The notes beneath the pieces are model-generated. The model saw only the letters and a program-made list of their open reading frames with translations, had not been told where the DNA came from and did not search any database. Shown one piece after another: positions 1-64,000 of a stretch of 64,000 bases of DNA. The DNA is from Pontibacter flavimaris. Its GTDB lineage: Bacteria > Bacteroidota > Bacteroidia > Cytophagales > Hymenobacteraceae. The position numbers were made by a program, and so were the translations under genes. Within the stretch, counting starts at the first letter, position 1. The number at the start of each line of letters is the position of its first letter. The stretch is from positions 806,001 through 870,000 of the forward strand of contig NZ_LVWA01000005.1 in assembly GCF_001907195.1 (NCBI RefSeq), given 5' to 3'.

Positions 1-908
1 AGCGCTGGCATCAGGGAATCAAACTGCTCAACCTCACTGAGGGTGCCGAGCCCGCCGACGCAGAACAGGCCATTGCTTTTTTAGGATTCTGTTGCGACGA
101 AGGTGTGCGCCGTAACCAGGGCAGGGAAGGGGCTGTGGAGGGACCAGCAGCGCTGCGGCAGGCCATGGCCTCGTTTGCGTGGCACCTGGAGGATGATGTG
201 GCGCTGTTCGATGCCGGCGACGTCTTTTGCACGAACCAAAACCTGGAAGAGGCGCAGAAGCAGCTGGGCAAAAAAGTCACAGCACTTCTATCCAATACTT
301 ACAAAACGATCATACTTGGTGGCGGCCACGAAACCGCCTACGGGCACTTTTTAGGGATAAAGCAGGCTCTCCCGGAGGGGCAGCAGCTGGGCATCATCAA
401 CTTCGACGCGCATTTCGACCTGCGGAACTATGAGAAGCAGCCCAGCTCCGGTACCCCATTCCTGCAGATTGCCGACGACCTGCGCACAGAAAATAAAGAC
501 TTTAATTACCTGTGCCTGGGCATTCAGCAGCAGGGCAATACGCAGAAGCTGTTCAACACCGCAGAAGCTCTGGGGGCCGACTTTGTGTTTGCGCCTGCCA
601 TGCAGGTCTACAACTATGAGGCGCTGCGGGAGCGGCTGCAGCAGTTTGTGGAGCTGGCCGATGTGCTGTACGTAAGTATAGACCTGGACGTGTTCGCTGC
701 GGCCTATGCGCCGGGGGTAAGTGCCCCGGCCGCGCTCGGAGTTCATCCCGAAATCGTGCTGCTGCTGCTGCAGGAGATCATCAGCAGCGGCAAGTTGCTG
801 ACGCTGGACATCGTGGAGCTAAACCCGAAACTCGATAGCGATAACCGCACGGCCAAACTGGGCGCCTCCCTGCTTTACCATGTGGTGCAGCAGTGGAGCC
901 AGGTATAA
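1..908 (+). CDS. hutG: Formimidoylglutamase / arginase-family hydrolase, 5' end missing
   Basis: The open frame already runs at base 3, so the true start lies left of the window and the GTG near position 105 is internal. The ureohydrolase (arginase) family uses two Mn ions to release urea or formamide from guanidino or formimino substrates. Visible family motifs are GFCCDEGVRRNQGR near the start, GGGHETAYGHF (first metal His), NFDAHFD (Asp-x-His-x-Asp) and SIDLDVF (last metal Asp pair). The CDEGVRRNQGR region with its short spacing resembles formimidoylglutamase (histidine degradation) more than agmatinase or arginase. The rest of a hut operon, if present, is outside the window. The gene is followed by a strong bidirectional terminator. 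Family assignment is firm; substrate is likely. Confidence 0.8.
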   Translation, partial: RWHQGIKLLNLTEGAEPADAEQAIAFLGFCCDEGVRRNQGREGAVEGPAALRQAMASFAWHLEDDVALFDAGDVFCTNQNLEEAQKQLGKKVTALLSNTYKTIILGGGHETAYGHFLGIKQALPEGQQLGIINFDAHFDLRNYEKQPSSGTPFLQIADDLRTENKDFNYLCLGIQQQGNTQKLFNTAEALGADFVFAPAMQVYNYEALRERLQQFVELADVLYVSIDLDVFAAAYAPGVSAPAALGVHPEIVLLLLQEIISSGKLLTLDIVELNPKLDSDNRTAKLGASLLYHVVQQWSQV

Positions 909-1149
909 ATATCCGTTGCCGCAGGTTTAGTATAGCCTAACTTGTGGCTGAAATTGATGCCAGCTTGCAACTGGCTTTCTGCGCGGGCAGAAAAGTATTT
1001 GTTGCCTGATCTATACTTTAAAAATGTCGCTACCAAAGTATAAACCAGTGCCTTCATATTTATACTTGCTTTTTCAAAGCAAAGCTGGTTAAGATCTTGC
1101 TGCCATGCACAGCCACAAGCTACGCTAAAGCTTGTCTTACGGCAGGAAA

Positions 1150-1194
1150 ACACAGCGGCCTTGCTCAGGTGGAGCAAGGCCGCTGTGTTTTCTT
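1150..1194. terminator. Bidirectional intrinsic terminator
   Basis: A perfect 16-bp stem (1150-1165 with 1173-1188, 7-nt loop CAGGTGG) is flanked by an A-run on the left and a T-run on the right. It sits between convergent genes: the hutG-like gene on plus and the small secreted protein on minus. Bases 909-1149 hold nothing else recognisable apart from three copies of the AAGTATA/TATACTT heptamer. Confidence 0.85.
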
Positions 1195-1605
1195 TTACTT
1201 TCCAATCTTAAACTTGGTCCAGTAGGTGGTGTCGCTGGTTTTCACTTCGATCAGGTACGTGTCGGGCTTTAGCTTGCCGAGCTGGTAGCGCCACGCGCTG
1301 CGGTTGTTCTCCACGCTGACGGGTTTCTGGTACACCATCTTTCCAACTGAGTTCTTCACCTCCAGCACGGCATTCTCGTCCAGCGCCTGCGAGAAATCAA
1401 GCTGAAAGGTGCCTTTGCCGCTAGGGGTCATGTTGATGCCGGAAAGGGTTTCTTTACGGGCGGTAGAATCATCGGCTTTCACAAGGATATGGCTTTTCTC
1501 CTGCGCTGGCAGCGGCGAAGTTTGCGCGTTGGAAGTGGCGGTGGTGAGGCCAGCCAGAGGCAGGCACAGGGCCAGTGCTAGGGCGTATGTTTGTTTCAGT
1601 TTCAT
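1195..1605 (-). CDS. Small secreted protein of unknown function
   Basis: About 136 residues from the ATG at 1605 (MKLKQTYALALAL). That start gives a clean signal peptide of about 27 residues ending near SNAQ; an upstream extension to 1638 would add residues in front of it and is less likely. The mature part holds a short beta-rich domain with the pattern GKGTFQLDFSQ, VLEVKNSVGKMVY and PDTYLIEVKTSDTTYWTKFKIGK, similar in style to the compact C-terminal beta-sandwich domains of secreted Bacteroidota proteins. No catalytic motif is visible. It lies last in a row of minus-strand genes but is separated from its neighbour by about 60 bp. I do not recognise a specific family. Confidence 0.6.
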   Translation of the reverse strand: MKLKQTYALALALCLPLAGLTTATSNAQTSPLPAQEKSHILVKADDSTARKETLSGINMTPSGKGTFQLDFSQALDENAVLEVKNSVGKMVYQKPVSVENNRSAWRYQLGKLKPDTYLIEVKTSDTTYWTKFKIGK

Positions 1606-1666
1606 GAGCATGCTGCTTAAAGTATAAGTATAACACATGCTATTGCATTTTTAATGCCAAACCTTT

Positions 1667-2590
1667 TTAGCCGTTCCTGCGGAGAGCGCTTTTCTCATAG
1701 TCGAAGCAGTAGGGGCAGCTTCCGTTCACTTCCACTCCGCCCAGCCAGCGATGCTTCGGCGTGAAGGAGGCGTAGCCCTCCAGCACACGTTCCCCGAAAA
1801 AACTCAGCGACAGCGGCTCCTTTGCCTGCACCAGGTCGGGTTGCAGCCGGGACAGGATATGCTGCAGCTGCACATCCCCAAAACCATAGCCCGGGTCCTG
1901 CTGCCAGAACTGCTGCATCAGCTCGTTTATACTGGTGGTACCGGAGTTTATAAGCTGCAGCAGCAGGCGCTCGGTTTGGCTCAGGCCATCGGCGCAGCCC
2001 GGGAAGCGGCGCAGGTGCAGCTGTAAAGCTCGTTCCAGGAAAGGCAGGGGCACCGGCACCGGCATCTGCTGGAGGTAGAGCTGCAGGTGCAGCAGGTCTG
2101 AGCCGGCGTAGAGCTGCCAGAGTTTCGCGGCCTCCTCCAGTTGCTCCCCGCTGAGTTGCTGCCTTCGGTCAAACAGTTGCCCGAGCTCCTCCGGCTTTAG
2201 GAGGCCAATGTTTTTGCCCCGTGCCGGGGTGCACACCGACAGCAGCCTGGGGTTGCTCTGGTGCAGGTGCTGCAGCAGGTAGAGCAGGTTCACCTGGCAC
2301 ATCAGGTCGGTATCAAACCAGAGCACCACCTCAAAAAAAGCCCCTGTCCCCTCAAGCTTCTGTACCTCGTCCAGCACTTTCGCTTTATACTTTTCCGGGA
2401 CTTCGCCGTAGGTGGAGGTGATGAACTCCTGCCGCTTCTGCCAGAACTCGCGCGCAGGTAGCGCACAAAACACGGGGCCTTCTGACAGCACCTCGCGCCA
2501 GACCAGCACCTGGCCGGGCAACCCGGCGGCAGAGAAGGCGGCCACGGAGGCATCGCCGTTGAGGATATGGAGGGTGGGCAGTTTTTTCAT
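1667..2590 (-). CDS. DUF1835 domain-containing protein
   Basis: 307 residues. The N-terminus (LHILNGDASVAAF, then VLVWREVLSEGPV) is the signature of the DUF1835 family, cytoplasmic proteins of unknown function found in Firmicutes and Bacteroidota. There is no signal peptide or membrane segment. The second half is Leu/Gln-rich and helical, and the C-terminus contains NGSCPYCFDYEKSALRRNG, with a Cys-x-x-Cys pair. The start at 2590 (ATG, MKKLPTLHILNG) places the domain at residue 5, as usual for the family. It lies about 100 bp downstream of the propeller lipoprotein gene on the same strand; no functional link is evident. Confidence 0.75.
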   Translation of the reverse strand: MKKLPTLHILNGDASVAAFSAAGLPGQVLVWREVLSEGPVFCALPAREFWQKRQEFITSTYGEVPEKYKAKVLDEVQKLEGTGAFFEVVLWFDTDLMCQVNLLYLLQHLHQSNPRLLSVCTPARGKNIGLLKPEELGQLFDRRQQLSGEQLEEAAKLWQLYAGSDLLHLQLYLQQMPVPVPLPFLERALQLHLRRFPGCADGLSQTERLLLQLINSGTTSINELMQQFWQQDPGYGFGDVQLQHILSRLQPDLVQAKEPLSLSFFGERVLEGYASFTPKHRWLGGVEVNGSCPYCFDYEKSALRRNG

Positions 2591-2690
2591 CAGCCTGCAG
2601 TATGATACTCTGAAAATGAGAAGGCAACTAACACGTAACGGTGTAGCTGCCTTGCCTCAAACATTATAACGGTATAAGTAGCTAACGGAT

Positions 2691-3566
2691 TTACCTGGCC
2701 CTTAGTCTATAAGCCACCACTCTATTATCCTTAAAAGTTGGCACGAGCAGCAAACCGGGCTGTGCGGCGTAGCTGATGTCGGCGGCGTTTACGTTCTTGC
2801 TCTTCGTGTCCAGAACGCGCCATTTCTTGCCCTCCTGGTTTACGTAGTATACTTCGCCGTCCCAGCTGGAGATCAGGTAATTGCCGTCCTCCAGCCTGGC
2901 TATGCCGTCGGCCGATTTGATGCCATCGGTCCAGTCGGTGAAGTCCTTGGTGCCGGGGTCAACCAGTCGAATTCTGCCGCTGCTGAAAAAGGCCACGATC
3001 ATGCGGTCGCCATCTATAAAGATGCCGTTCGGTTTCTCGCGTTTGGTGTTCTCTATCCAGGTGCTGATGCGGCCGTTGCGCAGCTGGTAAATGCGCTTCT
3101 GCTCCGAGTCGGTGATGTATACCGTGCCGTCCTCGTCCACAGCCACATCGTTCAGGAATTTGGCCTTCTCGGCTTTGTACCTGCCCAGCACCGCCCCCGA
3201 CTGCGTGGCAATGGCCACCACCTCCTCGGTATCGGCCACGTAGAGCACGTTGTTGTGCAGCGCCATGCCCGCCGGGTTGTTCAGGCCCGTTACCCAGTAC
3301 AGTTCCTCAATATCCCCCTCCGTATCCAGCCTTGAGATAAAGCCGTCGCCGTCGTTATTCCCGGAAGTGCTGTTCATGTTGGTCACGTAAATGACGTTGC
3401 GTTGCGGATCAAAAAGGGCAGACTCCGGGGTTTTGAGCGTGTTGTCGGAGGCCCATGCCAGCTCCAGTTCCACGGGGCCACGGCTGGTGAACAGGCCGCT
3501 GCTGCAGCTGCCCAGGGTAAGTATAAAAAGTGCCGTGCAAGCACCTGTCCATATACTTCTTTTCAT
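2691..3566 (-). CDS. Six-bladed beta-propeller (SMP-30/NHL-like) lipoprotein
   Basis: The long open frame extends to 3812, but its upstream part is the antisense of the neighbouring menE. The ATG at 3566 opens a proper lipoprotein signal (MKRSIWTGACTALFILTLGSC), giving about 291 residues. The mature protein shows repeated propeller blades: NVIYVTNMN, NNVLYVADTEEV, DEDGTVYITDSEQ, NGIFIDGDRMI and DGIARLEDGNYLISSWDGEVYYV. This is typical of SMP-30/gluconolactonase/LRE-like and NHL-type propellers, which are either calcium-dependent lactonases or binding scaffolds. It is probably periplasmic or on the outer membrane. The substrate cannot be told from sequence. It follows menE by about 60 bp and may be co-transcribed. 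Confidence 0.75.
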   Translation of the reverse strand: MKRSIWTGACTALFILTLGSCSSGLFTSRGPVELELAWASDNTLKTPESALFDPQRNVIYVTNMNSTSGNNDGDGFISRLDTEGDIEELYWVTGLNNPAGMALHNNVLYVADTEEVVAIATQSGAVLGRYKAEKAKFLNDVAVDEDGTVYITDSEQKRIYQLRNGRISTWIENTKREKPNGIFIDGDRMIVAFFSSGRIRLVDPGTKDFTDWTDGIKSADGIARLEDGNYLISSWDGEVYYVNQEGKKWRVLDTKSKNVNAADISYAAQPGLLLVPTFKDNRVVAYRLRAR

Positions 3567-3627
3567 ATAGATCGGGTTTGATTTATACTTAGTACGGGTA
3601 AGTGCACGGGCCGTTCGGGATTTATAC

Positions 3628-4740
3628 TTAATCGGTGTGGAGACCCAGTTTTTGGAGGGTGCGCTGCCGCGATATTTTTCCGGTGGCCGTTTCGGAGAAG
3701 GCGCGGCTGTAGTATACTTCCTTGGGCATCTCGAATTTTCTGAGCAGGGGGCGCAGGCGCTCAAACAGCTGCTCCTCCTCTTCCTCCGGCAGTTTCTCGC
3801 CTTCCAGTACAAGTATGACCTTCTCGCCCAGCACCTCGTCGGGTTGCGGCGCCACGAAAAAGCGCGGGGAGTCGATGTTGTCGATAAACGTCTCGGCGAT
3901 GGCCAGCTCTACCTTCTCGGTCTGCACCTTCACGCCGCCGGTGTTAATGGTGTTGTCGGCGCGGCCGATCCAGCGGAAGCGGGTAGGGGTAAGCAGTTCT
4001 ACAATATCGTTGGTAACCAGCAGCTCGTTATTCGTCACGTCGCCTTTGATGGTGAGGCAGCCGCGCTTGTCCAGGCCCACGGCGATGTCCTCCAGCACGT
4101 CATAGTAATCGGCGGCATCAGGTCCGTTGAGTTTGCGCAGGGCAATGTGCGAGGCCGTTTCCGTCATGCCATATGTGTGGTAGATTGGCGCGAGGATCCG
4201 CTGCAACTCCCGCTGCTGGGTAGGGGTAACGGGCGCTCCGCCCACCAGGATGCCTTTCATGTGGTTGAGCTGCCCCACGCGCTCCGGCGCTTCCTGCAGG
4301 ATGGTGTGCAGCTGCATGGGCACAAAGGAACTGAAGGCGATATTCTCCTCAGGGCTTACGAGCGTGAGCGGGTTGCTGATAGGCTCCACGATCATCATCT
4401 TCAGATCAGCCTCAAAACCGCGCACCAGCATCATCATACCGGCAATATACTCTGTGTTGAGGCACACCAGGGTACAGTCGCCAGGCTGCAGGTTTAGCAT
4501 GTCTATAGTGCGGCGTGCGCTGGCCTCCAGTTGCCTGCGGGTTAAGGTGATGGTTTTCGGGACGCCGGTGGAGCCGGATGTCTGGATCGGGAACTCCTGC
4601 ACGCCATTCAGCCAGCTGCGGCAGAATTCGAGCGTGTTGCTCTCGTAGCCATTCAGCGGGATGCTGTTGCGGAAGGAATAGGAGGCGATTTCGTCGTAGT
4701 AGAACTTTTTGCCGTTCAGGCTCAGGGACTTGTCTGTCAT
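3628..4740 (-). CDS. menE: o-Succinylbenzoate-CoA ligase
   Basis: 370 residues from ATG 4740 (MTDKSLSLNG). An upstream GTG at 4773 is possible but less likely. This is an ANL-superfamily acyl-CoA synthetase: P-loop TSGSTGVPKTITLT at about residues 54-66, adenylate-binding TYGMTETASH, the hinge region IGRADNTINTGGVKVQTEKVE, and the C-terminal catalytic lysine region (ATGKISRQRTLQKL). It is shorter than general acyl-CoA ligases, as is typical for MenE. Its place in the same strand block as menF and menD supports activation of o-succinylbenzoate in menaquinone synthesis. It is separated from menD by two DoxX genes. The intergenic region upstream holds a perfect 14-bp palindrome. Confidence 0.85.
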   Translation of the reverse strand: MTDKSLSLNGKKFYYDEIASYSFRNSIPLNGYESNTLEFCRSWLNGVQEFPIQTSGSTGVPKTITLTRRQLEASARRTIDMLNLQPGDCTLVCLNTEYIAGMMMLVRGFEADLKMMIVEPISNPLTLVSPEENIAFSSFVPMQLHTILQEAPERVGQLNHMKGILVGGAPVTPTQQRELQRILAPIYHTYGMTETASHIALRKLNGPDAADYYDVLEDIAVGLDKRGCLTIKGDVTNNELLVTNDIVELLTPTRFRWIGRADNTINTGGVKVQTEKVELAIAETFIDNIDSPRFFVAPQPDEVLGEKVILVLEGEKLPEEEEEQLFERLRPLLRKFEMPKEVYYSRAFSETATGKISRQRTLQKLGLHTD

Positions 4741-4812
4741 GTAGCAATTATCGTTGTGCTTTCCCGGGTTCACGTTGCCCAGAAGAGGCGGTGCCCCATC
4801 GGTTTATACGTT

Positions 4813-4826
4813 AGCACGTACGTGCT
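4813..4826. promoter_or_regulatory. Perfect 14-bp palindrome upstream of menE
   Basis: AGCACGTACGTGCT is a perfect palindrome about 73 bp upstream of the menE start, in the 220-bp gap between the DoxX gene and menE. It could be an operator for a dimeric regulator. No promoter boxes could be identified next to it, so the role is an inference. Confidence 0.35.
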
Positions 4827-4962
4827 GCTGCAAAATTGGGGCAAAGCGCCATTAAAACAAACAAGGTGGGCAAAGGTTTTTCCGGCTGCTGCCGCTTTTG
4901 GGCATTAGCCTGGGGCAGGGCATACTTAAGGCAGGAGCCCGTGACACACAGCGCCCGTTTTT

Positions 4963-5418
4963 TTAATAGAGCCAGTCTCTTTCCGGCTTTCGGATAAGTT
5001 GATCCACGGAGAAGCGGCCTGAGCCGAAAACGAGGAAGAAGATAAGCAGCAGCAGCACCACGATGGAGGACCAGAGCTCGGTGTTCTCCGAGTAAAATCC
5101 CCTATTGGGGTTGATGAAGAAAACGGCCCCGATCAGGATCGGTAACTGGAACAGGATGGCTACCCGTGTTACCAGGCCCATTGCGATCAGCAGGCCGCCT
5201 ACCAGGTGGGCAAAGGCCACATAATGCGCCAGGCCGACGGTGACCCACGCAAACTGGCTTTTCTGCATAATGCTGAACAGCGCGGCAGTATCCTGGATGA
5301 ACATGAAGCCCTTCACCATCAGGAATACACCCAGGCCAATCCTGAGGAAATCGAGCCACATGGGGTGATGCGTATCAGCCCAGTGCTCCACGCGGTACAT
5401 GTCGTTAGTAAGGTTCAT
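4963..5418 (-). CDS. DoxX family membrane protein (copy 1)
   Basis: 151 residues with four predicted membrane helices: LRIGLGVFLMVKGFMFI, VGLAHYVAFAHLVGGLLIAMGL, VAILFQLPILIGAVFFI and SSIVVLLLLIFFLVFGSG. The DoxX-family pattern (R-x-G-L-G, G-R-F-S-V-D-Q at the C-terminus) is clear. DoxX proteins are small inner-membrane proteins, named after a subunit of an archaeal thiosulfate:quinone oxidoreductase; most bacterial members have no proven role. It is a close paralogue of the gene immediately upstream (5563-6006). The two sit between menD and menE, which hints at, but does not prove, a role linked to quinones. Confidence 0.85.
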   Translation of the reverse strand: MNLTNDMYRVEHWADTHHPMWLDFLRIGLGVFLMVKGFMFIQDTAALFSIMQKSQFAWVTVGLAHYVAFAHLVGGLLIAMGLVTRVAILFQLPILIGAVFFINPNRGFYSENTELWSSIVVLLLLIFFLVFGSGRFSVDQLIRKPERDWLY

Positions 5419-5562
5419 GGCTTTGCAGATTTAAAGTGAAACATATTGATTCTCACTTTATTAAACGTAATTCGCCACGTACCGGATAATTTTGAGTACA
5501 AATTACATTATTGCCTTTTCCTCCGGTTCCAGAAAGTATAAAGCAGGCCGCTGAAACCTGTT

Positions 5563-6006
5563 CTATTTCTGGTTTCGCAGTACCTTGTTGTCAACGGAAT
5601 AGCGGCCGGGGCCTACGATCATGAAGAACAACAGCAGCCCCACCACTGCCCCGGACATCCAAAGCTCGGTGTTGCTGAGGTTTATGCCTTGTTGCGGGTT
5701 CACGATGAGCAGGGCGCCCAGCATGACGGGGAACTGCAGCAGCAGCGCCAGCCGGGTAAGGAAACCGAAGGCGATCATCAACCCGCCAATAATGTGTACC
5801 GCACTGGTAAACATCGAGGCTTTGTGCATGCCGATAAAGTCCTGGCTCTGGCTGAAAACATAGAAAAGGTCGCTGCTGTGCTCCAGAAACAGGATGCCTT
5901 TGATGAAGAGGAACAAGCCGAGCAGGATCCGAAGACCATCCATCCAAACGGGGTTGCTGGCGCTGTTCCGGGGAGTGGCGTGGTTTAATTCGTGTGCAAC
6001 GTTCAT
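5563..6006 (-). CDS. DoxX family membrane protein (copy 2)
   Basis: 147 residues and the same four-helix layout as copy 1, with matching motifs: WMDGLRILLGLFLFIKGILFLE, SAVHIIGGLMIAFGFLTRLALLLQFPVMLGALLIVNPQQG, and a C-terminal GPGRYSVDNKVLRNQK corresponding to GSGRFSVDQLIRKPE. The shared N(P)-x-x-G-x-x-x-x-x-N-T-E-L-W core shows a local duplication. It is transcribed toward copy 1, with 144 bp between them. No enzymatic motif is visible. Confidence 0.85.
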   Translation of the reverse strand: MNVAHELNHATPRNSASNPVWMDGLRILLGLFLFIKGILFLEHSSDLFYVFSQSQDFIGMHKASMFTSAVHIIGGLMIAFGFLTRLALLLQFPVMLGALLIVNPQQGINLSNTELWMSGAVVGLLLFFMIVGPGRYSVDNKVLRNQK

Positions 6007-6439
6007 GGCGCAGAAGGTTTAGGTAAAACATGCTTCTTTTTATATATACGCCCTGGTATCTTTATCGGACAAGAATGAGGAAAGTAAATGGCAAAAGGGC
6101 CGCGGTTCTGGCTGGCACAGATAGACGTTTCGCGGTAATCGGAACACGATTCAACCCATGTTCCAGGTCTGAGTTGTTTAGTTTACTTTATGCCGATGTC
6201 CGGCTGGCGCAGGAAGTTTTAAGTCCGGTTTAAACCTATGTTAGCTACATACTTGCGGTACGCCCACCACAAGCCGGAAGCCTGCGGAAATCCTATAAAC
6301 TTTGGCAGGCAGAAGTGATGCGTAACGCTTTATACTTGAACCAGCCTCTGGTAAATCTCAAATCAAATAAGTCGGAGACTCAACATGACGAAAAGGCACG
6401 AATCAGGAGATTCGCGGCAGCTTTGATGAAAGTTATACT
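6007..6439. other. 433-bp intergenic region with no supported gene
   Basis: It lies between menD (ending at 6440 on minus) and the second DoxX gene (starting at 6006 on minus). Small open frames of 67 and 95 codons are present, but they have no recognisable product and no ribosome-binding context. It holds the AAGTATA/TATACTT heptamer at about 6333 and 6431 and no clear terminator or promoter. Confidence 0.6.
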
Positions 6440-8140
6440 TTACAACAACTTTAGCCCGCGTACCGCTTGCCTGTACTTTTCAAACGCCTCGGCATTGGCC
6501 GTGCTGTCGGTAAAGATTTCCAGGATGCCTGCCCCAGCCTCCGCGGCGAAAAAGCCTGGAAGCGCCGCCTCCAACTCCTCCATAAGTTGCACGGAAGTAT
6601 AAGCCATGCCAAAATCCCGGGCTGTGTTCTCCGCGTTCAGCGCCTGGTGCGTCTCAAAGTATGGCGCCAGCTCGGGTTGTTGCCTTGGCCCATCTAACAG
6701 CCGGAAGATGCCGCCGGCGTGGTTGTTGAGCAGCACGATGCGCAGGTTCTGCGGCAGGTAGTTGTGCCAAAGGCCGTTGCGGTCGTAGAAAAAGGCCAGA
6801 TCGCCGGTGAGCAAGGTAGTGATGCCGGGGCTGGTGAGGGCGCAGCCAACGGCCGTGCTGGTGCTGCCGTCTATGCCGCTGGTGCCGCGGTTGGCGTAAA
6901 CCTCCACCTGCTGCCTGGGCTGCAGGCCGGTGATGTTGGCGTAGCGCACCGACATAGAGTTGGCCAGGTGCAGGCTGCTCTGGCGCGGCAGCTGCTGCAG
7001 CACCCGCGCCACGATCGGCAGTTCGCTGTAAGGAGCCTCTGAAGTATACTTTTGCAGGAAAACCGAGGCAGCTTTAGTAGCGGCAGTCCAGGCGGACGCA
7101 AAGTCGTTGTCGGACCGCGTGCTGCCGGCCATGGCGGTAAAAAAGCTGTGCGGCGCGCAGCGCACGATCTTCGTCAGGGACTGGAACGTATCCGCTACCT
7201 GGCCGGCGGGCTGCAGGTGCCAGTGGGCCTTTGGTTTATACTTGCGCAGGTATAGTTTCAGGGCCTTGGAGATGGTGGACTTCCCGCAGGTGATGAGCAG
7301 GTCGGGCTGCAGTCTGGCCAGTTGCTCCAGGTCGGCGTTCGCGAAAATCACATCCTGGTGGCGCACCGCCTTAGGCAACGTATGGATGTTGCTGATGATG
7401 TCGCCTACAATGACAGCACCGGTGGTATCGGCAAAGGATCCTATACTTTTGAGGAGGGCCTCGTGGCGCTGCGCGTGGCCGGCCAGCACCAGCACCTTTC
7501 TATACTTGAGGATCTCCTGCTGCAGCTTCAGCGCCTGCCCCTCACTCAGGGCATAGGTTGGCGCCTCCTCCTCTATCACTTTTACCTTGCCGTACGTCAG
7601 TTCCTCGCCGGGAGCCGGGTAGAAGGGCTCGCGCAGCGGCACATTAATGTGCACCGGTCCGGCAGGGAAGCTTGCCGCTTCGTTCAGTGCCTCGGATACC
7701 ATGCGCTCGCTGTGCCACACGGCATCGGGGTGGGAGAAATCAGCCGGAAAAGTATAGCTGTGCTTGATGTGGTTGCCGTAAATATGCTGCTGCCGTATCG
7801 TCTGCCCGTCCAGTTGGTCGATCCACTCGGGTGGCCGGTCGGCGCTGAGAATGAGCAGCGGCACCTGCTGAAAGTAGGCCTCGGCCACGGCAGGCGCGTA
7901 GTTGAGCGCGGCCGTGCCCGAAGTACACACGAGGACCGTTGGCTTGCCGGTTGTCAGCGCAATGCCCAGCGCGATGAAGGCGGCCGCGCGCTCGTCGCTC
8001 ACGGTGTGCACCTTAATCCTGGGGTGTCGGGCAAAGGCTATGGTCAGCGGCGCACAGCGCGAGCCCGGCGACACAACTACCTGCTCTACCCCCTTCCGGG
8101 CGCAGATCTCAGCAATATTTACAACAGGCGCTAAAATCAT
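6440..8140 (-). CDS. menD: 2-Succinyl-5-enolpyruvyl-6-hydroxy-3-cyclohexene-1-carboxylate synthase
   Basis: 566 residues from ATG 8140 (MILAPVVNIAEICARKG); the frame extends upstream into low-complexity DNA that is not coding. A thiamine-diphosphate enzyme that joins isochorismate and 2-oxoglutarate in menaquinone synthesis. Visible motifs: VVSPGSRCAPL at residues 22-32, the PYR-domain GIALTTGKPTVLVCTSGTAALNYAPAV region, SADRPPEW, and the C-terminal ThDP-binding stretch GDLAFFYDRNGLWH followed by LNNHAGGIFRLL. Length is normal for MenD. It lies 86 bp downstream of menF on the same strand. Confidence 0.92.
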   Translation of the reverse strand: MILAPVVNIAEICARKGVEQVVVSPGSRCAPLTIAFARHPRIKVHTVSDERAAAFIALGIALTTGKPTVLVCTSGTAALNYAPAVAEAYFQQVPLLILSADRPPEWIDQLDGQTIRQQHIYGNHIKHSYTFPADFSHPDAVWHSERMVSEALNEAASFPAGPVHINVPLREPFYPAPGEELTYGKVKVIEEEAPTYALSEGQALKLQQEILKYRKVLVLAGHAQRHEALLKSIGSFADTTGAVIVGDIISNIHTLPKAVRHQDVIFANADLEQLARLQPDLLITCGKSTISKALKLYLRKYKPKAHWHLQPAGQVADTFQSLTKIVRCAPHSFFTAMAGSTRSDNDFASAWTAATKAASVFLQKYTSEAPYSELPIVARVLQQLPRQSSLHLANSMSVRYANITGLQPRQQVEVYANRGTSGIDGSTSTAVGCALTSPGITTLLTGDLAFFYDRNGLWHNYLPQNLRIVLLNNHAGGIFRLLDGPRQQPELAPYFETHQALNAENTARDFGMAYTSVQLMEELEAALPGFFAAEAGAGILEIFTDSTANAEAFEKYRQAVRGLKLL

Positions 8141-8226
8141 AATGAGTGAGTTAGTGAATGAGCGGATGAGTGAATGAGGAATGAAAGAGTAAAAATTCAC
8201 TCAATCACGCATTCACTCAATCAAAA
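8141..8226. repeat. Low-complexity spacer with inverted GAGTGAATGA/TCATTCACTC-type repeats
   Basis: The gap between menF and menD is made of short variants of GAGTGAATGAG on the left (to about 8178) and ATTCACTCAAT on the right (about 8197-8222), which can pair with each other. It could form a hairpin between the two genes of the operon. The function is unknown. Confidence 0.5.
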
Positions 8227-9399
8227 TTAAAAATCCGACAGGATTTTCCCCATCGTCTGCATTTTGTGCTGAGTTTCCTGCCACTCCTTTTGCGGGTCGG
8301 AGCCCTCGGTAACGCCGGCGCCTGCGTAAAGAATGGCATCATGCCGGAGCAGCTGCATGCAGCGCAGGTTCACGTACAGGTGCGAGCCGCCCGTTCCGTT
8401 CACCGGACCTAAAAAGCCGCTATAGTAGCTGCGGTTATAGCCTTCGTGGGCAAGTATGAAAGCAAGCGCCGGCTCCTTGGGCAGGCCGCAAACGGCCGAG
8501 GTCGGGTGCAGCAGCTCCAGCATGTCGGTGCCCAGCGTCGGGAAGTGCACCTCCCGCAGGTTTACCTTAAAGTCAGTACGCAGGTGCATCAGGTTGCCGG
8601 CCACGATGGTTCTGGGGCCCACCTCGGTGTACTCGCGAAGGCGCAGTTTCTTAAAGCAGCTCAGGATATAACGCTCCACCATGGCCTGCTCCTCGATCTC
8701 CTTCTGCCGCCAGATGGCATCGGCCATGTTCTCCACGGCCGTTTGCGTGCCGGCCAGCGCCACCGTATGGAACACCTGCTGCTCGTTTATACTTACCAGG
8801 ATCTCAGGTGAGGCACCCATCCAGGTTCCCACACCCGGCACCGACACCAGCGACACGAACGCCCGCGGGTAGGCGGCTGCCATTGCCCGGAAAGCGGCGA
8901 CCGGCGAGAAGTTCTCCGGCAGCGGCTCCCGGCTGTTCCGCGACAGCACCACCTTCTCCATTTCCTCCGCCTTTATCCGTTCCACCGCCATTTTTACTGC
9001 GGATGTAAAACCCGCTTCGGTCTGGAAAGTATGAGTGACAGTGTTTGCAGAAGTATGCCAGCTGTTCATGCTTTGTGGCTCCTGCAGCAACGTATAAAAC
9101 GCCTGCACCTGTGGCTGCGGCGCATCGGGTGCACTTGCCAGGTTTTTCCCGTCGAAGTATAAATCGCCTTTTATAAAGAGGTTCCGGTCCTGGGCTGACA
9201 CCTGAAAAGGGCAGCAGAAAAAGCCGAAGGGGCTGGTCTCCAGTTGCGGTTGGCCGGTGGTGAACTGCTGCCCCAGCTGCACGCAGGCCTGCAGTTCGTC
9301 GGAAAGGGGCAGGCGCCAGACAGCCACCGCCTTTTGCCCGGCGATGGCTGCCCCTACGATCTGCTCTAAAGTATAATCCTGGGTTTGCTCACCCGTCAT
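8227..9399 (-). CDS. menF: Isochorismate synthase
   Basis: 390 residues from ATG 9399 (MTGEQTQDYTLEQIVG). This start is preferred over an upstream codon at 9417 because AAGGAG lies 6 bases upstream (9405-9410), a rare clear Shine-Dalgarno site in this window. It belongs to the chorismate-utilising enzyme family (MenF/EntC/TrpE): KMAVERIKAEEMEKVVLSR, VPGVGTWMGASPEILV, LAGTQTA, HLRTDFKVNL, LLHPTSAVCGLPKEPAL, and the C-terminal GFLGPVNGTGGSHLYVNLRC plus LYAGAGVTEGSDPQKEWQET. It converts chorismate to isochorismate, the first step toward menaquinone. It starts 30 bp after the thioesterase gene, so they are probably co-transcribed. Confidence 0.9.
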   Translation of the reverse strand: MTGEQTQDYTLEQIVGAAIAGQKAVAVWRLPLSDELQACVQLGQQFTTGQPQLETSPFGFFCCPFQVSAQDRNLFIKGDLYFDGKNLASAPDAPQPQVQAFYTLLQEPQSMNSWHTSANTVTHTFQTEAGFTSAVKMAVERIKAEEMEKVVLSRNSREPLPENFSPVAAFRAMAAAYPRAFVSLVSVPGVGTWMGASPEILVSINEQQVFHTVALAGTQTAVENMADAIWRQKEIEEQAMVERYILSCFKKLRLREYTEVGPRTIVAGNLMHLRTDFKVNLREVHFPTLGTDMLELLHPTSAVCGLPKEPALAFILAHEGYNRSYYSGFLGPVNGTGGSHLYVNLRCMQLLRHDAILYAGAGVTEGSDPQKEWQETQHKMQTMGKILSDF

Positions 9400-9429
9400 A
9401 GTCGCTCCTTTTGGCAAGTATAGCCAGTT

Positions 9430-9849
9430 TTATTTCTTATCGATCACGGCCACGGTCATGCGGCTGATGCACACAAGCGCACCATCCTCATCCGTTATCC
9501 TGGTTTCCCATACCTGCGTGCTGCGGCCTACATGGATCGGGGTGGCCCTGCCGTACACCCAGCCGCCGCGGGCGCTGCGCAGGTGGTTGGCGTTTATCTC
9601 TAAACCAACGCAGGCCTTTTTTGTTAGATCCACCTGCAGGGCCGCCCCCATACTTGCCAGCGACTCGGCCAGCACCACAGAGGCCCCGCCGTGCAGCAGG
9701 CCCATCGGCTGGTGCGTGCGCTGGTCCACAGGCATTTTGCCGCCCACAAAATCGGGGCCCGCCTCGGTTATTTCGATGCCCAGGTGGTCGATCATGGTGT
9801 TTTTGCACCACTGTTTTAGCTGCTCTACCGTATCTGTATTTTTATCCAT
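9430..9849 (-). CDS. PaaI-type hotdog thioesterase, probable DHNA-CoA thioesterase
   Basis: 139 residues from ATG 9849 (MDKNTDTVEQLKQW). The hotdog-fold signature is clear: PMGLLHGGASVVLAESLASMG, with the glycine-rich HGG and the catalytic acidic residue in LAES, followed by VGLEINANHLRSARGGWVYGRA. This family (PaaI/YbgC/MenI type) hydrolyses aryl- or acyl-CoA esters. As first gene of the menF-menD strand block, the likely substrate is 1,4-dihydroxy-2-naphthoyl-CoA (MenI function). This follows from position rather than from residues specific to the substrate. Confidence 0.8.
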   Translation of the reverse strand: MDKNTDTVEQLKQWCKNTMIDHLGIEITEAGPDFVGGKMPVDQRTHQPMGLLHGGASVVLAESLASMGAALQVDLTKKACVGLEINANHLRSARGGWVYGRATPIHVGRSTQVWETRITDEDGALVCISRMTVAVIDKK

Positions 9850-9890
9850 ACGCCACAATGCCTAAATTCGCGCTGATTTATGTAAGAAGG

Positions 9891-9921
9891 CAAAAGTAGA
9901 AGAATTTTGAGTATTAAGAAA
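9891..9921 (-). promoter_or_regulatory. Promoter candidate for the thioesterase-menF-menD genes
   Basis: On the minus strand a perfect -7 element TACTTTTG (9891-9898) follows, after 19 bp, TTTC at 9918-9921 (one mismatch to TTTG of the Bacteroidota -33 element). The predicted start is about 35 bp before the thioesterase ATG. It overlaps the first codons of the divergent phosphatase gene. Confidence 0.4.
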
Positions 9922-10548
9922 GTATACCTTATCCGCCACGGGCAGACAGATTATAACCTGCAGAGTATCGTGCAGGGCAGCGGCGTGGACTCGGTGCTGA
10001 ATGCGGAGGGGCAGCGGCAGGCAGACCTGTTTTTTGACAAGTATAAGGACGTGGCGTTCGACAGGGTGTATACCTCCACGCTGCAGCGCAGCATCCAATC
10101 GGTGCAGGGTTTTCTGGACCTGGGCTTACCGCACGAGCAGCACGCCGGTCTGAACGAGATAAACTGGGGCACCCGCGAAGGCACCCGCATCACGCCCGAG
10201 GAAGACGCCTACTACCACGGCATCCTGCAAACCTGGAGCGAGGGCAACACCGGCATCTGCATAGAAGGAGGGGAGAGCCCCCAGTTGGTATACGAGCGGC
10301 AGAAGCCCTTTATAGAGTTAATGCTGAGCCGCCCGGAGGAGGAAACCATCCTGGTGTGCATGCATGGCCGGGCCATGCGCATCCTGCTGTGCCAGCTGCT
10401 GCGCTACCCGCTGCGCTGCATGGACGAGTTCAGGCACCAGAACCTCTGCCTCTACCGGCTGGACTACACCGGCAGCATGTTTGCCGTTAAAAAGTACTGC
10501 GACGTGGCACACCTGCAGCAGCCCGCCGAAGACATAAAGCAGAAGTAG
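9907..10548 (+). CDS. Histidine phosphatase family protein (phosphoglycerate mutase-like)
   Basis: 213 residues with a TTG start at 9907, the only start that puts the catalytic motif at the normal N-terminal distance (SIKKVYLIRHGQTDYN, His at about residue 10). Further family features are the second Arg (VYTSTLQRSIQS), the catalytic Glu region (LNEINWGTREG) and the second His in ILVCMHGRAMRILLC. Members include phosphoglycerate mutases, alpha-ribazole phosphatase and general phosphatases; the substrate here is unknown. It is divergent from the menaquinone genes and shares a 57-bp intergenic region with them. Confidence 0.85.
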   Translation: MSIKKVYLIRHGQTDYNLQSIVQGSGVDSVLNAEGQRQADLFFDKYKDVAFDRVYTSTLQRSIQSVQGFLDLGLPHEQHAGLNEINWGTREGTRITPEEDAYYHGILQTWSEGNTGICIEGGESPQLVYERQKPFIELMLSRPEEETILVCMHGRAMRILLCQLLRYPLRCMDEFRHQNLCLYRLDYTGSMFAVKKYCDVAHLQQPAEDIKQK

Positions 10549-10668
10549 GGGACGAAACTTTAGATATTAAGCTTGTTTGCGTAACTTGCTTCCCGGAGCG
10601 GCAGGCAGACAAAAAATGGGACAGATAAAATAGTCTGTGGCCGTATAATCATTTGTATGCCTACTTAG

Positions 10669-10699
10669 TTTGAATAAAATATTTTTAAATCTAATTTTG
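10669..10699 (+). promoter_or_regulatory. Strong Bacteroidota-type promoter for the PDH E2 gene
   Basis: TTTG at 10669-10672, a 19-bp spacer, then TAATTTTG at 10692-10699 match the primary sigma factor consensus of Bacteroidota (TTTG, 19-21 bp, TAnnTTTG) without mismatch. The start codon of the E2 gene is 47 bp further on. Confidence 0.65.
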
Positions 10700-10745
10700 G
10701 GCGGATCATACAAGACCTATTGGGCGAATAAACAACACGAAATTT

Positions 10746-12440
10746 ATGGCTGAAGTTATAAAAATGCCCAAGATGAGCGACACGATGACGGAGGGGGTGA
10801 TTGCATCTTGGTTGAAGAAAGAGGGCGATAAGGTAAGCGCCGGCGATATTCTGGCAGAAGTGGAGACCGACAAGGCCACTATGGAGCTGGAGTCCTACGA
10901 AGACGGAACACTGCTGTACATCGGCCCCAAAAAGGGTGACTCTGTACCGGTAAATGCCGTTATCGCTATTATTGGCAAGGAAGGCGAGGACATCTCCGGC
11001 CTGCTGAGCGAGGTAAAGGGCGGAGGCGCACCGGCTGCAAAAGCGGAGGTGAAAGAGGAAAAACCTGAGCCGAAGAAAGAGGAAGCCAAGCCTGCAGCTG
11101 CCAAAGCAGAGGCACCCGCCAAAACCGCTGTTGACACGAGCAACATCAAGGCTTCTGTTATCCGCATGCCCAAAATGAGCGACACCATGACCGAGGGGGT
11201 ACTGGTGAGCTGGCTGAAAAAGCAGGGCGACAAAGTAAAGTCGGGCGATGTGCTGGCAGAAGTGGAGACCGACAAGGCCACCATGGAGCTGGAGTCCTAC
11301 GAAGACGGCACGCTGTTGTACACAGGCGTGAAGGAAGGCGACTCCGTGGCCATCGACGCCATCATCGCCATTATCGGAGAGGAAGGCGCAGACTACAAGG
11401 CGCTGTTGGAAGCGTCTTCATCCAACACGGAAGTGCGCGAGGAGAACGCCCAGACAGACGAGGCCATTGAAGCCAGCGTCGACGCCACTACCTCAGAGAA
11501 AGTACAGGAAACAAAAGTAACCGATACAGCCGGCCAGGAAACTGCCGCTGGCTCTGAGAATGGCCGTATCAAGGCCTCGCCGCTGGCTAAGCGCGTGGCC
11601 AAAGAGAAGGGCTTTAACCTGAGCCAGATCAAGGGCTCTGGTGAGGGTGGCCGCATTGTGCTGCGCGACGTGGAGAACTTCACGCCGTCTGCCGCACCGC
11701 AGAAAGCCGCTTCGCCACAGGCTGCACCTGCTTCATCTGCTATCCCAGGCGCACCAGCCGAGGCTTACGAAGAAGTAGCTGTGTCGCAGATGCGCAAAGT
11801 GATTGCCCGCCGTCTGGCCGAGAGCAAGTTTTCCGCACCGCACTTCTACCTGACCATGGAAATCGACATGGACAAGGCCATTGAGGCGCGTGCAAGTATA
11901 AATGAGGTATCCCCGGTGAAGGTATCGTTTAACGACCTGGTGATCAAGGCAGCTGCTGCGGCGCTGCGTCAGCACCCGGCGGTTAACTCCTCCTGGCTGG
12001 GCGATAAGATCCGCTATAACAAGCACATCAACATTGGCGTGGCCGTGGCGGTTGAGGAAGGCCTGCTGGTGCCGGTTGTCCGTAACGCGGATTACAAGTC
12101 GCTTTCTGCTATCGCTGCTGAGGTGAAAGACCTGGGTGGCAGAGCAAAGAGCAAAAAGCTGCAGCCAGCGGAGTGGGAGGGCAACACCTTCACTGTCTCC
12201 AACCTGGGCATGTTCGGCATCGAGGAGTTTACGGCCATCATCAACCCGCCGGATGCCTGCATCATGGCGGTAGGTGGCATCAAGCAGACGCCTGTTGTGA
12301 AGAACGGCAACATCCAGATCGGCAACGTGATGAAAGTAACCCTGTCCTGCGACCACCGCGTAGTGGACGGCGCGGTAGGCTCGGCTTTCCTGCAGACGTT
12401 CAAGAACCTGCTGGAGAACCCGGTGAGAATCCTGGTGTAG
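10746..12440 (+). CDS. pdhC: Pyruvate dehydrogenase complex E2, dihydrolipoamide acetyltransferase
   Basis: 564 residues. Two near-identical lipoyl domains are visible (residues about 1-80 and 135-215), each with ETDKATMELESYEDG; the lipoylated lysines are K43 and K177. A linker rich in Ala, Lys, Glu and Pro joins them. The peripheral-subunit-binding domain lies at about 275-312 (IKASPLAKRVAKEKG, then GSGEGGRIVLRDV) and the acyltransferase domain at about 340-564, with SCDHRVVDG giving catalytic His537. It transfers acetyl from E1 to CoA and forms the core of the complex. No E1 or E3 gene is adjacent, so this gene stands alone with its own promoter and terminator. The gene carries only one AAGTATA heptamer, which fits its optimised codon use. 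Confidence 0.93.
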   Translation: MAEVIKMPKMSDTMTEGVIASWLKKEGDKVSAGDILAEVETDKATMELESYEDGTLLYIGPKKGDSVPVNAVIAIIGKEGEDISGLLSEVKGGGAPAAKAEVKEEKPEPKKEEAKPAAAKAEAPAKTAVDTSNIKASVIRMPKMSDTMTEGVLVSWLKKQGDKVKSGDVLAEVETDKATMELESYEDGTLLYTGVKEGDSVAIDAIIAIIGEEGADYKALLEASSSNTEVREENAQTDEAIEASVDATTSEKVQETKVTDTAGQETAAGSENGRIKASPLAKRVAKEKGFNLSQIKGSGEGGRIVLRDVENFTPSAAPQKAASPQAAPASSAIPGAPAEAYEEVAVSQMRKVIARRLAESKFSAPHFYLTMEIDMDKAIEARASINEVSPVKVSFNDLVIKAAAAALRQHPAVNSSWLGDKIRYNKHINIGVAVAVEEGLLVPVVRNADYKSLSAIAAEVKDLGGRAKSKKLQPAEWEGNTFTVSNLGMFGIEEFTAIINPPDACIMAVGGIKQTPVVKNGNIQIGNVMKVTLSCDHRVVDGAVGSAFLQTFKNLLENPVRILV

Positions 12441-12463
12441 CCACACAAAGTATAGCGTATAAA

Positions 12464-12501
12464 AAAAGCCCTTCCGGAAACGGAGGGGCTTTTCTTTTTT
12501 T
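12464..12501 (+). terminator. Intrinsic terminator after the E2 gene
   Basis: A 13-bp stem (12464-12476 with 12481-12493), GAAA tetraloop and following T-run, 24 bp after the stop codon. Confidence 0.85.
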
Positions 12502-12601
12502 CAGGGACTCAAGAGTGCCTTATAAACTTACGAGCATCTAAATATTACAGGAGATCCCCTTCTGAGAAACATAATGTGAGAAAATACGCTCCCGGATCAT
12601 T

Positions 12602-12794
12602 GCCCTCGCTCGCCTCTGGCGAGTGTGTGCTATGAAGTGGCGTCCCGCCATGTTACGCACAAGTAGTTCTACATAACAAGTATAAAACAAAAGTTGTGAT
12701 CAACCCACCAAGACAATAAACTAAGTTACAAAGTATAAACCGAGGAGGCCAGAGGCCGTGGCATAACGCACACTCGCCAGAGGCGAGCGAGGGC
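12602..12794. repeat. Pair of 26-bp inverted repeats with internal hairpins
   Basis: Bases 12602-12627 and 12769-12794 are perfect inverted copies. Each arm itself contains the hairpin CTCGCC-TCT-GGCGAG. The intervening 141 bp hold TGGCG-TCC-CGCCA and two AAGTATAAA motifs and no gene. Structured intergenic repeats of this kind look like REP/BIME or MITE-type elements. It occupies the gap between the E2 gene and the M1 aminopeptidase (12502-12874), which has no other feature. Confidence 0.6.
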
Positions 12795-12874
12795 GGCGCT
12801 ATACTTTCATCGGTTGAAAGCATGCCCCATATACGCCTCGATCTTTCAGCTCGCGGCTTTGCCAGACTCAGTTA

Positions 12875-15466
12875 CTACTCCTGCACCAGCTTCTCTGCCC
12901 TAAATAAATCATCCGCAGCCTGCAGGATCTTCGCTTTCAATTTGGGGTTGTAGTCTGGGTTTGCAGCCAGAAAATTCCTGACAACTTCTGCCGCCTCGGC
13001 TGTCTGGTAGGAGCCAAAGGTGGCGCGGAGCCAGTTAAAAGGAAAAAAGATATCGCCGGTGCGCTGGATTTCGGCCAGCAGCTCCAGGCTTTGTGGCAGG
13101 TAATCCGCAGATGTCTGGGCCCGCAGCGGGTGGTGCAGGTAACCCAGGGCTGAGGCTACCCAGGCCTCTTTCTCACGGTTCTCCGCCTCCTTTAAGGAAG
13201 CAAAAAAAGCATTACGCACCTGCGCATCAGAAGATAATGCCGGCATCAGGAATTCCAGCCTTTTTTTACGGTCCGGGTTTTGGATGCGGGTTAGCTGCTC
13301 CCCAAGTATACGTTGGTCGGGATAATCTCTGACGGCCAGGGCAAGCGCCAGCGAAGTATAATCGTCCTCGTTCAGCTTTACACCGGTTGGTGGCTGTTGC
13401 TTTTGCCATACCTGGTAGAGCCTGTCCTGCGCATCTTTGGAGGTGGCTATACTTTGGTAGGTTTTAAAGAGCAGCTTTTTTACGTTTGGTGCCTGCTGCT
13501 GCTGCAGTGCCTGCCATACTTCCTGCTCCAGTTGCGCGGCCAGCTGCCGGCGCTGCGCCGGGGAGATAAACGTCCAGTAAACATCGCTTAGTTGGCCTGA
13601 TATCAGCTTGATGTTCAGTTCTTCCTGCTCCTGTGCCAGCCCTTTTTGATAGAAACGGATGAGTTGCGCCGGTGTCAGGTTGCGGCCGTTTAGCATGTTC
13701 TCGTAAAGGTTGATGTAGGCTGAGGCGCGCTGCACTGGGTCCTGCAAGGTATACAGCCGCTCCAACATCGCCTCCTCCACCGGAAACACGCCGTAGCCCT
13801 GCCCCGTGGAATTGAAAAGTATAAACTGCGGCACCTCCTTGCTAGCGGCCTTCCCGACCACTACCTCTTTGTTGGTCATGTCCACGGTAAGTTCCTCCAG
13901 CCGGTCCGGGTATACCAGGGCAATCTCAAAAAACTGAGACCACACTCGCTCAGAGCCGTCTTCGCCTTGCTGCATTACGCGCAGCTGCTCTATTTTTCCG
14001 TTACTGGTTTTTAGCTCATGCGAGAACACCGGGCGGCCCGGTTCGTTCACCCACACCTGGTTCCATTCTTCCAGGTCCACAGGCGTGCGGGCATCGAGAA
14101 TGTTGATCAGATCGGGCCAGGTGGCGTTTTGGTAGGCGTAGGCTTTCAGGTATTCCTGCAGCCCTTTTCGCAGTTCTTCCTCGCCCATCAGCCGCTCCAA
14201 CTGGCGCATCATAATGGGCGCCTTGTGGTAGATGATGCTGCCGTAAAGCGAGCCGGCGTCCTGCAGGTTGTCGAGCGGCTGTCGGATGGGGTTGGCCCCG
14301 GTGGTGCGGTCGATGCTATAGGCGGCGGGGAAGTGGTCCACCAAAAACTTCATGTCGTAATTGGTGTTCTCCAGGGCCACCTGCGTCACCTTATCGGCCA
14401 TGAAGTTGGCAAATACCTCTTTCATCCATACATCGTCAAACCACTGCATCGTCACCAGGTCGCCAAACCACATGTGCGCCGTTTCGTGGGCGATGAGGTT
14501 GGAGCGGGAAATCTTCTCGTCTTTGGTGGCCGTTTCGTCCAGGAACAGGGTAGAGGCTTTGTACTGGATCGCGCCCACGTGCTCCATGCCGCCATATTGG
14601 AAATCCGGGATCGCCACGAAATCGAACTTCTGGAACGGGTAGGGGATCTGTGTATACGCCTCCATAAACCGGAGCGCGTCGCTGTGGAGCTGGAAGATCG
14701 GGTTTATACTTTCGCGGATCTTGGCCGGGTCGGTTTCGCGGTGGTAGAAGTGCATGGTAGTGCCCTTCATGTCGCGCTGCACGTGCTTGAACTTTCCTGC
14801 CGCAAAGGAAAAGAGGTAGGTTGGAATCGTATCAGAAGTAGCGAACGTATAGCTTTTGCTGTTCTCTGTTACAGCAGAGTCTACCAAGCTGCCATTGGCT
14901 AGGGCCTTCCAATCTTTAGGCAAAGTTAAGCTGAGTTTGAAAGTGGCCTTCAGGTTGGGCTGATCGAAAACGGGCAGCACGGTGCGCGCGCGGTCGGGCA
15001 CCAGCAAGGTATACAGGTACTCTTCGTTTCTGTTCAGTGACAGGTCGCCGGCGATGAACTCCAGCCTCACTTCATTTTCCCCAACTATAAGCTCCTTGGC
15101 CGGAAGGAGGATATGCTCGTTTTCCAGCCTGACCTCCAGTTGCTTGCCGTTCAGCCATACTTGCTTCAGGTGATCAGGCGCTTCTTTAAAGTCGAGCTGC
15201 ATGGGGCGACTGTTATCCGAAAGGCGGAAGGTGATGGTTTCTTCACCAAGTATAGGTTGCTGCTTCTGCTCCGGAATCTGCAGGCTGATGTCGTAGGCGA
15301 TGTGGCTGAGCACCTGCTTGCGGTAGTCGGCCAGCTCTTTGGAAACGCCGGTTTCTACTGGTATGGCCTCGGAAGTGGCTGGTGCAGAACTGCTGCAGGA
15401 GGCCAGTGTGCCGGCGCTGAGCAGCGCTATACTTGCTAAGAGTAGGTTTCTGTTTCTCTTTTTCAT
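12875..15466 (-). CDS. M1 family aminopeptidase lipoprotein
   Basis: 863 residues from ATG 15466 (MKKRNRNLLLASIAL); a TTG nine bases earlier is less likely. The lipoprotein signal peptide ends at GTLASC. The zinc site is complete: HETAH (His327, Glu328, His331) and Glu350 in VWMKEVFANF. The exopeptidase motif reads GGMEH at about residues 290-294 rather than the textbook GAMEN. The N-terminal beta domain and a long helical C-terminal domain match full-length aminopeptidase N (ERAP-like C). The protein removes N-terminal residues from peptides, here probably in the periplasm. The gene is monocistronic. Confidence 0.9.
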   Translation of the reverse strand: MKKRNRNLLLASIALLSAGTLASCSSSAPATSEAIPVETGVSKELADYRKQVLSHIAYDISLQIPEQKQQPILGEETITFRLSDNSRPMQLDFKEAPDHLKQVWLNGKQLEVRLENEHILLPAKELIVGENEVRLEFIAGDLSLNRNEEYLYTLLVPDRARTVLPVFDQPNLKATFKLSLTLPKDWKALANGSLVDSAVTENSKSYTFATSDTIPTYLFSFAAGKFKHVQRDMKGTTMHFYHRETDPAKIRESINPIFQLHSDALRFMEAYTQIPYPFQKFDFVAIPDFQYGGMEHVGAIQYKASTLFLDETATKDEKISRSNLIAHETAHMWFGDLVTMQWFDDVWMKEVFANFMADKVTQVALENTNYDMKFLVDHFPAAYSIDRTTGANPIRQPLDNLQDAGSLYGSIIYHKAPIMMRQLERLMGEEELRKGLQEYLKAYAYQNATWPDLINILDARTPVDLEEWNQVWVNEPGRPVFSHELKTSNGKIEQLRVMQQGEDGSERVWSQFFEIALVYPDRLEELTVDMTNKEVVVGKAASKEVPQFILFNSTGQGYGVFPVEEAMLERLYTLQDPVQRASAYINLYENMLNGRNLTPAQLIRFYQKGLAQEQEELNIKLISGQLSDVYWTFISPAQRRQLAAQLEQEVWQALQQQQAPNVKKLLFKTYQSIATSKDAQDRLYQVWQKQQPPTGVKLNEDDYTSLALALAVRDYPDQRILGEQLTRIQNPDRKKRLEFLMPALSSDAQVRNAFFASLKEAENREKEAWVASALGYLHHPLRAQTSADYLPQSLELLAEIQRTGDIFFPFNWLRATFGSYQTAEAAEVVRNFLAANPDYNPKLKAKILQAADDLFRAEKLVQE

Positions 15467-15829
15467 ACTTTTCAAATATACTTATTAAAGTAAGAGAGTT
15501 TTGGAGTTAGAAAGTTAGAAGGTTAAAAAGTTGGGGAGTAGAGAAGTATAGAAGAATGAATTCCCCTCCTCAGTGTATGGCCGTTAAGTTCTAGCTACAC
15601 CGCTGTTAAAACCTCTGTCATTCTGTTAAGAATCTTGGTGGCAGGTAGGTTAAGCCGTTGCTACTGGCCAACAAGATCCTTTCAGGATGACAAAAAACGA
15701 AAACGTAACAGCCCTGCCTCCTGGGAGGGGTAGAAGTGGGTTCTTCGAAACTTGAAAAGAAACTATAAACGGAATTATAAATTCCCCACTGGGCTTAGGT
15801 GGAATCCCAATCCACACTTTAAATTGATA
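15467..15829. other. 363-bp divergent intergenic region with repeats, no gene
   Basis: It lies between the M1 aminopeptidase (minus) and the YjjX-like gene (plus). It holds an 8-bp-period degenerate repeat (AGTTAGAA type, about 15498-15530), the GTCATTCTG/CAGGATGAC element (15617-15691), and a GGGAGGGGTAG-x-x-GTGGGTT stretch at 15723-15742 that recurs at about 56443. A TATATTTG (-7-like) lies at 15473-15480 on the minus strand but has no -33 partner. Confidence 0.6.
15617..15691. repeat. Intergenic repeat element, copy 1 (GTCATTCTG...CAGGATGAC)
   Basis: 75 bp bounded by imperfect inverted ends GTCATTCTG (15617-15625) and CAGGATGAC (15683-15691), with the conserved inner block AAGATCCTTTCAGGATGAC. 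A second copy of almost the same length lies at 39972-40045. It has no coding capacity. It resembles a small REP/MITE-like element. Confidence 0.65.
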
Positions 15830-16384
15830 ATGGAACACAAAACATACAAGGTCATTATCGCCTCTAAAAACCCGGTGAAGGTAAATGCCGCGCTGGACGG
15901 GCTGCAGCGCATGTTCCCGGAAGCGGAGTTTATACTTGAGTCGGTCAGCGTGCCCTCCGGCGTTGCCGACCAGCCCATGACCGAGCAGGAGACGCTGCAG
16001 GGGGCGCTGAACCGTGTGGCCAACGCCAAAGTGTTGTACCCGGAGGCGGATTTCTGGGTCGGGATAGAAGGCGGTGTGGAGATGATCGGGGGCGAGCTGG
16101 CGACCTTCGCCTGGGTGGTGGTGCAGGACAAGGAGCAGCTGGGTAGGGCCCGCTCGGGCACGTTTTTCCTGCCGCCAAAGGTACGGGAACTGGTGGAGCA
16201 GGGCGTAGAGTTGGGCGTGGCCAACGACCGGATCTTCGGGCACGCAAACTCCAAGCAAAAGGGCGGTGCCATTGGCATCCTGACCCACAACGTGGTGGAC
16301 CGGCGCGAGCTGTACGGGCAGGCGGTGGTGCTGGCCCTGGTGCCGTTGAACAACAAAAGTCTCTTCCTGAACCCGCAGCCGTAG
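15830..16384 (+). CDS. Inosine/xanthosine triphosphatase (YjjX-like)
   Basis: 184 residues from ATG 15830 (MEHKTYKVIIASKNPVKVNAA); the open frame begins earlier, but the family N-terminus is KVIIASKNPVK. Further motifs: VSVPSGVADQPMTEQETLQGALNRV, FWVGIEGGVE and GRARSGTFFLPPKV. YjjX enzymes hydrolyse ITP/XTP and protect nucleotide pools. It ends 18 bp before pxpB and may be read through into that operon, although no metabolic link is known. Confidence 0.85.
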   Translation: MEHKTYKVIIASKNPVKVNAALDGLQRMFPEAEFILESVSVPSGVADQPMTEQETLQGALNRVANAKVLYPEADFWVGIEGGVEMIGGELATFAWVVVQDKEQLGRARSGTFFLPPKVRELVEQGVELGVANDRIFGHANSKQKGGAIGILTHNVVDRRELYGQAVVLALVPLNNKSLFLNPQP

Positions 16385-16402
16385 CGCCAAGTATAAAGTC
16401 CT

Positions 16403-17137
16403 ATGCCTGAGCTCATCCAAAATCCGCCGCTTCTCCTGTGCCCCGTCGGCGATAATGCCGTGGCGCTGCTGTTCGGGGAAACGATCAGCGCTGACATACA
16501 TCGCCGCATTCTGGCCGTGGCGCAGGCATTGGAGCAGCAGCCTTTCGACGGGTTGGTGGAGTCAGTGCCGGCCTTTACCTCCCTCACTGTGTACTATGAC
16601 CCTTGGGTGCTGAGCCGGCAGGGAACGCTGGACGCATACAGTGAGGCGGTGCGGCTACTGGGAAACCTGGTGGAGCAGGCGCAGGAGATGCAGCCTGAAC
16701 CTGCCCGCGTGGTGGAACTGCCGGTGGTGTACGGCGGCACCTTTGGACCCGATCTGGAGGAGGTGGCGGCGCATGCCGGGCTAAGTGCGGAGGAAGTCAT
16801 CCAAATCCATAGCAACGGCTCTTACCAGGTATACATGATCGGCTTTGCGCCCGGTTTCTCCTATTTAGGTGGCATGGATGAGCGCCTTGTCGCACCCCGG
16901 AAAGCCAAACCCAGAGAAAAGGTCCCGGCGGGCAGTGTGGGTATAGCCGGGACGCAAACCGGAGTGTATTCTGTCAGCACGCCCGGCGGCTGGCAACTGA
17001 TCGGCCGCACGCCACTGCAACTCTTCAACCCAAACCGCAAAACACCGAGCCTGCTGCAGGCAGGGGATAGGGTACGTTTCGTCCCGATAACCCCGGAGGA
17101 GTTCCTGGCCATAGAGGAGGAGCAGGCATGGGGCTAA
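16403..17137 (+). CDS. pxpB: 5-Oxoprolinase subunit PxpB
   Basis: 244 residues. A KipI/PxpB (carboxyltransferase domain subdomain C/D) protein: GDNAVALLFGETIS near the start, VPAFTSLTVYYDP, and the signature MIGFAPGFSYLGGMDERL, then PRKAKPREKVPAGSVGIAGTQTGVYSVSTPGGWQLIGRTP. PxpA, PxpB and PxpC together cleave 5-oxoproline (pyroglutamate) to glutamate with ATP. The stop overlaps the pxpC start by 10 bp, indicating translational coupling. Confidence 0.92.
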   Translation: MPELIQNPPLLLCPVGDNAVALLFGETISADIHRRILAVAQALEQQPFDGLVESVPAFTSLTVYYDPWVLSRQGTLDAYSEAVRLLGNLVEQAQEMQPEPARVVELPVVYGGTFGPDLEEVAAHAGLSAEEVIQIHSNGSYQVYMIGFAPGFSYLGGMDERLVAPRKAKPREKVPAGSVGIAGTQTGVYSVSTPGGWQLIGRTPLQLFNPNRKTPSLLQAGDRVRFVPITPEEFLAIEEEQAWG

Positions 17138-18141
17138 AAATAGGAAAGCCAGGCTTGCTCACGACCGTGCAGGACCTGGGCCGCTACGGCTATCAGCGGC
17201 AGGGCGTAGTGGTAGGTGGCGCCATGGATAAAGTAGCGCTGCGCATTGCAAATTTGCTGGTGGGGAACGTAGAAGGGGCGGCAGCGCTGGAGATAAGCAT
17301 GCAGGGGCCGGAAATTCAGTTTGAGGAGGATACCGTTTTTGCCTTAGGAGGCGCCGATCTTTCGGCAAGTATAAACGGCAAGCCCGTGCGCCTGTGGCGG
17401 CCCGTGCTGGTGAAGTCCGGAAGTATACTTCGGTTCGGCAAGCCCAGGTATGGCAACTATACGTATCTGGCCGTGGCCGGAGGAATTAACGTGCCGGTAG
17501 TGATGGGAAGCCGCGCAACGTACCTGCACGCCGGTCTTGGCGGTCTGGAGGGGCGGGCTTTGCGCAGCGGCGACAGGTTACCCCTTGGGGCATCATCAGA
17601 AACAAACAGACAGATACTGAGTGCGCTGCTCCTGCGGGATAAGAAAGAAGCTGATTTTGCCGAGGTGCAGTGGAGCCCGGAACCGGAGTTGCTGCCAGGT
17701 TATGCGCCAAACCCGGTGCTGCGTGCAAGGGGCCACCTGGAGTATAACTGGTTCTCGGAGAGCAGCCGCGAGTACATCTGGCATCAAAAGTATAAACTTC
17801 TGCCCCAGTCGGATAGGATGGGCTACCGCCTGCAAGGGACCACACTGGCGCTGGACGAGGAGCGGGAGATGCTCTCCACGGCCATGAGCTTTGGCACGGT
17901 GCAGGTGCCGCCGCAGGGAAATCCCATCATACTGATGGCCGATGCGCAGACCACGGGCGGTTACCCGCGCATGATCCAAATCATCACGGCAGACCTTCCG
18001 AGGCTGGCACAGGTGCAGCCCGGAGGCCTTATCCGATTTGAGGATGTTAGCCTGGAAGAGGCGCAGCGGTTATACTACCAACAGGAAAAACGAATGCTTG
18101 CTTTGCGGCAGGCCATCCACTACAAACTCACCCACGTATGA
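17128..18141 (+). CDS. pxpC: 5-Oxoprolinase subunit PxpC
   Basis: 337 residues. A KipA/PxpC (biotin-dependent carboxyltransferase-like) protein: [66 protein letters not shown], and a C-terminal [11 protein letters not shown] plus [27 protein letters not shown]. It starts inside pxpB and its TGA overlaps the ATG of pxpA (ATGA). Order B-C-A is common for this enzyme. Confidence 0.92.
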
Positions 18142-18899
18142 GGCATCTTTCTGTAGACCTGAACTGCGACATGGGCGAGGGCTTCGGCGCCTGGCACATG
18201 GGCAACGACGTCGAACTGCTCCACCATGTCACTTCGGTCAATATTGCCTGCGGCTTCCATGCCGGCGACCCTTCCACCATGAAAAAGACGGTGCGGCTGG
18301 CGCTGGAGAAAGGCGTGGCCATCGGCGCGCATCCGGGCCTGCCCGATCTGGCTGGTTTTGGCAGAAGGGAGATGGCCGTGTCGGCGGAGGAAGTATACGA
18401 CATGGTGGTATACCAGGTGGGCGCCCTGATGGGGTTTGCCAGGGCGGAGGGTGCCAGGTTGCATCATGTTAAACCACACGGTGCGCTGTATAACATGGCT
18501 GCCACCAACGCTGCGCTGGCTGAGGCCATCGCCACGGCTGTTTCTAGGATAGATGCGGAACTTATACTTTACGGCCTGGCCGGAAGCGAGCTGCTGAAGG
18601 CCGGGGAGAAGTATAGCCTTAGAACCGCCAGCGAGGTGTTTGCCGACCGCACCTACCAGCCCGATGGCACGCTCACGCCCCGCCGCCAGCTCAATGCGCT
18701 CATCACCAACCAGGAAGAGGCGGTGCAGCAGGTGCTGCGGATGGTAAAGGAAGGCAAGGTGCAGCCGCAACAGGGCACGGAGCTTAGTATAAAGGCTGAT
18801 ACCATCTGCCTTCACGGCGACGGCCAGCACGCCCTGTCGTTTGCCAAACTTATTCGCGAGCGCCTCACCGCGGAGGGCATCCACTTCGCAGCTATCTAA
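18138..18899 (+). CDS. pxpA: 5-Oxoprolinase subunit PxpA (LamB/YcsF family)
   Basis: 253 residues. The family signature is clear: [70 protein letters not shown] and [10 protein letters not shown]. PxpA is the subunit thought to carry out ATP-dependent opening of 5-oxoproline together with PxpB/C. The start overlaps the pxpC stop. It is followed after 7 bp by an NRAMP-like transporter gene. Confidence 0.92.
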
Positions 18900-18906
18900 G
18901 CAACGC

Positions 18907-20082
18907 ATGAAAAACAAGAACTGGAGCGTTTTGCTCGGCGCGGCCTTCCTGATGGCGACCTCTGCCGTTGGCCCCGGCTTCCTGACGCAGACCACCGTTT
19001 TCACGCAGCAACTAGCGGCCAGTTTCGGCTTCGTTATACTTATTTCCATTATCCTGGACATTGGCGTGCAGCTGAATGTGTGGCGGGTGATCGCGGTGTC
19101 GGAGCGCCGGGCGCAGGATATTGCCAACCTCGTGTTGCCTGGGTTGGGCGCGTTCATCTCCTTTCTGATCGTGCTGGGCGGACTGGCCTTTAACATCGGC
19201 AATGTGGGCGGCGCCGGGCTCGGCTTTAACGTGCTGCTGGGCATTTCCGCGGAGGCGGGTGCTATGCTGGCCGCAGCCATGGCCGTCGGGGTTTTCCTGG
19301 TGCGCGAGGCCGGTAAGGTGATGGACCGCTTTGCACAAGTCATGGGTTTGCTGATGATCCTGCTCATCGTGTACGTAGCCATTACCTCCGCACCGCCTGT
19401 CGGCGAGGCCATCACCAAGACGTTTCTGCCCGACGAGGTGGATGTGCTGGCTGTCGTGACGCTGGTGGGCGGCTACATTACCTTTGCCGGTGGCCACCGC
19501 CTGCTCGACGCCGGCGTGAAAGGCAAAGAATCGCTGCGCCAGGTAAATACCAGCGCGGTGTCGGGCATCGCGGTAGCCTCGGTCATCCGTATTTTCCTGT
19601 TCCTGGCGGCGCTGGGCGTGGTGAGCAAGGGCCTGGTGCTGGACGCGGCGAATCCGCCTGCCTCCGTTTTCCGGCTGGCAGCAGGTGAGGTGGGCTACAG
19701 GCTTTTCGGCGTGGTGATGCTCTCCGCGGCGGTTACCTCCATTGTAGGCTCGGCTTATACTTCCGTGTCCTTTGTAAAGTCCTTCAGCGGCACTATACAA
19801 AAGTATGAGAACTGGGTGATCATCGGGTTTATACTTGTCTCCACGGCTATTTTCGTCACTATCGGCCAGCCGGTGCGCCTGCTCATACTTGCCGGCGCCC
19901 TTAACGGGCTGATCCTGCCACTCACGCTCGGGCTTATACTTGTTGCCGCCTACAAACCGGCCATTGTAGGAGCCTATCGCCACCCGCCACTGCTCACCGT
20001 TTTTGGCCTGCTGGTGGTGCTGGTGATGGCTTGCCTTGGCGGTTATACTTTATGGCAGCAGCTGCCGAAGCTGCTCGAGTAG
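18907..20082 (+). CDS. NRAMP-related membrane transporter linked to 5-oxoprolinase
   Basis: 391 residues from ATG 18907 (MKNKNWSVLLGAAFLMATSAVGPGF), 7 bp after pxpA; the open frame extends into pxpA, but that part is antisense-free overlap without a start context. About 11 hydrophobic segments are present. The first helix carries SAVGPGFLTQTT where metal-transporting NRAMPs have DPGN, so the canonical metal-binding Asp/Asn are missing. The same arrangement (YcsG next to the KipI/KipA/YcsF genes) occurs in Bacillus. A role in uptake of 5-oxoproline or a related solute is an inference from gene order, and metal transport is doubtful given the altered motif. Confidence 0.8.
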   Translation: MKNKNWSVLLGAAFLMATSAVGPGFLTQTTVFTQQLAASFGFVILISIILDIGVQLNVWRVIAVSERRAQDIANLVLPGLGAFISFLIVLGGLAFNIGNVGGAGLGFNVLLGISAEAGAMLAAAMAVGVFLVREAGKVMDRFAQVMGLLMILLIVYVAITSAPPVGEAITKTFLPDEVDVLAVVTLVGGYITFAGGHRLLDAGVKGKESLRQVNTSAVSGIAVASVIRIFLFLAALGVVSKGLVLDAANPPASVFRLAAGEVGYRLFGVVMLSAAVTSIVGSAYTSVSFVKSFSGTIQKYENWVIIGFILVSTAIFVTIGQPVRLLILAGALNGLILPLTLGLILVAAYKPAIVGAYRHPPLLTVFGLLVVLVMACLGGYTLWQQLPKLLE

Positions 20083-20264
20083 TTGCTCGTTATTAGTTGC
20101 TCGTTATTGGTTGTTATTTGATGTGACCGTTCGAACGGATGGGGCTTTTCAGGAAGCGGGGGTTTTATTCGCCGTTGCTAAGCCTGCCATACTTTATACT
20201 TTAGGCTACAATGGTTCAGCACCAACAACGAACAACTATCAGCCAGCCTGACGTAAACCAAAGT

Positions 20265-21023
20265 ATGAGTAAACTGCCAGAGCATGCCGCCACTTTCCGG
20301 TTCTACGGTGTTCTAAACGACTTTCTCAGGAAGCACCGCAAAGGCAAGGCCATACGTTATACTTTCCGGGGTACGCCTGCCATCAAAGATGCGATAGAAG
20401 CCATCGGCGTGCCACACCCGGAGGTGGAGGTGTTGCTGGTAAATACAAAGCGGGTTTCCTTTTCATACTTGCTTCAGCCCGGCGATGCAGTAGAAGTATT
20501 CCCGGTGAGGGTCGGAAAGGATTGGCCGGCAGGCTATACCTTCGGGGAGCAAACCCCGCCGCCGCACCGCTTTATACTGGACGTGCACCTGGGCACGCTG
20601 GCCAAAAGCATGCGCCTGCTCGGCCTCGATACCCTCTATCAGACAGACTTTTCGGATAAGGAGATTGCAGGCATCGCCGCCGACCAGCAGCGGGTAGTAC
20701 TGACGCGCGACGTGGGGCTACTGAAGCAGAAAAGCATTATCTGGGGCTACTGGCTGCGCTCGCAGCACACCGGGGAGCAGTTGGAGGAGGTGATCCGGCG
20801 CTTTGGCCTGCAGGATAGCTTCCGCCCGTTCAAGCGCTGCCTGGCTTGCAACGTGCCGGTGCAGGAAGTGGCGAAAGACGCGGTCATTGACGAGTTACCC
20901 CCGAAAACACGGTTATACTTCCATGAGTTCTTCCGCTGCCCCTCCTGCAGGCGTGTGTACTGGAAGGGCTCCCACTACGAGCGCATGCTTCAGTTTGTCG
21001 AGAAGGTAAAGCAACGTGGCTGA
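20265..21023 (+). CDS. Mut7-C RNase domain protein with N-terminal ubiquitin-like fold
   Basis: 252 residues from ATG 20265 (MSKLPEHAATFRFYGVLNDF). Residues about 10-85 are a beta-grasp (Mut7-C ubiquitin) domain, seen as YTFRGTPAIKDAIEAIGVPHPEVEVLLVN and DAVEVFPVR. Residues about 100-250 are the Mut7-C/PIN-like nuclease domain: FILDVHLGTLAKSMRLLGLDTLY, VVLTRDVGLL, and a zinc ribbon made of CLACN and CPSCRRVYWKGSHYERM. The family is predicted to be an RNase; its partner in bacteria is unknown. It is not clearly in an operon with the transporter: 182 bp with a duplicated 14-bp AGTTGCTCGTTATT repeat (20081-20108) lie between. Confidence 0.8.
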   Translation: MSKLPEHAATFRFYGVLNDFLRKHRKGKAIRYTFRGTPAIKDAIEAIGVPHPEVEVLLVNTKRVSFSYLLQPGDAVEVFPVRVGKDWPAGYTFGEQTPPPHRFILDVHLGTLAKSMRLLGLDTLYQTDFSDKEIAGIAADQQRVVLTRDVGLLKQKSIIWGYWLRSQHTGEQLEEVIRRFGLQDSFRPFKRCLACNVPVQEVAKDAVIDELPPKTRLYFHEFFRCPSCRRVYWKGSHYERMLQFVEKVKQRG

Positions 21024-21602
21024 GGTATCGGTACACTATAACTGGCCCTGCTTGTGGCTCCAAACAGGCCGAGTTACACTGTATTCCCGTTTGCTTGCCG
21101 GCTTTTACCCTGAAATAGTAATTTGGCTACTACCTATTGCCGGTGAGCTACTGCGCTTTCCAAGGTTTCAGGCACATGCCAGCTTTGGATTCACCCAACG
21201 CTAATCCTTTGTGAAATAGTTTAAAGCTAATTTTTGAGCCCGTTTTTTTGGACTGATTGGGGCGCCGCTACTGTCCATACTATACGCATACGTTTGTGTA
21301 TTGAGATTTTCTGTATGCATGTAATTGGACTTTTCTGTTGTTGAAACATTGAGTGAGTGCTTCTTTATGCTATGTTACAAAAGGTTGTTTTTTATACTTT
21401 AAAACGAGCGAATGCACGGCCTGACCGATGAAGGGCTCAAATCGTAGCCCATTTGATATATTATGAACACACTTCCGGGAGGGTGATGGCATACTCATTC
21501 CAAGCACTAAAATCGATGTTATAGTAACAATTTACATATTCTATTATTATGGAATATAAAATTTTATATATCTTGGCCCCCTAATAACAACCTATCATAA
21601 AC
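21024..21602. other. 579-bp intergenic region upstream of the first SusC gene
   Basis: AT-rich toward the SusC start. No gene of credible size is seen. It probably holds the promoter of the SusC-SusD operon, but no good TTTG-N19..21-TAnnTTTG match was found; the nearest is TATCTTGG about 25 bp before the ATG. One TATACTT heptamer lies at about 21393. Confidence 0.5.
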
Positions 21603-24600
21603 ATGAAGAACTTTTTACGATGTATTCTGTGGGGGCTGTGTATGCTCCTGCTACATGCAGAGGGTTTTGCCCAAAGCAAAACTGTAAGTGGAACAGTAAC
21701 TTCCGCGGAGGACCAAATCACGCTCCCGGGGGTATCTGTGACCGTTAAAGGCAAACAGCGTGGCTCAGTGACAGACGCTAGAGGCCAATATACCATCAGT
21801 AATGTGGAGCCAACTGATGTGCTGATATTCTCCTTTATTGGTATGAAGCCCATTGAGCGTAAGGTGGGCAACAGCGCAACTATAGACGTGGCGCTGCAGA
21901 CAGACAACGAGACGCTTGAAGAGGTAGTGGTAACTGCACTTGGTATCAAGCAGGAGAAAAAAGCGCTAGGTTACGCGGTAACCGAGGTGAAGGGTACCAC
22001 TATTGCCCAGACGCAGCGCGAGAACTTTGTAAACGGCCTTGCCGGTCGTGTGGCTGGTGTGGATGTGAACACTACCTCTGGTATGCCGGGTGCCTCTACC
22101 TCTATCATGATCCGCGGTGTATCCTCTCTTAGCGGAAGCAACCAGCCGCTCTTCGTAGTAGACGGTTTACCAATCAGCAACAGCACATTCAACACTTCTG
22201 CTTTTGCTTCTACCGCTAACTCCGCTACCTCTCTGAACAACAGGTCAACTGACTTCACAAACCGTGCTGCTGACATCAACCCTGAGGATATCGAGAGCAT
22301 CACGATCCTGAAAGGGCCAGAGGCCTCGGCGCTTTACGGTATCGACGCAGCATCTGGTGCTGTGGTGATCACCACCAAAAGAGGCAAGTCTGGTGCGCCG
22401 CGCATCGACTATAGCAACAGCTTCAGATTAGAGCGCATCAACAAGTTTCCTGAAGTACAGCATGTTTACGACCGTGGAAATAATGGCGTAACGGATCCTT
22501 CCGATGAGGCTACCTCATACTTTGGCGGGCGCTATCCGGAAGGAACCCAATTCCACGACAACATCGATAACTTCTTCCAGAATGGCTTCACGCAGAAACA
22601 CAACCTCTCTTTAAGCGGTGGGTCTGAGAAAGCTACTTACCGTATTTCAGCAGGATACACTGACCAGGAAGGCTTTGTGCCAGGCACAGACCTGACAAAG
22701 TTTAACCTCACATCTGCGGTAACAGCAGAGATGAACAAGTATATCTCGGCTGACCTGACGTTCTCTTACACCAATACAGATAACAACTCTGCCTTCAAGG
22801 GTGCAGGTGGTCCGCTGCTGGGTTTGCTGACATGGCCAGGAACTGATGATGCCAGCGTGTACCTAACGCCAAATGGTGAGCGTAGATTCTACTCTACCGG
22901 AGATAACGAGATTGAGAACCCGTTCTTCAACGTAAACAAGAACACGATCAACAACATCAACAACCGCTACATCACTAATGCCCGATTGATGATCGAGCCA
23001 TTGGAGTGGCTGCGTTTTGTAGGTAATGCCGGTTTTGACTACTCATCTGGCAAAATAACCATGGTTCGTCACCCAGAGTCAGCTTACGGTTTCTCCCGTG
23101 GTGGTATTTTTGACCAATCGCTGGATAACAACGGAAACTTTAACCTGCAGTACTACGGTGAGGTTGACCGCTCTTTCTTCGGCAGCAAACTAAATACCAA
23201 CCTGAAAGTAGGTAGTGCGGTGTACTCGCAGGAAACTTATACGCAAGCCGTAACCGGTGAGCGCTTCCTGGCCCCTGGGCTTTTCTCTATTGAGAACACC
23301 GACAATACCACGCACCGCGGTCGTAACCGCTTATCGGAGCGCCGTCGTATCGGTGTTTTCGGTAACCTGACCTTGGATTACGACAACATTTTCTTCCTGA
23401 CGCTGACTGGCCGTAACGACTGGAGCTCTACCCTGCCGCTGGAGAACAGATCATTCTTCTACCCGTCGGTAGGTGGTAGCTTTATCTTCACTGAGCTGGA
23501 GCCTCTTCGTGGTATCAGCAATGTGTTGAGCTATGGTAAGCTGCGTGGCTCATGGGCCCAAGTAGGTAAAGACGCAAACCCTTATAGCATCCGCGCTTTC
23601 CTGGAGCCTAAGGGCACAACAGGTGGTGGATTCGGATATGGCTTTACGGGCCCAAGCCCGAACCTCCGCCCAGAGATGACGACTTCTTACGAGTTCGGTA
23701 CCGAACTGAAGTTCTTCAATAACCGAATTGGTATTGACGCGACTTACTTCAACAAACTTTCTGAGGACCAGATTGTACAGGACATGCGTCTGAGCTATGC
23801 AACAGGCTTCGTGCTGCAGGCCTTTAATGCCGGTAAGATGAGAACAGAGGGCATTGAGATGCAGTTTAATGCTACGCCAGTTGTAAGCTCTAGTTTTACC
23901 TGGGATGTGTTAGCGAACTTCACGCACCTGTGGAGCGAGTTGATATCGTTGCCAACTGGTGTAAATGAATTCTATATGTCAGACACTTGGCTGTACGGCA
24001 ACGTGCGTAACGGTTCTGTGATCAATGGTCCCCTTACTACGCTTACTGGTTTCGACTATCAGCGCAATGAGGCTGGTCAGTTGCTGATCGACCCGAACAC
24101 TGGTTACCCGCTTCGTGACCTTACTGAGTGGGTAGTGGTAGGTGACAGGCAGCCAGACTTTACTGTTGGCCTGACAAACAGCTTCGCTTACAAGAACCTG
24201 TCGCTGAGCTTCCTGCTCGATTTCAGAAAAGGTGGCGATATCTACAACGGTACAGAACACTTCCTAACGGCACGCGGTCTGAGCATGAGAACAATGGATC
24301 GTGAAAACCCGGTGGTGTACGACGGTGTGCTGAAAGACGGAAACGAGAACTCAGCCAATCCAACGCCGAACACAAAGGTGATAGACCCATCCCGTGACGC
24401 GAACTTCTGGTCTACTTCTTACGGCCTGCCAGAGGTTGACTTCATTGAGAAGGATATTAACTGGATGCGCCTTCGTGACGTGACCCTGAACTATAACTTC
24501 GACTCGAACCTGCTGAGCCGTGCCAAGTTCATCAAATCCGGTAGCGTGTTCGTTACAGCCACTGACCTGTTTATCATCACTAACTACTCTGGCCTAGACC

Positions 24601-24713
24601 CTGTAGTTAACGGTAACTCTGCGGCAGTTGGTGGTAGTGGTGGCGTTGGCTTCGACTACGGTAACTTTCCAATGCCTATCGGTGTGAACTTTGGTGTAAG
24701 ATTAGGCTTCTAA
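21603..24713 (+). CDS. SusC/RagA-type TonB-linked outer-membrane transporter
   Basis: 1036 residues. Signal peptide to about residue 23 (GFAQ), then a carboxypeptidase-like regulatory domain (KTVSGTVTSAEDQITLPGVSVTVKG, residues about 26-100), the SusC motif LEEVVVTALGIKQEKKALGYAV, the plug domain (GLAGRVAGVDVNTTSGMPGASTSIMIRG, then PLFVVDGLPI) and a long barrel ending in GVRLGF. The partner SusD gene starts 12 bp downstream. Such pairs import oligomers bound by SusD at the cell surface. The cargo cannot be told; no glycoside hydrolase, sigma or anti-sigma gene is adjacent. Almost no AAGTATA heptamers occur in the gene. Confidence 0.93.
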   Translation: MKNFLRCILWGLCMLLLHAEGFAQSKTVSGTVTSAEDQITLPGVSVTVKGKQRGSVTDARGQYTISNVEPTDVLIFSFIGMKPIERKVGNSATIDVALQTDNETLEEVVVTALGIKQEKKALGYAVTEVKGTTIAQTQRENFVNGLAGRVAGVDVNTTSGMPGASTSIMIRGVSSLSGSNQPLFVVDGLPISNSTFNTSAFASTANSATSLNNRSTDFTNRAADINPEDIESITILKGPEASALYGIDAASGAVVITTKRGKSGAPRIDYSNSFRLERINKFPEVQHVYDRGNNGVTDPSDEATSYFGGRYPEGTQFHDNIDNFFQNGFTQKHNLSLSGGSEKATYRISAGYTDQEGFVPGTDLTKFNLTSAVTAEMNKYISADLTFSYTNTDNNSAFKGAGGPLLGLLTWPGTDDASVYLTPNGERRFYSTGDNEIENPFFNVNKNTINNINNRYITNARLMIEPLEWLRFVGNAGFDYSSGKITMVRHPESAYGFSRGGIFDQSLDNNGNFNLQYYGEVDRSFFGSKLNTNLKVGSAVYSQETYTQAVTGERFLAPGLFSIENTDNTTHRGRNRLSERRRIGVFGNLTLDYDNIFFLTLTGRNDWSSTLPLENRSFFYPSVGGSFIFTELEPLRGISNVLSYGKLRGSWAQVGKDANPYSIRAFLEPKGTTGGGFGYGFTGPSPNLRPEMTTSYEFGTELKFFNNRIGIDATYFNKLSEDQIVQDMRLSYATGFVLQAFNAGKMRTEGIEMQFNATPVVSSSFTWDVLANFTHLWSELISLPTGVNEFYMSDTWLYGNVRNGSVINGPLTTLTGFDYQRNEAGQLLIDPNTGYPLRDLTEWVVVGDRQPDFTVGLTNSFAYKNLSLSFLLDFRKGGDIYNGTEHFLTARGLSMRTMDRENPVVYDGVLKDGNENSANPTPNTKVIDPSRDANFWSTSYGLPEVDFIEKDINWMRLRDVTLNYNFDSNLLSRAKFIKSGSVFVTATDLFIITNYSGLDPVVNGNSAAVGGSGGVGFDYGNFPMPIGVNFGVRLGF

Positions 24714-24725
24714 CATAGACTTATC

Positions 24726-26390
24726 ATGAGAACGAAATACAATTATTTTAAAAAGATAGTGTGTGCCTCTCTGTTTGCAGCGGGCACACTGGCTACTACG
24801 AGCTGTGACAGCTACCTTGATGTGAACACAAACCCGAACGGGCCTGACCAGGTGGTGGCACCGCAGTTTTACCTGCCAGCCATTCAGTCTGAGCTTGCCC
24901 TGGGGATTCAGTTCGATGCTCGTTACCTGGGCCGCTATATCCAGAACTGGAACTTGCGAGACGAGGATAACACATGGGACCGCCACGGTTATGTATCGGG
25001 TAGCGATGCCGCCGGCCAGTTATGGCGCTCCGTGTACTGGACCATGGGCGAGAACCTGACGGACATGATCAGCAAGGCTGAGGAAGAAGAGCGTTGGGAC
25101 TTTGTTGGTGTGGGCTACGTGCTGCGTGCGTTCGGATGGCAGTTGCTGACTGATTACCATGGAGAGATTATCGTGAAGCAGGCATTTGAGCCGGGGCGCA
25201 CGACCTTTGACTACGACTCCCAGGAGTATGTGTATGAGGAAGTGAGACGCCTTACCATGCTGGCGATCGAGAACCTGGAGCGTACGGACGGTAAAGTTGG
25301 CAGCTCTACACTGGCGCAAGGCGATCTTATCTACAACGGCGACCGTGAGAAGTGGCTGCGCTTTGCCTATGGCTTGTTGGCTGTTAACGAGAGCCGCCTG
25401 ACAAATAAGTCATCATTCAATCCTGACAAGGTGATTGAGTATGTGGACAAGGCATTGCAAAGCAACGCTGATGATGCTTCAGTTCGTTTTGAGGGCGCTG
25501 TAAGTACGGATACTAACTTCTTTGGCCCACGTCGCGGTAACCTGAACCCTTACCGCCAGTCTAAGTTTATCGTGAGCCTGCTAGACGGCACAAACCCAGC
25601 GCTGAATGATCCGGCCTTGCAGGGGGAAGACCCGGTGTTTACCAGCGAGCACCTGAAAGACCCTCGCCTTCCGGTAATGCTGGCGCCTGCTAACGACGGC
25701 AAGTACCGCGGTGTAACACCAGGGGTTGGTGTTACAGAGTATACTGTGGCTAATGAGCGTCCGCGTAACCCTTGGGCTACCGCCTCTGATGTGGTGCCAG
25801 CCACCACTCCAAACAAGTACCTGTTTGGTAACAACGCGCGTTTCCCGCTGATGACTTATGCTCAGCTGCAGTTCATTAAGGCAGAGGCAGCTTATATCAA
25901 AGGCGACCAGAGTACAGCGTTGGATGCTTACACTGAAGGTGTGAATGCGCACATGGACTTTGTGCGCACATTTGTCACAAACGATGCCTCAACAGAGATT
26001 GATGAAGTGGCTGTATTCGAAGAGCGCCGTGCTGAATATGTAGCTAGCGAGGAACTGATGCCTAAAACGGCAGCAGAACTGACGCTGCAAAAAATCATGC
26101 TGCAGAAGTACATCGCTCAGTGGGGCTGGGGCTTTATCGAGACGTGGTCTGACCTGAGAAGATACGACTATATCGCCAATCCTGACGGTACCATCGATGA
26201 TAACCCAGCAAACAATGTGTTCGCAGGGTTTGAATTGCCTAGCCCACTTTTCGGTCTGAACCAAGGTAAGCCAGCGTATCGCTTCCGCCCACGCTACAAC
26301 TCCGAGTATATGTGGAACGTGGCTTCTTTAGAGAAAATAGGTGGTATGGAGCAGGACTACCATACTGTTGAAATGTGGTTTAGCAAGTAA
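24726..26390 (+). CDS. SusD/RagB-family surface lipoprotein
   Basis: 554 residues. The lipoprotein signal (KKIVCASLFAAGTLATTSC) is followed by DSYLDVNTNPNGPDQV, the usual N-terminus of the SusD-like_2 subgroup. TPR-type helical segments and the C-terminal FIETWSDLRRYDY and RFRPRYNSEYMWN (typical R-x-x-Y-N-x-x-E) are present. It forms the lid on the preceding SusC barrel and binds the ligand at the cell surface. It is co-transcribed with SusC and with the DUF4397 gene 18 bp downstream. Confidence 0.92.
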   Translation: MRTKYNYFKKIVCASLFAAGTLATTSCDSYLDVNTNPNGPDQVVAPQFYLPAIQSELALGIQFDARYLGRYIQNWNLRDEDNTWDRHGYVSGSDAAGQLWRSVYWTMGENLTDMISKAEEEERWDFVGVGYVLRAFGWQLLTDYHGEIIVKQAFEPGRTTFDYDSQEYVYEEVRRLTMLAIENLERTDGKVGSSTLAQGDLIYNGDREKWLRFAYGLLAVNESRLTNKSSFNPDKVIEYVDKALQSNADDASVRFEGAVSTDTNFFGPRRGNLNPYRQSKFIVSLLDGTNPALNDPALQGEDPVFTSEHLKDPRLPVMLAPANDGKYRGVTPGVGVTEYTVANERPRNPWATASDVVPATTPNKYLFGNNARFPLMTYAQLQFIKAEAAYIKGDQSTALDAYTEGVNAHMDFVRTFVTNDASTEIDEVAVFEERRAEYVASEELMPKTAAELTLQKIMLQKYIAQWGWGFIETWSDLRRYDYIANPDGTIDDNPANNVFAGFELPSPLFGLNQGKPAYRFRPRYNSEYMWNVASLEKIGGMEQDYHTVEMWFSK

Positions 26391-26407
26391 TAATCAGACG
26401 TATCTAT

Positions 26408-27181
26408 ATGAAGAATATACTGTATAAATCTTTTGTTGTGCTGGCAGCGGGCCTAATGTTGGGCTCCTGTGAAGAGAATGCCATCGAGGACCATAACGAG
26501 CCAGTGAACAGTGGGGCTTTTATCAAATTTGCCCATACTGCGCCTTCGGCTCCAGCTGTTAATTTTTACCTGGGCAATACCAAGATATCTGCTCTGTCTG
26601 CTAACGCAGCAGGTGAAGTGCAGGGTCTAGGCTATGCCAGCAACTCTGTTTTCCCGGCCAGCTATGGTTACGCTAACGTGCCTTCTGGTGCTCATACGCT
26701 GCAAGCGATCAGCCCGGCAACGGCTGCAGCAGGCGAGGTGGCAAGTGCTTCAGTTACTCTGAACGAGGGGGAGCATTATACTTCCTTCCTTATCGGGGAA
26801 GCAGAATCCTACGAGGCTTTTTTAGTGGAAGATGCCCTTCCGGAGAATAACTACTCTAAAAGCTATATCCGTTTTGTGAACGTAGCTATAAATGCTCCGT
26901 CAGGGGTTGATGTTGAGGTTGTTCGCACAGCCACTTCAGAAACTCCTGAAACAAGAACAGCTGTAGGCTCTGACGTGGTCCGAAAAGGCAATACACCGTA
27001 TGTGGCCATTGATGCACAAGGTTCTTACGTGGTAGAGTACAAGACGGAGAACGCGGAGGGAGCAGTTATAACTTCGAAATCTACAAGCTTCTCACCAATT
27101 GCCGGCCGTGTTTATACCTTTATCATACGTGGTGATTTTGCCGATAATACGGTAAGCTCGCTTCTGATTAGAGACAGATAA
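26408..27181 (+). CDS. DUF4397 lipoprotein, third gene of the SusC/D operon
   Basis: 257 residues. Lipoprotein signal ending in LMLGSC, then two beta-rich DUF4397 repeats: AFIKFAHTAPSAPAVNFYLGNTKI at about residue 38 and SYIRFVNVAINAPSGVDVEVV at about residue 157. Such proteins occur as accessory surface lipoproteins of SusC/D loci and may help to bind the ligand. A terminator follows directly. Confidence 0.82.
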   Translation: MKNILYKSFVVLAAGLMLGSCEENAIEDHNEPVNSGAFIKFAHTAPSAPAVNFYLGNTKISALSANAAGEVQGLGYASNSVFPASYGYANVPSGAHTLQAISPATAAAGEVASASVTLNEGEHYTSFLIGEAESYEAFLVEDALPENNYSKSYIRFVNVAINAPSGVDVEVVRTATSETPETRTAVGSDVVRKGNTPYVAIDAQGSYVVEYKTENAEGAVITSKSTSFSPIAGRVYTFIIRGDFADNTVSSLLIRDR

Positions 27182-27203
27182 CCTGCTAAAGCGCCATGAA
27201 TTG

Positions 27204-27239
27204 CAAGAGCCGCCCGGAAGGAGCGGCTCTTGTTTTTTT
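27204..27239 (+). terminator. Intrinsic terminator of the SusC-SusD-DUF4397 operon
   Basis: A 10-bp stem (27204-27213 with 27223-27232) with a GGAA-type loop, then a T-run, 23 bp after the stop codon. Confidence 0.85.
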
Positions 27240-27341
27240 ATCCTTCTATGTATTCCATTCTTAAATAAATGTGAACTCGGGAATGATACCACAATTGAAT
27301 GAGTTGTACGCCTGTCTTGTTTTAGGGGTATAGCACGAATA

Positions 27342-28020
27342 GATTATCCCACTCTTATCAGAGAAGAAGTTTGTGAGCTGCTCCGCGTAGAGAAAGAGCA
27401 GCAGCGGGTCCTTATCCGGGACCGGGTATGGTTTCTGCGCCTGCTTAAAGAAGGCACGGCCCAGACCCAGCTTCACCGGGCCGTCGGTCCCGCTGCCCGG
27501 TGAAACTGGGCTACGAGTGGGCCTACCTCTACGTGGCGCTTTGTCCCTTCACCGGGATGTGTTCGCCATGCTGCTGCCGCGCCTGGACAAGGCCGGCTGG
27601 TTCTTTGGCCTCAAGCTGCACCTGGTCACCAACGGGCATCAGGAGTTGGTGCGCTTCCTGATCACCCCGGCCAACGTGGCCGACAACAACCCCCGCGTGC
27701 TCTCCTTGCTGCTCTCCGGCCTAAAGGGCAAGTGCTACGGCGACAAGGGTTATCTTACCTCCCTTTTCGAGGCGTTGCTGGAAGAAGGCCAGCACTTGGT
27801 CACCAAGGTGCGGCGCAACATGAAAAACATGCTCCTCACCCTGCAGGATAAAGTCAACCTACTCAAGCGGGGCAGCATCGAGGCGGGTAATGACATCCTG
27901 ATGGCGGTGTGTGATAGCGATCATACCCGCCACTGCAATCCAATGAACGCCCTGGCTCAGATCTTCTCCGGCCTCACCGCCTATACCTTTCTGGACCAGA
28001 ACAGCAGATTTAAACCGGCC
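27342..28020 (+). pseudogene. Decayed transposase mosaic: IS630-like pieces joined to an IS982-like piece
   Basis: Piece 1 (27342-27503, closed by TGA) reads DYPTLIREEVCELLRVEKEQ and VWFLRLLKEGTAQTQL, the N-terminal helix-turn-helix part of IS630-type transposases. Piece 2 (about 27500-27591), after a frame change, reads KLGYEWAYLYVALCPFTG then, in the next frame, DVFAMLLPRLDKA, like the start of the IS630 DDE domain. Piece 3 (about 27592-28020) reads GWFFGLKLHLVTNGHQELV, GKCYGDKGYLTSLFEALLEEG, TKVRRNMKNMLL and HTRHCNPMNALAQIFSGLTAYTF, the C-terminal half of IS982 transposases. The intact 172-codon frame at 27517-28035 spans pieces 2 and 3. No complete ends were recognised. It is non-functional. 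IS982 identity is firm; the IS630 part is likely. Confidence 0.65.
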
Positions 28021-28228
28021 AGATTAAATGCTTAATTGCCGAGTTCACGTTAAACTCTTCTTGCTGAAGAATCGAGAACAGGCCTGGTTTGCTTGGCCAG
28101 TCGATGTTGCTGATCACAGTGGCAATCCAAACGGCTCGAAATTTCCGTTTCAGCGAAGTAGGTTGGGCGTATGCGCATAGGACCAAAAAGTTCAGCAACA
28201 GGGGATTAATGAACGTAAGTTTCTTCAT
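28016..28228 (-). pseudogene. Truncated 5' fragment of a GHL10 (DUF187) family gene
   Basis: On the minus strand an ATG at 28228 opens a signal peptide (MKKLTFINPLLLNFLVLCAYAQ) followed by LKRKFRAVWIATVISNIDWPSKPG and QQEEFN. This matches residues about 28-60 of the intact GHL10 protein encoded at 33885-35465 (LKREFRAVWIATVANIDWPGQKG, QQQEFK). The match ends at about 28030, exactly where the transposase mosaic begins, so the rest was lost by insertion or deletion. It is a paralogue, not a copy, of the intact gene. Confidence 0.75.
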
Positions 28229-28343
28229 GCGTAATAAGAGGCTGTTTAGTGAAGTTATTAGGTATAACTTTTTGAAGCATGGCTTGTGGCTAGGCGGTGT
28301 GTTGTTTGGTTGCAGAAAATTGCAACAGTAGAATCAACGTTTA

Positions 28344-28367
28344 ATTACTAACATATATATTAGTAAT
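28344..28367. promoter_or_regulatory. AT-rich inverted repeat upstream of the amidase gene
   Basis: ATTACTAA and TTAGTAAT are perfect inverted halves separated by 8 bp, in the 238-bp AT-rich gap between the truncated GHL10 fragment and the amidase gene. It is a possible operator; no promoter boxes were matched. Confidence 0.3.
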
Positions 28368-28466
28368 AGTATATTAGCAATTATATAGTGCTCAGACTCA
28401 GCATTTTTATGGCTAAGCTATAAATGTATTTGCCGAGAAGCATCTGCCTCAAAAACTACCTTTACC

Positions 28467-29057
28467 ATGAAACAGGCTTCCCTTTTCTTCGCATGTGTCC
28501 TTTTATTGCTGCCTTCCTGCCAGCGCCCAGCCACGCAACAGCCCGTCCCCAACGGAATGAGCTTCCTGTCGCGTGAGGCATGGGGTGCGAAAGCGGCCGT
28601 GCTGCCCATGCGCAGCCATACCATACACCGGCTCACCATCCACCACACGGCCACCAGGCAGGCAACTGATAGGACCTTAACAGACAAGATGCGGGCGCTT
28701 CAGAAGTTCTCTCAGGAAGAAAGTGCCCTTGCGAGCGGCAAAACAAAGCCTGTGTGGGCAGACATTCCTTACCACCTGTATGTAGACTGCAACGGGGAGG
28801 TAGCGGAAGGCAGGGAACTCGGGTATGCAGGAGACTCCAATACGGCCTACGACCCGGCAGGCCACCTTTTGGTAGTAGTAGAAGGCAATTTTGAGGTGGA
28901 GGAAATAACAGCGAAGCAGCTGGCGACGCTCGAACGTTTGATACCAGCCTTGGCAAGGCAGTACAGCATACCGGCCGACAGTATTGGCGGCCACCTGGAC
29001 TTCGCCCAAACGCAATGCCCGGGGAAGCTGCTTTACGAGAGACTGCCCCACTTTTAG
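28467..29057 (+). CDS. N-acetylmuramoyl-L-alanine amidase (amidase_2/PGRP-like) lipoprotein
   Basis: 196 residues. Lipoprotein signal MKQASLFFACVLLLLPSC. The amidase_2 (AmpD/PGRP) fold is visible: SREAWGAKAAV, HRLTIHHTA (first zinc His), PYHLYVDCNGEVAEGRELGYAGDSN, and GGHLDFAQTQCPGKLL (second His and Cys ligands). It cleaves the lactyl-amide bond between MurNAc and L-Ala in peptidoglycan or its fragments. It stands upstream of the GH9 gene on the same strand with a gap of about 70 bp. Confidence 0.88.
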   Translation: MKQASLFFACVLLLLPSCQRPATQQPVPNGMSFLSREAWGAKAAVLPMRSHTIHRLTIHHTATRQATDRTLTDKMRALQKFSQEESALASGKTKPVWADIPYHLYVDCNGEVAEGRELGYAGDSNTAYDPAGHLLVVVEGNFEVEEITAKQLATLERLIPALARQYSIPADSIGGHLDFAQTQCPGKLLYERLPHF

Positions 29058-29127
29058 GAACTGGTGGCAAATAAAAGGTAATCCATATTTTCCGATTTTA
29101 TACTTTAAACCGGGGTTAAATTTATAC

Positions 29128-30993
29128 ATGATGTTCCAAAAGAAAAATCTACGAGCACTGGCGCTGGCAGCACTTATTTCGGCGTCTGGCGGGCTGGGGC
29201 TGATGGGCTGCGCGCAGACAAAGTATAAAGGCGCCAATGCTGCCACCTCAGAGGAGCCAAGCGCCTGGGTGCGCATCAACCAGCTGGGGTATACGCCCTC
29301 CGGCATAAAAGTAGCGGTGTGGGTGAGCAAGGAGCAGAAAAAGCTGCGCCGGTTTGAGCTGGTAGACGCTGCTACGGATCGGGTGGTGTTCACAGGCGAG
29401 GCCGGCAACGCCTTCGGCGCCTATGGCCCTTTCTCGGAATCCTACCGGTTGCACTTCACCCAGTTCACGGAGCCGGGCAGCTACTACATTAAGGCGGGCA
29501 AGGTAAAGTCCCCCACCTTCCGGATCGATGCCGAGGTATACAGCGGCACTGCGGATTTCGCGCTCCGCTACATGCGCCAGCAGCGCAGCGGCTACAACCC
29601 ATACTTGCAGGACTCCTGCCACGTGCACGATGGCTACACCATGTATGGCCCTATGCCCGACAGTACCCTCATCGATGTGTCGGGTGGCTGGCATGATGCC
29701 TCTGATTACCTGCAGTACGCTACCACTTCCGCAAACGCCACCTACCACCTGCTGGCCGCTTACCGCGACTTCCCGGAGGTGTTCTCTGACCAGCACCAAG
29801 ACAATGGCCTGGCGGGGAGCAACGGCCAGGCCGACGTGCTGGATGAGGCAAAGTGGGGACTGACCTGGCTTTCCAAAATGCACCCGCGCGAGGACTGGCT
29901 GTTCAACCAGCTGGCCGATGACCGCGACCACCAAGGACTGCGCCTGCCTACCAAGGATGACGTGGACTATGGCATGGGAAAAGGGAAAGCGCGCCCGGTA
30001 TACTTTGCAACCGGCGAGCCGCAGGGATTGGGCAAGTATAAAAACAGGGCCACGGGCGTAGCCTCTACGGCAGGAAAGTTCGCCAGCGCCTTTGCCCTGG
30101 CCGCGCAGCTTTACCGGGAGCAGGAGGATGATCTGGCAAACTTCTACAGCAAAAAAGCACTTTCAGCCTACAAGCTGGGCCTGGCAAAGCCGGGAGTAGC
30201 ACAAACGGCCCCAAACCGCGCCCCATACTTTTATGAAGAAGATAACTGGGTGGATGACATGCAGCTGGGCGCCGCGGCCCTGCACCAGCTGACAGGAGAG
30301 CAGCGTTTCTTTGAGCAGGCGTACGCGTATGGCCTGCAGGAGAAGGTAACGCCCTGGATGGGAGCAGACACGGCACGCCATTACCAGTGGTACCCGTTCC
30401 ACAACTTCGGGCACTATGAACTGGCCAAAAATGCAGCGGCAGATAAAAAAGCAGCGCTTATCGGATTCTATAAGGAGGGGATCGAGAAAGTATACGCCAA
30501 GGCTAAGAAGAATGCTTTTTACCGTGGCGTCCCTTTCATCTGGTGCTCCAACAATCTCACGACTTCCTTTGCCATTCAAAATCATCTGTACCGGGAGCTT
30601 TCCGGAGATGAGTCCTACGCCGAGTTGGAGCAGGCCAACATAGATTGGCTTTTCGGTGTGAACCCCTGGGGAACAAGTATGGTGTACGGCTTACCGTCCC
30701 ACGGCGATACCCCAGTCGACCCGCATTCCTCTTTAACCTACCTGCACCAGATGCCGCTCGACGGTGGGTTGGTGGATGGGCCGGTTTATGGCAGCATCTT
30801 TAAGAATCTGAAGGGCATCCAGCTGACAAAGCCTGATGAATACGCCGCGTTCCAGTCGGACCTGGTGGTGTACCACGACGACTTCGGAGACTACAGCACC
30901 AACGAGCCAACCATGGACGGTACCGCCTCGCTGATTTATCTGCTGGCGGCAAAAGAGCACAGCGCACGGGAGGGGGCGCAGGCAAAAAAGTAA
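29128..30993 (+). CDS. Glycoside hydrolase family 9 lipoprotein, ending at a frameshift site
   Basis: 621 residues from ATG 29128 (a second ATG follows at once). Lipoprotein Cys28 (GLGLMGC). Residues about 45-130 form the CelD-type N-terminal Ig domain (WVRINQLGYTPSGIKVAVW). The GH9 barrel carries DVSGGWHDASDY at 183-194 (catalytic Asp pair region) and TNEPTMDGT with the acid Glu593. GH9 enzymes cleave beta-1,4-glucans or related glycans. The gene ends GCA-AAA-AAG-TAA; the A-AAA-AAG heptamer just before the stop is a classic -1 slippery site, and the -1 frame runs straight on into the deacetylase frame. The product may therefore exist as both a short form and a GH9-deacetylase fusion. Confidence 0.85.
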   Translation: MMFQKKNLRALALAALISASGGLGLMGCAQTKYKGANAATSEEPSAWVRINQLGYTPSGIKVAVWVSKEQKKLRRFELVDAATDRVVFTGEAGNAFGAYGPFSESYRLHFTQFTEPGSYYIKAGKVKSPTFRIDAEVYSGTADFALRYMRQQRSGYNPYLQDSCHVHDGYTMYGPMPDSTLIDVSGGWHDASDYLQYATTSANATYHLLAAYRDFPEVFSDQHQDNGLAGSNGQADVLDEAKWGLTWLSKMHPREDWLFNQLADDRDHQGLRLPTKDDVDYGMGKGKARPVYFATGEPQGLGKYKNRATGVASTAGKFASAFALAAQLYREQEDDLANFYSKKALSAYKLGLAKPGVAQTAPNRAPYFYEEDNWVDDMQLGAAALHQLTGEQRFFEQAYAYGLQEKVTPWMGADTARHYQWYPFHNFGHYELAKNAAADKKAALIGFYKEGIEKVYAKAKKNAFYRGVPFIWCSNNLTTSFAIQNHLYRELSGDESYAELEQANIDWLFGVNPWGTSMVYGLPSHGDTPVDPHSSLTYLHQMPLDGGLVDGPVYGSIFKNLKGIQLTKPDEYAAFQSDLVVYHDDFGDYSTNEPTMDGTASLIYLLAAKEHSAREGAQAKK

Positions 30994-31028
30994 TCACCGA
31001 TGGTTACGGAGCCATCGTCCGGGGTGAT
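30971..31028 (+). promoter_or_regulatory. Candidate programmed -1 frameshift signal
   Basis: Three elements are in order. An AGGGGG purine tract (30971-30976) can act like an internal Shine-Dalgarno site. The heptamer A-AAA-AAG in the GH9 zero frame is at 30984-30990 and is followed immediately by TAA. A downstream stem pairs ATCACC (30993-30998) with GGTGAT (31023-31028) and GATGG (30999-31003) with CCATC (31012-31016), with an 8-nt loop and a 6-nt bulge. The spacer between heptamer and stem is shorter than usual. An alternative is a one-base loss in an A7 run. Confidence 0.55.
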
Positions 31029-31691
31029 ACGGCAGTTAAAAGTATAGCCCTGGTTTTTACGGGGGATGAATATGGGGACGGAGGGGAGGTGATTCGGCAG
31101 AAGCTGGAGAGGCATGACACCAGGGCCTCCTTTTTTCTGACCGGACACTTTTACAGGAATCCTGAATTTGCGCCGCTGGTAAAGCAATTGGTTGAAGAAG
31201 GCCATTACATGGGCGCCCATTCCGACGAGCACCTCCTTTACTGCGACTGGGCCAGGCGCGACAGCCTGCTGGTTTCGCAGAAGCAGTTTAGCCAGGACCT
31301 GCAAATGAATTACCAGCGCATGGCGGGCTTTGGGATAGCGAAAGCGGATGCGCCATACTTTCTGCCGCCTTACGAGTGGTACAATCAGCGTATAGCTGCC
31401 TGGACAAAGCAGGAGGGCCTGCAGCTCGTAAACTTTACCCCGGGCACCCGCTCCACCGCCGACTATACCTGGCCGGAGATGGGAAATCGCTATGTGAGCT
31501 CGGAGGAGGTTTACCAGTCCATCATGAAGTATGAGCAGCAGGACCCGCACGGGTTAAACGGATTCATACTTCTGGTACATATCGGTACGGACCCGCGGCG
31601 CACCGATAAGTTTTACAACCGGCTGAACGAGCTGCTGACAGCGCTTAAAGGCAAGGGATACACGTTTGTTACCATCGATGAGCTGTTATAA
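30990..31691 (+). CDS. Polysaccharide deacetylase (NodB) domain in the -1 frame of the GH9 gene
   Basis: The frame is open from inside the GH9 gene and continues as VITDGYGAIVRGDTAVKSIALVFTGDEYGDGGE and then QKLERHDTRASFFLTGHFYRN. TGDE supplies the catalytic/metal Asp, and GAHSDEHLLYCDW the two metal histidines. The first usable start (GTG 31089) lies after TGDE and would remove the catalytic Asp, so independent initiation cannot give an intact domain. The domain ends DPRRTDKFYNRLNELL, GYTFVTIDELL. CE4 enzymes remove N- or O-acetyl groups from glycans. Most likely it is made as the C-terminal part of a GH9 fusion by frameshifting, or it is a recent frameshift mutant of a fused gene. Confidence 0.7.
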   Translation, partial: VITDGYGAIVRGDTAVKSIALVFTGDEYGDGGEVIRQKLERHDTRASFFLTGHFYRNPEFAPLVKQLVEEGHYMGAHSDEHLLYCDWARRDSLLVSQKQFSQDLQMNYQRMAGFGIAKADAPYFLPPYEWYNQRIAAWTKQEGLQLVNFTPGTRSTADYTWPEMGNRYVSSEEVYQSIMKYEQQDPHGLNGFILLVHIGTDPRRTDKFYNRLNELLTALKGKGYTFVTIDELL

Positions 31692-31770
31692 GCAGTCTGC
31701 TGCTTAAGTTTTGCTTGCTGAAAGACAGCGGGCAAGTATAAATTTTGGACAACACACCACTACACATAAA

Positions 31771-33627
31771 ATGAGAATAATGAGAAGCTTTTGGCTGCTG
31801 GCGTTCCTGCTAACAACTCTTTACGGGAAGGCCCAGTCGTTTAAATTTGCCTTTGTAACAGACACCCACATTGGAGGCAACACCGCCGAAGAGGACCTGA
31901 GGCGCACCGTTAACGATATCAATACCAACGACTCCATCAGCTTTGCTGTGATCACGGGCGATATAACTGAGTTTGGATCGGACCAGGAACTGAAACTGGC
32001 GAAACAGGTGCTGGACGGCCTGAACAAGCCATGGTACATCATTGCAGGCAACCATGATTCCAACTGGTCGGAGAGTGGGAGCAACAGCTTCAGAACCGTG
32101 TTTGGCGCCGAGACTTTTTCTTTTACCCACAACGGCTTCCTCTTTGCCGGTACAAGCTCCGGCCCCAACATGCGCATGGGGCCAGGGCAGGTGCCCCGCG
32201 AAAACATGGTTTGGCTCGACTCGGTGCTCACGCACATGCAGGACCCCCAAATGCCGGTGATTTACCTGAATCATTATCCGCAGGACTCCTCCCTGAACAA
32301 CTGGTACGAGGCGATCGACTTGCTGAAGAAACGAAACGTGCATCTGATCATGCATGGTCATGGTCATGGCAACCGCCGGTTCACCTATGATGGCATCCCG
32401 GCTGTGATGGGGCGCTCGAACCTTCGGGCCAAAGCCAGCGTGGGCGGCTACAATATCGTGACTTTAGCGGATGGCGTGGCAAGTTTTGAGGTGCGGAATC
32501 CGGTGGAGCAAACGCAGGAGCAGTGGCTGGAGGTACCCCTGGAAAACCATCACTTCGAAAACGAAACGACACAGTACCACCGGCCATCCTATGCCGTAAA
32601 CAAGAAATATCCCAATGTGAAGGTCGTATGGGAGTACCAGGACGACAGCGATGTGGGAGCCGGCACCGCAAGCTACAAGAACCTGGTGTACGCAACCAAC
32701 ACCAGCGGCTGGATCTATGCGCTGGATAAAGCGACGGGGGAGAAAAAATGGGCTTATCAAACGGGCGGAAAGATCTACTCTACCCCGGCGGCGGCAAAAG
32801 GGTACGTTGTGGTGGGCTCCTCCGACAACCATATTTATTGCCTGAATGCAGCTACCGGAGCGCTCGTTTGGAAACACGAAACCCTCCGGCCAGTCCTGGG
32901 CGCTCCAACCATCAAAAATAAGGCCGTGTACATTGGTGGTTCCGATGGCCATTTCAGAGCCCTCAACCTGAAGAATGGCAAAAAGCTGTGGGAGTTCGAC
33001 CAGGTAAAGGACTTTGTGGTGACCAAACCGCTGTTCTACAATAACAAAGTATACTTCGGAAGCTGGGGGAATGACTTTTACGCGCTAAATGCGGCTACCG
33101 GTAAGCTGGAGTGGAAATGGAACAACGGCTCCCCGAACCGGATGTTCTCCCCGGCCGCCTGCTACCCTGTGGCAACTGGCGGCAAGGTGTTTATCGTGGC
33201 CCCGGACCGCTACATGACATCCCTGGACGCGAACACCGGGGCGGAAGTATGGCGCAAGCAAATGAAGGATGTGCGGGTGCGCGAGTCCATGGGCCTGTCG
33301 GAGGACAAGGCGCTGGTGTACGCAAAAACAATGGACGGGGAGTTAGTAGGTGTTTCCACAACGGCTGATTCGATGCAGATTGCGTGGAGGTCGTCGCTTA
33401 ACCTGCCTTACGAGCTTGCCCCATCAGCCATCGTGGAACATAAGGGGGTGATCTACGTGCCTAGCCACTCGGGCATGGCCAGCGCGGTAGACAGGAAAAC
33501 CGGCCAGGTGATTTGGCAGCACAAGGTGTCCAACGGCCTCATGAACCCCATCATGCCGCTGGATAAGAAGCGGGTGGTGGTGAGCACGATGGATGGAAAA
33601 GTGGCTTGCCTGGAGTTCACGGAATAG
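31771..33627 (+). CDS. Secreted metallophosphoesterase fused to a PQQ-type beta-propeller
   Basis: 618 residues from ATG 31771 (MRIMRSFWLLAFLL, signal peptide to about GKAQ). Residues about 25-250 are a calcineurin-like phosphoesterase with all metal motifs: DTHIGGN, ITGDITEFG, AGNHDSNW, LNHYPQD and MHGHGHGN. From about 290 to the end come repeated PQQ/pyrrolo-quinoline-like blades: GWIYALDKATGEKKWAYQTGG, NHIYCLNAATGALVWKHE, GHFRALNLKNGKKLWEF, NDFYALNAATGKLEWKW and SAVDRKTGQVIWQHK. The cofactor-binding role of the propeller is not evident; it more likely serves binding. It is 80 bp after the deacetylase frame on the same strand. Confidence 0.88.
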   Translation: MRIMRSFWLLAFLLTTLYGKAQSFKFAFVTDTHIGGNTAEEDLRRTVNDINTNDSISFAVITGDITEFGSDQELKLAKQVLDGLNKPWYIIAGNHDSNWSESGSNSFRTVFGAETFSFTHNGFLFAGTSSGPNMRMGPGQVPRENMVWLDSVLTHMQDPQMPVIYLNHYPQDSSLNNWYEAIDLLKKRNVHLIMHGHGHGNRRFTYDGIPAVMGRSNLRAKASVGGYNIVTLADGVASFEVRNPVEQTQEQWLEVPLENHHFENETTQYHRPSYAVNKKYPNVKVVWEYQDDSDVGAGTASYKNLVYATNTSGWIYALDKATGEKKWAYQTGGKIYSTPAAAKGYVVVGSSDNHIYCLNAATGALVWKHETLRPVLGAPTIKNKAVYIGGSDGHFRALNLKNGKKLWEFDQVKDFVVTKPLFYNNKVYFGSWGNDFYALNAATGKLEWKWNNGSPNRMFSPAACYPVATGGKVFIVAPDRYMTSLDANTGAEVWRKQMKDVRVRESMGLSEDKALVYAKTMDGELVGVSTTADSMQIAWRSSLNLPYELAPSAIVEHKGVIYVPSHSGMASAVDRKTGQVIWQHKVSNGLMNPIMPLDKKRVVVSTMDGKVACLEFTE

Positions 33628-33652
33628 TTGCACTTCACCGTATGCATTGAGC

Positions 33653-33696
33653 GAAGCCATACTTTCACCTACTAATACAGGTGGTAGTATGGCTTC
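33653..33696. repeat. Imperfect hairpin downstream of the metallophosphoesterase gene
   Basis: GAAGCCATAC (33653-33662) pairs with GTATGGCTTC (33687-33696), and an inner CACCT/AGGTG continues the stem. There is no T-run, so it is not a classic terminator. It includes a CATACTT variant of the window-wide motif. Confidence 0.5.
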
Positions 33697-33813
33697 GAAT
33701 ATTTCAGCAAAGCCTCAGCTTCCTGGTATCAGGAGGAAAGTATAAACAGATCAGATTTATACCTTAGCCAGGAGGTTGTGGCGTCAGTGCTTTGTAATGT
33801 CTAAGCCCTCATA

Positions 33814-33873
33814 CTTTCCCCTAAAACAGGAACAGCCGCCCGGATAGGCGGCTGTTCCTGTTTTAGGGGAAAG
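33814..33873. terminator. Unusually long perfect hairpin, bidirectional terminator
   Basis: A perfect 27-bp stem (33814-33840 with 33847-33873) with a 6-base loop CGGATA lies between convergent genes (metallophosphoesterase on plus, GHL10 on minus, which ends 12 bp further on). Short A and T runs lie inside the stem. It is a terminator or a strong mRNA-end protecting hairpin for both transcripts. Confidence 0.7.
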
Positions 33874-33884
33874 CAAAGTATAAA

Positions 33885-35465
33885 TCAATACTTATACTTT
33901 ACTGTGGCAGGGTGGGAGGGGGCGCTTTCGTTTTGCTGCCGGTCCAGCGCCGTCACAACGTAGATATATTTTCCGCTCTCCAAAGGCGTTTCATCTATAA
34001 AGGCGGTGTTGGTGCCGAAGACCTTGGCCACGATACTAACCGGGCTGCTCAGGTCCGGGTCGAGTGGCTGCCATTTGCGCTCTTCCCAGAAGGCGCGCTT
34101 CCAGAAAGGCGTTTCCCAAAAGCTTTCCTTCACAAAACGGTAAATAACATAATAGCGCACCTCCTGGTCGTGCTGCCAGTGCAGGCGCACGCCGCTGTCG
34201 GTCTGGCGAACTTTCAGGGAGAAGGGCGGCTCCAGTTCCGCGTTCTTTTTCCAGTCCATCACAGGCAGCAGGGCCGGGTACTTGTAGTAGGAGTTGCGCA
34301 GGGAGTCCTGCAGGTTATTGGGGTTGCTCATTACGGATTTGGAGCTGAAGAACACGCTGCCGCCCACGTTGGGCGTTGCCCTGGCCAGTTGCAGCTGGCG
34401 CGGCATCTCGTTCGGGTCGTGCCACTCGCGGTAGGTAGGGTCGGAGGCTACTTTATAGGCTCCCAGCCCAACGTAGAGGTGGCGCTGGAAAGCGTTCTGG
34501 GCCCACCACTCCAGCACGGTCTTATAGTCAGCGGCCGGGTTGCCGATGTGCCAGTATACTTGCGGTACCAGGTAATCAATCCAGCCCACCTGCATCCACT
34601 TGCGGGTGTCGGCATACAAGGCGGTGTAGCTGGGAGCCCCGGCGCGCGTGGCGGATCCGTCAGGCCCATCGGCCAGGTTTTTCCATACCCCGAACGGGCT
34701 GATGCCGAACTTTACCCAGGGCTTTACATGGTTTATACTATCCGACACTCCCTTGATCAGCTCGTCCACGTTATAGCGGCGCCAGTCGTCCTTGTTGGTG
34801 AAGAGGCCCTGGTAGGCAGCGTAGGTCTGCTCATCCGGGAACGGCTTTTTAGGGACTGGGTAGGGATAGAAATAGTCATCGAAGTGCACGCCGTCTATGT
34901 CATAGCGGTTCACCACGTCCATCACCACACTGGTAATATATTGGCGCACCTCCGGAATGCCGGGGTTAAAGAGCAGCTTCCCCTCATACTTTATGAACCA
35001 CTCCGGCCTGCGTTTGGTAATGTGGTTGGGGGCAACCTCGGCCTTTGCATCGAACGTGGCGCGGTAAGGGTTAAACCAGGCGTGAAACTCCATGCCGCGC
35101 TTGTGCGCCTCCTCCAGCATAAACTGCAGCGGGTCGTAGGGCGGGTTCATGGCCTGGCCCTGCTTGCCGGTCAGGAACTCCGACCAGGGCTCCAGGTTGC
35201 TGCGGTAGAGTGCGTCGGCGGCGGGCCTTACTTGCACAATGACGGCATTCATCCCGTTTTTCTGGTGCTCATCCAAAATATACTTAAACTCCTGCTGCTG
35301 CACCGCTGGCGAGAGGCCTTTCTGCCCCGGCCAGTCGATGTTGGCGACCGTGGCGATCCAGACAGCGCGGAATTCCCGCTTGAGCGGCTGCTCTTGTGCC
35401 TGTGCCAGGGAAGCAGAGGCCATTGCCAAAGTTAGCAGAAGGTACTGTAGTAGAGATTTATGCAT
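33885..35465 (-). CDS. GHL10 (DUF187) family glycosyl hydrolase-like protein
   Basis: 526 residues with a Sec signal peptide (MHKSLLQYLLLTLAMASASLAQAQ). The GHL10 barrel is clear: EFRAVWIATVANIDWPGQKG, GMNAVIVQVRPAADALYRS, EFHAWFNPYRAT, LFNPGIPEVRQYI, YDIDGVHFDDYFYPYP, and SPFGVWKNLADG. The C-terminal 110 residues form a fibronectin-III-like domain. The family is related to GH10/GH18-type barrels and in several bacteria is connected with peptidoglycan or exopolysaccharide; the substrate here is unknown. A truncated paralogue lies at 28016-28228. Transcribed divergently from the NagZ-type gene. Confidence 0.88.
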   Translation of the reverse strand: MHKSLLQYLLLTLAMASASLAQAQEQPLKREFRAVWIATVANIDWPGQKGLSPAVQQQEFKYILDEHQKNGMNAVIVQVRPAADALYRSNLEPWSEFLTGKQGQAMNPPYDPLQFMLEEAHKRGMEFHAWFNPYRATFDAKAEVAPNHITKRRPEWFIKYEGKLLFNPGIPEVRQYITSVVMDVVNRYDIDGVHFDDYFYPYPVPKKPFPDEQTYAAYQGLFTNKDDWRRYNVDELIKGVSDSINHVKPWVKFGISPFGVWKNLADGPDGSATRAGAPSYTALYADTRKWMQVGWIDYLVPQVYWHIGNPAADYKTVLEWWAQNAFQRHLYVGLGAYKVASDPTYREWHDPNEMPRQLQLARATPNVGGSVFFSSKSVMSNPNNLQDSLRNSYYKYPALLPVMDWKKNAELEPPFSLKVRQTDSGVRLHWQHDQEVRYYVIYRFVKESFWETPFWKRAFWEERKWQPLDPDLSSPVSIVAKVFGTNTAFIDETPLESGKYIYVVTALDRQQNESAPSHPATVKYKY

Positions 35466-35731
35466 GTGTGGTCATGGATTTGAAGGATACTGTACTTTTA
35501 GAAGCTGTTCTGTGGCTAAAACCAGTTTTAAAGTATAAAGGAGTTCTATACCGAAATATAGCAATAGGATGTTATGAAGGAAAGGGGAGGGTGAAAATAA
35601 AGAAGTGAATTTGCACTATATTTTCTGAGCGGCAGGGGGATTGGAAGAATTCACCGCAACATAGAACTCCTTTCTCATAAAAAACTTAAATTTACCCTTT
35701 ATCAAACGCTACTCACTAATCTTTCATCACG

Positions 35732-38700
35732 TTGGAAAAAAGATCCTTTCTTTTGCTCACCCTTGTTGCCTTGTTTTTGTTTGGGGCAACTGACGCGGAT
35801 GCGCAGCGGCGCACTTCCAAGACGCGCAGCAGCACTGCTCAGAAAGCGGTTGCCAAGACCTTCAACCCAGCCACCGACCCGCCCTTCCTAAACGCGGACC
35901 AGGCCTGGGTAGACTCTGTGTTCAGCACCCTGACGCCGGAAGAGCGCATCGCGCAGCTCATCATGATCCCGGTATACTCTAACAAGGACCAGGCGCACAT
36001 CGACTCGGTGAGCAAACTGGTGACCAAGTATAAGGTAGGCGGGCTGATCTTTTTCCAGGGCGGGCCGGTACGCCAGGCCCACATGACCAACCGGTACCAG
36101 CGCGAAAGCAAGGTGCCTTTGATGGTCAGTATAGACGGGGAGTGGGGCCTGGCCATGCGCCTGGACAGCACGATAAAGTTCCCGTACCAGATGGCCCTGG
36201 GCGGCATAGAGGATGAGCAGCTGATCTATGAGATGGGCGCCGAGATTGCCCGCCAGTGCCGCCGGCTGGGCATCCACGTTAACTTCGCCCCGGTGGTGGA
36301 CGTGAACAACAACGCCAACAACCCTGTGATCGGCTTCCGCTCTTTTGGCGAGGACAAGTATAACGTAACGCGCAAAGCGATGGCCTACATGCGCGGCATG
36401 CAGGACGAGAAGGTGCTGGCCAACGCCAAGCACTTCCCGGGCCACGGCGATACCAACGTGGACTCACATTACGGACTGCCGGTCATCCATTTCTCCAAGC
36501 TTCGCCTCGACTCCGTGGAACTCTACCCGTTCCGCCAGCTCATGAAGAACGGCCTGGGCAGTTTGATGGTAGCCCACATGAACATCCCCGCGTTGGATAA
36601 CACCGACAGCCTGGCTTCCACGCTTTCCAAGCCGATCGTGACGGACCTGCTGAAGAAAGAGATGGGCTACAAAGGCCTGGTTTTTACCGATGCCCTGAAC
36701 ATGGACGGCGTGGCGAAATTCTATCCTCCGGGCATTGTGGACGTGAAGGCCCTGCTGGCCGGCAACGACATGCTGCTGAACACGATGGACGTGAAAACCA
36801 CGATCGAGGAGATCAAAAAAGCCATCGCCAACGGAGAGATCACGCAGGAAGAGGTAGATGCCCGCGCCCGAAAGGTGCTGGCCGCCAAGCAATGGCTGGG
36901 GCTGGATAAGTATAAGCCGATCGAGACGGAGAACCTGATCGAAGACCTGAATAATCCGCACGCTAAATATCTCAACCAGCAACTGGTGGAAGCCTCGCTC
37001 ACGCTGCTACGCAACAAGCAGAGCATCCTGCCCATCCAGAATATCGATACTTTAAAAGTAGCGGCGCTGGCCATCGGCACGAAGCAGGAAACGGACTTTC
37101 AACGTGGCTTGGCCCGTTATACCAAGGTGGATACGTTCTTTCTGCAGCCAACTGCCTCGCTGGCGGAGCTGATGGCCCTGAAGGAGAAGCTGCAGGAGTA
37201 TAACCTGATTGTGGCCGGCATGCACAAACTGAACCTGAAGGCCGGAGGCAGCAATTTCGGAATCACTGCCGAGATGAACCTGTTCCTGAAGGACCTTATC
37301 CGCTCCAAGCCAACGATTGTGGGCGTGTTCGGCAACGTATACAGCCTGGCGGAGATGGAGAGCCTGGAGAAGGCGGATGCCGTGATTGCTGCCTACCAGG
37401 AAACGCCGCAAACGCAGGACCTGACCGCGCAGATGATCTTTGGCGGCATCGGGGCAAAAGGAAAACTGCCGGTGACGATCAACAATGCCTTTAAAATAGA
37501 TGACGGGCTTCGCACAAACGGTGGCCTGCGCTTTGCCTATACCATGCCCGAGGCGGTGGGCCTGAAGACCCAGGACTTCGAAGGGATAGACTCGCTGGTG
37601 GCGCAGGCCATGGAGCAGAAGGCAACGCCCGGCGCGCAAGTGCTCGTGGCCAAGGATGGCAAGGTGATCTACCACAAAGCCTATGGTTTCCATACCTACG
37701 ACAACGAGCAGCCGGTGCAGGTAACCGACCTCTACGACCTGGCCTCCGTAACGAAGATAAGCACCTCGCTGGCCGCCTTTATGAAACTGAGCGGCGAGGG
37801 CCGCTTTGACGTGGACCGCACGCTGGGAGAATACCTGCCAATAGTGGAGGGCTCTAACAAAGAGAACCTGAAGTACCGCGACATCCTGACGCACCAGGCG
37901 GGGCTGAAGTCCTGGATCCCGTTCTGGAAAGAGACGGTGAAGAAGAACGGTAAGTTTAAGTGGGCCACCTTCAAGGCAGACTCCTCGCGCCGTTTCCCGA
38001 TCAAAGTGGCGGATAACCTGTACATTCACCGCAGGTACTGCAACAAGATCTACAAGGCCATCGTGAAGTCGCCGCTGAACGAGAAGCCGGGCTATGTGTA
38101 CAGTGACCTCTCGTTTATACTTGCCCCGCTGGTGGTGCAGAACATCACCGGAGAGAAATTTGAGACTTACCTGAAGGAGAACATTTACCAGCCGATCGGC
38201 GCGACCTCCCTGACATTTAACCCATACAAGTACTACAGGCCGGAGCAGATCGTGCCGACGGAGTATGAGCCGCACTTCCGCAAGCAGCTGCTGCACGGCA
38301 CAGTGCACGACGAGGGAGCTGCCATGCTCGGCGGCGTTAGCGGCCATGCCGGCCTGTTCGGCAACTCCAACGACGTGGCTAAACTGATGCAGTTATACTT
38401 GCAGGACGGAAAGTATGCCGGGGAAACCTACATTAGCGGCAACACCGTGAGTGAGTTCAGCAAGTGCCAGTTCTGCGACCAGGGCAACTACCGCGCCCTC
38501 GGTTTCGACCGTCCGGCCAAGCCGGGAGCGCAGAACAGCAACGCGGCGCCAAGTGCCCCTGCGGAGAGCTTCGGCCACTCCGGCTTTACGGGCACCTATA
38601 CCTGGATAGACCCCGTGAACAACCTGGTGTACGTGTTCCTGTCGAACCGCGTGAACCCAACCCGCGAGAACCCGAGGCTGAGCCAACTGAACACCCGCAC

Positions 38701-38767
38701 CAACGTGCTGCAGGTGGTGTACGATGCCATTGAAAAGAGCAAGCTGGCACAGCGCACCAATCCGTAA
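35732..38767 (+). CDS. GH3 beta-N-acetylhexosaminidase fused to a beta-lactamase-family serine hydrolase
   Basis: 1011 residues with a TTG start at 35732, which yields a proper signal peptide (MEKRSFLLLTLVALFLFGATDADAQ). Residues about 50-400 form a NagZ-like GH3 domain with NAKHFPGHGDT (His234 region) and nucleophile Asp320 in VFTDALNMDG. About 400-590 hold the GH3 C-terminal alpha/beta domain. About 620-1000 form a class-C beta-lactamase/DD-peptidase-like domain: DLASVTK (Ser672, Lys675), PGYVYSDLSF, and HSGFTGTYTW. It could remove GlcNAc and act on stem peptides of peptidoglycan fragments in the periplasm. Such two-domain proteins are known in Bacteroidota. Confidence 0.88.
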   Translation: MEKRSFLLLTLVALFLFGATDADAQRRTSKTRSSTAQKAVAKTFNPATDPPFLNADQAWVDSVFSTLTPEERIAQLIMIPVYSNKDQAHIDSVSKLVTKYKVGGLIFFQGGPVRQAHMTNRYQRESKVPLMVSIDGEWGLAMRLDSTIKFPYQMALGGIEDEQLIYEMGAEIARQCRRLGIHVNFAPVVDVNNNANNPVIGFRSFGEDKYNVTRKAMAYMRGMQDEKVLANAKHFPGHGDTNVDSHYGLPVIHFSKLRLDSVELYPFRQLMKNGLGSLMVAHMNIPALDNTDSLASTLSKPIVTDLLKKEMGYKGLVFTDALNMDGVAKFYPPGIVDVKALLAGNDMLLNTMDVKTTIEEIKKAIANGEITQEEVDARARKVLAAKQWLGLDKYKPIETENLIEDLNNPHAKYLNQQLVEASLTLLRNKQSILPIQNIDTLKVAALAIGTKQETDFQRGLARYTKVDTFFLQPTASLAELMALKEKLQEYNLIVAGMHKLNLKAGGSNFGITAEMNLFLKDLIRSKPTIVGVFGNVYSLAEMESLEKADAVIAAYQETPQTQDLTAQMIFGGIGAKGKLPVTINNAFKIDDGLRTNGGLRFAYTMPEAVGLKTQDFEGIDSLVAQAMEQKATPGAQVLVAKDGKVIYHKAYGFHTYDNEQPVQVTDLYDLASVTKISTSLAAFMKLSGEGRFDVDRTLGEYLPIVEGSNKENLKYRDILTHQAGLKSWIPFWKETVKKNGKFKWATFKADSSRRFPIKVADNLYIHRRYCNKIYKAIVKSPLNEKPGYVYSDLSFILAPLVVQNITGEKFETYLKENIYQPIGATSLTFNPYKYYRPEQIVPTEYEPHFRKQLLHGTVHDEGAAMLGGVSGHAGLFGNSNDVAKLMQLYLQDGKYAGETYISGNTVSEFSKCQFCDQGNYRALGFDRPAKPGAQNSNAAPSAPAESFGHSGFTGTYTWIDPVNNLVYVFLSNRVNPTRENPRLSQLNTRTNVLQVVYDAIEKSKLAQRTNP

Positions 38768-38789
38768 ACAGCTGATTTATACTTTACCG

Positions 38790-38821
38790 AAAAGAGGCGC
38801 CTGTAAGGGTGCCTCTTTTTT
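38790..38821 (+). terminator. Intrinsic terminator after the GH3 fusion gene
   Basis: AAAGAGGC (38791-38798) pairs with GCCTCTTT (38811-38818), followed by a T-run, 23 bp after the stop codon. Confidence 0.8.
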
Positions 38822-39006
38822 GTTACTGTACTTTTGATAGCTTGCTAAAGGGGCTTGTGAAGAGGAAGAGAAACTAAAGTAAAGGTCCTGCCTGGGAAAG
38901 ATGTATTCCAGTTTCGAAGCCTTATTCAAGATTCACACAACCCGGCGCGCGGTAAACCAGTAAGTATAGCAGTTCTAAAATATAACCATCATCTAATACT
39001 ATTACC

Positions 39007-39894
39007 ATGATCAAACGTTTACTTGCAGTGCTCACTTTAGCGCTTTGTACTACGGCTGCACTTGCCCAAACCACCACCGAAGCAGACACGCTATGGCGCC
39101 GTTCCTTTGCCGCTGGCATCAACTTGAATCAGTCTGCCTTCAGCGACAACTGGAAAGCTGGTGGTGTCAGCTCTGTGGCTTTTAACACCCATTTGGATGC
39201 CCGCGCTGACTACAAACTGGCTAAGATAAGCTGGGACAACGCCGTGCAGCTGCAGTATGGCCTGATCAAAAACAAGGGGGAGGAGCAGCGCAAAAGTATA
39301 GACCGCATCTACCTCGACACCAAGTATGGCTATGCCATTTCCTCGGATTGGAACACCTTTGTCTCCGCCAACTTCCTGTCGCAGTTTACGAAGGGCTATG
39401 AGTACGACGTGGACGCTGACGGCACTGACAGGCTGATCTCTAATTTCCTGGCGCCCGGCTTCCTGACGTTTGCCCTGGGTGCGGAGTATAAGCCCAAACC
39501 ACACTTTTCCCTGCGCCTGAGCCCGTTTGCCCCACGCTTTACTTTTTTAGCGGACGAGGCCGTGGGAGTGAACGAGCGGTACGGTGTGCCGGAGGGAAAG
39601 AAGGTGCGGACTGAGTGGCTGGCCGCCATGATACAGGCCGCCTATGACCGGGACATCATGCAGAACCTGAACCTGAGGGCCAACTACATGTCCTATATAA
39701 ACTACAAAGAGCTTTCCGGGAAAAAAATCGACCACCTGCTGAACGCAACGCTTACAGCCAAGGTAAACCGCTACATTAACGTAAGCCTGACGGGCAACTT
39801 CGTGTACGACTACGACCAGGACACAGAAGTACAGTATAACCAGTCGCTGGCCTTGGGTATACTCTATACCGTGCAGGGATTTTCGGTTAGATGA
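39007..39894 (+). CDS. DUF3078 family outer-membrane beta-barrel protein
   Basis: 295 residues with a signal peptide (MIKRLLAVLTLALCTTAALAQ). The mature protein starts LWRRSFAAGINLNQSAFSDNWKAGGVSSVAF, the typical DUF3078 opening, and continues with alternating amphipathic strands (YKLAKISWDNAVQLQYG, YGYAISSDWNTFVSANFLSQF) to an aromatic end (VQGFSVR). The function is unknown; an outer-membrane porin-like role is inferred from the fold. It stands alone between terminators. Confidence 0.82.
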   Translation: MIKRLLAVLTLALCTTAALAQTTTEADTLWRRSFAAGINLNQSAFSDNWKAGGVSSVAFNTHLDARADYKLAKISWDNAVQLQYGLIKNKGEEQRKSIDRIYLDTKYGYAISSDWNTFVSANFLSQFTKGYEYDVDADGTDRLISNFLAPGFLTFALGAEYKPKPHFSLRLSPFAPRFTFLADEAVGVNERYGVPEGKKVRTEWLAAMIQAAYDRDIMQNLNLRANYMSYINYKELSGKKIDHLLNATLTAKVNRYINVSLTGNFVYDYDQDTEVQYNQSLALGILYTVQGFSVR

Positions 39895-39912
39895 TCAGAC
39901 TACAGCTTAGGA

Positions 39913-39936
39913 AAAAGTATAAGTATAAGTAAGTAT
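39913..39936. repeat. Short tandem AGTATA run after the DUF3078 gene
   Basis: AAGTATAAGTATAAGTAAG followed by TATGG: two to three adjoining copies of the AGTATA unit, 20 bp after the DUF3078 stop codon. Confidence 0.8.
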
Positions 39937-39971
39937 GGGGACAGAATTAAATTGAAGTATTAAAGAGAGCT

Positions 39972-40045
39972 GTCATTCTGGAAGAAACTTGGTAGAAGGG
40001 AAGTTAAGCTTATGCGGCTTGCCCACAAGATCCTTTCAGGATGAC
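39972..40045. repeat. Intergenic repeat element, copy 2 (GTCATTCTG...CAGGATGAC)
   Basis: 74 bp with the same ends and inner block (CAAGATCCTTTCAGGATGAC) as the copy at 15617-15691; the middle is less conserved. It lies in the 412-bp gap between the DUF3078 gene and nagB, beside two AGTATA tandem runs. Confidence 0.65.
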
Positions 40046-40080
40046 AATATAATATAAACTAATTCTGTTCTCCTATTTAT

Positions 40081-40196
40081 GAAGTATGAAGTATAAGTAT
40101 GAAGTATAAGTATGAAGTATAAGTATGAAGTATAAGTATGAAGTATAAGTATGAAGTATAAGTATGAAGTATAAGTATGAAGTATAAGTATGAAGT
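40081..40196. repeat. Eight tandem 13-bp repeats built from the AAGTATA heptamer
   Basis: Eight perfect copies of GAAGTATAAGTAT run from 40088 to 40191, with partial copies at both ends. The unit contains AAGTATAA and AAGTATG, i.e. the window-wide motif. There are no spacers of CRISPR type and no promoter. Confidence 0.95.
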
Positions 40197-40221
40197 GACA
40201 ACTTATACCACTATAAAACAT

Positions 40222-40250
40222 AAAGCCCGCTCAGAAACTGAGCGGGCTTT
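40222..40250. terminator. Bidirectional terminator between the DUF3078 gene and nagB
   Basis: A perfect 13-bp stem (40222-40234 with 40238-40250) and AAA loop between convergent genes; it ends in TTT on either strand. Confidence 0.75.
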
Positions 40251-40306
40251 CTCGTAGCTTTAAAACCTATGTGTTCCTATGTGTGTGTCCTCTGAGAGAG
40301 GGAGGT

Positions 40307-42277
40307 TTAGTAATTGTAGCGTACGAATGCTTCCATGGCCTCATAGTCGGCAAGGCCAAGTTTATGGTATCTTTCAGCGGTCTCGCGGTTGCGCTCCTCG
40401 GCGCGAACCCAGAACTCGCGGGAGTCGTCGCCCGGGAATACCGGCGTGTCTTTCTGTGACTGGTGTTTGAAGATAGCCTGGCGCTTGCGCAGCACCTCCT
40501 GCGGCGACAGCGGCACGGCCATTTCGATCTCATGTGTCTCGAACTCGTGCCAGGCGCCGCGGTACATCCACAGCCAGCAGTCGTTCACCCACTCCTCGCC
40601 AGCTTCACGCAGGCGCTGCAGGGCATCCACTATAATCTTAAAGCAAACAATGTGCGTTCCGTGCGGGTCGGCAAAATCACCAGCGGCAAATACCTGCTGG
40701 GGCTTCACGCGCTGCAGCAGTTTCATGGTCAGCTCAATGTCCTTATCAGAAACCGAGTTCTTCTTATGCTTGCCCGTCTCGTAGAAGGGCAGGGCCATAA
40801 AGTGAATGTTCTCGTCCTCCAGGCCAGCATAGCGGGCACCAGCCAGCGCCTCGCTCTTGCGGATAAAGCCCTTCACGTTCAGGATCTCTTTCGTGTCTAC
40901 CTGGTTGGGGTGCTTCTCCTCGATAAAGCCGCGCATGTCGTCGTATATCTGCTGCAACCTGGCAGTATCGTTGCCAATGCTTGTGTTAAAGTCGATGGCG
41001 AATTCCACGTAACGCAGCACGTCATCATCCCAAACGGCCGTGTTGCCGGAGGTCTGGTAGGCCACATGCACGTCGTGGCCCTGGTCCACTAAACGAATGA
41101 AGGTACCGCCCATCGAGATCACGTCATCGTCCGGGTGAGGGGAGAAGATAACCACGCGCTTGTGGGCAGGCTCGGCACGTTCCGGGCGCTGCGAATCGTC
41201 GGCGTTTGGCTTACCACCCGGCCACCCGGTAATGGTATGCTGCATCTTGTTAAAGATGTCGATGTTGATGTTATAGGCGGGGCCAAACTCGGTGGCCAGC
41301 TGCGCCATGCCGTTGTTGTTGTAGTCCTCCTCCGTCAGCTTCAGGATAGGCTTGTTCAGGGTCTGCGACAGCCAGATCACGGCTTTCTTGCGCATCTGGA
41401 TGTCCCACACGCAATCCTTCACCAGCCACGGCGTGTTAAAGCGGGTCAGTTCCGAGGCCGCGGCCTCGTCCAGCACAAACTCCACGCTGTCGGACAGCTG
41501 CAGGTAGGTAGCCGGCACCTCGCTCGACATCTCTCCCTCCACGGCTTTCTTGAGAATGGAGGCCTTCTTCTGGCTCCACGCCATCAGGATGATCTCACGG
41601 GCCTTAAAGATGGTGCCGATACCCATGGTGATGGCCTTGGTCGGCACGTTCTCCTTACCACCGAAGTCGCGGGCTGCGTCGCGGCGGGTCAGGTCGTCGA
41701 GTGTTACCAGGCGCGTGCCGGAGTTTGGCGCAGAGCCCGGCTCGTTGAAACCGATGTGGCCGGTACGTCCGATACCCAGGATCTGCAGGTCCAGTCCACC
41801 CATTTCCTCGATGCGGCGCTCATAGCTCAGGCAATATTCGTGTATTTCCTCCTTGGGCAGTGTGCCGTCCGGAATGTGCACGTTCTCCTTCTGTATATCG
41901 ATGTGATTGAAGAGGTTCTCGTTCATGAACGTGACGTAGCTTTGGGCCGCGTCAGGCTGCATCGGGTAGTACTCATCAAGGTTAAAGGTGATTACGTTGC
42001 GGAAGCTCAGACCTTCCTCGCGGTGCATTCTCACCAACTCCGCATACACCCCCACCGGCGTGGCGCCGGTCGCCAGGCCAAGTACGGCCTGCTCGCCCTT
42101 GTCCTGCTTGCTCCTGATGAGGTCGGCAATGCGCTGTGCCACCTTTACAGAGGCAATATGCTGGTCAGGGAATACGGTTACCGGCAGTTTCTCAAACCTG
42201 GTTTCCTCCAGCAGGTTTAGCCTGGGCGAAGTGCGTTGCCTGTTATAGGCAGCGTTGTTTTTAAGTGGATGCATCAT
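40307..42277 (-). CDS. nagB: Glucosamine-6-phosphate deaminase fused to a LmbE/PIG-L deacetylase-like domain
   Basis: 656 residues; ordinary NagB has about 260. Residues about 30-290 are NagB: VLGLATGATPVGVYAEL, NLDEYYPM (catalytic Asp), and GIGRTGHIGFNEPGS. Residues about 375-650 form a LmbE/PIG-L domain with the zinc motif SPHPDDDVISMGG. NagB converts glucosamine-6-phosphate to fructose-6-phosphate and ammonia; the added domain might de-N-acetylate GlcNAc-6-phosphate, but this is an inference. The fusion is known in Bacteroidota. It follows the ROK regulator by 35 bp, so the two form an operon. No AAGTATA heptamer was seen in the gene. Confidence 0.9.
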   Translation of the reverse strand: MMHPLKNNAAYNRQRTSPRLNLLEETRFEKLPVTVFPDQHIASVKVAQRIADLIRSKQDKGEQAVLGLATGATPVGVYAELVRMHREEGLSFRNVITFNLDEYYPMQPDAAQSYVTFMNENLFNHIDIQKENVHIPDGTLPKEEIHEYCLSYERRIEEMGGLDLQILGIGRTGHIGFNEPGSAPNSGTRLVTLDDLTRRDAARDFGGKENVPTKAITMGIGTIFKAREIILMAWSQKKASILKKAVEGEMSSEVPATYLQLSDSVEFVLDEAAASELTRFNTPWLVKDCVWDIQMRKKAVIWLSQTLNKPILKLTEEDYNNNGMAQLATEFGPAYNINIDIFNKMQHTITGWPGGKPNADDSQRPERAEPAHKRVVIFSPHPDDDVISMGGTFIRLVDQGHDVHVAYQTSGNTAVWDDDVLRYVEFAIDFNTSIGNDTARLQQIYDDMRGFIEEKHPNQVDTKEILNVKGFIRKSEALAGARYAGLEDENIHFMALPFYETGKHKKNSVSDKDIELTMKLLQRVKPQQVFAAGDFADPHGTHIVCFKIIVDALQRLREAGEEWVNDCWLWMYRGAWHEFETHEIEMAVPLSPQEVLRKRQAIFKHQSQKDTPVFPGDDSREFWVRAEERNRETAERYHKLGLADYEAMEAFVRYNY

Positions 42278-42312
42278 GCTTTATACGTTGATTTACCTCA
42301 GTTTTATTTTGA

Positions 42313-43563
42313 TTAGCGAGCCTGTTCCAGCTGCTGTTCCAATATGCTTTCGAGTACGGTGGCCGTGGCCCCCATCATACTTGCCTGCTGCCCCAGCGTA
42401 GAAAGCGCGATGCTGGCAGACTCGCGCAGCTGCGCCATGCAATACGTGTTGATGGACTGCTGGATAGGCGTGGTGATGAGTTGGCCGGCCTCTGCCATCT
42501 TCCCTCCAAGTATAACCAGTTCGGGGTTAAACAGCTGTATGAGTATGGCAATGCCCTTGCCCAGGTTCGCCCCGGTCTCGGAGAGCAGGCTTATGGCAAA
42601 CTGGTCTCCCTGGTGCGCGGCATCTATAATGTGCTGCGGCTCCAGCTGCTCCAGTTCCTCTTCGGTCAGTTTGCTTAAGATTGATTTCTGGCCGGCTTGT
42701 ATCCCTTCGCGCGCTGCGCGGGCCAGCGCCACGCCAGAGGCCCTCGTTTCGAGGCAGCCGCGCTTGCCGCAGTGGCAAAGGGTGCCGTTCTCCTCCAGGG
42801 GGATGTGGCCGAACTCCCCGGCAAAGCCCAAGGCCCCGCCGCGCAGCCTGCCGTCCATGATAACGCCCGTGCCGACGCCCCAGTCGATGGAAATCACCAG
42901 CACGTCCTGCTTGCCATGGGCTTGCCCGAACCGGAGCTCGGCCAGCGCGGCGCTTTTCACGTCGTTCTGAATGAACACCGGCTTGCCTAGTTTGTGTCGC
43001 AGCACCTCCTGCAGCGACTCCTCCAGCACATCGGTTCTCAAATAGGTGCGGGAGTCTCCCTCCTTGCTGGCTACCAGGCCCGGCATGCTTACGCCAATTC
43101 CCACCAGTCGCTGCTGGTCTATCCCGGAGGACGTGATAAGCTCCTGCACCCAGGTACAGAAGGTATCGAGTCCGCTAAGATCTTCCGGCAAAGTATAGCT
43201 GTACGTGCGGATGGGGGTAACCTGGTTGTTGTTATTGTCCATGATCGCCATGCGGGTGCTAAAGCGGTCCATGTCGATGCTAAGGACGTAGAGGGAGTGG
43301 TTGCGGAGTCCGTAGAGATCAGGTTTGCGTCCACCTACTGATTTGCCGAGCCCCTGCTTCTCCACCAGCCCCTCCGAGATTAATTCACCTAATAACCCCA
43401 TAGAAGTAGGGGAGCTGATGTTGAAGCGAGAGCAAATATCGGCATTCGTGCGGGCGCCTTTCACATACAGATGCCTGATTATCTTTACTTTCTGTAAAAA
43501 TTTCTTCTTCTCAACGTTGTTGAGGGTCTCCAGGTAATCGGTATGGGAAGTTAAGGTGCTCAT
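42313..43563 (-). CDS. ROK family transcriptional regulator (NagC/Mlc type)
   Basis: 416 residues. An N-terminal winged helix (KKFLQKVKIIRHLYVKGARTNADICSRFNISSPTSMGLLGELISEGLVE) is followed by the ROK sugar-kinase-like domain: VLVISIDWGVGTGVIMDGRL, FAGEFGHIPLEENG, and the zinc-binding CHCGKRGCLETRASG. Such proteins sense amino sugars or their phosphates and repress catabolic genes. Its operon with nagB points to control of amino-sugar use, possibly also of the adjoining SusC/SusD pair. Confidence 0.9.
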   Translation of the reverse strand: MSTLTSHTDYLETLNNVEKKKFLQKVKIIRHLYVKGARTNADICSRFNISSPTSMGLLGELISEGLVEKQGLGKSVGGRKPDLYGLRNHSLYVLSIDMDRFSTRMAIMDNNNNQVTPIRTYSYTLPEDLSGLDTFCTWVQELITSSGIDQQRLVGIGVSMPGLVASKEGDSRTYLRTDVLEESLQEVLRHKLGKPVFIQNDVKSAALAELRFGQAHGKQDVLVISIDWGVGTGVIMDGRLRGGALGFAGEFGHIPLEENGTLCHCGKRGCLETRASGVALARAAREGIQAGQKSILSKLTEEELEQLEPQHIIDAAHQGDQFAISLLSETGANLGKGIAILIQLFNPELVILGGKMAEAGQLITTPIQQSINTYCMAQLRESASIALSTLGQQASMMGATATVLESILEQQLEQAR

Positions 43564-43590
43564 GCACGTAGCGCGTAAAACCTATCACTA

Positions 43591-43621
43591 CAATATTAGC
43601 AAATACTTTGTGTAAGGCAAA
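43591..43621 (-). promoter_or_regulatory. Promoter of the ROK-nagB operon
   Basis: On the minus strand TTTG (43618-43621), a 19-bp spacer and TAATATTG (43591-43598, one mismatch to TAnnTTTG) fit the Bacteroidota consensus, about 28 bp before the ROK start codon. Confidence 0.5.
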
Positions 43622-43721
43622 AACTTTAATAAAATATTTTCAGTAAGTATAAATGTAACGTAAAATAAGTACTCAAAGTTCTTTTTATTGGATTTTCTGC
43701 CCGTAGTTTATACTTGCTGCT

Positions 43722-43758
43722 AAAAAAGAAAGGCGCTCTTCAACCGAAGAGTGCCTTT
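43722..43758 (-). terminator. Intrinsic terminator of the second SusC-SusD operon
   Basis: A 13-bp stem (43729-43741 with 43746-43758) with loop AACC. On the minus strand it ends in a run of T (complement of 43722-43727), 22 bp after the SusD stop codon. Confidence 0.85.
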
Positions 43759-43779
43759 TCTGCTATTTAAGACTGTCTG

Positions 43780-45171
43780 TTACTTATCCCACCAAAGCTG
43801 CCCGTAAAGGCCATCGGTGCCACCAAATTGGCGCTGCACGGCCTCATTGTAGTTCGCTGTGTTGTTAAACTGCTCCTCAGTAGGGTAACCCTGACGCGTC
43901 GGCACCTGCTTTCCTCCGGAAGCGGCGGATAGATCAGGGTATCCTGTTCTTCTCCACTCTGCCCAGGCTTCGTAGCCGTTCATGAACAAGTGTATCCATC
44001 GTTGTGTGGCAATTTGCTCTATAGCTTTTGCTGGTTCAAAGGCTACCCCGGGTTGCGTCAGTAATTCGCTTACTCCAGTTGTGGTGCCTGTCCATTGCAG
44101 CACAGACAGGGAAATAGCTTCCTTGTAGAAATCTGCTGCTGCTACATCTCCCCCAGGGATCCAGCCGCGTTTAGCTGCCTCTGCTTTGGCAAAAAGCACC
44201 TGGGCGTACGTTACCAGGTAAACAGGTGCGTCCTGCTTCCAGATGGCAGTGCCCAGTAAGGAGTATTTAGACTCATTGGAAGCCTCCGCCTTGCCATACT
44301 CCAGCCCTACATAATAGCCTTCCTCGTTTTTATTGCCGAAAACAGGTAAGCGGGGGTCTTCCACTGGCTTCATATGATCCACCAGGTTCTCACTCAACGC
44401 CCACCAAAGGCGCTTTTGTCTGCCTACTTGGCTGTACCAGTAGTTCTCATTTACTTCTTCAGGCAAATGCTTGTAAACAAAATTATCCCCGTTGGAGGTC
44501 ATGGTCCCCGCTTCCAGTGCTTTGTTAAACTCTGCCTGCGCTTTTGTAGCATCCACTTCGGACAGGCGCAAGGCCATGAGCAGGCGGAGTGTGTTGGCTA
44601 GTTTCTGCCACTTGCCTGCGTCGCCCCCATACACAATGTCGTTACTGATTTTGCCAGGCACCACCATCGAATTGGCTTCCTCCAGTAGCTGGAAGAGATT
44701 GTTGTAGATTGCCTCCTGCGTGTCATACTTGGGAGTAAAGTTGTCATCCCCTTTCAACGCCTCGCTGTAGGGAACATCGCCCCAACGGTCCGTGATATTC
44801 CAGAAAAAGTATGCCTTGAGAATCTTGGCAACTGCCAGCTGGTTGTTCACGGGGCCCTCTTTGGCGTCCAGGTCATCCGTGTTCAGAACCGTTTCCAGGT
44901 TCATGAGGGGACCCGAGTATAAGCCGTAATAATTGAAATTAACGGTATTGTACAACGAGGCACCAGGATACAACGTCTCAGCTAAGTGCTGGGAGAAGAA
45001 CTCGCCCTGTGGTGCAGAGTTTAGGCCCGGAAGGTAAAACTCCGCATTAGCAATCAGTTGCGTGCCTGAGGCTACGCTGGGTTTGTTGGGGTTTACGTTG
45101 ATGTCGTCGGCAAAGTCATTGCATCCTCCGAAGAGTAAGCCTGCCAGCATTAAAACATATATCTTCTTCAT
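43780..45171 (-). CDS. SusD/RagB-family surface lipoprotein (second pair)
   Basis: 463 residues. Lipoprotein signal MKKIYVLMLAGLLFGGC, then NDFADDINVNPNKPSVASG as in the SusD-like_2 group. TPR-like helices and the typical FWNITDRWGDVPYSEALKG segment are present; near the C-terminus are QRWIHLFMNGYEAWAEWRRTGYPDL and GGTDGLYGQLWWDK. It is shorter than the first SusD of the window (554) and pairs with the SusC 12 bp upstream. The neighbouring ROK-nagB operon suggests an amino-sugar-containing ligand, which is an inference. Confidence 0.92.
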   Translation of the reverse strand: MKKIYVLMLAGLLFGGCNDFADDINVNPNKPSVASGTQLIANAEFYLPGLNSAPQGEFFSQHLAETLYPGASLYNTVNFNYYGLYSGPLMNLETVLNTDDLDAKEGPVNNQLAVAKILKAYFFWNITDRWGDVPYSEALKGDDNFTPKYDTQEAIYNNLFQLLEEANSMVVPGKISNDIVYGGDAGKWQKLANTLRLLMALRLSEVDATKAQAEFNKALEAGTMTSNGDNFVYKHLPEEVNENYWYSQVGRQKRLWWALSENLVDHMKPVEDPRLPVFGNKNEEGYYVGLEYGKAEASNESKYSLLGTAIWKQDAPVYLVTYAQVLFAKAEAAKRGWIPGGDVAAADFYKEAISLSVLQWTGTTTGVSELLTQPGVAFEPAKAIEQIATQRWIHLFMNGYEAWAEWRRTGYPDLSAASGGKQVPTRQGYPTEEQFNNTANYNEAVQRQFGGTDGLYGQLWWDK

Positions 45172-45183
45172 GATATTGCTTGT

Positions 45184-48100
45184 TTAGAAGGTGATATTAA
45201 GATTGACGCCATAGGAGCGTGTCGTGATTAATTGGCCTGTTTCCAGCCAACTGATAGATGAACTGCCAGTAGAAAGCTCCGACGGATCCAGACCTTTCGG
45301 TGCTTTCTGCCAGATCGTGGCCGGGTTGCGGCTGATCAGGGACAGGTTTACACTATTGAAAGGCAGCCAGGCGAGGGTGCTCTTTTCGAAAGTATAGCCT
45401 AGGCGCACCTCTCTCAGTTTAATGTAGGAAGCATCATACAGCCACTCCTCGTAGATGTTCTTGCCAATATTGTTTCGGAAGTATGATTTTGCATCTACAT
45501 AAGCAGTAACAGGCTGTCCGCTCACATCCACGTCATCGATAATGGTGCCCGGTGCATAGATACCTTCCACTTTCACGCCACCACCTTCGCTTAAAGGGTC
45601 ACGCACGTTTTTGCCCTTGTCGTTCATGGCAGCTGTTTCGGCATGCTGCCCCGACTTTACAGCCAGCATGCGTGACCAGCTAAAGAACTGACCGCCAAGC
45701 TGATAGTCTACCATGGCCCCTAGATTAAATTTGCCGATCTTGAAGTTGTTCTGCAGACCACCGGTTAAATCCGGAAGCACGCTGCCAAAGTTATGGTTCG
45801 TTTCAAAAACCGGCATGTTATCTTTTCCAATCAGCTTCTTACCTGTTTCCGGGTCTCGCTTATAGGCATTTCCTACTAGGCTTCCGAAGGGCTCTCCCAC
45901 CTCAGAGTTCAGGTAAATCGTAACGCCGGAGTATGTGTTGTTGTCTAGTGGATACACATCGATATCGGAGTAGAGTTCCTTCACCATACTTCTGTTTCTG
46001 TTCAAGTTAAAGGTGGCATCCCAGGTGAAGTTCTCTGATTGCACGGGTGTTCCTGTCAGCGTCAGTTCCACCCCTTTGTTCTCGATCAGGCCTGCATTGA
46101 TGCGGGCAGAAGTATAGCCACTGGTACCTGGCACTCTCAGGTTGATGATCTGGTTCTTGTTTCGCTGCTGGTAATAGGTGAAGTCTACCCCGAAGCGGTT
46201 GTTAAAGAACCTCAGGTCCAGGCCGGCCTCATACGCGTTGGAGAAGGAAGGCTTAATATCCGAGTTGTTCAGCACATCTGGCACATATAAAGTATTAACG
46301 CCGTCATAAATACCGCCCACTTCATAGGTAGGAAGGATGCCGTAAGGGCTCAGGTCGGAACCAGCCTTCGCATAGCTTAGCCTCATTTTACCGTAGGAAA
46401 GCGGCTGCCACTGGAGTAGCTCGCTGAAGACAAGGCTACCTGATACCGAAGGATACCAATACGAATTGTTGTCAGCTGGCAACGTAGAAGAGTTGTCATT
46501 GCGGAGCGAGGCATCGATATAGTAGGTATCCTTGTAGCCAAGTGACATCAAAGCGTACCCGCTGCGTATCTCTTTGCGCTGCAGGTAAGAGGATGTTGTG
46601 GGGCGCTCTCTGGATGCCTCTATACTATAAAAGCCCGGGCTGGACAGGCCGCCCACCGTTGCCTGACTTACATATGTGTACCGCCTGGAGTACAGGTTTG
46701 CCCCTAAGCTGGCATTCAGCGAGAAGTCACCCCACTCTTTAGTATATTGCCCTAGAAATTCGTAATTCATTTCCTTGTTCTGGTACTTGCCCACTGAGTA
46801 ACCATCATCATATCTGCCACCCGCAGCCTCTTTGTGCTCCAGGTTCTGCGTAAACATATCAGAACGTACAAAGCTGCTCAGCTTCAGTGAAGGCAGTACC
46901 TCCCAGGTCAATCCTACATCCCCGAAGAAACGGTCTCTGCTGTCGAGGTTGCTGTTTTCGTAAGCTTCGAAGTATGGGTTGTTCCAATCACCCGGTTCAA
47001 AGCTGCTTAGCACACCTTGTGCGTTTGGCCTGTTGATGTTCCACTGGTAGTAAGTGCCATCCGGATACTTGTAGTCGCGGAGGCGATCCATGCTCAGGCT
47101 GCGCTGAAACCACTGCACCATGTTAGTTGCGCCTTCGTAATATCCCTGTGAGGGGCGACGGGCATTATTGGTAGCGTAGTTCACGTTCGTCGAAACTGTC
47201 AGTTTCTTCGAAAGGTCCAGCGAGGCGCTCAGGCCAAGGTTGTTGCGCTTTAGCCAGGAGTTAGGTTCAATGCCTTCTATGCTGGTGTTGTTGTAGCTGA
47301 ACCGGATAGCCGTGTTCTCGTTGCCTCCGGCTATCGATATGCCATTGTTAAGGCTGTGCCCGGTTTCGTAGTAGTCCTTAATGTTGTCTGGCTGCGGTAC
47401 AAAAGGGGTGAGCTTTTCATACTCAGGATCCTGCGGATAGAAGCTGTGTATCATGCGTACAGGTGTGCCATCCATCTTTGGGCCCCAGCTTTCGTCAGTG
47501 CCGTCCACATATGGCTGCCCGTTGGCCAGTGTTCGGAAAGTTTGCGTGGAACCGCCGCCATAATGGTTCTGTAGTGGCATGAAGTTACTTGCCTTTTCAA
47601 CCGAGAACGCGGAATTCAACTGCACATCTACTTTTTTAGCACCCCGCTTACCCTTTTTGGTTGTAATCATGATGACACCGTATTGGCCGCGGATGCCGTA
47701 CAGAGCTGAGGCAGCGGGTCCTTTCAGCACGTTTACCGACTCTACATCCTCTGAGTTGATGTCCTGAGCCAGGTTGCCATAGTCAGCGCCGCTTCTTCCT
47801 GCAAAGTTGGCATTCGAGATGGGCGTGCCATCCACCACAATCAGCGGCTCTCCGCTTCCTGTTAGTGAGTTAACGCCACGGATCTTGATCTTTTGGGTAC
47901 CGCCCATACTTGCGCCGGAGGCACCGGTTACCTGCACACCGGCCACTTTACCGGCCAGCGATCCGAGCACGTTCTGCTCTTTCGTTAGGGTTAGGTCTTC
48001 TCCTTTTACCTCCTGCGTGGCGTAGCCCAGCGAACGCTCCTCGCGCTGAATGCCCAGTGCCGTTACGACCACCTCCTGCAGTTGCTTGTTGTCAAGGTTC

Positions 48101-48390
48101 AGGCGCACGTTAAACACGCGCTGATTGCCTACTTTTACTTCCTGTACTTCATAGCCCAGAAAGCGGAACATCAGTACCGACTCGGGTGCTGGCACGTTCA
48201 CCTGAAAGGTGCCATCGGCAGCAGTGGTTACGCCCGTGGCCGTTCCTTTTACAATTACACTGACACCGGGTAACGGAATGCCGTTATCAGCGCCTGTTAC
48301 CGTGCCGCTAACGCTGGTTTGCTGGGCAAATGCAGTGCCGCACCAGCAGACCAACAGCAACAGTAAAGTTGACAGGTACAATTTTCTCAT
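45184..48390 (-). CDS. SusC/RagA-type TonB-linked outer-membrane transporter (second pair)
   Basis: 1068 residues. Signal peptide (MRKLYLSTLLLLLVCWCGTAFAQ), regulatory carboxypeptidase-like domain (SVSGTVTGADNGIPLPGVSVIVKG), the SusC motif LQEVVVTALGIQREERSLGYAT, plug (SLAGKVAGVQVTGASGASMGGT, LIVVDGTPI) and a long barrel ending in GVNLNITF. It forms the membrane part of an importer with the SusD encoded directly downstream. The 266-bp region upstream holds an inverted repeat (48453-48476) that may control it. Confidence 0.93.
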   Translation of the reverse strand: MRKLYLSTLLLLLVCWCGTAFAQQTSVSGTVTGADNGIPLPGVSVIVKGTATGVTTAADGTFQVNVPAPESVLMFRFLGYEVQEVKVGNQRVFNVRLNLDNKQLQEVVVTALGIQREERSLGYATQEVKGEDLTLTKEQNVLGSLAGKVAGVQVTGASGASMGGTQKIKIRGVNSLTGSGEPLIVVDGTPISNANFAGRSGADYGNLAQDINSEDVESVNVLKGPAASALYGIRGQYGVIMITTKKGKRGAKKVDVQLNSAFSVEKASNFMPLQNHYGGGSTQTFRTLANGQPYVDGTDESWGPKMDGTPVRMIHSFYPQDPEYEKLTPFVPQPDNIKDYYETGHSLNNGISIAGGNENTAIRFSYNNTSIEGIEPNSWLKRNNLGLSASLDLSKKLTVSTNVNYATNNARRPSQGYYEGATNMVQWFQRSLSMDRLRDYKYPDGTYYQWNINRPNAQGVLSSFEPGDWNNPYFEAYENSNLDSRDRFFGDVGLTWEVLPSLKLSSFVRSDMFTQNLEHKEAAGGRYDDGYSVGKYQNKEMNYEFLGQYTKEWGDFSLNASLGANLYSRRYTYVSQATVGGLSSPGFYSIEASRERPTTSSYLQRKEIRSGYALMSLGYKDTYYIDASLRNDNSSTLPADNNSYWYPSVSGSLVFSELLQWQPLSYGKMRLSYAKAGSDLSPYGILPTYEVGGIYDGVNTLYVPDVLNNSDIKPSFSNAYEAGLDLRFFNNRFGVDFTYYQQRNKNQIINLRVPGTSGYTSARINAGLIENKGVELTLTGTPVQSENFTWDATFNLNRNRSMVKELYSDIDVYPLDNNTYSGVTIYLNSEVGEPFGSLVGNAYKRDPETGKKLIGKDNMPVFETNHNFGSVLPDLTGGLQNNFKIGKFNLGAMVDYQLGGQFFSWSRMLAVKSGQHAETAAMNDKGKNVRDPLSEGGGVKVEGIYAPGTIIDDVDVSGQPVTAYVDAKSYFRNNIGKNIYEEWLYDASYIKLREVRLGYTFEKSTLAWLPFNSVNLSLISRNPATIWQKAPKGLDPSELSTGSSSISWLETGQLITTRSYGVNLNITF

Positions 48391-48452
48391 GAGTGTGTTA
48401 GGTTAGTTAGAATTTAGATTAGCCTTCTAATTTACCGATATAATGTATATAG

Positions 48453-48476
48453 CCAAATTTCTATAGATGAATTTGG
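48453..48476. promoter_or_regulatory. Inverted repeat in the SusC / dacB divergent region
   Basis: CCAAATT and AATTTGG are separated by 10 bp, 63-86 bp upstream of the SusC start. It is a possible operator for a dimeric regulator such as the nearby ROK protein; this is a guess from position. Confidence 0.3.
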
Positions 48477-48656
48477 TAGTTAAATAAGATATTCTGACCT
48501 TGAATAAGGGGAAGTGTTATTATCTTGATAGAGCATTGAATTTTAAGCTGCAATCGGAAGAATTTAAGCGGCTTGTTGGAGTGGCGCTGCCAAACCTGTT
48601 TGATTATATAGCACATTTTGCTTATTTAACCCTTTCAACGAAAAGCGCCAGAAGGT

Positions 48657-50003
48657 ATGAGCCCGCTAAACCAGTTTTACAGATACGGAGTGCTTTGCTG
48701 CCTGCTCCTGACGATGGCCTGCAGCAGCAAGGTGCCTATCGCCTCGCCCGAAGCAGCCCGCTTTGGCCCTGCTGAGATCAGGAAAGAGGTGACCGAGTCG
48801 CAGGTGCTGCGGCAGAGTTTTGTGGGCTTTGCCTTGTACGACCCGGAACTGGGGCAGATGGTGGTGGAGCATAACGCCGACAAGTACTTTGTGCCCGCCT
48901 CTAACACCAAGCTGTTTACGTTCTATGCCAGCCATAAAATGCTCGGCGACTCCATCCCGGCGCTGAAGTATGTGAGCCGTGGCGACTCACTTATTTTCTG
49001 GGGTACCGGCGACCCCACCTTCACCCACATGGACCTGAAGAACACGCTGGCCTATGACTTCCTGAAAAACCGCCCGGAGAAGAAGCTATACTATGTGGAG
49101 GCTCCTTTCACCAGCACGCCCTTTGCCACCAACTGGGATTGGGATGATTACAACTACTATTATCAGCCGGAGCGAAACGTGTTCCCGATCCATGGCAACG
49201 TGATCAAGTTCTACAAAGAGGAAACAGCGCCTTTCACCACCACACCGTCATACTTTAAGAAGAATGTCGTGGTAGATACTGCTGCGTCACGGTCAAACGC
49301 AGCCTTTGTGAGGGGCTGGCGCACCAACCACATCACCTATCGCCCGAGGTACGCCGCGGAGAAGTTCTCCACCGAGGTGCCCTACATCACCTCACCCGAG
49401 ATGACCGTGGCGCTGCTGGCGGATACCCTGAAGCGGGAGGTGGAGCTTTTGAAAGCCGCCGTGCCGCAAGGGGGAAAGATTTTCTATGGACTGCCGACAG
49501 ACACCGTGCTCAGGCGCATGCTGCAGGTGAGCGACAACCTGATGGCCGAGCAACTGATGGCCCTCTGCTCCGGCACCCTCTCCGATACCCTTTCTGTGGA
49601 GCGGGCGATCAGGCACATAAAAGAAACTTACCTGGCAGATTTGCCGGACGAGCCGGTGTGGATCGATGGCTCAGGCCTTTCCAGCATGAACATGTTCACG
49701 CCCCGAAGCATCATTGCGCTGCTGCAGAAGCTGATGCAGGAACGCCCCCGTGAGAAACTGCTCCCGATGCTGGCGGTGGGCGGCAGACCCGGCACATTCC
49801 GTAACATCTATAAGGCCGACGTGCCGTTCGTTTTCGGCAAGTCCGGTACGCTGGCGCATGTGCACAACCAGAGTGGCTATATCATGACCAAAAGCGGGAA
49901 GCTGCTGCTCTATAGCTTTATGAACAACAACTATAAAGTATCTACCTCCGATATCCGCAACGAGATGGAGCGCATCATGACGGAGGTGCACCACCGCTAC
50001 TAA
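48657..50003 (+). CDS. dacB: D-alanyl-D-alanine carboxypeptidase/endopeptidase (PBP4 type) lipoprotein
   Basis: 448 residues. Lipoprotein signal ending in LLLTMAC at about residue 21. The three penicillin-binding-protein motifs are complete: PASNTK (Ser82, Lys85), SDN (Ser292, Asn294) and KSG (Lys395-Gly397 in FGKSGTLA). Family S13 enzymes trim the terminal D-Ala and cut cross-links of peptidoglycan. As first gene of the block it produces peptides that the next enzymes can use (dipeptide epimerase, NlpC/P60 peptidase). The next gene starts 78 bp downstream. Confidence 0.9.
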   Translation: MSPLNQFYRYGVLCCLLLTMACSSKVPIASPEAARFGPAEIRKEVTESQVLRQSFVGFALYDPELGQMVVEHNADKYFVPASNTKLFTFYASHKMLGDSIPALKYVSRGDSLIFWGTGDPTFTHMDLKNTLAYDFLKNRPEKKLYYVEAPFTSTPFATNWDWDDYNYYYQPERNVFPIHGNVIKFYKEETAPFTTTPSYFKKNVVVDTAASRSNAAFVRGWRTNHITYRPRYAAEKFSTEVPYITSPEMTVALLADTLKREVELLKAAVPQGGKIFYGLPTDTVLRRMLQVSDNLMAEQLMALCSGTLSDTLSVERAIRHIKETYLADLPDEPVWIDGSGLSSMNMFTPRSIIALLQKLMQERPREKLLPMLAVGGRPGTFRNIYKADVPFVFGKSGTLAHVHNQSGYIMTKSGKLLLYSFMNNNYKVSTSDIRNEMERIMTEVHHRY

Positions 50004-50081
50004 CACAAAGTATAAATAGCCCTAAGTATAAACTGACAGACGCTTTCTAACACGAACAAACATCTACCTAAACATACTACC

Positions 50082-51095
50082 ATGAAACTAACCATCCGGT
50101 CTTTCGACCTGCCGCTGAGATATACGTTTACCATTTCCTACGACTCGCGCGACGTGCAGCCTACCATGATCGTGGAGCTGGAGCAGAACGGGCACAAAGG
50201 CTATGGCGAGGCCACCAGCAACCCCTACTATGGCTTCACGATAGAAAGTATGACGGCGGCGCTGGAGGGCATCCGCACCCAGATTGAGGCGACAGAGCTG
50301 GAGAAGCCGGAGGATTTCTGGGCCCAGATGCAGCCGCACCTTTCCAACAACCCCTTTGCCCTTTGCGCCCTGGACCTGGCCGCTAACGACCTGTATGGCA
50401 AAATGCAGGGCCAGCCGCTCTACAAACTGTGGGGCCTTAGCACAGACCATAACCCGCTTACCAACTACACCATCGGCATCGACACGATTGAGAACATGGT
50501 GAAGAAACTGAAGGAAATGCCCTGGCCGCTCTACAAGATAAAGCTGGGCACGAAAGAGGATGTTGCCATTATAAAAGAGCTGCGCAGGCATACCGATGCC
50601 GTGTTCCGGGTGGATGCCAACTGCGCCTGGGGTGTGGAGGAAACCATCGAGAACGCGAAGCAGCTGAAGCCGCTGGGTGTGGAGTTTATAGAGCAGCCGA
50701 TGCGCGCCGATGACATGGACGGCATGAAGAAAGTATACCAGCAGTCGGTGCTGCCGCTGATTGCCGACGAGAGCTGCATTACCGAGAGCGACGTGGCCAA
50801 GTGCGTGGGCCATTTCCATGGCGTGAACGTGAAGCTGGTGAAGTGCGGCGGCCTGACGCCCGCCCGCCGTATGCTAAAGGAAGCCCGCGAACTCGGGCTG
50901 AAGACGATGGTGGGCTGTATGACGGAATCGACGGTAGGTATCTCGGCCATCGCGCAGCTGCTGCCCATGCTGGATTATGTGGACATGGACGGCCCGTTGC
51001 TCATCAGCAAGGACATTGCCCGTGGCATCACCATCGATAATGGAAAAGTATACTACAGCAGTGTGAACGGAACCGGCGCCGAACTGATCGCTTAA
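50082..51095 (+). CDS. Dipeptide epimerase (L-Ala-D/L-Glu epimerase, enolase superfamily)
   Basis: 337 residues. The muconate-lactonizing-enzyme-like barrel carries the epimerase acid/base pair: Lys152/Lys154 in YKIKLG and Lys254 in LVKCGGL. The metal ligands are Asp178 (RVDANCAWG), Glu204 (EQPM) and Asp229 (ADESC). The enzyme isomerises the L-Ala-D-Glu dipeptide of murein so that it can be degraded. An o-succinylbenzoate synthase (MenC) was considered, but the Lys/Asp pattern and the genetic neighbourhood favour the epimerase. Its TAA overlaps the ATG of the next gene (TAATG). Confidence 0.87.
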   Translation: MKLTIRSFDLPLRYTFTISYDSRDVQPTMIVELEQNGHKGYGEATSNPYYGFTIESMTAALEGIRTQIEATELEKPEDFWAQMQPHLSNNPFALCALDLAANDLYGKMQGQPLYKLWGLSTDHNPLTNYTIGIDTIENMVKKLKEMPWPLYKIKLGTKEDVAIIKELRRHTDAVFRVDANCAWGVEETIENAKQLKPLGVEFIEQPMRADDMDGMKKVYQQSVLPLIADESCITESDVAKCVGHFHGVNVKLVKCGGLTPARRMLKEARELGLKTMVGCMTESTVGISAIAQLLPMLDYVDMDGPLLISKDIARGITIDNGKVYYSSVNGTGAELIA

Positions 51096-52180
51096 TGATC
51101 AGCCCTGCCTACACCGACCACCTGCCTGGCCGCACTGTAATCCTCAACGGCGAGGAGTTTCTGTATTGCAGTGGCACCTCTTACCTGGGCATGGCCTGCA
51201 ACACGGCTTTCCAGGAGCTGGTGGTGGAGGGAATACGCCGCTACGGCACCAATTACTCTAGCTCGCGCCGCTCTAACCTGCGGTTGCAGGTATACGGGCA
51301 GGTAGAGGAGCAGCTGGCGCGTATGAGCGGTGCCGAGGCGGCCGTTACCATGTCGTCGGGCTTTCTGATGGGGCAGACGCTGGTGCAGGTGCTGCGCAGC
51401 CGGGGCAGGTTTTTGTATGCCCCCGGCGCACACCCGGCCCTTTGGGAAAACGACTCTGCTGCCGCCCAGGCCAATGCCGATAGCAGCTTTGAGGAGTGGA
51501 CGAAGCAGGTGGTAGAAGAAGTGCAGGCATCCGAAGAGAAACGGTTTATACTTATCTGCAACGCACTGGACCCGCTGAAGGCCAGGAGCTATACTTTTGA
51601 TTGGGTGGCGCAGCTGCCAGCGCAGAAACACATTATACTTGTGGTGGACGACTCGCACGGATTTGGCGTGACCGGACCCGGTGGCGTGGGCATTTACCCG
51701 GAGCTACTTCAATATAAAAACGTGGAAGTGGTGGTGGGAAGCTCGTTTGGCAAGGCGCTGGGCATCCCGGCCGGGTTTATACTTGGTTCCCGCCAGCTGG
51801 TGGAGCAGGTGAAGGCAAGCCCCTACTTTGGCGGGGCCTCTCCGGCCATTCCGGCCTACCTGCACGCCTACCTGCAGGCAGGGGAGGTGATACGGGAGGC
51901 GCAGGAGCGGCTGCAACAGAACATCCATACTTTTCGGGGGCAGCTGCAGCGGCAGGAACTGTTCAGCGCCATTCCGGGATATCCGGTGTTCAGCACCCCG
52001 CAGGAAAGTATGGCGCAGCACCTGCACCTGCACCGGATCCTGATCTCCAACTTCCGTTACCCCACCGCCGAGAGTGCGCCCATCGTACGGGTTATCCTGA
52101 GCAGCCTGCATACGCCGGAGGACCTGCAGCGTTTGGCGGCGGCAGTAAACCAATTCTCTCCGGATTTTGTCGTAACTTAG
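51095..52180 (+). CDS. Alpha-oxoamine-synthase-like PLP enzyme of unknown substrate
   Basis: 361 residues, translationally coupled to the epimerase gene. It belongs to fold-type I PLP enzymes related to 8-amino-7-oxononanoate synthase and 2-amino-3-ketobutyrate CoA ligase: VILNGEEFLYCSGTSYLGMA, YGTNYSSSRRSN, VVDDSHGFGVTGPGG (Asp185/186, His188) and the PLP lysine Lys220 in GSSFGKALGIPAGF. It is shorter than BioF/Kbl (about 390-400) and the glycine-rich segment before the lysine is altered. Its position between an epimerase and an NlpC/P60 peptidase suggests action on an amino acid from murein peptides, which is an inference. Confidence 0.8.
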   Translation: MISPAYTDHLPGRTVILNGEEFLYCSGTSYLGMACNTAFQELVVEGIRRYGTNYSSSRRSNLRLQVYGQVEEQLARMSGAEAAVTMSSGFLMGQTLVQVLRSRGRFLYAPGAHPALWENDSAAAQANADSSFEEWTKQVVEEVQASEEKRFILICNALDPLKARSYTFDWVAQLPAQKHIILVVDDSHGFGVTGPGGVGIYPELLQYKNVEVVVGSSFGKALGIPAGFILGSRQLVEQVKASPYFGGASPAIPAYLHAYLQAGEVIREAQERLQQNIHTFRGQLQRQELFSAIPGYPVFSTPQESMAQHLHLHRILISNFRYPTAESAPIVRVILSSLHTPEDLQRLAAAVNQFSPDFVVT

Positions 52181-52264
52181 AGAGATGGCCCTATCCGGGG
52201 CTCATACTTTCAATTCCAACACCAACATAACCTGGCGCGCCAAAGTGGCGCGGCACCTTAAAAC

Positions 52265-53461
52265 ATGATGAAAAAGAACTACCTCATACTTGCCCTTGGC
52301 CTCCTGATGGCCTGTACGACCGGAAAGGAAACCGCCACCACCACTGCCGTTACCACGACAGCCGATGCCACCATGGCCCCGCACATTGAAGCCGTGCGCC
52401 AGGAATACGCACCTGATAAGCGCGTGGCGCTCTTTAAGGTGGAGCAGCGCGGCAACGTGCTGGCCGGCGAAACCAACATGCCGGAGGCAAAGCAGGTGTT
52501 GCTGGAGAAACTGAAGGCGGAGAATATTGCCTACGTGGATAGCATTGAGGTGCTCCCGGAGGCGGAGCTGGAAGGCAAGGAGTATGGCGTGATCACGATA
52601 TCGGTGGCCAACATCCGCTCGGAGCCCAAGCACCCGGCCGAACTGGCCACGCAGGCGACCATGGGCACGCCGGTAAACGTGCTGAAGCATCAGCGCGGCT
52701 GGTTCCTGGTGCAGACCCCGGACAAGTACCTGGCCTGGGTGGACGAGAAAGGCGTGAGCCTAATGGACAAAGCCACGTTTGATGCCTGGCAGAAAAGCCC
52801 GAAGCTGCTCTACACCAAACCCTATGGCTTTGCCTACGCATCGGCCAGCACTGACGCAGGAACTGTTTCTGATTTAGTTTACGGCGACGTGCTGGCACTG
52901 CAGCAGAAGCAGGGCGATTTCTACGCGGTAACCTTCCCGGATGGCAGAAAGGGCTTTGTGCCTGCGGCGGAGTCGGTGAAGTATGAGGAGTGGCTGGCCA
53001 GCCGCAAGCCCAGCGGCGAGAACCTGGTAAGCTCCAGCAAACAGCTGATGGGCCTGCCCTACTTGTGGGGCGGCACCTCGTTTAAAGGCGTGGACTGCAG
53101 CGGCTTCACTAAAACCGTGTACTTCATGAACGGCCTGGTGCTGCCGCGCGACGCCTCGCAGCAGGTGCACGTGGGCGAGTTAGTGGATACCTCTAACGGC
53201 TGGGATCAGCTACAGCCCGGCGACCTGCTGTTCTTCGGTGTGCCTGCCAGAGATGGCAAATCGGAGCGGGTGGTGCACGTGGGCATGTGGATCGGCGGAG
53301 ATCAGGAGTTCATCCACTCGGCGGGCCGGGTACGCATCAGCAGCATGAACCCTAAGGCGGCGAATTTTGATGAGCCCGAGCTCAAGCGCTTCCTTCGCGC
53401 CAAGCGCATTACCCCGGATGATGTGGTGGTAGACCTTCGCAAGACGGCTTTGTATCAGTAA
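52265..53461 (+). CDS. NlpC/P60 (C40) murein peptidase lipoprotein with SH3 domains
   Basis: 398 residues. Lipoprotein signal MMKKNYLILALGLLMAC. About residues 100-240 form two SH3-type domains (VISVANIRSEPKHPAELATQATMGTPVNVL; VYGDVLALQQKQGDFYAV). The catalytic domain holds Cys278 (GVDCSGFT), His338 (VVHVGMW) and His351 (FIHSAGR). YkfC-like enzymes cleave gamma-D-Glu-diamino-acid bonds in murein peptides. Together with DacB and the dipeptide epimerase it forms a murein-peptide recycling set. Confidence 0.9.
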   Translation: MMKKNYLILALGLLMACTTGKETATTTAVTTTADATMAPHIEAVRQEYAPDKRVALFKVEQRGNVLAGETNMPEAKQVLLEKLKAENIAYVDSIEVLPEAELEGKEYGVITISVANIRSEPKHPAELATQATMGTPVNVLKHQRGWFLVQTPDKYLAWVDEKGVSLMDKATFDAWQKSPKLLYTKPYGFAYASASTDAGTVSDLVYGDVLALQQKQGDFYAVTFPDGRKGFVPAAESVKYEEWLASRKPSGENLVSSSKQLMGLPYLWGGTSFKGVDCSGFTKTVYFMNGLVLPRDASQQVHVGELVDTSNGWDQLQPGDLLFFGVPARDGKSERVVHVGMWIGGDQEFIHSAGRVRISSMNPKAANFDEPELKRFLRAKRITPDDVVVDLRKTALYQ

Positions 53462-53510
53462 TGACTCTTTTTTCCCCTTCCTAAATGCAGAAAGGGGGAA
53501 AAAATACCTG

Positions 53511-53541
53511 AAGAGGCGCCTACATTAGGCGCCTCTTTTTA
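53511..53541 (+). terminator. Intrinsic terminator after the murein-peptide block
   Basis: A 12-bp stem (53511-53522 with 53526-53537) with a CAT loop and a following T-run, 50 bp after the stop. A smaller hairpin (CCCCTT...AAGGGG, about 53474-53496) precedes it. Confidence 0.85.
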
Positions 53542-53629
53542 TTTGCCTGATTTAGAGGTGCGGGTGGCAGGTTCTCAAAGTATAAATAACTTCCTTAATG
53601 AAGAATTTATACATATAATCCCAGTCAAG

Positions 53630-54679
53630 CTACCGCGTCAGCTCCTGCAGGTGGTGCACGAGTTCAGATCTTGGACTGAATTCAGGGAACTGCTTCAGCT
53701 CCTGCAGCAGGTCTTTTAGGAAAGTATGGTTGTGGGCGATGTTGGAGAAGCAGGCAATAAGGACATTGTGTTGTGGCAAACGGATGACCAGGTTGGTAAA
53801 TCCAGAGGTGTCGCCGCTGTGGAAGAGCTCCGGGTGGCCGCTCCCATACGTTGCCATAAACCAGCCCATGCTGTAAAACCATTTCCGGTCTGCCTTTATA
53901 CTTGCCGGGTAGCTGCCGAGTGCGTTATTTATGTTAAATAGAGGGCTGTTGCTCAAGGCCCGCTGCCACTTCAGGAAATCCTGCGCCGATGTATAAATGC
54001 AGCCGTCGCCGCAGGTGGCGGTGCCAACGTTCTGGTCGGAAAGTATAAACTGGCCAGCCGCATCCCTGCTGTAGCCCAACGCCCGGTTCGGTATCGCAGC
54101 ACCCGCCCCATAAAGTATGGAATGATGCATCTGCAGCGGCTGAAAGATGTTTTCCTGCAGAAAAATTGCATAGTTTATACGTGTTACGCGCTCTACCAGC
54201 AGCCCCAAAAGTATAAAAGCGGTGTTGCTGTAACGGTACTGCGTGCCGGGGCAGAAGAGGGTGCTTTCCTGTGCAGCGGTTATCCGCAGGACATCCTCAT
54301 CACTGAGTTGGGTCGTTTGGTTTTCAGGTATAAACTCCTCAAAATCGGGGAGGCCCGACGTATGGTTGAGCAGGTGCAGCAGCTGTATGTTTTTGAAGTG
54401 CGTCAGCTCCGGAAAGTATACGCTAAGCTTATCGCTTAACCCTAGCTTCTGCTGCTGCGCCAGCAGGTGCACGCACATGGCGGTAAACTGCTTCGAAACA
54501 GAGGCCATCCGGAAGGTAGTTTCCGGGGTAATGGCGGCGCCTGTTTCCAGATTCGCCAGACCGGCACCGCGCGAGTAAATCACCTCGTCTCCCTTGGCTA
54601 CCAGCACCATTGCACCAGGCGTTTGGAACGTGTAGTGGCGGCTGAGCAGGCGATCGAGCGCTTGGGGTAGAGTAAGCAT
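53630..54679 (-). CDS. Beta-lactamase-family serine hydrolase
   Basis: 349 residues, no signal peptide (MLTLPQALDRLLSRHYTFQTPG), so probably cytoplasmic. Class-C fold signatures: FRMASVSKQFTAM (Ser-x-x-Lys), YRYSNTAFILLG (Tyr-x-Asn) and LFHSGDTSGFTNL near the C-terminus. Such proteins include esterases and D-amino-peptidases; resistance to antibiotics is not implied. A TAAATTTG -7-like element lies on the minus strand at 54713-54720, without a good -33 box. Confidence 0.85.
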   Translation of the reverse strand: MLTLPQALDRLLSRHYTFQTPGAMVLVAKGDEVIYSRGAGLANLETGAAITPETTFRMASVSKQFTAMCVHLLAQQQKLGLSDKLSVYFPELTHFKNIQLLHLLNHTSGLPDFEEFIPENQTTQLSDEDVLRITAAQESTLFCPGTQYRYSNTAFILLGLLVERVTRINYAIFLQENIFQPLQMHHSILYGAGAAIPNRALGYSRDAAGQFILSDQNVGTATCGDGCIYTSAQDFLKWQRALSNSPLFNINNALGSYPASIKADRKWFYSMGWFMATYGSGHPELFHSGDTSGFTNLVIRLPQHNVLIACFSNIAHNHTFLKDLLQELKQFPEFSPRSELVHHLQELTR

Positions 54680-54813
54680 GGCGTTAGGCTGGCTTTAGGC
54701 GTGCGTGATGGTCAAATTTAGAAAACTGAAAGTATAAACCGACAGCGGCTATACTTTATCAGCGCCAAAATAGCGTAAAGTATAGAAAAATCTCTATTAA
54801 AACGGCCGTAGGT

Positions 54814-54845
54814 TTTGTGTTTGGAGGATACTCGTTCTAACTTTA
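54814..54845 (+). promoter_or_regulatory. Promoter candidate of the DUF819 gene
   Basis: TTTG at 54814-54817, 20-bp spacer, TAACTTTA at 54838-54845 (one mismatch to TAnnTTTG), 90 bp before the start codon. Confidence 0.4.
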
Positions 54846-54935
54846 AAGTTTTAGGATCAGGCAGCTCCGGAGCAACAGCCTGTTCACCATCCAAATCGGA
54901 ACTTCACCCTTAACCATCAAACACTACTCCAACCC

Positions 54936-56195
54936 ATGACCGAAACTAGCGCACCGCTGATCACCAACGAGGCCGTGGTGCTGGGCATTTTGCTCGTCAT
55001 CCTGGCCGCTGTTTTCCATACCTCATCCAGCACCAATAGGTTCTGGATGAAGTTTTACAAATTGATTCCCTCGCTGCTGCTGTGCTATTTTTTGCCGGCG
55101 CTGCTCAATACGTTCAACATCATTTCCGGCGACAGCTCGCAGTTATACTTTGTGGCGTCGCGTTTCTTCCTGCCAGCCTCTCTAATCCTGCTCACCATCA
55201 GCATCGACTTTAAGTCGCTGCGCATGCTGGGCAGCAAGGCCGTGATCATGTTCTTTGCCGGTACGCTGGGGGTTATACTGGGCGGGCCCTTGGCCTTGTT
55301 TCTGGTTGGCTCCATTTTCCCGGATGTGCTCTACACCGGCGACGATGAAGTATGGAAGGGCCTTTCCACGATTGCAGGCAGCTGGATTGGCGGCGGCGCG
55401 AACCAGGCGGCCATGCTGGAGGTGTTCGGGGCGAGCAAGGATGCCTTTGGGCAGATGATCGCCGTGGATGTGCTGGTGGCGAACGTGTGGATGGGCTTCC
55501 TGCTGTACTTCTCGCAGAAACCGGAGAAAATTGACAAGCTGCTGAACGCCGACAGCCGCCCGATCAGGGAGTTGGAGGAGCGGCTGGAGGGGCTGCAGGC
55601 CGGCAAGCACAAGATGCCCACCGTTACCTCCACGATGGTGATACTGGGCGTAGCGTTCGGCTTCACCGGCCTTTCGCACTTCCTGGCCGATATCATTGCG
55701 CCCTACTTTGCCGAGAACTTCCCGGAACTGGAGACATACTCCATAACCAGCGGCTTCTTCTGGCTCGTGATCATTGCCACCACGGCTGGCCTGTTGCTCT
55801 CGTTCACCAAGGCCCGCGACCTGGAAGGCTTCGGCGCCTCCCGCTTTGGGTCCATTTTCCTGTACTTCCTGGTGGCCACCATCGGTATGAGTATGGACTT
55901 AGGCGCGGTGCTGGATAACCCGAAACTGTTCCTGGTGGGCGCCTTCTGGATTACCTTCCACATCCTTTTTATGCTGGTGGTGGCGCGTATGATACGGGCT
56001 CCGTTCTTCTATGTGGCGGTGGGCAGCCAGGCTAATATTGGGGGTGCGGCCTCTGCGCCGATCGTAGCGGCGGCGTTTAACCGCTACCTGGCCCCGGTGG
56101 GCGTGCTGCTGGCCGTGCTAGGCTATGCGGTGGGTACCTACGGCGCCTACATTTCCGGACTGATACTGCGGTATGTGTGGAACCTGCTGGCCTAG
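54936..56195 (+). CDS. DUF819 family membrane protein (YjcL-like)
   Basis: 419 residues with about 11-12 membrane helices. The DUF819 pattern is visible: NRFWMKFYKLIPSLLLCYFLPALLN, GSWIGGGANQAAMLEVFGAS, VATIGMSMDLGAVLDNPKLFLVG, and the C-terminal ANIGGAASAPIVAAAFNRYLAPVGVLLAVLGYAVGTYGAYISGL. The two-repeat fold resembles that of secondary transporters of the GltS/2-HCT kind; the substrate is unknown. It is monocistronic. Confidence 0.88.
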   Translation: MTETSAPLITNEAVVLGILLVILAAVFHTSSSTNRFWMKFYKLIPSLLLCYFLPALLNTFNIISGDSSQLYFVASRFFLPASLILLTISIDFKSLRMLGSKAVIMFFAGTLGVILGGPLALFLVGSIFPDVLYTGDDEVWKGLSTIAGSWIGGGANQAAMLEVFGASKDAFGQMIAVDVLVANVWMGFLLYFSQKPEKIDKLLNADSRPIRELEERLEGLQAGKHKMPTVTSTMVILGVAFGFTGLSHFLADIIAPYFAENFPELETYSITSGFFWLVIIATTAGLLLSFTKARDLEGFGASRFGSIFLYFLVATIGMSMDLGAVLDNPKLFLVGAFWITFHILFMLVVARMIRAPFFYVAVGSQANIGGAASAPIVAAAFNRYLAPVGVLLAVLGYAVGTYGAYISGLILRYVWNLLA

Positions 56196-56501
56196 AGAGT
56201 TTAGGAGTTAGAAAGTTAGAGAGTTAGAAAGTTAGAAAATTAGAAAGTATGGCTGGCTAACTTCTCTCGAGTATAAAGTATGAAGTATAAAAGCAGCCGG
56301 CCACGGTGGGAGAGTGGTTCTCCTGCCAGGGCCGGCTTTATACTTTATAGCTCAAGTTGCGGTCTACTGGTTTGTAAAAGAGGGGATCCACCACTATCCC
56401 TTCAAGAAGGTGAATTCCTACAAGTACAATTTGATTCCCCTCTCGGGAGGGTAGGGGTGGGTTAATCGCAACGCAGATTTTATACTTGATTGAGGCTTAG
56501 C
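56196..56501. other. 306-bp convergent intergenic region with repeats
   Basis: It starts with five 8-bp units of the AGTTAGAA type (56206-56246). Then AAGTATAA (56283-56290) and TTATACTT (56348-56355) flank a GC-rich hairpin, AGCCGGCC (56295-56302) with GGCCGGCT (56340-56347), a possible bidirectional terminator. A GGGAGGGTAGGGGTGGGTT stretch at about 56445-56463 resembles that at 15723. No gene. Confidence 0.6.
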
Positions 56502-57422
56502 CTACAGGTATTTCTGGTACAGGTTGTAAAGTATGATCTTGTCTTTTTCTGTCAACTCCATGTTCACCTCCTCCTGGATAAAGTGCAGCTTAAAGGCGCG
56601 GATGGCGGCGGGCATGTCGCGGGTGTCGTACCCGATGATGCGGAGTGCCTCTTTGGGGTTAAAGTGCGGCGGAATGGTAGAGACGGAGTCCAGGGGCTGA
56701 AGTATAAGTACGGGCGCTGTGCCGGTGCTGTCGAGCACCGTTATCGGGGCGGCCGGCTGTAGGTACTGCTCCACCACGCCCTCATCGTACCACAGGCCAA
56801 AGCCATGCGCTGCCAGCTGCTTCCACGGAAACGTTTCGTTCGGGTCTACCTTGCGCACCGGCGCGATGTCGGAGTGACCGATAAAGTTCTCGGCAGGGAT
56901 GTTGTGCTTTTCCTTCAGCATCGCTAAAACTTCCAGCAGGCTGCTGATCTGCGCCTCGGCAAAAGGCTCAGCCCCGTTGTTATCCAGCTCAATGCCGATG
57001 GAGGAGGAGTTAAGGTCGGTGTTGTTGCCCCAGCGGCTGTTGCCCCCATGCCAGGCGCGCAGGTTGTCGTTGAGCATGTGGTATACCTTGCCGTCACGCC
57101 CGATCACGTAGTGCGCGCTTACCTGCGTCTTTGGCAAAGTGAAGGTCCTCAAAGTATGCTCTGTGGAGTTCTGGGCCGTGTGGTGTATAACAACGTAGTT
57201 GGCTTTGCGCATGCTGAAGTTGGTGGTGCCCACCCAGTGCTCGCCGAGTGGCAGCATAGACTCCTTTGGGTTGATGGCGGGTACGGTGCGCAGCTCTTTG
57301 GCATAGGCTTTCAGCTGTTTTTTATGCGCGCGGTTGGTGCTGGCGTAAGGGTTGGGGGAGCAGCTGTAGAGGCTGGCGCTGGCCAGGAGCAGCGCGGAAA
57401 AGGCAGTAGCGGTAAACTTCAT
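56502..57422 (-). CDS. N-acetylmuramoyl-L-alanine amidase (AmpD-like) lipoprotein
   Basis: 306 residues from ATG 57422 (MKFTATAFSALLLASASLYSC), which gives a lipoprotein signal; the frame extends upstream without a better start. Amidase_2 motifs: KANYVVIHHTAQNS (zinc His), SAHYVIGRDGKVYHML, RAWHGGNSRWGNNTDLNSSSIGIEL, and FIGHSDIAPVRKVDPNETFPWKQL (second His, catalytic region). It removes the stem peptide from muropeptides, probably in the periplasm. A second, smaller amidase of the family is at 28467-29057. Confidence 0.9.
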   Translation of the reverse strand: MKFTATAFSALLLASASLYSCSPNPYASTNRAHKKQLKAYAKELRTVPAINPKESMLPLGEHWVGTTNFSMRKANYVVIHHTAQNSTEHTLRTFTLPKTQVSAHYVIGRDGKVYHMLNDNLRAWHGGNSRWGNNTDLNSSSIGIELDNNGAEPFAEAQISSLLEVLAMLKEKHNIPAENFIGHSDIAPVRKVDPNETFPWKQLAAHGFGLWYDEGVVEQYLQPAAPITVLDSTGTAPVLILQPLDSVSTIPPHFNPKEALRIIGYDTRDMPAAIRAFKLHFIQEEVNMELTEKDKIILYNLYQKYL

Positions 57423-57545
57423 GTGATCTGTCAGGGATAGTAGGTTACGAAGTATAAACTTGTAGGAAATTAACTTCAGATGCAAGTTCTAACACTGAAC
57501 TATCAGAATTAGAAGTATAAACTTTAGGAGAACTTCCCCTCTGGG

Positions 57546-57578
57546 TTTGATTTAATAGCCTTGCTGGCTTTACCTTTG
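57546..57578 (+). promoter_or_regulatory. Promoter of the SAM-riboswitch / NhaC-MetT transcript
   Basis: TTTG (57546-57549), 21-bp spacer, TACCTTTG (57571-57578): both boxes match the Bacteroidota consensus exactly. The predicted start (about 57585) lies just before the first riboswitch helix. Confidence 0.6.
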
Positions 57579-57593
57579 CAGCATCTTTATGCA

Positions 57594-57698
57594 AGATTTA
57601 TAAAGAAGAGGGGAGAGAGCAGGCTCAGCGAACCTCTAGCAACCACGGCCCCGGCCGTAAAGGTGCTAACACCTGCCCAATTTGGGACCTATAAATTT
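57594..57698 (+). ncRNA. SAM riboswitch (S-box, SAM-I/IV-like)
   Basis: Core features of the S-box aptamer are in order. P1 is formed by ATTTATA (57596-57602) and TATAAAT (57690-57696). P2 is AGAGG...CCTCT, followed by AGCAACC (the conserved GGCAACC position). P3 is ACGGCC-CC-GGCCGT. Then comes AGGTGCTAACACCTGCC, matching the conserved GGTGCTAA-x-x-CCTGC stretch of P4. The leader lies between a consensus promoter and a gene of the NhaC/MetT transporter group, members of which are known S-box targets. The subclass (SAM-I versus SAM-IV-like) is not certain. Confidence 0.72.
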
Positions 57699-57704
57699 AA
57701 CTTC

Positions 57705-57797
57705 ATGCGCTTACTACATCAGCTTCCCGATCTTATTTCCCGCGTATTCCCTGTACAACCAAGGCTAAGGCGTGTCTGTTGTTATTGCTGTTGTTAG
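57705..57797 (+). CDS. Cys-rich leader peptide (upstream ORF)
   Basis: 30 codons, ATG 57705, encoding MRLLHQLPDLISRVFPVQ and ending ...RRVCCYCCC-stop. Five of the last six residues are Cys, a run that would stall ribosomes when Cys-tRNA is scarce. It starts 9 bp after the riboswitch P1 helix and ends 133 bp before the transporter start. Downstream, GCCTG-AGTG-CAGGC (57821-57834) overlaps a competing long-range stem GCAGGCTC (57829-57836) with GAGCCTGC (57904-57911), so ribosome position could select between structures. The peptide itself resembles nothing else in the window. Function is inferred by analogy with Cys attenuation leaders. Confidence 0.5.
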   Translation: MRLLHQLPDLISRVFPVQPRLRRVCCYCCC

Positions 57798-57930
57798 AAA
57801 CACTGCGTCGCTACACAGCTGCCTGAGTGCAGGCTCCTCATTAACAAAGACAATTATTTCCATTTTAAGGGCGTAAGAGGCTAAAATTGCCGTAAAGCAT
57901 TTCGAGCCTGCTTCCCGCTCTACCGTTTAC

Positions 57931-59271
57931 ATGCAACATATTCAAAAAACTGGCGGTTGGGCCCTGGTGCCTTTCCTGGTGTTTGTGCTTACGTTTTTAG
58001 GCGCGGGCATTGTTTTAAATGACTTCTATGCCCTGCCGGCTCCTGTGGCAGTGGTGCTGGGCATCATTTCCGCCTTCTTTCTACTTCGGGGCTCCACAGA
58101 GGCCAAGGTAGCAGCGCTTATCAGGGGGTGCGGCGATTCCAAGATCATCACCATGTGCCTGATCTACCTGCTTGCCGGGGCTTTTGCCACGGTAACAAAG
58201 GCTGTGGGCGGCGTGGATGCTACCGTAAACCTGGGACTGAGCGTGCTGCCGGTACAGTACCTGGGCCTTGGCGTATTTCTGCTGGCGGCCTTCCTGTCAA
58301 CGGCCACGGGAACGTCGGTAGGGGCTATTGTGGCTCTAGCGCCTATCGCGGTGGGGCTGGCAGAGCAAAGCCAAACGTCCATGCCCTTGCTGCTGGGCGC
58401 GCTATTGGGAGGCGCCATGTTTGGCGATAACCTCTCCTTTATTTCCGATACCACCATTGCCGCCACGCAAACGCAGGGTTGTAGCATGCGCGACAAGTTT
58501 AGGGTAAACATCCTGATCGCCGGCCCGGCTGCCCTGGTGACGGTGGTGCTGTTGCTCCTCACAGGCTGGAACACGGCAGGAGCGGTGGAGGCGCAGCTCC
58601 CGGAGCTGCAAGCGGCAAATTTCTGGCAGATCGTGCCTTACCTGCTGGTCATTGCCTTGGCTGTATCAGGCATAAACGTGTTTGTAGTCCTCATCCTGGG
58701 TACTTTGGCTTCCGGAGCTGTAGGGCTGTGGCAGGGCCAGCTGGAGCTACTGACCTTTGGCAAAAGCGTCTACGAGGGCTTTACGGGGATGACCGAGATC
58801 TTCCTGCTCTCCATGCTTACGGGCGGGCTGGCCCGGATGGTCAGCGAGGCGGGCGGCATCGCCTTCCTGCTGAAAAAAGTCAGCAAGGCCGCCAGTGGGT
58901 TTCGCTCGGCGCAGGTCGGCATCCTGTCGCTGGTAGGGGGCACGAATACGGCCATTGCCAATAACACGGTCTCCATCGTCGTGACGGGACAGGTGGTGAA
59001 GGAGATCAGCCAGGAGTATAGTATAGACAAGCGCAAAACCGCCGCGCTGCTCGACATTGCCTCCTGTGTGGTGCAGGGACTGCTGCCGTATGGTGCCCAA
59101 ATCCTGATGCTGGTGAGCTTCTCGAACGGGCAGCTCAACTTCCTCGATCTCTGGTCCTCGGCCTGGTACCTGTATTTGTTGCTGCTCTTCAGCCTGCTGG
59201 CCATCTACACACCTTTCGTAGATAAGTACCTGCAAAAGCAGCCTGCGGCAGAGCAGCCTGTGGCAGTATAA
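57931..59271 (+). CDS. NhaC-family transporter, probable methionine transporter (MetT-like)
   Basis: 446 residues, about 11-12 membrane helices, no soluble domain. NhaC-family features: ATGTSVGAIVALAPIAVGLAEQS, LLGGAMFGDNLSFISDTTIAATQTQGC, and GGTNTAIANNTVSIVVTGQVVKEIS, then LDIASCVVQGLLPYGAQILML. The family is described as Na+/H+ antiporters, but the subgroup called MetT is controlled by SAM riboswitches and predicted to take up methionine. The S-box-like leader here supports that reading. The stop codon lies within a fourfold AGTATA tandem repeat. Confidence 0.85.
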   Translation: MQHIQKTGGWALVPFLVFVLTFLGAGIVLNDFYALPAPVAVVLGIISAFFLLRGSTEAKVAALIRGCGDSKIITMCLIYLLAGAFATVTKAVGGVDATVNLGLSVLPVQYLGLGVFLLAAFLSTATGTSVGAIVALAPIAVGLAEQSQTSMPLLLGALLGGAMFGDNLSFISDTTIAATQTQGCSMRDKFRVNILIAGPAALVTVVLLLLTGWNTAGAVEAQLPELQAANFWQIVPYLLVIALAVSGINVFVVLILGTLASGAVGLWQGQLELLTFGKSVYEGFTGMTEIFLLSMLTGGLARMVSEAGGIAFLLKKVSKAASGFRSAQVGILSLVGGTNTAIANNTVSIVVTGQVVKEISQEYSIDKRKTAALLDIASCVVQGLLPYGAQILMLVSFSNGQLNFLDLWSSAWYLYLLLLFSLLAIYTPFVDKYLQKQPAAEQPVAV

Positions 59272-59288
59272 GTATAAGTATAAGTATA
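59265..59288. repeat. Four tandem AGTATA units over the transporter stop codon
   Basis: AGTATA is repeated four times without interruption at 59265-59288; the TAA stop of the transporter gene (59269-59271) lies in it. Confidence 0.95.
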
Positions 59289-59400
59289 GGGGTATGTATC
59301 AACACTCCATTTAAAGAACAGAAACGAAAACTAACAATATCGAAAGACTTTTACTCTCACCTTACAACACGCCACTATTCTAACTTTACTAACCTGACCA

Positions 59401-59433
59401 AAAAAGGGAGACAAGCTTTGTCTCCCTTTTTTA
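59401..59433. terminator. Bidirectional terminator at the DUF58 operon end
   Basis: A 15-bp stem (59401-59415 with 59419-59433) between convergent genes, with A6 and T6 ends; it overlaps the stop codon of the DUF58 gene. Confidence 0.85.
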
Positions 59434-60762
59434 TATCAACCCGCGGGCCTTCAGCTCCAAGTATTTGTTGATCGTGTTTGCCGTCAGGTCTTTTGGCGGG
59501 GTGAGGATGGCGTGAATGCCATGCACTTGCAGCTCCTTCACTATCTGCCGCTTGTCGTGGCTGAACTTTTGGGCAATGGCTTTGGTGTATACTTCCTCGG
59601 TGCTGGCGGCGGGCTGGTGCAGCAGGCTGTGCAGTTCCGTGTTTTCGAAGAAGATCACTACCAGCAGGTGGTTTTTGGCCAGCGCCCGCAGGTAGGGAAG
59701 CTGGCGCTGGGCGCTGTTCAGCGTCTCGAAGTTGGTGAACAGCAGCAGCAGGCTGCGTTGTTTTATCGTATGGCGCACGGTGGCGTACAGTCGCTCGTAG
59801 TCGGTTTCCCGGAACAGCGTTTTCTGGTTGTAGAGCAGTTCCAGGATGCGGCGCAGCTGGTCGGACTTGCGCTGCGCGGGCAGGATGTTGCTCATTTTAT
59901 CAGAGAAGGTGATGACACCAGCCTTGTCCTGCTTTTTCATTGCGATGTTGGAGATGACCAGCGAGGCGTTGATGGCATAATCCAGCAAGGTCAGGCCCTC
60001 GAACGGCATCTGCATGGCGCGTCCCTTGTCGATGAGGCTGTACACCTGCTGCGACTTCTCGTCCTGGAAACTGTTGACCATCAGTTCTGCCCTGCGGGCC
60101 GAGGCTTTCCAGTTGATGGTGCGCTGGTCATCGCCGGCCACGTAATTCCTGATCTGCTCGAACTCAGTGCTCTGCCCGATGCGGCGGATCTTCTTGAGGC
60201 CCATCTCGTGCAGCCTGTTAGACACGGCCAGCAGCTCATACTGCCGCATCTCAATAAACGAAGGATACACCGGCACCTCCTGGTTCTGGGCGAATTTGTA
60301 GCGGCGCTTTACCAGTTGCAGCACACTCATGGCAAACACGTTGATGGCGCCGAAGCTGTAGCTGCCCCGTTTGGTGGGCCGCAAAGTATACTGGATGATG
60401 TGGGTGCGCCCCAGCGGGACAGCCGCCCTGAACAACGTGTCGCGCTTTTGAAACTGGAACGGCAACTCATCGATCACCTCGGCATGCAGGGTAAAGTTAT
60501 ACTTGTTCTCCAGGTACAGGCATACATCGTTGTCGCTGCCGTTGGAGAGCTTCTCCTGCATACTGCGGCTGGCGTACACACCGGCCCGGTTGCGGTAGAG
60601 CAGGAGCAGGTCCAGCAGCGTGAGCAGCACCAGCACCGCCAGGGCCACCTTGGCGAGCACCAGCAGCACCGGCACAAAGAAGGCCAGCACGAACAGGCAC
60701 GCCAGGGCAGCCAGGCTCTGGTAGAGGCGGTTGGTAAAGTATAGGCTACGGATAAAATGCAC
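59431..60762 (-). CDS. DUF58 domain-containing protein
   Basis: 443 residues. Two N-terminal membrane helices (LAALACLFVLAFFVPVLLVL and ALAVLVLLTLLDLLLLY), then the beta-rich and DUF58 part with FEQIRNYVAGDDQRTINWKASAR, the family signature, followed by a vWA-like fold (VYSLIDKGRAM, GVITFSDKM). DUF58 proteins usually pair with a MoxR ATPase, which is encoded directly upstream (the genes share one base at 60762). They are thought to help in assembly or activation of envelope proteins. Confidence 0.88.
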   Translation of the reverse strand: MHFIRSLYFTNRLYQSLAALACLFVLAFFVPVLLVLAKVALAVLVLLTLLDLLLLYRNRAGVYASRSMQEKLSNGSDNDVCLYLENKYNFTLHAEVIDELPFQFQKRDTLFRAAVPLGRTHIIQYTLRPTKRGSYSFGAINVFAMSVLQLVKRRYKFAQNQEVPVYPSFIEMRQYELLAVSNRLHEMGLKKIRRIGQSTEFEQIRNYVAGDDQRTINWKASARRAELMVNSFQDEKSQQVYSLIDKGRAMQMPFEGLTLLDYAINASLVISNIAMKKQDKAGVITFSDKMSNILPAQRKSDQLRRILELLYNQKTLFRETDYERLYATVRHTIKQRSLLLLFTNFETLNSAQRQLPYLRALAKNHLLVVIFFENTELHSLLHQPAASTEEVYTKAIAQKFSHDKRQIVKELQVHGIHAILTPPKDLTANTINKYLELKARGLI

Positions 60763-61754
60763 TAGCGCGGCACGTCTATTTTCTGAACGATCAGTTTAAT
60801 CACCTCATCAGGGGTGATGCCTTCCATCTCTCGCTCCGGGGTGAGCAGGATGCGGTGGCGCAGCACGACTGGGGCTAGTTCCTGCACATCCTCCGGCGTC
60901 ACGAAGCCGCGACCACGCAGGGCCGCGAGGGCTTTGGAGCTGTTGAGCAGGGCAATGGAGGCGCGCGGCGAGGCACCTAAGTATAAAGATTTGTTTACCC
61001 TGGTTTCCGTCACGATCTGGGCAATGTATTCCAGCAGTTTTTTGTCCAAATGTACGGCCTGCACCGCCTGGCGCAGCGCCAGCAACTGCTCCGCCGAGAG
61101 CACCGGCTGCACCTGGTCCAGTTCCTTCTTCAGCTGCGGGCCCTTGTGCTGCAGCTCCAGTATCTGCACTTCCTCTTCCAGACTGGGGTAATCCACCAGC
61201 ACCTTAAACATAAAGCGGTCGAGTTGCGCCTCAGGCAGGCGGTAGGTTCCTTCCTGCTCAATCGGGTTTTGGGTAGCCAGCACCACAAAAGGGGCGGCCA
61301 GCGGGTACACCTTGCCGTCGTGGGTGATGTGCTGCTCCTCCATCACCTCGAACAGTGAGGCCTGCGTTTTGGCGGGGGCACGGTTTATCTCATCTATCAG
61401 CACAATGTTGGCGAAGATGGGTCCCTGCTTGTACTCGAACGTGGCCGAGCCGGGATGGAAAACCGAGGTGCCCAGCACATCCGAGGGCATCAGGTCCGGG
61501 GTGAACTGGATGCGGCTGAAATCTACCTGCACGGTGCGCGCCAGTAGCTTTGCTGTCAGGGTTTTAGCGATGCCGGGCACGCCTTCTATCAGCACGTGCC
61601 CGTCGGCCATCAGGGCTACCAGCAGCAGCTCGATCAATTTCTCCTGACCGACGATGATCTGGCGCAGCTCCTGCTTTATACTTTCTGTGGCGCCGCGCAG
61701 GGCACTGTAATCCGTCTTGTTTTCCTGTGTGGTGATGAGTACGTCTTCTTGCAT
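60762..61754 (-). CDS. MoxR-family AAA+ ATPase
   Basis: 330 residues. Walker [13 protein letters not shown], Walker [26 protein letters not shown], sensor 1 [24 protein letters not shown], and C-terminal [31 protein letters not shown], as in MoxR/RavA-type ATPases. It acts as a chaperone with DUF58/vWA proteins. It overlaps the downstream DUF58 start and follows the DUF4350 gene by 2 bp, in a tight operon. Confidence 0.93.
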
Positions 61755-61756
61755 AA

Positions 61757-62944
61757 CTATACTTTATACTTTGCCCCCGGGGAGGTTTGTTTGTAGAAAT
61801 CTTCTAAATGGGAGTTGAGCAGCAGCAGCGTTTGTGCGCTGATGGCCTTGCTTTGTGTGATGGAGCGGATGAGCCCGAAAATATCGTTCACCAACGCGGC
61901 GTCGGCGCCTGACTTTGTCACTACCCGCTCGCGCAGCTCCTCGTCCAGTGTATGGGTGGTGAGGTGGAAGTGCAGGCGCAGGTGCTCCAGGAAAAAAGCT
62001 ATCTTTTTCTCGGCGATGTTCTTGTGGTCGCCGTGGTTAAAGTATAAACTTCCGATGGTCTTCACGAAATCCAGGGTGGTGTTTCGCGGCGGCTCTAGCA
62101 CCGGGATGATGCGCTGCGTGCGCTTGCTTTTAAACAGCAGGAAAAGCACCATGCCCGCCAGCGCCACATAATAGGCCCAGGTCAGCGACTCGTGCCGCAT
62201 CAGCACCCGTAACACCGACTGGTCCTCCTCCCGGCCCAGGTTCTGGTATTCGTCCCACAGCACTGGCTGCACAGGCAGGTGGGAGAGGGCGGTGGCGGCA
62301 TAGTCGGGTTGGTTCAGGGTCAGGAGCTGGTAATTGGTGAAAGCCAGTGGCACTGAGCTGATGTAGAAGTTCCCCTCGCCGAAGGGCACCCGCATAAAGT
62401 TAAGCATCCCCGCCTTGTTGCGCCCCAGCGCCTCGTGCCCCGCCTGCTTTTTTACCCGGATGTAGCGGCTGTTATTGTTGGGCGGAAACGTATACACCTG
62501 CTGCTCCGGCTGGCTCGTAAAGTAAAAGCCTGTGGAGTCGGGGGAGGTGGTATTCATGAAAACGGTATCGAAATACAGCGTATCCTGCAGGAACTCGCTG
62601 TACTCATCGGCTGCTATGAACACGTGGTTTCCCCGGTGCACGAAGTCGAGCAACAGGTTCGTGTCCAGGCTGTCGGCGGCGAAGTATTTCTGAATGAACA
62701 CGTAGTTGCCGCTGTGGGTAGTGTCCTGCAACTGGTTGTAGATCGGCTCGCGCACCGGCTCTACCCGCTGGCCGGGGAAGAGGCCCGGCAGCAACTCATA
62801 GAGTGCGTAGGTGCCGTAGGGGATCTTATCTTCCCTGGAAAAGGTTAGAGACCAGTCCACCGCCTTTGGCCGGAAATACTCCAGCAGCACCAGGGCCCCG
62901 AAGAGCAGCAAAATTATCGCCATATACCTGCGGTAGCCTTTCAT
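61757..62944 (-). CDS. DUF4350 domain-containing membrane protein
   Basis: 395 residues. One N-terminal helix (YMAIILLLFGALVLLEYF), a periplasmic DUF4350 domain (DWSLTFSREDKIPYGTYALYELLPGLFPGQ, HRGNHVFIAADE), a second helix (WAYYVALAGMVLFLLF) followed by KSKRTQRIIPVLEPPRNTTLDFVKTIGSLYF, and a cytoplasmic helical tail. The family occurs in MoxR-DUF58 operons. The start overlaps the upstream DUF4129 stop by 4 bp. Confidence 0.85.
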   Translation of the reverse strand: MKGYRRYMAIILLLFGALVLLEYFRPKAVDWSLTFSREDKIPYGTYALYELLPGLFPGQRVEPVREPIYNQLQDTTHSGNYVFIQKYFAADSLDTNLLLDFVHRGNHVFIAADEYSEFLQDTLYFDTVFMNTTSPDSTGFYFTSQPEQQVYTFPPNNNSRYIRVKKQAGHEALGRNKAGMLNFMRVPFGEGNFYISSVPLAFTNYQLLTLNQPDYAATALSHLPVQPVLWDEYQNLGREEDQSVLRVLMRHESLTWAYYVALAGMVLFLLFKSKRTQRIIPVLEPPRNTTLDFVKTIGSLYFNHGDHKNIAEKKIAFFLEHLRLHFHLTTHTLDEELRERVVTKSGADAALVNDIFGLIRSITQSKAISAQTLLLLNSHLEDFYKQTSPGAKYKV

Positions 62945-63678
62945 GCGTGCTGCGTTACCAGGTTATCGAACTGACGAAACTCTGCCTGTGCGGAAGTATA
63001 CACCTCATCGCCAAGGCCTGCACCGCCGTACCACACGTACTCGAACATGCCCGTAAGCTGCTCAAACTCCTGGCGTATGGCGGCAGGTTTAATTTCGGAG
63101 ATGTAGCTGCGGTTGGTCTTACCCGGTTTCCACTCGATCAGGGTCCTGTCGGTCAGGAGCTTCAGGCTTTGCAGGTAGTGCAGGCGCACGGCCTTGCGGT
63201 AGTCGCGCTGCGCGGTGGCCTCGGCAATCAGGGCTTTCATGTCCATCTCATGGATGTTTTCCTCGAGCACCTCGTAAGGCAGGTTTATACTTGCCACCTT
63301 TCTGCCAAACAGGCCGCTTGCTTCCACGTTTTGCATTTTAATTATGATGAACACGATCGCCGCCGCCAGGGCCAGGTAAAGCAGCACTTCCCAGAAGCCG
63401 CTCGCCTGCCCCTCGTAGAAGACATCCTGCAGCCACTGCTGCACGCGGTGCTTGAGCCGCTCCCAGAAGGTGGCGCCCGTGTTTACCTCCTCGTAATACT
63501 GGAAATCCCCGGATGCGCGCAGGGTCTCCAGCCGCTCGGCATCCAACGGGCGGACCACCACCGGCTGGCGCGCGGCCGGAATACTATCCTGCAACTGGGC
63601 ATGCGCGATGGGGCCAGAACCGAGCAGCAGGCAAAGTATAAGAATAAAGACGTGAAAGTGCTTAAAACTCTCCCTCAT
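62941..63678 (-). CDS. DUF4129 domain-containing membrane protein
   Basis: 245 residues with a signal peptide (KHFHVFILILCLLLGSGPIAHAQ), a periplasmic part, one membrane helix (FWEVLLYLALAAAIVFIII) and the C-terminal DUF4129 segment AVRLHYLQSLKLLTDRTLIEWKPGKTNRSYISEI. It lies in the middle of the operon; its start overlaps the upstream gene's stop region (63662-63678). The function is unknown; association with MoxR systems is general. Confidence 0.85.
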   Translation of the reverse strand: MRESFKHFHVFILILCLLLGSGPIAHAQLQDSIPAARQPVVVRPLDAERLETLRASGDFQYYEEVNTGATFWERLKHRVQQWLQDVFYEGQASGFWEVLLYLALAAAIVFIIIKMQNVEASGLFGRKVASINLPYEVLEENIHEMDMKALIAEATAQRDYRKAVRLHYLQSLKLLTDRTLIEWKPGKTNRSYISEIKPAAIRQEFEQLTGMFEYVWYGGAGLGDEVYTSAQAEFRQFDNLVTQHA

Positions 63679-64000
63679 TGGTGGTAAGGGTCTGGTTGTG
63701 GCTGCCGATCAACTCTACCTGCTCCATGAGGCCCAGGCCGTCTTTCTGCTCCACCAGGTTAAAGTACTGGAAGCCCAGCGCCAGCGTCGAGATGCAGTAG
63801 GTAAAGGTGGTGAGCATGGTGGCAACCGTGTTAGAGGCCACCAGCAGTAACTCGCTTTCGGCCCCCGGCACCTGGAGCACGCGCATCATCATAACTGCTC
63901 CCAGGGGCACGGCAGCCAGCCAGGCAATCATACTTTGAATGATACTCGCTATGATGATAAGGCCAAAAGTAGCCCACCAGTTGCCTTTGATCAGGTAAAA
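63662..64000 (-). CDS. Multispan membrane protein, N-terminus beyond the window
   Basis: The frame is open to base 64000, so only the last 112 codons are visible (an ATG at 63931 is internal). Visible: YLIKGNWWATFGLIIIASII, IAWLAAVPLGAVMMM and the helix ELLLVASNTVATMLTTFTYCISTLALGFQYFNLVEQKDGLG, i.e. at least three membrane segments and an acidic tail. In MoxR-DUF4129 operons of Bacteroidota this place is often taken by a membrane protein of the GPDPase_memb or DUF4013 kind. The exact family cannot be stated. Confidence 0.65.
   Translation of the reverse strand, partial: FYLIKGNWWATFGLIIIASIIQSMIAWLAAVPLGAVMMMRVLQVPGAESELLLVASNTVATMLTTFTYCISTLALGFQYFNLVEQKDGLGLMEQVELIGSHNQTLTTNEGEF

Follow-up and report, generated by a model that had tools for sequence, protein, structure and literature searches.

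A GH9 gene of Pontibacter flavimaris and the CE4/NodB-like coding region that follows it in the -1 frame very probably constitute one gene, from which dnaX-type programmed -1 ribosomal frameshifting would yield both GH9 alone and a GH9-CE4 fusion. Comparison with relatives shows that the slip signal and the two reading frames are conserved and that selection acts on them. The locus lies in a stretch of 64,000 nucleotides, the whole of which is referred to here as the window, and its features are given in Table 1.

Table 1. Features of the GH9-CE4 locus, in positions of the window
Feature	Position	Strand	Remarks
GH9 gene, 620 aa	29131..30993	+	ORF list; CelD_N Ig-like and Glyco_hydro_9 domains; zero-frame product ends ...GAQAKK-stop
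Probable lipoprotein signal peptide (MFQKKNLRALALAALISASGGLGLMGC) of GH9	29131..29211	+	By eye on the translation
SD-like GGGAGGGGG, core GGAGG at 30969-30973	30968..30976	+	GGAGG core 10 bases upstream of the heptamer; whole GGGAGGGGG 7 bases upstream
Slippery heptamer A-AAA-AAG	30984..30990	+	Zero frame reads GCA-AAA-AAG-TAA
-1 frame coding region, CE4/NodB-like, 235 aa from the heptamer	30984..31691	+	PF01522
Zero-frame stop TAA	30991..30993	+	Abuts the heptamer
Predicted bulged stem-loop, possible minor stimulator	30993..31028	+	-14.1 kcal/mol, 13 pairs
TGDE in the place of CE4 motif 1, residues 26-29	31059..31070	+	
HSDEH, H(S/T)xxH-type metal-binding motif	31218..31232	+	H79, S80 and H83 invariant in 60/60 aligned homologues

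An earlier sequence-only reading had described the end of the GH9 frame at the heptamer and stop, a -1 frame open from the heptamer to the end of a deacetylase, the lack of a start codon before TGDE in that frame and a purine tract 7 bases upstream of the heptamer; each of these was found again in the sequence. The GH9 product matches PF00759 (E 9.1e-65, 220.1 bits for a cut-off of 27.7) and CelD_N (PF02927, E 3.5e-23), and its N-terminal MFQKKNLRALALAALISASGGLGLMGC, judged by eye, is what we take to be a probable lipobox-type signal. The -1 product contains a NodB domain and fold (PF01522, E 2.6e-10, 40.8 bits for a cut-off of 23.1). From the opening of this frame, 144 nt upstream, there is no ATG, GTG or TTG until a GTG at 31089 (residue 36), which falls downstream of TGDE. 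We then considered the 54 AAAAAAGTA[AG] sites of the same genome: only the GH9 site both closes an open zero frame of at least 100 aa and opens a -1 frame of at least 100 aa, and its layout is thus beyond what chance would give (the runner-up has 95 aa in the zero frame and 229 aa in the -1 frame). A pattern of GGAGG, 4-14 bases and AAAAAAG occurs at 30 places in this genome, the GH9 site among them.

Relatives of the -1 protein were searched in 59 genomes, its own included. All 16 strong matches (E < 1e-100; five weaker ones, L017-L021, were set aside) carry A-AAA-AAG and, directly behind it, a TAA or TAG, the domain lying in the -1 frame, and this conservation supports the programmed shift proposed by the sequence-only reading. 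Wider searches at E 1e-20 or better retained 51 of 390 genomes of the order and 19 of 395 genomes of the class, with partial overlap, and a scan of named genomes contributed the best 80 of 462 relatives, which biases the locus set towards near relatives. From the 158 loci classified, 18 duplicates with identical CE4 DNA were removed; the 90-residue fragment G238 was excluded, and L065, with no A-run and an ATG of its own, was placed among standalone genes. In the resulting set, whose sources include those best 80 of 462, the 140 distinct loci comprise 48 with a -1 overlap at an A-run, 62 in-frame fusions and 30 standalone genes. The 48 shift loci divide into 37 with A6G, one with A7, one with A8, seven with A9 and two with A10, and every A6 run (37/37) stands in the slip phase A-AAA-AAG. 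Among named genera, A6G occurs in Pontibacter, Rhodocytophaga, Daejeonella, Arcticibacter, Pararcticibacter, Pedobacter, Flavihumibacter and Chryseolinea, among others, and A9 in Rufibacter, an uncultured Chitinophaga and Chryseosolibacter, among others. Some genomes that share a genus group with that of the window have loci identical to those of named Pontibacter. The shift site is present in several orders of Bacteroidota; as the loci share descent, these counts are not counts of independent events.

Selection on the slip signal is visible at silent positions. The codon preceding AAA-AAG in the 37 A6G loci is GCA, CCA, GTA or GGA: the amino acid varies and the silent third base is A in all 37, for an expectation of 0.198 from the fourfold sites of these genes or of 0.275 within the same codon box. 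In an ungapped stack of 28 loci, which leaves out six of the 34 A6G-plus-stop loci, the zero-frame silent bases -15 and -12, both within GGAGG, are G in 28/28; silent bases farther upstream differ in about half of the pairs. Until 24 bases before the heptamer, change is fastest at the third codon position of the zero frame, and beyond the heptamer at the third position of -1 codons. The last 24 bases before the heptamer have no phase (0.40, 0.35, 0.42), indicating that the GH9 residues encoded there are weakly constrained. A TAA or TAG abuts the heptamer in 34 of the 37 loci. Such a stop makes GTA (Val) the first -1 codon after the lysines, and the junction valine codon is GTA in these 34/37, versus 28% of the valine codons downstream. 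The GH9 stop of the A6G loci is TAA in 22, TAG in 15 and TGA in none, so that all of them are open to release factor 1; TGA is the stop of two A9 loci, L135 and L136.

The upstream Shine-Dalgarno (SD)-like element is similarly constrained. GGAGG or GGGAG is found 10-13 bases upstream in 36 of the 37 A6G loci, with a gap from SD core to heptamer of 10 bases in 28 of the 37 loci (as in the window); two loci have a gap of 11, six of 13 and one of 6. Five A6G loci bear a second, nearer GGAGG with a gap of 5. Stimulation of -1 frameshifting by an SD is described as operating at 9-14 bases (PMC5009743). Pairing with the 16S tail was among the best 5% of same-phase windows of the locus's own gene at all 39 A6-8 loci (among the best 1% at 28), versus one of nine A9-10 loci (Mann-Whitney p 4.4e-6, uncorrected for relatedness), and the GH9 gene of the window stands at the best 2.3%. 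Near the GH9 end, a lysine-glutamate pair is written AAG-GAG in 9 of 20 A6-8 shift loci and in none of 16 fused loci. The SD sits on this pair in six loci only, all six with AAG-GAG; the 6-versus-0 test (p 1.3e-5) carries little weight, since these loci were picked for their SD position.

Downstream, the sequence-only reading had seen an 11-bp bulged stem and, with it, the layout of dnaX. A stem is indeed predicted there, with 13 pairs rather than 11, and the heptamer and GGAGG of this layout are conserved in relatives but the stem is not. Averaged over the 37 A6 loci, z for positions +8 to +52 was -0.71, compared with -0.30 over the 62 fused loci and +0.41 for a control stretch, and a second pair of means for downstream structure was -0.93 in A6 loci versus -0.43 in fused genes. 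We rejected downstream structure as a general conserved stimulator; at most, the stem-loop would be a lineage-specific one.

The translation machinery of the genome is consistent with slippage at this site. Among its 43 tRNA loci the only tRNA-Lys anticodon found is TTT, and in E. coli the sole tRNA-Lys is reported to pair better with the AAA of the -1 frame (PMC5009743). The 16S tail is the standard CACCTCC. A point against the frameshift is that Bacteroidia ribosomes are described as occluding the anti-SD and as generally failing to recognise SDs in initiation, although prfB of Bacteroidia is described as still using its SD, with the shift kept in 523 of 726 genes surveyed (PMC8710568). The prfB gene of P. 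flavimaris itself (L306, about 1445-1512) has the +1 frameshift layout, a first ORF of 20 codons ending AGGAGG-TAC-CTT-TGA-C. It was found by a family search; L254, retrieved as an AGGAGG-like pattern match, is not prfB.

From these features we infer the slippage itself and an efficiency that would leave both products. The GGAGG 10 bases before A-AAA-AAG would pair with the 16S 3' tail of a ribosome translating GH9, and two lysyl-tRNAs, drawn from tRNA-Lys(UUU) as the sole lysine tRNA found, would re-pair one base back on AAA-AAA. Ribosomes remaining in frame would terminate at TAA, giving the GH9 lipoprotein of 620 aa. Those that slip would read KKVITDGYGAIVR... and complete a GH9-CE4 fusion of about 853 aa; as the fusion carries the GH9 signal peptide, the CE4 domain would be exported with it.

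Several known systems resemble parts of this scheme. E. coli dnaX shares A-AAA-AAG, an SD-like stimulator in the 9-14 range and a sole tRNA-Lys for AAA and AAG (PMC5009743). It differs in that the dnaX shift gives the short product, whereas the GH9-CE4 shift gives the long one and the zero frame stops at once, and in its stem, which has no conserved counterpart at the GH9-CE4 site; a reversed arrangement, with a long shifted product, is attributed to some bacterial dnaX genes (PMC5009743). Transcriptional slippage on the A9 of Thermus dnaX (PMC3711429, PMC5009743) recalls the nine GH9-CE4 relatives with A9-A10, unlike the window with its A6 and SD. The prfB shift is likewise a case of an internal SD acting on the elongating ribosome in Bacteroidia (PMC8710568), also by sequence in the present genome, but it is a +1, autoregulatory shift and concerns release factor 2. 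Magnesium chelatase and other GeneTack families were, like this one, recognised via conserved sites and fused homologues (PMC3711429); in the main text of that article, deacetylase, cellulase and glycoside or glycosyl hydrolase are absent. The sequence-only reading knew of no described frameshift in this enzyme class. This holds for GH9 and CE4, for which we found no published case in the open-licence papers searched, and it fails for glycoside hydrolases at large: fucA1 of Saccharolobus solfataricus, an archaeal GH29 alpha-L-fucosidase, needs a -1 shift at A-AAA-AAT (PMC8211752). This is the closest published case found, although its shift connects the N-terminal with the C-terminal part of a single enzyme and that of GH9 appends a second catalytic domain.

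Could the frames be joined, or the domain expressed, in some other way? A run of A6 versus A7 is a classic error and a transposase fragment lies nearby, and the sequence-only reading had kept the loss of an A from A7, by mutation or sequencing error, as its alternative. The same site, however, recurs in 37 distinct loci, selection acts on its silent positions and the CE4 domain that follows in the -1 frame is conserved; an A-run of six or more stands at the junction in only 8 of the 62 in-frame fusions, so fused relatives are not an A7 version of it. Sequencing error is therefore very unlikely as the cause of a signal that selection maintains in many related bacteria, and a recent frameshift mutation in a decayed gene is barely conceivable. 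Polymerase slippage, by which an added A would put a share of the mRNAs into a single frame, is plausible in the nine A9-10 relatives, eight of which show no strong SD in the stretch examined; in many bacterial genomes, selection against slippage becomes apparent at a run length of nine (PMC1088944). At the locus of the window and 36 others the run is A6 only, short of a homopolymer of about nine or more. It stands in the ribosomal slip phase in every case, and each of these loci has a well-paired GGAGG or GGGAG upstream, for which polymerase slippage has no need. In some organisms shorter runs may also slip (PMC1088944), and for the window we regard it as highly improbable. Separate translation of CE4 by termination-reinitiation at the GH9 stop could make use of the GGAGG preceding that stop, coupling SDs being known at gene ends (PMC5009743). 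It would nevertheless lack a suitable start: 35 of the 48 shift loci have no ATG, GTG or TTG in the -1 frame through domain residue 30, and the starts of the other 13 are all without a signal-like stretch. By a simple, permissive hydropathy rule, which takes the best start within 300 bases and asks for a mean hydropathy of 1.8 across 11 residues, none of the 48 shift loci has a -1 frame start with such a stretch and 30 of 30 standalone relatives have one. The -1 codons after GTA are variable, so no near-cognate start is kept, and the AlphaFold model is confident from residue 1, with a first strand at residue 4 (pLDDT 97.7), so that later starts would be predicted to cut into the domain. A reinitiated product would, moreover, be without signal peptide, and we hold this route to be still more improbable than polymerase slippage.

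There is also the reading that the shift is real and the fusion alone matters, short GH9 being a by-product. The 62 of 140 distinct loci that encode the fusion without a shift speak against the shift being needed and make the short form look dispensable there. On the other side, the stop abutting the heptamer and the fixed GTA valine of 34/37 A6G loci look as if termination were selected. We thus consider the by-product reading doubtful and expect that both products of the programmed frameshift would matter.

How the site is distributed suggests repeated change. A single origin of A6-8 sites on the CE4 tree was rejected (AU p 1.7e-6, 38 A6-8 rows versus 102, with L080, an A6 row on a long branch, standing among the 102). 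The A6-8 loci are thus not one clade on the CE4 domain tree, and the state has been gained or lost repeatedly; a quick tree gave 26-29 changes, a figure that is not an event count, as many forks are open and gains and losses are not separated. One clade of this tree (SH-aLRT 99) unites L027, whose A6 is accompanied by GGAGG at 6 bases, with L029 and L155, whose A9 runs lack a strong SD, and a switch of recoding mechanism seems to have occurred there. We lean, with some reserve, towards one two-domain secreted family expressed in Bacteroidota by interchangeable means (SD-assisted frameshift, polymerase slippage at A9-10 runs, fusion in frame, or a separate gene whose product is exported), lineages switching among them and the shift setting a fixed ratio of GH9 to GH9-CE4. 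If true, elongating ribosomes of Bacteroidota would read SDs that initiating subunits mostly ignore; a GGAGG kept so strictly at silent sites, in a phylum rarely initiating via SDs, makes this anti-SD role in elongation directly testable, and relatives with A6 and SD versus A9 without SD offer a natural experiment on switching. Utilised -1 frameshifting in cellular genes is seldom catalogued, chromosomal genes making up 10 of 245 Recode entries (PMC4066793). Gene callers would be expected to split off or truncate the CE4 part, so that in many Bacteroidota the annotation may misrepresent an exported enzyme of two domains.

Turning to the appended domain, canonical CE4 motif 1 is TFDD, and H(S/T)xxH is the CE4 metal-binding motif. 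Among 60 aligned homologues motif 1 reads TGDE or TGHE instead of TFDD: D occupies position 28 in 44 of them and H in 14, the latter hinting at an altered active site, and position 29 is E in 53 and D in 6. With TGDE in place of TFDD we call the domain CE4-like and its activity putative. By sequence it is nearest to PdaA (its match to NCBIfam pdaA is below the cut-off), and by fold to peptidoglycan, chitin and xylan deacetylases. Neighbouring genes encode, among others, Amidase_2, GHL10, GH3-beta-lactamase, NagB-PIG-L and ROK proteins, a TonB-dependent receptor, a SusD-like protein, peptidase S13, an MR/MLE enzyme and an NlpC/P60 protein. This neighbourhood, the likeness to PdaA and the deacetylase folds point to an amino-sugar polymer, and the two domains would act jointly on such a substrate, peptidoglycan or chitin-like. 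Upstream of the amidase gene, 27517-28331 holds a DDE_Tnp_1_3 transposase piece (profile positions 40-154) and then another short ORF, probably a broken insertion sequence.

Finally, we looked at GH9 genes without the domain. A GH9 match at E 1e-100 was present in 21 genomes, five of them without a CE4 match, and in four of these five (G021, G031, G012 and G022) the in-phase heptamer is absent, which favours the frameshift reading. GGAGG is lost as well in G021 and G031; G012 and G022, which have GGAGG strings without any A6, are distant (62% identity) and may never have carried the site. The fifth, G018 (L271), counts against that reading, since it retains GGAGG and A-AAA-AAG-TAG, as either a vestige or a site with another use.
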